In this document: positions 1-20,327 of the stretch, piece by piece | Position numbering within the stretch: position 1 is the stretch's first letter | How the letters are laid out: every line of letters starts with the position of its first letter | Source of the DNA: a virus | Reading direction: 5' to 3' (one strand) | Virus record (IMG/VR): IMGVR_UViG_3300037961_000471 | Location: 1 to 20,327 of that record | Length of the DNA stretch: 20,327 nt | The notes under the pieces: model-generated | The model's input: only the letters and a program-made list of their open reading frames with translations | Database searches by the model: none | Told to the model about the DNA's origin: nothing | Position numbers and translations under genes: made by a program

Positions 1-50
1 ATATACTATCATATAGCCCTAGATATTCAATATGCCCTCCCTTTTCTATA

Positions 51-377
51 TTATTTGTCACGCGCACTCTTTCTGTTGTGGCAAGTTGTACACAATCCCT
101 GTAAATTATCTGCGTTGTACTTAGCTCCACCTTTATTAATTGGTAATATATGATCGACTACAACAGAACTAACAAATATATTTTTCTTTTCACACTCTTT
201 ACATATTGGATCGCGTTGTAATATCATTAATCTAAGCTTGCGCCATTGTCTACTATTGTAGAATGGTGCGTTACTTTTATCCATACCACTAAAAGCTCTG
301 TCTTTATCCTTTAGGTAAGTACTACGAGCCTTAACAGCAAATGTATTTCTATTTCCTTTTGGTAAACTAGGCATCAT
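51..377 (-). CDS. HNH endonuclease
   Basis: HNH-family nuclease of 108 aa. Two zinc-type pairs are visible, C59-x2-C62 and C96-x2-C99. Between and after them lie the catalytic core D75-H76, N91 and H100, followed by K103, which is the standard HNH layout (DH...N...C..CH..K). About 55 basic residues precede the nuclease core. In many HK97-like phages an HNH protein encoded next to the small terminase helps the terminase cut DNA during packaging; a homing-type nuclease is the alternative. The start is ambiguous because two ATGs are adjacent (377 and 374), and the second overlaps the upstream stop by 8 nt. It is the last complete gene on the left of the leftward unit. If the genome is circular here, the small terminase would follow it after one small gene. 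The family call is firm and the packaging role is inferred. Confidence 0.9.
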   Translation of the reverse strand: MMPSLPKGNRNTFAVKARSTYLKDKDRAFSGMDKSNAPFYNSRQWRKLRLMILQRDPICKECEKKNIFVSSVVVDHILPINKGGAKYNADNLQGLCTTCHNRKSARDK

Positions 378-729
378 CTAACCTCTCTAATACCATTGTA
401 ATTAAGTTCTCCATCTTCTGCTTATAGTATTCTTTAAATGATAACATACTATTTTCTTGTTGATGTAATAAGTATAATGCCTCTCTTAATCTTTGGCTGT
501 GTGTCTTAGTTCTTATGTCCTTTAGCTCTTTAGTAGTCTGCTCAATTACATTCTTTTGCTCATCACTTATATCACCTGTAGACAATAATAATAATACTTC
601 TTTGCGTCTATAATCAAATAACTCAGCACATTTGTTGCCGTCTAATTCAGGTGTGCCAAATGTGAGCTTTAAACTTCCATCAGCTCTAGTAGCTATCGCC
701 TCTAATCCAGCTGGTAATGTTATTGTCAT
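367..729 (-). CDS. Hypothetical phage protein (120 aa)
   Basis: I do not recognise a family. The protein has a short hydrophilic N-terminus with a beta-like stretch (about residues 10-27). It then runs mostly alpha-helical, with a leucine-rich segment near residues 42-50 and a long charged helix from about 60 to 118. No catalytic or metal-binding motif, signal peptide or membrane segment is evident. Its ATG overlaps the stop of the upstream membrane protein as ATGA, and its own end overlaps the HNH start, so it is translationally coupled on both sides. Position between a membrane protein and an HNH gene suggests an accessory or packaging-related protein, but this is only context. The ORF is real judging by coupling and length. 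Confidence 0.7.
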   Translation of the reverse strand: MTITLPAGLEAIATRADGSLKLTFGTPELDGNKCAELFDYRRKEVLLLLSTGDISDEQKNVIEQTTKELKDIRTKTHSQRLREALYLLHQQENSMLSFKEYYKQKMENLITMVLERLDDA

Positions 730-968
730 ATATTACTAATCATTTCTATTAGTGTTGCTACATCATCATTTGTAATAACACCTAATAATCTACCTAATAC
801 AATAAGACCTGTAATAATATACATAATCATTTTAGGCCAATTAACTTTACCTGATTCAGTATATCCGTCCTCTTTTATGTTATCTTTAATTTCTTTAATT
901 ACATTACCAAATGGTAAAGCTGGTAATATTCCTTTACCTACTTCCTTAATAATTTTCTTTAGTTTCAT
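726..968 (-). CDS. Small membrane protein, holin-like candidate
   Basis: An 80-aa protein with one clear hydrophobic span at about residues 47-66 (KMIMYIITGLIVLGRLLGVI). Ahead of it is a 46-residue basic, amphipathic N-terminal part, and behind it a short C-terminal helix. The size and single span resemble small phage membrane proteins that are often annotated as holins, but no holin family signature can be named with certainty. Its ATG overlaps the stop of a 17-codon micro-ORF (ATGA), and its stop overlaps the next gene's ATG. It lies in the replication/accessory unit, away from the lysis-like cassette at 3.7-5.2 kb, so a second membrane role such as anchoring or superinfection interference is equally possible. 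Confidence 0.7.
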   Translation of the reverse strand: MKLKKIIKEVGKGILPALPFGNVIKEIKDNIKEDGYTESGKVNWPKMIMYIITGLIVLGRLLGVITNDDVATLIEMISNI

Positions 969-1018
969 TTTTTTGTTTTAGGTTTCGTTTTTGTTTTTGG
1001 TTTAGTATATTTCGCCAT
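965..1018 (-). CDS. Lysine/threonine/proline micro-ORF (17 aa)
   Basis: A 17-codon reading frame, MAKYTKPKTKTKPKTKK, opens at ATG 1018 inside the last codons of the VRR-NUC gene, in another frame. It ends with TGA overlapping the ATG of the downstream membrane protein as ATGA. The product would be almost entirely Lys, Thr and Pro, with a KTKPKTK repeat, and highly basic. It exactly bridges a gap that would otherwise break the chain of overlapping genes, so it may simply carry ribosomes to the next start, or make a nucleic-acid-binding peptide. Without conservation data it could also be chance in A-rich DNA. Confidence 0.4.
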   Translation of the reverse strand: MAKYTKPKTKTKPKTKK

Positions 1019-1400
1019 GTGTTCTATCGTTTAAAAAATAATTTTCAAGTGTGTCTATACATTCATCATAACCTTTGCATACTACAGCTAAATACCCTCT
1101 ATCTAACAAATCATTAATCCAATCTTTTTGCACTTGACTAGGGTAGCAGTTTTTATTTAATTTTATTTCAATAAATAGACCAAAGTAACCTCCTCTAGCT
1201 GCGCATATTTGCAAATCAGGGAAACCAGCCACATAACCTGTAGCCTTTGCTCGTTTACGTTGAGAAATATGCTTTTGATATTGTCCTCCCAAACTAGCGC
1301 AATATCTAACATGAGGCCAACGCCTTTTAATGTAGTTTACTACAAATGCTTGTAATTCTGCCTCTGTTTTATAGCTTATTGTTCCAGCCCTTAACTTCAA
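1002..1400 (-). CDS. VRR-NUC domain nuclease (PD-(D/E)XK)
   Basis: A 132-aa single-domain nuclease of the VRR-NUC type, related to Holliday-junction resolvase-like PD-(D/E)XK enzymes. Visible motifs are E15 in an N-terminal helix, GFPDLQI (D62), and the GLFIEIK strand carrying the catalytic E78 and K80. The conserved downstream helix with SQVQKDW (88-94) and a GYLAVVCKGYDE ending follow. These give the metal-dependent active site expected for cutting branched DNA intermediates in phage replication or packaging. The only usable start is TTG at 1400; no ATG occurs before the conserved core. This start lies inside the upstream gene, giving a 32-nt overlap. Family assignment is firm; the exact substrate is inferred. 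Confidence 0.88.
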   Translation of the reverse strand: MKLRAGTISYKTEAELQAFVVNYIKRRWPHVRYCASLGGQYQKHISQRKRAKATGYVAGFPDLQICAARGGYFGLFIEIKLNKNCYPSQVQKDWINDLLDRGYLAVVCKGYDECIDTLENYFLNDRTHGEIY

Positions 1401-2145
1401 TTTCTATGTGTTTAAGTACTTCATCAAATTTGTGATATAATGCTATGCAGCTTGCATACATTCGTGCTGTTTTTGGAATCATTAACTCATCTAAACTTAC
1501 TCTCTCACCTTTCGATCTCCTTTTTTTCAAATCATTTTTCCAACACTTAACAGCCTCTTTTTTATATTGCTCAATATCCTCTTTTGATAACTTAATATAT
1601 TTTAAATTCCAAAAATGATTAAATATAGCATAAGTAGCCCAATTAATTTTAGGCTGTTTCATAGTCTTTCTTTCATCAATGTAGGGTATTATACATTTTT
1701 CCATAAATTCTTTCTCTATGGCTTTAATTTCGTCAATAGTTGGCTTTTTATGTTCTATGGTCAAGTTATTTTTTTTGTAATTCTTAATTTTTTTAGCTTT
1801 ATAGCTTTTGTATGCTGTTAATACTTTGCCCATTGTAATAGAGTCAAGTTTTTGGAACATCTCTATGCCTAGATCACCAGCAACGCCTAATCTAAAAGCG
1901 TGTTTTATCTCATCTGTGCTAAAATTACTAAAATTTTTTAATATCACGCCATTTAATACACTCTCTTCTATTTCATTAAGCTGGTTATCTTTTTTTACAT
2001 TAAGCAGCACATACAAATAATTTATTAGCTCTATTATTTTATCAGGGCTGTCTAAATGTTTTATTCTTTGCTCTCTGTAGTTTCTGCTATAAACTAACTC
2101 CAAAGGCGCGTTTTGTGTCAAAATCGCTAGCTCGTTTTTTTTCAT
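1369..2145 (-). CDS. Hypothetical protein in replication module (258 aa)
   Basis: No family recognised with confidence. The 258-aa product is rich in Lys and Glu, almost wholly helical, and has no Walker, nuclease or zinc motif that I can see. A basic linker lies around residues 115-135. The C-terminal half contains aromatic-rich helices (KINWATYAIFNHFWNLKYIK), followed by a basic KRRSKGER segment. It directly follows the DUF6291-like gene and precedes the VRR-NUC gene, a place where phages often keep a helicase loader or primosome component, so that role is possible but unproven. Its ATG lies 59 nt inside the upstream gene, an unusually long overlap, with an A-rich stretch upstream serving as the probable ribosome-binding region. 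No later in-frame ATG occurs before residue 95, so the early start is kept. Confidence 0.7.
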   Translation of the reverse strand: MKKNELAILTQNAPLELVYSRNYREQRIKHLDSPDKIIELINYLYVLLNVKKDNQLNEIEESVLNGVILKNFSNFSTDEIKHAFRLGVAGDLGIEMFQKLDSITMGKVLTAYKSYKAKKIKNYKKNNLTIEHKKPTIDEIKAIEKEFMEKCIIPYIDERKTMKQPKINWATYAIFNHFWNLKYIKLSKEDIEQYKKEAVKCWKNDLKKRRSKGERVSLDELMIPKTARMYASCIALYHKFDEVLKHIEIEVKGWNNKL

Positions 2146-2662
2146 TTTTATCTGTGGTTAAGTTATCTCTCTTTAGCCAGTTCTTAGCTGTTAAATATAA
2201 ATTTTTGTATTTAGTATTACCTTTGTAATTTTCAATCTGATCTAAAATGTCATTCACTTGTTGTTTATTATACTCATTAACTAACTTTTCATAATCATTT
2301 AAGTTAATGTGTAAGTGTGCGAACTTTCTATATACTTTTTCATTAACATTATCATTTACATTTACATTATCATTTACATTAGGGGTTTTCTTGGGCTTTC
2401 TTTGGGGTTTTTTTGGGGTTATTGGTCTACCGCCTTTAACACCATGTTTAGCACCTTTGATACCATTTAGATATTTTTTATGGTTAGCATCAAGCTGAGG
2501 CTTTATAAGGCTAAACAAGGCTTTTTGTACAGGTGCAAGCTCTAGCTCTTTACGATCTAGCGCATAACTGCAAATAGCATAATATAAGTCTGCTGCTTGC
2601 TCTGTTGAAAGCGTTTTTGTAGCCTCAAAAAAACTTCTATAAAATATAAAACTATCTCTCAT
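2087..2662 (-). CDS. DUF6291-like phage replication-type protein
   Basis: A 191-aa protein with the DUF6291 pattern. An N-terminal helical domain begins MRDSFIFYRSFFEA and continues with AADLYYAICSYALD and ALFSLIKPQLDANHKKY. It is followed by a GIKGAKHGVKGGRP glycine/basic segment. A low-complexity basic and Asn/Val linker (about 89-108) leads to a C-terminal helical domain with NDYEKLVNEYNKQQVNDIL and a final LTAKNWL, reminiscent of the tails of phage replication organiser (DnaD/O-like) proteins. Such two-domain proteins next to SSB and nuclease genes probably act in replication initiation; this is inferred. I start at ATG 2662, which overlaps a 12-codon leader's stop (ATGA); a TTG at 2680 would add six residues. 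The end overlaps the next gene by 59 nt. Confidence 0.8.
   Translation of the reverse strand: MRDSFIFYRSFFEATKTLSTEQAADLYYAICSYALDRKELELAPVQKALFSLIKPQLDANHKKYLNGIKGAKHGVKGGRPITPKKPQRKPKKTPNVNDNVNVNDNVNEKVYRKFAHLHINLNDYEKLVNEYNKQQVNDILDQIENYKGNTKYKNLYLTAKNWLKRDNLTTDKNEKKRASDFDTKRAFGVSL
2346..2380 (-). repeat. 18-nt tandem repeat encoding Asn/Val/Asp linker
   Basis: A 17-nt unit is present twice without mismatch (2346-2362 and 2364-2380) at a period of 18 nt, with a hexamer-like sub-period. It encodes the NVNDNVNVNDNVN linker of the DUF6291-like protein. The in-frame period means slippage would change linker length by multiples of six residues without a frameshift. Confidence 0.85.
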
Positions 2663-2697
2663 TTTTTTGTATATTTGCAACCTAGTATTTTTTTCAT
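2659..2697 (-). CDS. Possible 12-codon leader ORF before the DUF6291-like gene
   Basis: A short frame MKKILGCKYTKK starts at ATG 2697 and stops with TGA overlapping the ATG of the DUF6291-like gene (ATGA). It occupies most of the interval between the hairpin at 2727-2750 and that gene. Arrangement and the AAA AAA TGA ending resemble the 17-codon micro-ORF near 1 kb. It could be a coupling leader or a chance frame in A-rich DNA; nothing about a function can be read from it. Confidence 0.3.
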   Translation of the reverse strand: MKKILGCKYTKK

Positions 2698-2726
2698 AAT
2701 CTGAGGTATTAGTTATTATCTACATG

Positions 2727-2750
2727 AAACCCTAGTCTTTTCTAGGGTTT
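2727..2750. terminator. Hairpin terminator/attenuator after the HTH gene
   Basis: A perfect 9-bp stem (AAACCCTAG / CTAGGGTTT) with a 6-nt loop. On the minus strand it is followed by only three T before the run breaks. On the plus strand six T follow the GGG, so it would terminate rightward transcription better. The TAG stop of the 53-aa helix-turn-helix gene lies within the stem. On the leftward transcript it more likely attenuates between the SSB/HTH genes and the DUF6291-like gene than stops transcription fully, since no clear promoter follows it. Confidence 0.7.
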
Positions 2751-2893
2751 TTTGTTATAATAAACTTTACTCCGTCTATTTCAACGGCCTTAACTACATT
2801 GTTATTTATCCATCTATATACGCTTGTAACAGATACATTTTGCTCATGTGCATAATTTTGGACTGATATTAAATTTTCTGTATCTACTTTCAT
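2732..2893 (-). CDS. Small helix-turn-helix (excisionase/MerR-like) protein
   Basis: A 53-aa protein, too short for ordinary length cut-offs. Residues 9-33 fit a helix-turn-helix of the excisionase/MerR-like winged type: ISVQNYAHEQNVSVTSVYRW, where the second helix reads the DNA. A wing follows with VVKAVEIDGVKFII (34-47) and a basic tail KNPRKD. Such proteins act as excisionases, transcription switches or replication-site binders. No integrase is visible in the window, so excision is not supported and a regulatory role is as likely. ATG 2893 lies 2 nt after the stop of the SSB-like gene, so they are one unit. The stop codon falls inside a 9-bp hairpin. Domain recognition is good; the partner and site are unknown. 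Confidence 0.8.
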   Translation of the reverse strand: MKVDTENLISVQNYAHEQNVSVTSVYRWINNNVVKAVEIDGVKFIITKNPRKD

Positions 2894-2895
2894 AA

Positions 2896-3354
2896 TTAAA
2901 ATGGTAAATCTGTTGTTTCTTTTTTATCTCTTTTAACTGCCTTGTATTCTGTGTTCATTACCCAATCAACAAACACATCAGCTAACCTTAAAATAGCATC
3001 AGCATCATCACGCTTAACACATTCAGCAGCTGCCTTTAAACAGCTCTGTTTTACAATCATTATTTGTACATCATCACCACGCTGTGCTTTTTGTATATTC
3101 TTAAAATTACCATCATTACGAGGCGAGCTTTTAAAATTATATACAGGCTTAATTTTAGGAAATTTAGGCTTAGATGTGTCAAAAATATAATCTACCTGAA
3201 CACCCTCTACAAAGTTGCTTTGTGTTGCACTTATACTGTTGTATTCACCTACATCTCCGTTTTCCATTTCTACCTCATATTTGTAGAATGTTTTACCTTG
3301 AAATTCAAATGTTCCATTAGCTTGTACAGACTTTACTACATCATTTTTTTCCAT
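2896..3354 (-). CDS. SSB-like single-stranded DNA-binding protein
   Basis: A 152-aa protein. Residues 10-62 look like an OB-fold, with alternating strands GTFEFQGKTFYKYEVEMENG then GVQVDYIFD. A basic, aromatic linker (64-95) follows, then a helical segment (QIMIVKQSCLKAAAECVK, RLADVFVDWV). The last residues are TTDLPF, closely matching the D(I/L)PF tip by which bacterial SSBs recruit repair and replication partners. It is therefore probably the phage's ssDNA-binding protein, although the helical region after the OB-like part differs from canonical SSB and matches a form common in Bacteroidota phages. It starts at ATG 3354, inside the end of a 43-aa gene (14-nt overlap), and is followed after 2 nt by the HTH gene. 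The fold assignment is inferred from pattern, not alignment. Confidence 0.72.
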   Translation of the reverse strand: MEKNDVVKSVQANGTFEFQGKTFYKYEVEMENGDVGEYNSISATQSNFVEGVQVDYIFDTSKPKFPKIKPVYNFKSSPRNDGNFKNIQKAQRGDDVQIMIVKQSCLKAAAECVKRDDADAILRLADVFVDWVMNTEYKAVKRDKKETTDLPF

Positions 3355-3472
3355 CTTTATTTAATTTAAGATTATTTAATTGATTAATTGTTAAATGATA
3401 GGGCGCATAAGTAATATGCTCCCAATTACAGACCTTTATAAGTCTATTTAAGTTTTTTAGTACTTTATTCAT
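3341..3472 (-). CDS. Small orphan protein (43 aa)
   Basis: A 43-aa frame starting MNKVLKNLNRLIKVCNWEHI and ending in KDGKK. It is basic and probably helical at the N-terminus, with no known motif. Its ATG overlaps the upstream 56-aa gene's stop (ATGAATAA, 8 nt), and its TGA lies 14 nt inside the SSB-like gene. The chain of overlaps directly downstream of a good promoter is the main evidence that it is translated. Function unknown. Confidence 0.55.
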   Translation of the reverse strand: MNKVLKNLNRLIKVCNWEHITYAPYHLTINQLNNLKLNKDGKK

Positions 3473-3635
3473 TTTCTACTAATTTTATTAAATCCTGATT
3501 AAGTTTTAAAGCTCTTTGTAAGTTGTTGAGCTGTCCGTTATCATGGCCACCTATACTAGCAATACAGGCAACATTAATAAGGCTAATTAGTTCGAGCTGC
3601 TGGCTCTTTAATTGTTTTAGCATTTTCTTTTTCAT
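3465..3635 (-). CDS. Small orphan protein, first gene of the leftward early unit (56 aa)
   Basis: A 56-aa frame starting MKKKMLKQLKSQQLELISLI and ending LIKLVENE. Two amphipathic helices (about 3-22 and 36-54) are separated by a small-residue turn, ASIGGHDNGQ. No known family is recognised. It begins about 23 nt below the -7 element of the promoter at 3658-3690 behind an A/T-rich leader with no GGAGG. It is translationally coupled to the 43-aa gene. Its first position under an operator-controlled promoter suggests an early or regulatory peptide, but nothing in the sequence shows DNA binding. Confidence 0.6.
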   Translation of the reverse strand: MKKKMLKQLKSQQLELISLINVACIASIGGHDNGQLNNLQRALKLNQDLIKLVENE

Positions 3636-3657
3636 AATTAGTTATTTTATTTGTGTT

Positions 3658-3690
3658 CAAAGTTAAACATTTAACTTTTAATAAAACAAA
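3658..3690 (-). promoter_or_regulatory. Bacteroidota-type promoter for the leftward accessory/replication unit
   Basis: Read on the minus strand, a -33 element TTTG (3690-3687) is followed after 21 nt by TAACTTTG (3665-3658), a full match to the Bacteroidota -7 consensus TAnnTTTG with acceptable spacing. The predicted start site falls near 3650, giving a short A/T-rich leader before ATG 3635. It lies in the only sizeable gap between the late genes (ending at 3720) and the small early genes. It therefore most likely opens a separate transcription unit covering 3635 down to at least 51. Confidence 0.7.
3659..3678. promoter_or_regulatory. Palindromic operator overlapping the -7 element
   Basis: A perfect inverted repeat with 9-bp arms (AAAGTTAAA / TTTAACTTT) and a 2-nt centre lies across the -7 element and the adjacent spacer. 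A dimeric regulator bound here would block sigma-factor access. No full repressor gene is seen in the window. The 53-aa HTH protein of the same unit is one candidate for autoregulation, and a host or off-window repressor is another. The symmetry is seen directly; the operator role is inferred. Confidence 0.65.
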
Positions 3691-3719
3691 TAATTATTAA
3701 ACTTTTTTTTGTAATGCTA

Positions 3720-4574
3720 TTATTTAGCCCTAATAAACTCGTGTTTGATTTTTTGGTTTTCGTAGTAGAATCGTAGCCACCATGCGCCTAATGGCTTAGG
3801 TGGACGGCCTCTTTCTCTGTGGTAATTTTCGCCTTGTAAATATTCTTCTTTGTATGTTGGCAAGCATATATGCTCTTGCTCATCTAGGTATATATTACCT
3901 TTATGATTTAATCGCTCTCTAGGAATTGATATTTGCCAGCTCTCATGTATATGTCCTGAAACACATATTTGAGCATCAGGTAAATAAACAGCCTTTCTGT
4001 TTGTTTGTATTACCCCTCTTGTTACTGGGCCACCTCCTCCGTAACCATGAGTATAATTTAATACTACAGGTGTAAGCCTTGTGCTACCTGTTGCTTTTTT
4101 AAATGTAAACTTTACATAGCCTGTATAAAGCCCTTTAGTTAGCTGTGTGCCATTCTTATAATTAAGTGTAGTAACAAAACGCTCTATTAAATCTGTTTCA
4201 TGATGTCGTCTTATAGCGCTCTCATGGTTACCCTCAGCGACTAAAGCAAACATATCAGCATAAGGGCTAAACCAATCTACAGCAGTATTAACTACTGCGT
4301 CCAAATAATTATCAACCTGATGAATAGGTCTAAGGTCAGTTTTTGATGCTCGTCTGTCGTATTTACCTTGCATAACACAAAATAAATCTCCAAAATCCAA
4401 TATTTTAGCATTACGCTCTCTAGCTTTGTCTAAGTGTGTTTTTTGCAATTTCCAATTGCTGTGTGGATTGTCCCAGTGACGATCTGATGATAATAAATAC
4501 CACTGCTCCCATCCAGCTTTGTACTCATGGTCAATAACTAATACTTGAGGGCTTATTCTTTTAATCTTAGGCAT
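3720..4574 (-). CDS. Calcineurin-like metallophosphatase (phosphoesterase/nuclease)
   Basis: A 284-aa protein with all the metal-ligand motifs of the calcineurin-like phosphoesterase fold in order: SSDRHWD (D31, H33), DFGDLF (D63), EGNHES (N116, H117), NYTHG (H176) and SGHIHE (H208, H210). These bind a di-metal centre that hydrolyses phosphodiesters or phosphomonoesters; Mre11/SbcD-type nucleases share it. There is no room for the SbcD capping domain, so it is a minimal form. Near the C-terminus, RGRPPKP (255-261) resembles an AT-hook and may touch DNA. Its ATG overlaps the DUF5675-like gene's stop by 8 nt, and it is the last gene of the late unit. Family certain; substrate unknown, with DNA processing or nucleotide hydrolysis being plausible. 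Confidence 0.88.
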   Translation of the reverse strand: MPKIKRISPQVLVIDHEYKAGWEQWYLLSSDRHWDNPHSNWKLQKTHLDKARERNAKILDFGDLFCVMQGKYDRRASKTDLRPIHQVDNYLDAVVNTAVDWFSPYADMFALVAEGNHESAIRRHHETDLIERFVTTLNYKNGTQLTKGLYTGYVKFTFKKATGSTRLTPVVLNYTHGYGGGGPVTRGVIQTNRKAVYLPDAQICVSGHIHESWQISIPRERLNHKGNIYLDEQEHICLPTYKEEYLQGENYHRERGRPPKPLGAWWLRFYYENQKIKHEFIRAK

Positions 4575-4980
4575 TGTCTATAATGATTAAGTTAAATCCA
4601 TCAGGAGCAATTTCAAGCATTTCTTTTACTGCTCTACGGCTATAAGTTATATCACACTCGCCATCTTTATTTATATCGTAAAAATCAGCTCCTACTGCAA
4701 TACAACCTCTAAGCTGTGTGTAATAATTTGCTGGGTGTATAAGAATATAATCTCTGTCATCTACATTTTCGACTAGATAATGATTGCCAAATTTTTCAGA
4801 TGTTCTAGGCTTAACATTATAATTACCTGTAGGAATACAGCTTACATTTCTTTTATTATCTTTGTTTGGCAGTTCTAAAGTACAGCACTCATATTCTATA
4901 TCTAGGCCATTAAAAATAAACAATCGACCTAATGTTTGTTTTCTGTTGTCCTCTAATCTTATTAGTACTGCTCTTTTCAT
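4567..4980 (-). CDS. DUF5675-like protein, candidate peptidoglycan-acting enzyme
   Basis: A 137-aa protein matching the DUF5675 pattern: an N-terminal beta region with CCTLELPNKDN, then SCIPTGNYNV (48-55), YILIHPANYY (78-87) and LRGCIAVG (90-97). The H82...G92-C93 pair recalls the HG...GC catalytic motif of L,D-transpeptidases (YkuD), suggesting a cysteine active site acting on peptidoglycan. It sits between a small membrane/coiled-coil protein and a metallophosphatase at the end of the late genes, where a lysis enzyme belongs. No conventional amidase, lysozyme or CHAP endolysin is visible elsewhere. It starts by ATGA overlap with the upstream gene. DUF identity is good; enzymatic role is inferred. 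Confidence 0.75.
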   Translation of the reverse strand: MKRAVLIRLEDNRKQTLGRLFIFNGLDIEYECCTLELPNKDNKRNVSCIPTGNYNVKPRTSEKFGNHYLVENVDDRDYILIHPANYYTQLRGCIAVGADFYDINKDGECDITYSRRAVKEMLEIAPDGFNLIIIDNA

Positions 4981-5240
4981 TTATATAACTTTTTCTTAAT
5001 ATCTTTTAAGTCCTCTTTTATTTCTAACAAGTCTTGTTTTGTTGTAGCTATTGTCTGCAATATTAAATCATTCTGCATTTCAAATTCTACTCTAGTAACC
5101 TCAGGCTGTATTGGTATAGGTAGTTTTTTTGCCTCCTCAATATCTTTTTGTAATACAATCCATTCGCCAACAAGTATAAAAATAAAACCTATTATAGTTA
5201 AAATATTTTTAAGACTAATATTAAATGTTTTCTCCTCCAT
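4977..5240 (-). CDS. Single-span membrane protein with coiled coil (lysis-associated candidate)
   Basis: An 87-aa protein with a hydrophobic span at about residues 12-30 (NILTIIGFIFILVGEWIVL), a short proline-containing linker (PIPIQPEV, 41-48), and a charged helix with heptad character from about 50 to 86 ending in KKKLYK. The layout, short N-terminus, one span and a long coiled coil, is like an inner-membrane spanin or a small holin. Family membership is not established. It begins two bases past the end of the large tail-tip gene and is coupled by ATGA to the DUF5675-like gene, so the two are probably used together at lysis. Confidence 0.72.
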   Translation of the reverse strand: MEEKTFNISLKNILTIIGFIFILVGEWIVLQKDIEEAKKLPIPIQPEVTRVEFEMQNDLILQTIATTKQDLLEIKEDLKDIKKKLYK

Positions 5241-5241
5241 C

Positions 5242-8115
5242 TTAAACTGCTGCTATTGTTATTTTTGCTCCGTAAATTTCATCTGTTGAAGCACCTTGCT
5301 CAAATTCTAATATAACATAATCACCCTCAACACTTTCCCAAGCTGTGCTTAATGTAAGTGTTGTATTACTTGTACCTGTACCTCTCACAGTTGTACTATC
5401 GTTTATTGTCCTAGAAGTCAATACTCTTATATTTCTATTAGCACTTGAATAAATATCGACATCTGTAACCTCATAATTTAATGGTATATAAGATGTAGCA
5501 TAAAGTTTACTTCTATTGTAATAAGTTGTAGGCTGTACTGATCCTACATTATCTCTTGTGTAAGCATTAAAGTCTGATCTACTTGTAATATGAAACTCGT
5601 TTGCTGCTAAATATATTGCTGTAGTAGTGACACCTTTATATAAATTAGGTGTTGTTGTGCCTCCTCCTGTTATAACATTTGTAAAATCATATAATAAAGG
5701 ACTTAATATTGAGCCTATAGGATAGCTTATTTTTAAGGTAAATGATGCTAAGTCTATTTGTGTGTCGCTTGTAGTTGCATCTGCTGATGCTGTTAAAATT
5801 AACGGATTTGAGCCATCAGGGTAAGTCAATAATAAATTTTGACCACTATATATTTTACCTTTACTAGCTGCGTCTAATGTAACTTTTGTGTCTGTAGTTC
5901 CGTTAGCTATAGCAGCAGCTATTTTACCATAACTATTATTATTAATAGTTTGGTTATTTATTAAATTTTGCTGATTAACTTTGCCAGCTAAAGTACCTGT
6001 TTGTGGTTGCGGTGCTGGGCCGTCTGGTGTTGTTCCTCCTATAATATTTGTAGTTATAGAATTTACTGCAAACCATTCACCACTTAGTATTTCAGATTGC
6101 GCTTTAAATGTACCACCTAAAAAGCTATAATATTTATATGTACTATTGTCATTAATAGAATATCTAATAAGTTTTAATGGAGAAATATTAGCGCTCTGAA
6201 TGTCAGCTTGTAATATTTCCAATGGCTCTACTTGAAAGTGTAAAAATTCATTCACTAATAATTGAGATGCGTTTATATAATTACCACTATTGCCTCTACG
6301 GAAGCCAGGTACTACTTCATAAATTGAGCCTGAATTGTACTGAAAAGAATATAAACTATTAACTGAACTTTGACCTAAATTAACATTACCTAAGTCAAAT
6401 TGCTCTATAGCTGTATTATTTGTTTGTGATGCAGTATATATAATACCATTAGTAACATCATTATCTTCATTATTATCTGTAGGAATCAGTGTAATATTTT
6501 CGCAAGTAATACCTGTAGCTCCTGGCGTAGGGTCATTTAAATTACCAAATACTACATCACCTGTAGGAGGTACATAAATTTGGTAATAATCATTATCACA
6601 AGTTAGTTGAATATAAACATCTCCTGATATTGGAGGTTGTTCAACAATAGCATTAAAAATTATATCTGTGTAAAATTGCTGATTGTTAGTGACAGTAATA
6701 TTAGTAGTACATGGGCCTCCACTTTGTCCGTATATATTACTAACAAGTCCGACAGCCATATTAGAAGTGTCATTTACAGGCAAACTTGTATCTGCTGCAT
6801 AACCTCTTTCAATGCTTATAGATGTAGATGTGTTTTGCCAAGTTAAAATATTACTACCCTCTGTTTGTTTTAACCAATGATTATTAGTACCATCAGTTAT
6901 GTATATTGTTAGAGTACCTGTTGTTAAAAAACTTGCTTTGTTGACGCTATAATTAGATGCTATTGTACCAGGCGCCACATTAAAACTAAAATCAGATACA
7001 GCTACTCTTTCATAATATTTTGCAAAAAAACTTAACTGAAATTCACCTGTCAATCCTGATTGTATTGATCCAGCTAAAAAAGAATTATTTAAAAATTGAC
7101 CTGATCCAATCTCAAAATTAGAAAAACCTCCTTTATGGTTTACTATGACACTTTCAAAACTAGGCTCGTAAGTAATAGTAGAGCCAGCTAATATTACATT
7201 ATTATCTTGTTCAATAGTTAGCCTTGTATTTAAATCAAAAGGATTAGATGGATTGCTAACAGAATCTGAATTATATTCGTAAACACTTATTACGCCTGTT
7301 GTATTGTCAGCAAAATTGTTTGGCTGTATAAAATTATAACGTCCCTCAGCTAAAAAACCAATAGTATTAAATGATTTTAATACTCCGTCAAAAACGTCAG
7401 ATGGCTTGTATTTATAAGCATTAATATCCTCTTCAATATTGTTATCTTCATCATAAGTTGTAGGTTTACTAACAAATCCTTTAGATGCAAAATATAACAC
7501 AGCTGGATCATCTGATTCATAATCATGTGGTGATGACCACCAATCTAAGCTTGTTCTTAACCAATTATAATTTTGTGGTATTGGAGCCTCATTACTTCCT
7601 GTTGCAATATTTAGATTCATGTCATCTGCAATGGTAAATAATATATCTCTTATTTTATGAGGTGCGTTTTTTTCTTGCTCATTAGCAAAATATTTGTCTT
7701 TTTCTTTGCTCCAAAATCCGTAACTATCTGTAGCGGTTAGCTGAAATACATACGGAAAAGGTAAATTTTGTATTTTATCAAATGCTGGTTGTACAAATCC
7801 ATACCACCATAAATTACTATCACTTACAGAGCCTCTGTAAATTCTTATAAAATATTCTCGATAGCCTGATGCTATTGTATCATATATAAAAGACTCATCT
7901 GTACCATCTTTGACAAATAAATTTAGCTTACATTCTGAGCCTAAAAAAACTCTGTTTCTAGTACCACCTTGTCCATTCCAAGTTATCTCAAAACCCTCAC
8001 CTGATAAATCTATTTCAGTGCTGCTACCACTAAAGCCATTTTTCCAAATCTCTACATTCCAAGTACTTCCTTTTTCTCCGTAAAATGTGCTATGTCTATA
8101 TTTTCCGTAAGCCAT
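5242..8115 (-). CDS. Large tail-tip/baseplate protein, probable receptor-binding (957 aa)
   Basis: Follows the tape measure gene, where distal tail, hub and receptor-binding proteins are expected. The N-terminal part (about 1-140) has the pattern common in Bacteroidota phage tail proteins: FYGEKGSTWNVEIWKNGF, FEITWNGQGG, a GSECKLNLFVKDG strand, and WWYGFVQPAF leading to LTATDSYGFW. The middle is long, Asn/Thr/Ser-rich and beta-predicted. Around residues 740-815, a segment with YSGQNLLLTYPDG and ISYPIGSIL looks like a repeat beta-domain seen in tail fibres. The last about 110 residues form another beta domain suited to host binding. One polypeptide may therefore combine distal-tail, hub and fibre functions. 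Adhesin role is inferred from place and composition. Coupled to the tape measure by a one-base overlap region at 8115. Confidence 0.82.
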   Translation of the reverse strand: MAYGKYRHSTFYGEKGSTWNVEIWKNGFSGSSTEIDLSGEGFEITWNGQGGTRNRVFLGSECKLNLFVKDGTDESFIYDTIASGYREYFIRIYRGSVSDSNLWWYGFVQPAFDKIQNLPFPYVFQLTATDSYGFWSKEKDKYFANEQEKNAPHKIRDILFTIADDMNLNIATGSNEAPIPQNYNWLRTSLDWWSSPHDYESDDPAVLYFASKGFVSKPTTYDEDNNIEEDINAYKYKPSDVFDGVLKSFNTIGFLAEGRYNFIQPNNFADNTTGVISVYEYNSDSVSNPSNPFDLNTRLTIEQDNNVILAGSTITYEPSFESVIVNHKGGFSNFEIGSGQFLNNSFLAGSIQSGLTGEFQLSFFAKYYERVAVSDFSFNVAPGTIASNYSVNKASFLTTGTLTIYITDGTNNHWLKQTEGSNILTWQNTSTSISIERGYAADTSLPVNDTSNMAVGLVSNIYGQSGGPCTTNITVTNNQQFYTDIIFNAIVEQPPISGDVYIQLTCDNDYYQIYVPPTGDVVFGNLNDPTPGATGITCENITLIPTDNNEDNDVTNGIIYTASQTNNTAIEQFDLGNVNLGQSSVNSLYSFQYNSGSIYEVVPGFRRGNSGNYINASQLLVNEFLHFQVEPLEILQADIQSANISPLKLIRYSINDNSTYKYYSFLGGTFKAQSEILSGEWFAVNSITTNIIGGTTPDGPAPQPQTGTLAGKVNQQNLINNQTINNNSYGKIAAAIANGTTDTKVTLDAASKGKIYSGQNLLLTYPDGSNPLILTASADATTSDTQIDLASFTLKISYPIGSILSPLLYDFTNVITGGGTTTPNLYKGVTTTAIYLAANEFHITSRSDFNAYTRDNVGSVQPTTYYNRSKLYATSYIPLNYEVTDVDIYSSANRNIRVLTSRTINDSTTVRGTGTSNTTLTLSTAWESVEGDYVILEFEQGASTDEIYGAKITIAAV

Positions 8116-9779
8116 TATCTGCGTGCTTTTCGTCTATTAGCTCTGTCAAATACTATTAATAAATCATCACCTGAGATTCTCACATCAGGTATTGATGAGC
8201 CTCCTAAATTATGATTTGCTACAATACTACCTGATGAACTAGGTACAAATAACTCAGGGCCTCTTTCACCTACAATGTAAGGTGTGTTACCGCTTACAAA
8301 CCCTCCTTTTGCTCTACCCTCAATACCTAATTGCATATTAAAAGCCTCTGCAAAGCTGAAACCTAATCTACCTACTCCTCCGCCACCACTAATAACACTC
8401 ATAAAAGCAGCCATTACAGCCATTTTTAACAGCATTTTACCAAGCATTATTCCAATTTCTTTAATAACATTTCCAAAAGTTCCTTGAAATTGCAAAGCTC
8501 TGTCTGTAATAGTACTAAATACATTTGTTGCAAAAAAACCTAGTTGGCTCATTTCACCTTGTACTTCTGTCAATTCATGTGTAACTTCTTTTAACCCTCC
8601 TACTAAACTATCAGGCCCATCAATAGATGTAACTTGTGATACTTTATCTAATTGTATTGCAAACTCTTTAGCTCTTTCTGCACCCTCAACAAATGGCACA
8701 GTTATATTATCTATTGCATCAGCTTGCTCTTTTGTTAATGCTATGCTTTCTTTTTGTGCTGAATTATATACCACTTGCGCGTGTTCAGCATCAAATAAAG
8801 CTTGCATTATAGCGTATAAACTACCTACTATGGCAGCACCAGCAGCTATAAACGGACCTAAAGATGTCGTTAAAAAAATAGATATAGCACCTGTTATTAA
8901 ACCAAAGCCCTCTAATAATAATGGTATTACAAATCGAGCTAAGTTTAAGAATTCTTTTTTTAGTTTTCTTAAACCACTAAAAAAACTACTTATAGCAATT
9001 AATACAGGCCCTATAGCAGCAACAAATAAACCTGTTTCTACTTTTGCTTTTATTTGTGCATCTGTTAAGAGTTTCATTCCACCAACAATGTCACTTATTG
9101 TTTTTGTTAAATCATTTAACATAGGCATTAAAGCTCTACCTATTTCTTCTGTTAAATCACCAAATGAATTTTTAAGCTGTTGTACGCCTCCTAGTCCAGC
9201 TTCTGATGCTGCTTTAGCTTGACCCTCAAAAGCCTCTGCTACTACATCAACAGCCTCACCAGCAATTAACTGCTCTTTTGTTAAATTTTTAAGAGCTGGT
9301 ATGCTTTCACCAAGTTCTCCTGTAAGTCCGCTAAATGTTTTTGCTAAATTCTTTACTCCAAAAGATAATGTTTGACCTGTACCAGCTGCTAAATCCATAG
9401 ATGCAGCTATTACGTCATTTATTTTATCTGTTGTAAGTCCTAATGATGCTAAATAGGCCTGTTGTGCAATTATTTCCTCATCACCAAATAAAGATAATTC
9501 TTGAAATTTTTGTGCTGCGTCAGTTAATTCATTAAAAGCTGTTTCATTCCCTTTTAATGCTGTTAGTAATTTAGCCTCTGCTTGTGCTTGTTCGTCAAAT
9601 GCTTTTACAGATGCAGCTGCGAATGCGGTAAGTGGAGCTGTAAGGCTTACGCTCATGCTTTTTCCTACAGCTTTAATGTCTTTGTTTAACCTTTTAAAGC
9701 TCTGTGATGCTTTACGCATCTTACTTGTAAAATCGCGAGTATCAGCGCCAAGTTTTACTGTTGCCTTTTTAAGTCCCAT
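8115..9779 (-). CDS. Tail tape measure protein (short, 554 aa)
   Basis: The N-terminal helix (GADTRDFTSKMRKASQSFKR, LNKDIKAVGKSM) is typical of tape measures. Ala/Gly-rich helical domains with FGVKNLAKTFSGLTGELG (about 140-157) follow. Two hydrophobic blocks lie near residues 250-335 and 440-465, thought to insert into the host membrane during DNA injection. The C-terminus (KGGFVSGNTPYIVGERGPELFVP) is the standard tape measure end. At about 0.15 nm of tail per residue the tail would be roughly 80 nm, short for a siphovirus. It lies immediately after the frameshifted chaperone pair and before the tail-tip gene, the canonical order. Translation starts at ATG 9779, one base from the chaperone stop. 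Confidence 0.93.
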   Translation of the reverse strand: MGLKKATVKLGADTRDFTSKMRKASQSFKRLNKDIKAVGKSMSVSLTAPLTAFAAASVKAFDEQAQAEAKLLTALKGNETAFNELTDAAQKFQELSLFGDEEIIAQQAYLASLGLTTDKINDVIAASMDLAAGTGQTLSFGVKNLAKTFSGLTGELGESIPALKNLTKEQLIAGEAVDVVAEAFEGQAKAASEAGLGGVQQLKNSFGDLTEEIGRALMPMLNDLTKTISDIVGGMKLLTDAQIKAKVETGLFVAAIGPVLIAISSFFSGLRKLKKEFLNLARFVIPLLLEGFGLITGAISIFLTTSLGPFIAAGAAIVGSLYAIMQALFDAEHAQVVYNSAQKESIALTKEQADAIDNITVPFVEGAERAKEFAIQLDKVSQVTSIDGPDSLVGGLKEVTHELTEVQGEMSQLGFFATNVFSTITDRALQFQGTFGNVIKEIGIMLGKMLLKMAVMAAFMSVISGGGGVGRLGFSFAEAFNMQLGIEGRAKGGFVSGNTPYIVGERGPELFVPSSSGSIVANHNLGGSSIPDVRISGDDLLIVFDRANRRKARR

Positions 9780-10444
9780 CTATAATTTTATTCTTTTAGC
9801 GTTACTTTCTCTGTATTTTTTTAGTACTGCCTGTATCTCCTCTTGTGTCGCTACTTTTTTCTTTACTTTTCTTTTACTATCCCAATCAAAAGGCATAATT
9901 TCTTGTGGTTTCATTTTGCGCTTGAGATGTGGTGACAAGCATGAATGTACAATCATTCTAGTCTGCTCCCAATGATTTTGCATAATCATCTCCTCTCTTT
10001 GGCTAAAACCTATCATTTTATTACTAAAAGAGCGAGGCGTTAAATCATACAGCTCATCAATGGTCATGCTTAGCATTCCTAATCCTTGTTGTTCTAGCTT
10101 ATCCCAAGTGAAATCCTCAGCATCATCTAACTCCTCACTCTGTACTACTTTCCCTTTTTTTGGGGCTGGTCTATTTTAAAAGCCTCGAATATCTCATTTA
10201 CTTTTGAGAAATCCTCATTATCTAACCAATTCTCAATATCTCTAACTTTGTACTTAAATTCTTCGCCATTTTTCTTAGCTCCGTATTTAAGACCATAGTA
10301 AGCAATAATACCTATATGATCTATTTCAGTACCTAGCTGGTCAATCTCATTTAACTTTAATTTACATTCGTTGCAAATTTCTTTTAAAGCTAAATAACTA
10401 AATCTAATTGGCCTTTTTTGGCCTCCTATTTCAACCTTTTCCAT
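9780..10444 (-). CDS. Tail assembly chaperone, frameshift fusion (gpGT-type)
   Basis: A -1 shift at the A AAA AAG site (10160-10154) joins the 99-aa upstream frame to the next frame, giving a predicted 221-aa product. I checked the codons between the slip site and the first ATG of the downstream frame (10076): no stop occurs, and they encode GKVVQSEELDDAEDFTWDKL and on into MLSMTIDELYDLTPRSF. The extension contains a NHWEQTRMIVHSC helix and a basic C-terminus (KRKVKKKVATQEE). In lambda and many siphophages, G and GT chaperones produced this way load the tape measure and recruit tail tube subunits. The downstream frame alone lacks a well-placed start of its own, supporting expression by frameshift. 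Position directly before the tape measure fits perfectly. Confidence 0.88.
10145..10444 (-). CDS. Tail assembly chaperone, unshifted product (gpG-type)
   Basis: A 99-aa protein with the usual features of short tail chaperones: N-terminal beta part (KVEIGGQKRPIRFSYLAL), then helices with CNECKLKLNEIDQLGTEIDH and a C-terminal helix FSKVNEIFEAFKID before a basic tail QPQKKGK. A Cys pair (C24, C27) is present, possibly incidental. Most ribosomes would stop at TAG 10147-10145, just after the slip site, making this the abundant form that coats the tape measure during tail assembly. It follows the two tail-tube-type genes. Sequence identity to named families is too weak to state, but location and frameshift architecture make the role near certain. 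Confidence 0.85.
   Translation of the reverse strand: MEKVEIGGQKRPIRFSYLALKEICNECKLKLNEIDQLGTEIDHIGIIAYYGLKYGAKKNGEEFKYKVRDIENWLDNEDFSKVNEIFEAFKIDQPQKKGK
10154..10160 (-). promoter_or_regulatory. Programmed -1 ribosomal frameshift site (A AAA AAG)
   Basis: In the frame of the upstream chaperone ORF, the codons CAA AAA AAG contain the heptamer A AAA AAG in the correct register, the same slippery site as E. coli dnaX. It lies 3 codons before the TAG stop, and a -1 slip enters an open frame that runs to 9780. A run of seven A followed by GGG surrounds it. I see no strong downstream hairpin or GGAGG-type stimulator, so shifting could be moderate. Confidence 0.87.
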
Positions 10445-10464
10445 TTAAGTTTAATTTAATTGAT

Positions 10465-12183
10465 CTACAAAACTTTCTTTAGTGATATTGAACTTAGCCA
10501 AATTGTTACTTGCCCACCAGCCACACGAACAAACTCAAGACTTTGCATTTCAGGATATAACAAAACAGAGTGAGTTCCTTGTGTTGATGGAATTTTCATA
10601 TGTATATCAGGACTATTTTGCCAACCTTTATCAATTTGAATAGATCCTTGTGGGCTTGGAGAACTTGAAATTGTATAAGTCAAAAGATAATAATCACCAA
10701 CATTCATTATATTTGGAGTGGCAAGTTGTGTAGTAGCACCTGTTGTAATAATTTTACCATAACCATTTTCAACAACACTAGAACCACCCGAAACAGACCA
10801 ATAACTAGGATTGTCAAATCCTGTATCAGTAATTAACTCAGGACCAAGTCCATTTGGATAAATATTACCTGTACCAGTAAATGTAGCCGAACAAACACAA
10901 TTATCCTCTACTCCCGCGTCAAAACTTAAACTAGATACAAGTGCGTAACCTTGCCAATGTGTAATATTGATAGGGTCTTGATAATCAGAAACACTATTAC
11001 TTTGTTCTAATTGCCAAGAAGAAACAAAAACTTTGTCTGAGCTTTGTTCCTCAGCTAACCCAGGGTATATTCTAAATTGTACACTTGAAATTTGATCCTC
11101 TCCTTTTGCATCATATTTTCCTGGCCACTCTACTACTACTCGACACCAAGTTTCATCTAAGTCCTCTATTTTGTAATAACCTGAACCTATATTAGCGTGA
11201 GTATAAGCTGAAACTGATTCACTTCCATTACCACCAACAATTCTTATTGTTGCATCATTTAAAGATGCAAATGGTATGTTGATTGTTGCTTTTGTTGTTG
11301 ATGTTGCATTATCACCTCTAAGATAAAAACTCCAAGTTAATTTTTTACCTTGCAATCTAGTAGGAGAAATACTATATTGTAATCTATTTTGACTTGCTGT
11401 TGTTGATTGAATACTAGATGCAGTTGTGCCTCCAAATGGATCAGCCTGTAAATTAACTTGTGTTGTGTTTGAGTCTATAAAAAAACCATCAACACCACCT
11501 TGTGTAAGGTTAGTGCGTATAATGTTTCTAATTCTATCAGAGAAAGTTAAATCTACCTCAGTTCCATTTTTTAGTTTATCAAAAAAATCTGTACCATTTA
11601 AAGGTACATCAGGATTAATTGATTGTAATAATTCAGTAGATATTTCAAAAGATTTTAAGCCTGGTTCGACTTCTGACCAGCCGCCTGAATCTTTGTTAGT
11701 TATATCTCTTAAATCTCTATTAACACTAAAAGATGCTGATGTGCTAAAAGCTACAGGGTCAAATATTGCTGATGAGCCAGGAGTAAGTATCTCTATAATA
11801 ATAGCATCTTCATTAATAGTTGCTGTTCCATTAATGATTTCTAATATAGGAACTATTCCGTTAACACCATTTGTGTAATCTCTATATCTGTAATCTCCAT
11901 CTAAAACACTTGCAGCAGTTTGTGAATAACCATTATCAGTAACTAACATAGTAGATATTACTGCTAGTACAGAAGCACCATCATTTGCAGACGCATTAGT
12001 TTCTTCATCATCATAAACATATCCTGAATTATCAGTAATATTATTTAATTTAAGAGTACCTGTAGTACTACCATCAGGTATTTCTAATGGATCAACCTCC
12101 TTTACATAAATTCTAGTAACTTGAGCTTCAGCACTTGCCGTCTTAGCGTAAACCAATAAATCCGAAGCGTTTGTAATTGCCAT
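10465..12183 (-). CDS. Large tail tube paralogue with carbohydrate-binding-like inserts (572 aa)
   Basis: Parts of this protein align with the neighbouring 135-aa tail tube protein. Residues 147-183 (STSASFSVNRDLRD, GLKSFEIS) and 200-214 match its first half. Residues 412-441 (GYALVSSLSFDAGVEDN, FTGTGNI) match its last strands. Between the halves, about 218-408, lies an insert with the phage lectin/CBM-like pattern: DPFGGTTASSIQS, LTWSFYLRGD, ETWCRVVVEW, and SSWQLEQSNSVSDYQ. Residues about 447-572 form a second such domain, starting GPELITDTGFDNPSYWSVSG. The first 140 residues are an extra unrecognised domain. It probably forms or decorates the tail tube and exposes sugar-binding surfaces. 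Paralogy is read directly from the sequence; binding is inferred. Confidence 0.82.
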   Translation of the reverse strand: MAITNASDLLVYAKTASAEAQVTRIYVKEVDPLEIPDGSTTGTLKLNNITDNSGYVYDDEETNASANDGASVLAVISTMLVTDNGYSQTAASVLDGDYRYRDYTNGVNGIVPILEIINGTATINEDAIIIEILTPGSSAIFDPVAFSTSASFSVNRDLRDITNKDSGGWSEVEPGLKSFEISTELLQSINPDVPLNGTDFFDKLKNGTEVDLTFSDRIRNIIRTNLTQGGVDGFFIDSNTTQVNLQADPFGGTTASSIQSTTASQNRLQYSISPTRLQGKKLTWSFYLRGDNATSTTKATINIPFASLNDATIRIVGGNGSESVSAYTHANIGSGYYKIEDLDETWCRVVVEWPGKYDAKGEDQISSVQFRIYPGLAEEQSSDKVFVSSWQLEQSNSVSDYQDPINITHWQGYALVSSLSFDAGVEDNCVCSATFTGTGNIYPNGLGPELITDTGFDNPSYWSVSGGSSVVENGYGKIITTGATTQLATPNIMNVGDYYLLTYTISSSPSPQGSIQIDKGWQNSPDIHMKIPSTQGTHSVLLYPEMQSLEFVRVAGGQVTIWLSSISLKKVL

Positions 12184-12207
12184 AATTATAGGATTTAAAA
12201 GTTAATA

Positions 12208-12615
12208 TTAAGATTGTGTAAGTGTACCTGTACCTGTTAAAGTAATTGAATAAGTTGCGTTTTCTTCTACTCCAGCATCTAATGAGAATGATGTAATAAT
12301 TGCATCTCCTGTATATAACATACCTGTTAATCCAAATGTACACTGAACAGCTGTACCAGCTAACATAGTAGTAAATAATTCCTCAGAATCTGCTTTGCCA
12401 GCTACTCCAGCTATTTCAACAAACCCCTCGCCTGATAATTCCCATGATTTTAGACCAGCTAAATTAGCTTGAAAGCCTCCTGATGATTTTGTAGTTGAAT
12501 CTCTTAAATCCAAACTTACTGATAATGATGCTGATGTGCAATGAGCTATTTCTTGTAAAGAGCCTCCTGATGTTACACTAAGCACTACATTTGTTGCATT
12601 TTCTATTCCTGCCAT
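12208..12615 (-). CDS. Major tail (tube) protein, TP901-1 family
   Basis: A 135-aa protein with the TP901-1-type major tail protein pattern: SASLSVSLDLRDSTTKSSGG (28-47), GLKSWELSGEG (54-64), an ELFTTMLAGTAV helix-strand, and the closing strand pair ITSFSLDAGVEENATYSITL with LTGTGTL. Hexameric rings of it would stack into the tube. It is short but complete. The neighbouring 572-aa gene is a clear paralogue. It lies between the DUF3168 tail completion gene and the chaperone pair, as expected. Spacing to both neighbours is about 25 nt, unlike the overlapping genes elsewhere, so it may have its own strong ribosome-binding region; the leader is A/T-rich with no GGAGG. Confidence 0.88.
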   Translation of the reverse strand: MAGIENATNVVLSVTSGGSLQEIAHCTSASLSVSLDLRDSTTKSSGGFQANLAGLKSWELSGEGFVEIAGVAGKADSEELFTTMLAGTAVQCTFGLTGMLYTGDAIITSFSLDAGVEENATYSITLTGTGTLTQS

Positions 12616-12641
12616 TTTACTTGTTTTTTGTGTTTACTAAT

Positions 12642-13058
12642 TTAATCAATTATTCTTAATCTATATGTACTTTCAACGTAATAATATTTATTATCTCCGT
12701 CAAAATCAGTTGTCTGCGAATCTAATATACAGCTTTGTATTTTTATTGTATTATAAGTACCCTCAGCTATTTTGTCAAATAACTCTTGTACCCTTACAGC
12801 TAAACTTATTGCGTCTGCATATTTATTCATAAAAGATTCTATTTGCAGTGTAACTATTGTTAAGCCTGGTTTATCTGATGTTTTTGTATATTCATTATCA
12901 ACAGATAATACATCATAATAAATACCAGCTCTAGGCGCTTGTGTATATATCGCACTAGGCTGTATATTAGCTGCTGTACCTATTAGTGTTGTAATTGTAG
13001 AATCACCTGATAATATATTAAATACTGCTTTTCCTATCTTTAATCCTATTGCTGCCAT
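12642..13058 (-). CDS. Tail completion/terminator protein (DUF3168 family)
   Basis: A 138-aa protein with the DUF3168 pattern: an N-terminal helix (IGLKIGKAVFNILSGD), STITTLIGTAANIQPSAIYTQ, a central YDVLSVDNEYTKTSDKPGLTIVTLQIE strand pair, a helix DAISLAVRVQELFDKI, then ILDSQTTDFDGDNKYYYVESTYRLRI as closing strands. Members such as SPP1 gp17 sit at the head-proximal end of the tail and join it to the head. Its ATG overlaps the preceding stop as TAATG. Order between the gp10-like gene and the tube gene is standard. Confidence 0.87.
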   Translation of the reverse strand: MAAIGLKIGKAVFNILSGDSTITTLIGTAANIQPSAIYTQAPRAGIYYDVLSVDNEYTKTSDKPGLTIVTLQIESFMNKYADAISLAVRVQELFDKIAEGTYNTIKIQSCILDSQTTDFDGDNKYYYVESTYRLRIID

Positions 13059-13513
13059 TACTTTAAAAATTTCATTGCTGCCTTTAATACGTGTTCCTCA
13101 AGTATGTTTTCTACTTTAGATGATTCAGATTCAAAAGCTTTTTGAACATATCTTCTACCTTTAAAATTTAGATCATATCCTGTATCTTTACCAAATTCAA
13201 CAAAATGACCAATAAAACCTTTATCTTTAAATTTTCTTTTTACTCTCGGGCCTACATATAAAGAGGCAAATCTTTTACTTTTACCTGTTATTTTACCAAT
13301 AGATTTCTTTAAACCTCCTGATTCTTTATAGTATCTAGCACTTTTATAGTCCCTACCACTATTAGCACCTAAATTAGTTCTCATAGCCTTTACTAATGGT
13401 GTTGCTGCTTTACGCATACCACTTAACAAAACCTTTCTAGTAACGCTTCTACTAGCTCTAAACAAAGCTCTGTTTATTCTCTCTGCTCCCTCTATTGTAG
13501 CTATTGGTTTCAA
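13058..13513 (-). CDS. HK97 gp10-like head-tail joining protein
   Basis: A 151-aa basic protein with the HK97 gp10 family pattern: an N-terminal helix (GAERINRALFRASRSVTRKV), KAATPLVKAMRTNLG, a GLKKSIGKI strand, LYVGPRV, GFIGHFVEFG (the conserved HxxEFG-type motif) and a C-terminal helix ESESSKVENILEEHVLKAA. It takes part in head-tail connection or tail completion. The start is TTG 13513, which overlaps the upstream stop as TTGA; the next in-frame ATG is 32 codons later and would remove conserved helix sequence. A TTG start at an overlap implies dependence on translational coupling. Confidence 0.88.
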   Translation of the reverse strand: MKPIATIEGAERINRALFRASRSVTRKVLLSGMRKAATPLVKAMRTNLGANSGRDYKSARYYKESGGLKKSIGKITGKSKRFASLYVGPRVKRKFKDKGFIGHFVEFGKDTGYDLNFKGRRYVQKAFESESSKVENILEEHVLKAAMKFLK

Positions 13514-13839
13514 GCTTTAGTCTGTGCTATTATTTCTATATACGCCTTATTTCCCTGTCCTTTGTAACTAACACCTTGTATATCAAATATGTCGTTATTA
13601 TAAGTGATAGTATCTTTTGCATCTATATTCCTTACATCTCGATTGTATCTTATAATAAATACAGCCTGTCTAACACTTTGCAATATACCGCCACTAAGTT
13701 TTTCTTTAGCTTGCACCCATTTAATAGATGCGTATTTATCTACATTTGTAATAGACTCAGTGAAACCTCCGTAATCAGTTTCTTGAGTAAATGTTTTTAA
13801 ATTTAATTGTATTTTATATCTAAATAAACCAGCGTCCAT
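13510..13839 (-). CDS. Head-tail adaptor / head closure protein (SPP1 gp16-like)
   Basis: A 109-aa protein beginning MDAGLFRYKIQLNLKTF, then YGGFTESI, YASIKWVQAKEK, a loop SGGILQSVRQAVFIIRYN, DTITYNNDIFDIQGV and a last strand AYIEIIAQ. This is the beta-barrel pattern of SPP1 gp16/HK97-type head closure proteins that plug the portal after packaging. I start at ATG 13839, which overlaps the preceding stop as TAATG; a GTG three codons upstream (13848) is an alternative. Followed by the gp10-like gene through a TTGA overlap. Confidence 0.85.
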   Translation of the reverse strand: MDAGLFRYKIQLNLKTFTQETDYGGFTESITNVDKYASIKWVQAKEKLSGGILQSVRQAVFIIRYNRDVRNIDAKDTITYNNDIFDIQGVSYKGQGNKAYIEIIAQTKA

Positions 13840-14414
13840 TATTTCCACATATAATTTTTGTACTGATTTATTATTCTTTGGTAACCTATTGGTAATTCTT
13901 TAGGACTTCCGTATGTAACTGCGTTTCTGTTATCATAAAAATGACCTATAAGCATATACATAGCCATTTTTAATGTTCGTGTTTCATCTGTATTTTCAGG
14001 CTCAACACTATATTTTATTTCAATGGCATCTAGCCTATCCTTTAAAGTATAAGTATTTATTAACTCTACTTTAGGCATTCCCATATAATTAATCCATCTA
14101 TAATCTGTGTCCTCTACTAATGTAGTAAGTACATTACTACTATTATAATATTTTACGTGCTTAGTGTTACCTAATTTACCTGAATATCTTAACTCAAAAA
14201 CTCCGTATTTATCCCATTTCTCAAAATATTCTGTAACATCTAAGTCTACTACTGCTGTATTAGTATCTTTTACCACTTGCATACGAGCTATCTTTATAAG
14301 CTCTGTAATATAAGTGTCATCATCAGAATGATCGACACGCAAGTATTCTTTTGCCTCAATTAAACTAATAACCTCAGTACCTGAATAATCCTCTATTTTT
14401 GCTTGTTGTGCCAT
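13839..14414 (-). CDS. Head-tail connector protein (gp6-like)
   Basis: A 191-aa protein opening with VISLIEAKEYLRVDHSDDDTYI and LIKIARMQVVKD, the helical signature of phage head-tail connector proteins (HK97 gp6/SPP1 gp15-like), followed by an immunoglobulin-like middle with strands and aromatic residues. It ends with TLKMAMYMLIGHFYDNRNAV and GYQRIINQYKNYMW, another standard pair of helices. A ring of it sits under the portal. It is separated from the capsid gene by a terminator rather than overlapping it, so its transcription depends on read-through or on a weak promoter I could not identify. Confidence 0.88.
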   Translation of the reverse strand: MAQQAKIEDYSGTEVISLIEAKEYLRVDHSDDDTYITELIKIARMQVVKDTNTAVVDLDVTEYFEKWDKYGVFELRYSGKLGNTKHVKYYNSSNVLTTLVEDTDYRWINYMGMPKVELINTYTLKDRLDAIEIKYSVEPENTDETRTLKMAMYMLIGHFYDNRNAVTYGSPKELPIGYQRIINQYKNYMWK

Positions 14415-14424
14415 TCTATATTTT

Positions 14425-14455
14425 AAAAATAGAGGTGGCGCTAACCACCCCTATT
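14425..14455 (-). terminator. Rho-independent terminator downstream of the major capsid gene
   Basis: On the minus strand an 11-bp stem (AATAGGGGTGG / CCACCTCTATT, one G-U pair) with a 6-nt loop is followed by a run of five T ending in AAAA. It starts 14 nt after the capsid gene's stop and lies wholly in the gap before the connector gene. It would raise capsid mRNA relative to downstream connector and tail genes, which are needed in far fewer copies. Confidence 0.78.
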
Positions 14456-14469
14456 ATAATTATTACTAT

Positions 14470-15720
14470 TTACGAATCAGTATCAGTAAATGTTTGTAGT
14501 GTTTGTGTTGGTCTTGCAGCTTTACCATCTACTAAAGTAGTAACTACCAATCTGCCTAGACCTTTTGATGCGTTAGTATATGGGTCAAACAATACAGAAA
14601 GACCTCCAAACTGACCTAAGTGAATATCAGAGAAATCACCAAATAACATATAGTCACCAGCTCCAGCGCTACCATCTGCAGCACGACCTACGTTAGATGA
14701 AACATAGTAAGGAATAGTGTTTATTGTTTTTTGGAAATTGTCCATAAATCCAGCTACATAGTCAGCACCAGCTAATGCTTTTGCAGCACCTAAACATGAT
14801 GCGTTAAATACATAAGCTAAACGAGCTGCGTTTGGATTAATATTATTTGCAAGTACAGCAGTTTCTACTCCTAAAATATCAGAAATAGCTATTGCAGTTG
14901 TACCTGATGCGTAAGCTGTTCCCGCTGCAAAAATTGAATCAGGTCCACCAGCTGACTGGTCAGCAGCAGCTAACAAGTTAGCCTCCCATTGAGCAGTTAT
15001 AGCCTGAGCCATGTTACGCTGTAGGGCAGCCTCTACGCCTGGGTTTTGTTGCATCAATTCAGCACTCATTCCAACAACAGAAATCAATTTGCTTGGCTCT
15101 AGTGTTACAGTTGAAAAAGATCCTGATTCAAGTACATCTGATGCACCACTTGTATTTTCACCAATAAAAGATGCACTAACAGATGATACAATAGGGAATT
15201 TTCTGTCAGCAGTTAACCCTGAATAGAAATTAGCACCAGCTTGCGCTAATACTGAATTAGATTGTAGTTGGTCAATAAAAGATGCTACCTCTACACCAGC
15301 TTGTTCACCTAATGCAGCACGAGTCTGTAAAGCAATGGCTGGTACTGCCACACCTCTAAACATTTGGCCTGGAGCTTCCATACGAGCTTCAGCATCCATT
15401 TCCTTAACAATTCCGTCCATTTGACCTGTGTAAGCTGCTTTAGCTACAGCACCAAATGAAAATCGTTTAAGGTCTTTGTCAGTTTTAGCTACATCTTGAG
15501 TCTTGAAAGATACAGGATTGTTTTTAGCTAATTCTAAAGAACGCTCAAGACGATCAATTCGAGATCCTAAGTCGTTTACATTTTTTTCAGTAGCGTCAAA
15601 AGACTTTTGCTCGTCATCTGTTAAATTACGATCCTCAGCCTCTGCTACATTAATAAGAGCTGTCATCTCATCTAGTGATACTTGACGCTCTTCTCTAAGT
15701 TGCTTTAAAGTTTTGTTCAC
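14470..15720 (-). CDS. Major capsid protein, HK97 fold
   Basis: A 416-aa protein of HK97 type. Residues 1-65 form a coiled-coil delta/scaffold domain (LREERQVSLDEMTALINVAE, LGSRIDRLERSLELA), normally cut off by the protease. A linker with FSFGAVAKAAYTG leads to the folded shell: SVLAQAGANFYSGL, KFPIVSSVSASFIGE, ESGSFSTVTLEPSKLISVV, MSAELMQQNPGVEAALQRN, and a C-terminal strand FGDFSDIHLGQFGGLSVLFD. The start is GTG 15720, overlapping the protease stop as GTGA; no ATG is close, so coupling with the protease is expected. A terminator follows the gene. Order protease then capsid is canonical. Confidence 0.94.
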   Translation of the reverse strand: MNKTLKQLREERQVSLDEMTALINVAEAEDRNLTDDEQKSFDATEKNVNDLGSRIDRLERSLELAKNNPVSFKTQDVAKTDKDLKRFSFGAVAKAAYTGQMDGIVKEMDAEARMEAPGQMFRGVAVPAIALQTRAALGEQAGVEVASFIDQLQSNSVLAQAGANFYSGLTADRKFPIVSSVSASFIGENTSGASDVLESGSFSTVTLEPSKLISVVGMSAELMQQNPGVEAALQRNMAQAITAQWEANLLAAADQSAGGPDSIFAAGTAYASGTTAIAISDILGVETAVLANNINPNAARLAYVFNASCLGAAKALAGADYVAGFMDNFQKTINTIPYYVSSNVGRAADGSAGAGDYMLFGDFSDIHLGQFGGLSVLFDPYTNASKGLGRLVVTTLVDGKAARPTQTLQTFTDTDS

Positions 15721-16292
15721 TTTTTTAATTTTAATAGTTTTAACTTACTCTTTCGAGTCTTAACATTGTCCTTAGATATTTCTTTATGATGGTCTAAAGA
15801 TCGGACAGCAGCGCTAGTCTGTGGGTAAGCTGGCCTAGTAACTAGGCTAACGTCCACTAGCCTTTTTACTTCCTTGACTTCTCTAACAAAACCTTTGCTA
15901 TCTTCAACCCATTTGTCTTTGTCTACATAAAAACCAAAACTCATTTTAGAGATGTCACCTCGTTCCATAAGCTCAATAGTGTCTTTTGCAGCTTGTGTGT
16001 TTGGCATTTTAATCTCAGATACTAAGCCTCTCTCATCTACAGATAGCTTAAGTGTACCTGAGCTTGTTCTACCAAATACAATATTGTTATCATGATTTAA
16101 CAAAGCTACTACATCATTATCTAGTACCTTGTCAAATGCTCGATTATTAATCTTTTCTTTAAACCCTCCTAAGTCCTCGCTTAGTTGGTCAAATACAGCA
16201 GCATAGCCTCTAACAATAGTATCGCCTTGCTCTGTTTTTTCTGCTCTTAGCTCAGAGCAGTCAAATTGTCTAATTTCTAAATCTTTAGTCAT
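15717..16292 (-). CDS. Prohead protease, HK97 (U35) family
   Basis: A 191-aa serine protease of the herpesvirus-assemblin fold. Visible are GYAAVFDQLSEDLGGFKEKI, the catalytic-type histidine in ALLNHDNN, the serine in ISKMSFGFYV, and the conserved DVSLVTRPAYPQT strand. It matures the prohead by removing the capsid delta domain and itself. The last about 20 residues are a Lys-rich tail. The ATG overlaps the portal's stop by 8 nt, and its stop overlaps the capsid's GTG. The gene is complete and of normal length. Confidence 0.93.
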   Translation of the reverse strand: MTKDLEIRQFDCSELRAEKTEQGDTIVRGYAAVFDQLSEDLGGFKEKINNRAFDKVLDNDVVALLNHDNNIVFGRTSSGTLKLSVDERGLVSEIKMPNTQAAKDTIELMERGDISKMSFGFYVDKDKWVEDSKGFVREVKEVKRLVDVSLVTRPAYPQTSAAVRSLDHHKEISKDNVKTRKSKLKLLKLKK

Positions 16293-17463
16293 CTGCTTGC
16301 TTTTCGTTTGTTGCTAACATATTCATAGGCACATAATACTTATCTCCATCTGTTGTATCGTTCATATTTTCTTTGCGTCTTATTTCGTTTGGACTTATAG
16401 CGCCAATACTAAACAGCTTTGCATAATATTCAGCTCTAGCTTTGCTATCACCTCTTAACAATGCTGTAGTGTTAAATTCAAAATAAGATGTACCTTTTTC
16501 GTTTTCAAATAATAACTTTTTGTTAAACTCTTGCTCAATCTTTTTAATCATAGGATTGATTGTGTGAGTAACAAATTCTATGGCTTGATGCTCGATATTA
16601 CTGAATGTGGCACGACTTAAATCCGCCAACATATGAGGAGGCACTCTCATAATACGAGCAATCTCTAAAATACTAAATTGTCTAGTAGAAAGGAACTGCG
16701 CCTCGTCTGGTCTTAATTGGATAGGTTTGTAACTAAGGCCTTCTTCTAAAACTGCTGTTTTAAATGAGCCTCCATAACCACTATGGTAAGTTCTGTGCCA
16801 TTGTTCGCTTAATGACTTCATTGCATCTGCCCCTAGCTGTCCTGGGTGCATTAAAACACCTGAAACCTTTGCACCACTTTCAAAAAATTCTTTTCCGTAA
16901 GTCTGTGCTGCTATACCTAAAGCAATATTATCTTTAGCTGCTTTTATTCTGCTTTGCCCTACAATACCATCTAAAGCCATATCAGGTATGTGTATTATAT
17001 CAGAGCTATCATAATTACCTTGCTCTTTTACCTCATAAATTAAATTATTGTCTTTAAAATGTACTTTTACATCATCAGGGTGTATAAGATGTAAAGCTAT
17101 AGGTAAGCCTCTTTGGTTTCTTTGTATGTGCGCATAAGCATTACCATACAATAAAAGAGTATTAATAAAAGTTTCAAAAAATATATATTTTGTTTGAATT
17201 GCGTTTGGCTCGCTATTAGCTAAAATATATAAAGGATTCTCATAATATTTTTCTCTGCCGTTATCTGTAACTTTATATAAACAAAATGGCAGCTGGCTTA
17301 TTGTTTCGCTTATAACTCTTACAGCTGCATAGACAGCGCTAAAAGTTAAGCTGGTTTCTTCGTTTACTAATACGTTTTTACCACTGAATCCTAGAGCATA
17401 ATCGATAAAATTACGCTTTTCAGGCGCTACTTTCTTAGCTCTGAATCTGTCAAAAAATCCCAT
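16285..17463 (-). CDS. Portal protein, HK97 family
   Basis: A 392-aa portal protein. Recognisable stretches are LTFSAVYAAVRVISETISQL and PFCLYK near the N-terminus, the TLLLYGNAYAHIQRNQRG helix-loop, LHLIHPDDVKV, then FFESGAKVSGVLMHPG and the clip/stem region with AQFLSTRQFSILEIARIMRVP and PHMLADLSRATFSNIEHQAI. Twelve copies form the DNA gate at one capsid vertex. It is normal in length and starts at ATG 17463 after a 50-nt A/T-rich gap following the large terminase, one of the few real gaps in the late unit. Its end overlaps the protease start. Confidence 0.95.
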   Translation of the reverse strand: MGFFDRFRAKKVAPEKRNFIDYALGFSGKNVLVNEETSLTFSAVYAAVRVISETISQLPFCLYKVTDNGREKYYENPLYILANSEPNAIQTKYIFFETFINTLLLYGNAYAHIQRNQRGLPIALHLIHPDDVKVHFKDNNLIYEVKEQGNYDSSDIIHIPDMALDGIVGQSRIKAAKDNIALGIAAQTYGKEFFESGAKVSGVLMHPGQLGADAMKSLSEQWHRTYHSGYGGSFKTAVLEEGLSYKPIQLRPDEAQFLSTRQFSILEIARIMRVPPHMLADLSRATFSNIEHQAIEFVTHTINPMIKKIEQEFNKKLLFENEKGTSYFEFNTTALLRGDSKARAEYYAKLFSIGAISPNEIRRKENMNDTTDGDKYYVPMNMLATNEKQADD

Positions 17464-17513
17464 TAAATATAATTTTTTTGCAATTTACAATTTTTTTTTG
17501 TATAAATCAATAG

Positions 17514-19076
17514 CTATATCGTGAAAAAACCTTTGTTATCTCGCTTGTATTTACTAACTACAGGCGCCTCAGAATACATCTCCTCACCTACTGCCATACA
17601 CATAGCCATGATAGTATCTATTTTATCAGAGCTTTTTGCTTTGTTTGGCTTAATGTTACCAGCTGGATCGGTTTCTAGTTGAACATTACCAAACTGCCAT
17701 CTAACAACAGGATCATTAAAATAAATAAAATCACCAGTCATAACTTTGCTCTCTATTTCTTTTGCAGCTGGTGATAATGACTTATACCCCATACCAAAAG
17801 CACTCATTTTAAGGCCCTCCTCAATACATTCTATTACTAGTTGGCTACTATTCCATCTGTCAAAAGCTATACTTTGAACATTATATTTCTCACAAAGCTT
17901 AAATATTTTAGCTTTTACATAGTTATAATCGGTTACATTACCTGGCGTTATTTCTAAATAGTCAGCAAATTGCTGGTAATTAACACCATCTTTACCCCCT
18001 GTTCTACCCTCGTATTTATCCTCAGGTATAAAAGTCCAATGCTTACAAATAATTTTTTCACCTATACGCCATGATAAAACAAAGCTAGTTAAATCTCTAA
18101 CTGATGCTAAATCTAAGCCACCATAACAAGGCGCACTTAATAAAACCTCATCACTTATTGTGTCATTACAAGCTATTATATCAGCATCATTTATCCAACG
18201 ACTCTCTGAGCTAGTCCATTGATTAAGATGCAAACGCCTAAAAACATTTTCATAACTAGGCTGTGCTAGAGCTTTCTTAACTTCACGCTCCATATATGAG
18301 CGCTTTAAAGATACATCTAAGCCAGGATTAGCTTTTGCCCATGTATCAGGATTATCAATTTCATCATCTTCATCAGCCTCAAATATTACAGGCAAAAACT
18401 GCTCATCAATTATGCTACCATTTTTTACACGCTTAGCATAGTCATACATCTTATAACACGCGCTAAATTTGTCAAATCCAGCTGTGGTTATAGCTAATGA
18501 AATCGGCGATTTCCGACTTCCAGTACTCGTTTCTAAGACCTGCCACAGATTTTCAGTACCATCATCACGCATACCATGTAGCTCATCATAAATAAAAGCG
18601 CTAGTATTAAACCCATGCTTTGTGCTTGTTTCTCTACTTATAGCCTTGTAAAAGCTACCCTGTGCATTATATACAATACTATTTTTAAATATTTCTACAT
18701 AGCTTTCTAACTTTGGATTATTACGCACCATGTCAGCAACAACAGAATAAACAATCTTAGCTTGTTCTTTGTCATTTGCTGCGCTGTAATACTCAGCTCC
18801 GTACTCATTATCTAAGTACAACAATGTTAAAATAATTGCAGCTGCTAGAGTACTTTTACCATTTTTTCTAGGTAAAAATATGAAAGCAGTTCTGTACTTT
18901 CTGCTATCATCTTTCTTATTTTTCCAACCAAATAAAGGCTTTATGATTTGTTCCTTTTGATATTCCTGTAATATAAAAGGCTTTTTTGCAAGCTCGCCTT
19001 TTGTATGTGTTAGATGTGTTTCTATAAACTTTACAGCCTTGTTAGCTGTTTCTTCATCAAAATAGTATTTACTCAT
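17514..19076 (-). CDS. terL: Terminase large subunit
   Basis: A 520-aa packaging motor. The ATPase part has a Walker A-type loop LPRKNGKS (68-75) and a Walker B FIYDEL (161-166), then TTAGFD (coupling motif). The nuclease part shows three acidic residues typical of the RNaseH-like fold: D322 in GGLDLAS, D406 in IAFDRW, and D487 in DKIDTIM. It cuts concatemeric DNA and translocates it into proheads through the portal. Its ATG overlaps the methyltransferase stop as ATGA. Full length, no disruption. Confidence 0.96.
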   Translation of the reverse strand: MSKYYFDEETANKAVKFIETHLTHTKGELAKKPFILQEYQKEQIIKPLFGWKNKKDDSRKYRTAFIFLPRKNGKSTLAAAIILTLLYLDNEYGAEYYSAANDKEQAKIVYSVVADMVRNNPKLESYVEIFKNSIVYNAQGSFYKAISRETSTKHGFNTSAFIYDELHGMRDDGTENLWQVLETSTGSRKSPISLAITTAGFDKFSACYKMYDYAKRVKNGSIIDEQFLPVIFEADEDDEIDNPDTWAKANPGLDVSLKRSYMEREVKKALAQPSYENVFRRLHLNQWTSSESRWINDADIIACNDTISDEVLLSAPCYGGLDLASVRDLTSFVLSWRIGEKIICKHWTFIPEDKYEGRTGGKDGVNYQQFADYLEITPGNVTDYNYVKAKIFKLCEKYNVQSIAFDRWNSSQLVIECIEEGLKMSAFGMGYKSLSPAAKEIESKVMTGDFIYFNDPVVRWQFGNVQLETDPAGNIKPNKAKSSDKIDTIMAMCMAVGEEMYSEAPVVSKYKRDNKGFFTI

Positions 19077-19702
19077 ATTAATCTAAGTTGAGCCTGATGC
19101 TGTTTTAATCTTTTCATAGCTGCATTGTAGTAGTCAGTATCTAGCTCGCAAGCTGTTAAATCATAGCCTAAGTTATGACAGGCTATTGCTATTGAGCCAC
19201 TTCCTAAATGTGTATCTAAAATTTTATCACCTTTTTTAGCATAATTATCTAACAGCCATTGATATAATCTTATAGGCTTTTCAGTTGGATGGATTGAATT
19301 TTGTTTTAATAAGTCTACTCTGTTTATATTTACTACTCTTGTTGCTTTTTGAAAACTACTAAAAGCTAATTCACAATCACTCATTGTTAAGCCTATTTGA
19401 CCTTTAAACCAAACAATCCAGCCCATAGTACCTTTATCTAAATGCTTTACAAAATAATTAGCTCCCCATATAATTTGATTCTTTGACACTCTTTGCAATT
19501 CATTAAAATAATTTTTGCTAGGTATTTTGTTATCCCATTTTTTTTGTTCAAAATACTTTCTTTTATGTTTTTTATTTTTAGTGAAAGTTTCATTTTGTCC
19601 ACTTCTATTAATTGCATAAGGTGGATCAACAATAGCTAAATCAAAATGATTATCATCATATCTAGCCATAAGTTCCATGTTACACTCGTTTGTTATTTTC
19701 AT
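19073..19702 (-). CDS. DNA methyltransferase (N6-adenine/N4-cytosine, N6_N4_Mtase type)
   Basis: A 209-aa beta-class amino methyltransferase. Motif IV DPPYAI (26-31) comes near the N-terminus. The conserved HPTEKPIRLYQWLL helix lies in the C-terminal half. The SAM-binding motif I follows as LDTHLGSGSIAIACH, a slight variant of DPFxGSGT, with ACELDTDYY as the next strand. The segment between (about 35-140, Lys/aromatic-rich) should choose the target sequence. No restriction enzyme partner is seen, so it is an orphan enzyme, probably for protecting phage DNA or marking packaging sites. It lies between the two terminase genes with ATGA overlaps on both sides, an unusual position. Adenine versus cytosine cannot be decided, though DPPY favours adenine. 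Confidence 0.92.
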   Translation of the reverse strand: MKITNECNMELMARYDDNHFDLAIVDPPYAINRSGQNETFTKNKKHKRKYFEQKKWDNKIPSKNYFNELQRVSKNQIIWGANYFVKHLDKGTMGWIVWFKGQIGLTMSDCELAFSSFQKATRVVNINRVDLLKQNSIHPTEKPIRLYQWLLDNYAKKGDKILDTHLGSGSIAIACHNLGYDLTACELDTDYYNAAMKRLKQHQAQLRLI

Positions 19703-20163
19703 AATTTAAAAGTATTATCTACAATCTCAGGGCTATTTATCCTAGTTCTCGCTGACGGAGTCAATCCAAACTGACAAGCTATTTTTAATGCTTTAGCTAG
19801 GGCATCATTTGCAATTCTTTGCTCAGGCTTTGCCTGTCTTTTAGTTAGCGCTCCATCTTCATTAAAAAACTCATCAATGCGCCCTATAGTTTTTAGCTTC
19901 TGCTCCATCTCTACATATAAACCCATCTCATTTGCGTAAGCAGTAACTAAAGACAAGTCTACTAAATGCAACATTCTCTTGCTGTGTAACTCTGTGCAAA
20001 CTATCTCATATTCACGCTTGCCGTATTCACTTAATGACATAGGTGCATCAGGAATGTTAGCAAGCAAACTAACTTGCATCTCATTCTCGTTAATCCTACA
20101 AGGCTGATCTGTGCCAGCCATACGCTTTAGAGCTGTTGGTTTTGGTGGCCTTCCCTTACCCAT
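19699..20163 (-). CDS. terS: Terminase small subunit, P27 family
   Basis: A 154-aa protein opening MGKGRPPKPTALKRMAGT, the hallmark N-terminus of P27-type small terminases. It continues with MSLSEYGKREYEIVCTEL, LSLVTAYANEMGLYVEME, a GALTKRQAKPEQRIANDAL segment, and a C-terminal CQFGLTPSARTRI motif. It recognises phage DNA and presents it to the large subunit. I start at ATG 20163; a TTG two codons upstream is less likely. It overlaps a 45-aa gene upstream (ATGGGTAA, 8 nt) and the methyltransferase downstream (ATGA). Confidence 0.94.
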   Translation of the reverse strand: MGKGRPPKPTALKRMAGTDQPCRINENEMQVSLLANIPDAPMSLSEYGKREYEIVCTELHSKRMLHLVDLSLVTAYANEMGLYVEMEQKLKTIGRIDEFFNEDGALTKRQAKPEQRIANDALAKALKIACQFGLTPSARTRINSPEIVDNTFKL

Positions 20164-20293
20164 TGTCAAAGATTATTCCTATGTATAAGATTAAAAAAAA
20201 CATACGCAATTCAATTACCTCAACCTCTTCTATTTCATCAATAGTAAGGCCTACGCAAAACCCTTTTATTAAAGCAAATTCAACATGAATCAT
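20156..20293 (-). CDS. Small orphan protein upstream of the small terminase (45 aa)
   Basis: A 45-aa frame from ATG 20293, starting MIHVEFALIKGFCVGLTIDE, then an acidic segment (EIEEVEVIELR), then a hydrophobic stretch MFFLILYIGIIF and DNG at the end. Its stop overlaps the small terminase ATG by 8 nt, which supports real translation. Small acidic-then-hydrophobic proteins of this sort occur before the terminase genes in some Bacteroidota phages; no function is known. The hydrophobic stretch of about 12 residues is short for a membrane span and may be a beta strand or peripheral anchor. Confidence 0.6.
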   Translation of the reverse strand: MIHVEFALIKGFCVGLTIDEIEEVEVIELRMFFLILYIGIIFDNG

Positions 20294-20327
20294 AAAACTT
20301 CTATTTTTGCACGCATAAAAAGAAAAC

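Follow-up and report, generated by a model that had tools for sequence, protein, structure and literature searches.

Two adjacent genes of the virus record IMGVR_UViG_3300037961_000471, whose entire 20,327 bases form the window analyzed here, encode a 135-aa tail tube protein and a 572-aa paralogue of it in which the tube fold is interrupted by a nested domain. The two genes are paired throughout their relatives, some of which have an empty site in place of the nested domain, and the start codon of the paralogue lies in a conserved hairpin whose stems carry compensatory changes. We propose that the pair specifies a two-component tail tube.

Two adjacent genes encode paralogous tail tube proteins

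The preliminary description of the window had proposed a duplication of the tail tube gene, and our searches bear this proposal out. Both open reading frames (ORFs) were confirmed, and they lie in the order tail terminator, tube pair, two chaperone-like ORFs and then tape measure, a placement typical of tube genes. The pair and its immediate neighbors are as follows.

12642 to 13058, minus strand: tail terminator gene, next upstream of the pair (PHROG 347, 1.5e-6)
12208 to 12615, minus strand: small tail tube gene P0002, 135 aa (PF06199, PHROG 1407, profile matches to 6tba and 8qhs)
10465 to 12183, minus strand: tail tube paralogue P0001, 572 aa (search against its own contig, PF06199, PHROG 1407, AlphaFold2)
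10145 to 10444, minus strand: tail assembly chaperone-like ORF, 99 aa, next downstream of the pair (before the tape measure; weak PHROG 2115 tail match, 0.0048)

Four pairs of sequence blocks are common to the small and the large protein, in the same order and in agreement far beyond chance: SASFSVNRDLRD / SASLSVSLDLRD, GLKSFEIS / GLKSWELS, FFDKLKNGTEVDLTF / LFTTMLAGTAVQCTF, and SLSFDAGVEDN...FTGTG / SFSLDAGVEEN...LTGTG. When the 572-aa protein was searched against its own contig, it matched the small gene in two pieces, through residues 129-214 (E = 2.5e-9) and 410-441 (E = 2.4e-5). The Phage_tail_2 family (PF06199; curated cut-off, 23.8 bits) scores above its cut-off in both proteins, with 47.3 bits for the 135-aa protein and 36.2 bits for residues 127-188 of the 572-aa protein, and it matches 24 of 24 short paralogues from related loci. 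Both proteins also match PHROG 1407, annotated as major tail protein (4e-26 for the 135-aa protein; 3.8e-16, in two stretches, for the 572-aa protein). Profile comparisons link the small protein to Rcc01691, the tube protein of the Rhodobacter gene transfer agent RcGTA (6tba, 6.4e-5), and to PDB entry 8qhs (1.4e-11), and the paralogue to the tube protein (4e-38). As judged by sequence, the 135-aa protein is a TP901-1-type tail tube protein, and its 572-aa neighbor is a paralogue of it. We consider it likely that this paralogue is part of the tail.

The tube fold of the paralogue is split by a nested domain

An AlphaFold2 model of the 572-aa protein, built on an alignment of 97 sequences (paralogues with and without the insert, plus small tubes), has a mean pLDDT of 85.9 and a pTM of 0.66. 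An earlier model, built on 12 sequences, had pLDDT values of 22-32 in the tube region, and its fold search served solely to assign the extra domains to a fold class. In the 97-sequence model, three tube strands (residues 128-134, 150-160, and 172-188) are followed by a helix (198-206) and by strand 4 (209-216); then comes the insert, and strands 5 (408-423) and 6 (429-437) lie behind it. The elements of the TP901-1-type fold (strands 1-3, the helix, strands 4-6, and the long loop between strands 2 and 3) are all present. The preliminary description had named a tube barrel around residues 147-217 plus 412-441 as the check on its proposal, and the model does place tube strands on both sides of the insert. 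The parts of the protein are listed below.

11803 to 12183, minus strand: N-terminal arm (residues 1-8, like that of the small tube protein) and N-domain (residues 9-127); in every complete paralogue, and in the model
11536 to 11802, minus strand: first part of the split tube fold, residues 128-216, strands 1-4 and helix (AlphaFold2; PF06199 at 127-188)
10963 to 11535, minus strand: nested domain, residues 217-407, in the loop between strands 4 and 5.1; beta-rich and jelly-roll-like (empty site, model, fold search)
10861 to 10962, minus strand: second part of the split tube fold, residues 408-441, strands 5 and 6 (self-search, PHROG 1407, model)
10468 to 10848, minus strand: C-terminal domain, residues 446-572, beta-rich (model; absent from nine complete insert-bearing relatives)

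The boundaries of the insert can also be read from insert-free relatives of 249-270 aa, which have an exact empty site (FAERDSG-VKWEG) where the protein of the window reads FSDR...(insert)...HWQG. The strand order of the model and the empty-site relatives agree with the earlier claim of a nested domain of about 190 aa and a C-terminal domain, and we are highly confident that the tube fold is split in this way. That earlier list of parts was incomplete, as it missed the N-domain and the hairpin around the start codon; residues 1-127 form a third extra part, in which the arm is followed by about 118 aa.

In the nomenclature of Zinke et al. (PMC8718954), which we follow for strands and loops, the insert occupies loop 4-5.1. 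In SPP1 and 80alpha, this loop makes no contacts and protrudes outside the tube (PMC8718954), and it is therefore plausible, by analogy, that the insert faces outward.

The extra domains resemble jelly-roll proteins in fold class

The nested and C-terminal domains had been described as lectin-like. Their placement was correct, but their assignment to carbohydrate-binding modules (CBMs) or lectins was not supported: profile searches of both domains against CBM and lectin families gave no family match, and sequence searches of Pfam, PHROG, and the PDB gave no significant match for either domain. A Foldseek search returned a tandem CBM22 protein (4xup, E = 1.7e-6) among other jelly-roll proteins, with whole-chain TM-scores of at most 0.33. 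Going by the models, "jelly-roll, CBM-like" is a fair description that denotes a resemblance of fold class only, and we regard sugar binding by these domains as doubtful. Insecticidal and other toxins, which topped the fold search with the 97-sequence model, were discarded because they share jelly-roll domains at whole-chain TM-scores of about 0.2 or less.

Two further relationships were considered and set aside. The insert and the C-domain are not copies of each other (hhalign probability, 0.1%), and a profile comparison does not support reading the N-domain as a decayed second tube domain (compare T5 pb6): only its first 15-18 residues match the tube.

Elsewhere in the related loci, small ORFs beside portal and head genes (L005:1388-1834 and L009:420-1253) carry domains of the type GPELI.NG.F...W...ISLKKV, like the C-domain of the paralogue. 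The L005 ORF matches the C-domain profile and the likeness of the L009 ORF was judged by eye; the C-domain thus seems to be a module shared between head and tail genes.

The tube gene pair is obligate among relatives, and the paralogue occurs in three builds

Among viral contigs we found 48 loci with a large paralogue and many more with a small tube gene or a short paralogue, from which 95 distinct pairs of small tube gene and paralogue were obtained. A paralogue follows every small tube gene that has sufficient downstream DNA, usually after 24-25 nt, and no paralogue with room upstream lacks a small gene. The one apparent small tube gene without a paralogue proved to be a false match in a tape measure gene.

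Eighty-nine of the 95 paralogues are complete, the remaining six being cut by contig ends, and the complete ones come in three builds. The plain build, an N-domain and an uninterrupted tube domain (249-270 aa), accounts for 42 of the 89; nine have the nested domain (428-456 aa), and 38 have both the nested and the C-terminal domain (555-590 aa). The nested insert that the preliminary description emphasized is thus real, but as a frame for the gene pair it was too narrow, because a plain, insert-free second gene is common. For the same reason, the two-gene tube is most likely the older state, to which the decoration was added later.

Identity among the insert-bearing paralogues is 78-84% in the tube parts, 50% in the N-domain, 46% in the C-domain, and 38% in the core of the insert, a pattern expected if exposed domains evolve fast on a scaffold that stays fixed. 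In a tree of the shared core, the insert-bearing paralogues form one clade of 46 members (support, 99/96), which by its topology gives the nested domain a single origin in the main clade. A divergent insert in the same loop (L072:2048-3334) sits on a separate long branch, which suggests that this site received an insertion a second time. On this tree, several changes of state are seen for the C-domain. At one locus (L040:6514-8119), the beginning of the C-domain is lost and the remainder lies out of frame behind a 440-aa paralogue; a programmed frameshift was considered for this ORF and rejected, and because the start of the domain is missing, the arrangement looks like decay of the decoration.

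Beyond these viral contigs, neither P0001 nor the short form has a match in 50,697 cultured phage records, and no relative turned up in either of two scans of 84,980 bacterial and archaeal genomes. Two cultured phages identified by way of the capsid protein, phi39:1 and CRP-406, each have a single tube gene without a paralogue. Cellulophaga phi39:1 is the capsid's cultured Bacteroidota match, at 22% identity.

A conserved hairpin encloses the start codon of the paralogue

The two tube genes are separated by a leader that is nearly invariant, as compared with an average identity of 57% in the small tube protein. Its sequence can pair with the beginning of the paralogue gene as follows.

12184 to 12207, minus strand: intergenic leader, 24 nt, TATTAACTTTTAAATCCTATAATT (16 of 24 positions at least 99% conserved in 69 relatives)
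12151 to 12203, minus strand: start-codon hairpin with the ATG in its loop (inner and outer stems, covariation, RNAalifold)
12191 to 12197 with 12157 to 12163, minus strand: inner stem, TAAATCC with GGATTTA (codons 7-9)
12200 to 12203 with 12151 to 12154, minus strand: outer stem, AACT with GGTT

The motif AACTTTTAAATCC occurs 75 times in 700 kb of loci, in all cases at the start codon of a paralogue. The 3′ arm of the inner stem, GGATTTA, is the reverse complement of TAAATCC and spans codons 8 and 9 together with the last base of codon 7. Codon 7 is TCG (Ser) in 91 of 95 paralogues, and TCG makes up 6.1% of the other Ser codons in these genes. The exceptions are one Thr codon, ACG, which keeps the G; L139, where TCA at codon 7 is accompanied by the leader TAAATCT and forms a compensatory pair; and L133 and L138, which read TCA GAC and whose leader arm is gone.

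Across 79 distinct aligned sequences, 95.5% of the alignment cells pair, three of the 11 stem pairs have changed on both sides, and every measure of pairing falls when the partner is slid by 1-3 columns. RNAalifold recovers the same helix unprompted. Starts of the paralogues are more structured than their synonymous shuffles (mean z = −0.96) and those of the small tube genes are less so (z = +0.73); taken alone, the hairpin of the window has an unremarkable fold energy at 37°C (z = −1.18). Scans of the whole collection found a leader C together with a Ser7 G in 117 stretches and with another Ser7 base in none, and a different leader base in six, of which one is U-A, another U-G, and the remaining four, all from a single clade, G-G. 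In the clade L179/L184/L186-L188, G-G takes the place of the innermost pair, which is thus not indispensable. All 94 distinct C-leader contexts in the examined loci start a tube paralogue.

The position of the hairpin is likewise constant. Among the 92 leaders that have an arm, the 5′ arm lies 10 nt past the upstream stop codon in 89 and 7-8 nt ahead of the ATG in 90, and indels are tolerated in the loop only. The hairpin has no match in Rfam. Since it is found both with and without decorations, it belongs to the two-gene tube itself. We consider it very likely that a conserved element acts at the RNA level at the start of the paralogue.

Initiation contexts of the two genes suggest unequal and possibly linked expression

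The paralogue starts 24 nt behind the small gene with no evident Shine-Dalgarno sequence, and to our knowledge the Bacteroidota are a phylum without Shine-Dalgarno use. Its leader has A at −3 and at −11 to −13, the latter within the stem. In Flavobacterium johnsoniae, A at −3, −6, −12, and −13 promotes initiation, and structure hinders it (PMC6847099). The leader of the small tube gene (12616-12645, minus strand) is conserved, A-rich, and little structured, and it has A at −3, −6, −12, and −13 in 84-100% of relatives, a strong initiation context of the Bacteroidota type. Given this resemblance in adenine pattern, a Bacteroidota host is likely.

We propose that the locus encodes a two-component tail tube with the 135-aa protein as its plain major subunit. 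The paralogue retains the channel-lining strands and the loop for ring-to-ring contact, carries up to three extra domains (a constant one near the N terminus, a second nested in the outward 4-5.1 loop, and a third at the C terminus), and would most likely be built into the same tube, either in fewer copies or at particular positions. Its extra domains would face the exterior and there probably contact the host surface weakly or stabilize the rings. The hairpin around the start codon may hold the amount of the paralogue below, and tied to, that of the plain subunit: by hiding the A-rich stretch at −11 to −13 it would lower initiation, and it would be opened by ribosomes that complete translation of the upstream tube gene, so that the ratio is fixed.

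We lean toward this account as a whole; control of the ratio by coupling is, in our judgment, evenly balanced. Conserved inner strands with variable outer ones are also seen within ordinary tube families, which is a counterpoint to a two-component tube, and the loss of the leader arm in L133 and L138 is one to coupling. According to a review, coupling can also be weakened by structure that closely follows a stop codon (PMC12548453), and the hairpin may accordingly do no more than damp translation. In its boldest form, that an uncultivated lineage builds its tube from two paralogous subunits at a ratio set by a ribosome-opened hairpin, with the second subunit as a platform that gained outward loop domains at least twice, the proposal is tentative and falls slightly short of even chances.

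Several other explanations were weighed. The paralogue could form one specialized ring at an end of the tube, as an adaptor to the tail tip or to the terminator, with the extra domains acting locally. Its strict co-occurrence with the small gene, its fixed position between the tube and chaperone genes, and a start hairpin that fits a product needed in few copies are all compatible with such a ring. The paralogue is, however, very close to the tube protein (profile match, 4e-38), and distal tail proteins are usually less close to it than that; its stacking loop between strands 2 and 3 is kept and is about 55% identical to that of its partner; and it is encoded before the tape measure gene, whereas distal tail proteins usually follow it. 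There are structural parallels for an end ring in that the constant N-domain sits at the arm that faces the neighboring ring in YSD1, and in that the tube-like domains of JBD30 gp49, a distal tail protein, each harbor a nested oligosaccharide-binding domain (PMC11445458). Taken together, we find a single end ring unlikely. That both proteins are equal partners, building every ring or alternate rings, would agree with the obligate pairing and with the conservation of channel-lining strands in both, but the structured start of the paralogue against the open, A-rich leader of the small gene suggests unequal expression, and we rate equal partnership as very improbable.

The conserved leader itself could be a DNA element, an operator or promoter, with no RNA hairpin involved, since compensatory changes by themselves fit an inverted repeat in DNA as well as a hairpin in RNA. 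Yet the element is centered on the start codon at a fixed 10 nt past the stop codon, admits indels only in its loop, uses a rare codon inside the gene for its 3′ arm, and has arms 29 nt apart, which is unusual for an operator; a DNA element is in our view quite improbable. As for the extra domains, they may bind no sugar and serve as structural braces that lock neighboring subunits, like domain 2 of YSD1_22, which girds the ring (PMC7385642). The lack of a sequence match to any sugar-binding family agrees with such a role. Against it, the insert and the C-domain are the fastest-evolving parts of the paralogue, and the C-domain was gained or lost several times, a pattern that suits exposed adhesins better than ring locks. 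We therefore think braces rather unlikely.

Comparison with known tail tubes

A close likeness in domain layout is YSD1_22, the tube protein of the chi-like phage YSD1, which also has an N-terminal extension, a nested beta-sandwich domain, and a C-terminal domain (PMC7385642, PMC8718954). It differs in being a single tube protein with Ig-like nested and C-terminal domains; its nested domain is placed between helix 1 and strand 4 in the review (PMC8718954) and between strands 4 and 5 in the original report (PMC7385642). The major tail protein of JBD30, gp44, likewise has a decoration domain (residues 88-175) nested in its tube beta-sandwich (PMC11445458), but it is a single tube protein with an Ig-like insert directly after the helix, whereas here strand 4 intervenes.

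Two tube forms, the longer with an extra domain, are known from the 936 lactococcal phages (MTP with the TpeX extension; PMC6669499), in which this domain is a CBM and host binding was shown with GFP-labeled protein. There, the two forms come from one gene with a programmed frameshift and the CBM is C-terminal; the present system has two separate genes and a nested main domain. SPP1 also has two tube subunits, gp17.1 and gp17.1*, of which the longer has an outward domain (as the paralogue here would); their ratio is fixed at about 3:1 and set at translation, and the extension is dispensable (PMC6316719). SPP1 uses a +1 frameshift in one gene, in contrast to the paralogous gene with a start-codon hairpin as candidate control in the present case. 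A frameshift of the 936 or SPP1 type is ruled out in the window by two ORFs with their own start codons, 24 nt apart.

Neighboring paralogous tube genes occur in the actinophages Damascus and Camille, which have two or three (PMC11080557); the three proteins of Camille (286, 410, and 255 aa) all match PHROG 2645. These phages differ in their tube family and in having another gene between the first two tube genes. Translational coupling by RNA unfolding (PMC12548453) resembles the present arrangement in its co-oriented neighbors and in a structure over the start of the downstream gene, which is inhibitory in the coupled systems and conserved here; the spacing of +24 nt and the lack of an evident Shine-Dalgarno sequence set our case apart, in which coupling would be the proposed function. 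In the open-license literature, we found no known system that unites separate paralogous genes with a large domain nested behind strand 4 and a hairpin at the start codon.

It was thus already known that tube proteins can carry nested or C-terminal domains and that frameshifting can yield two tube forms. New are an obligate two-gene tube across about a hundred related phages and a conserved candidate element of translational control in phages with Bacteroidota-like leaders. Because empty, singly decorated, and doubly decorated forms all survive, the growth of tail decoration can be read step by step, and the hairpin makes it testable how phages fix the copy ratio of plain to decorated tube subunits. 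If our account is true, a translational stoichiometry device does the job of the programmed frameshift of SPP1 and 936.

Other observations

The 99-aa chaperone-like ORF downstream of the pair has CCCCAAAAAAAGGGAAAG at its end (window 9780-10444, minus strand). A −1 shift at this sequence opens a frame (KKGKVVQSEELDDAEDF...) that runs on into a 98-aa ORF, and a programmed frameshift of the lambda G/GT type is likely at this site, going by its sequence. In the related contig IMGVR_UViG_3300020469_000117 (36.5 kb; L016 and L050), the paralogue is present twice, in identical copies separated by about 28 kb, and this spacing suggests that a genome of about that length was assembled past its end.
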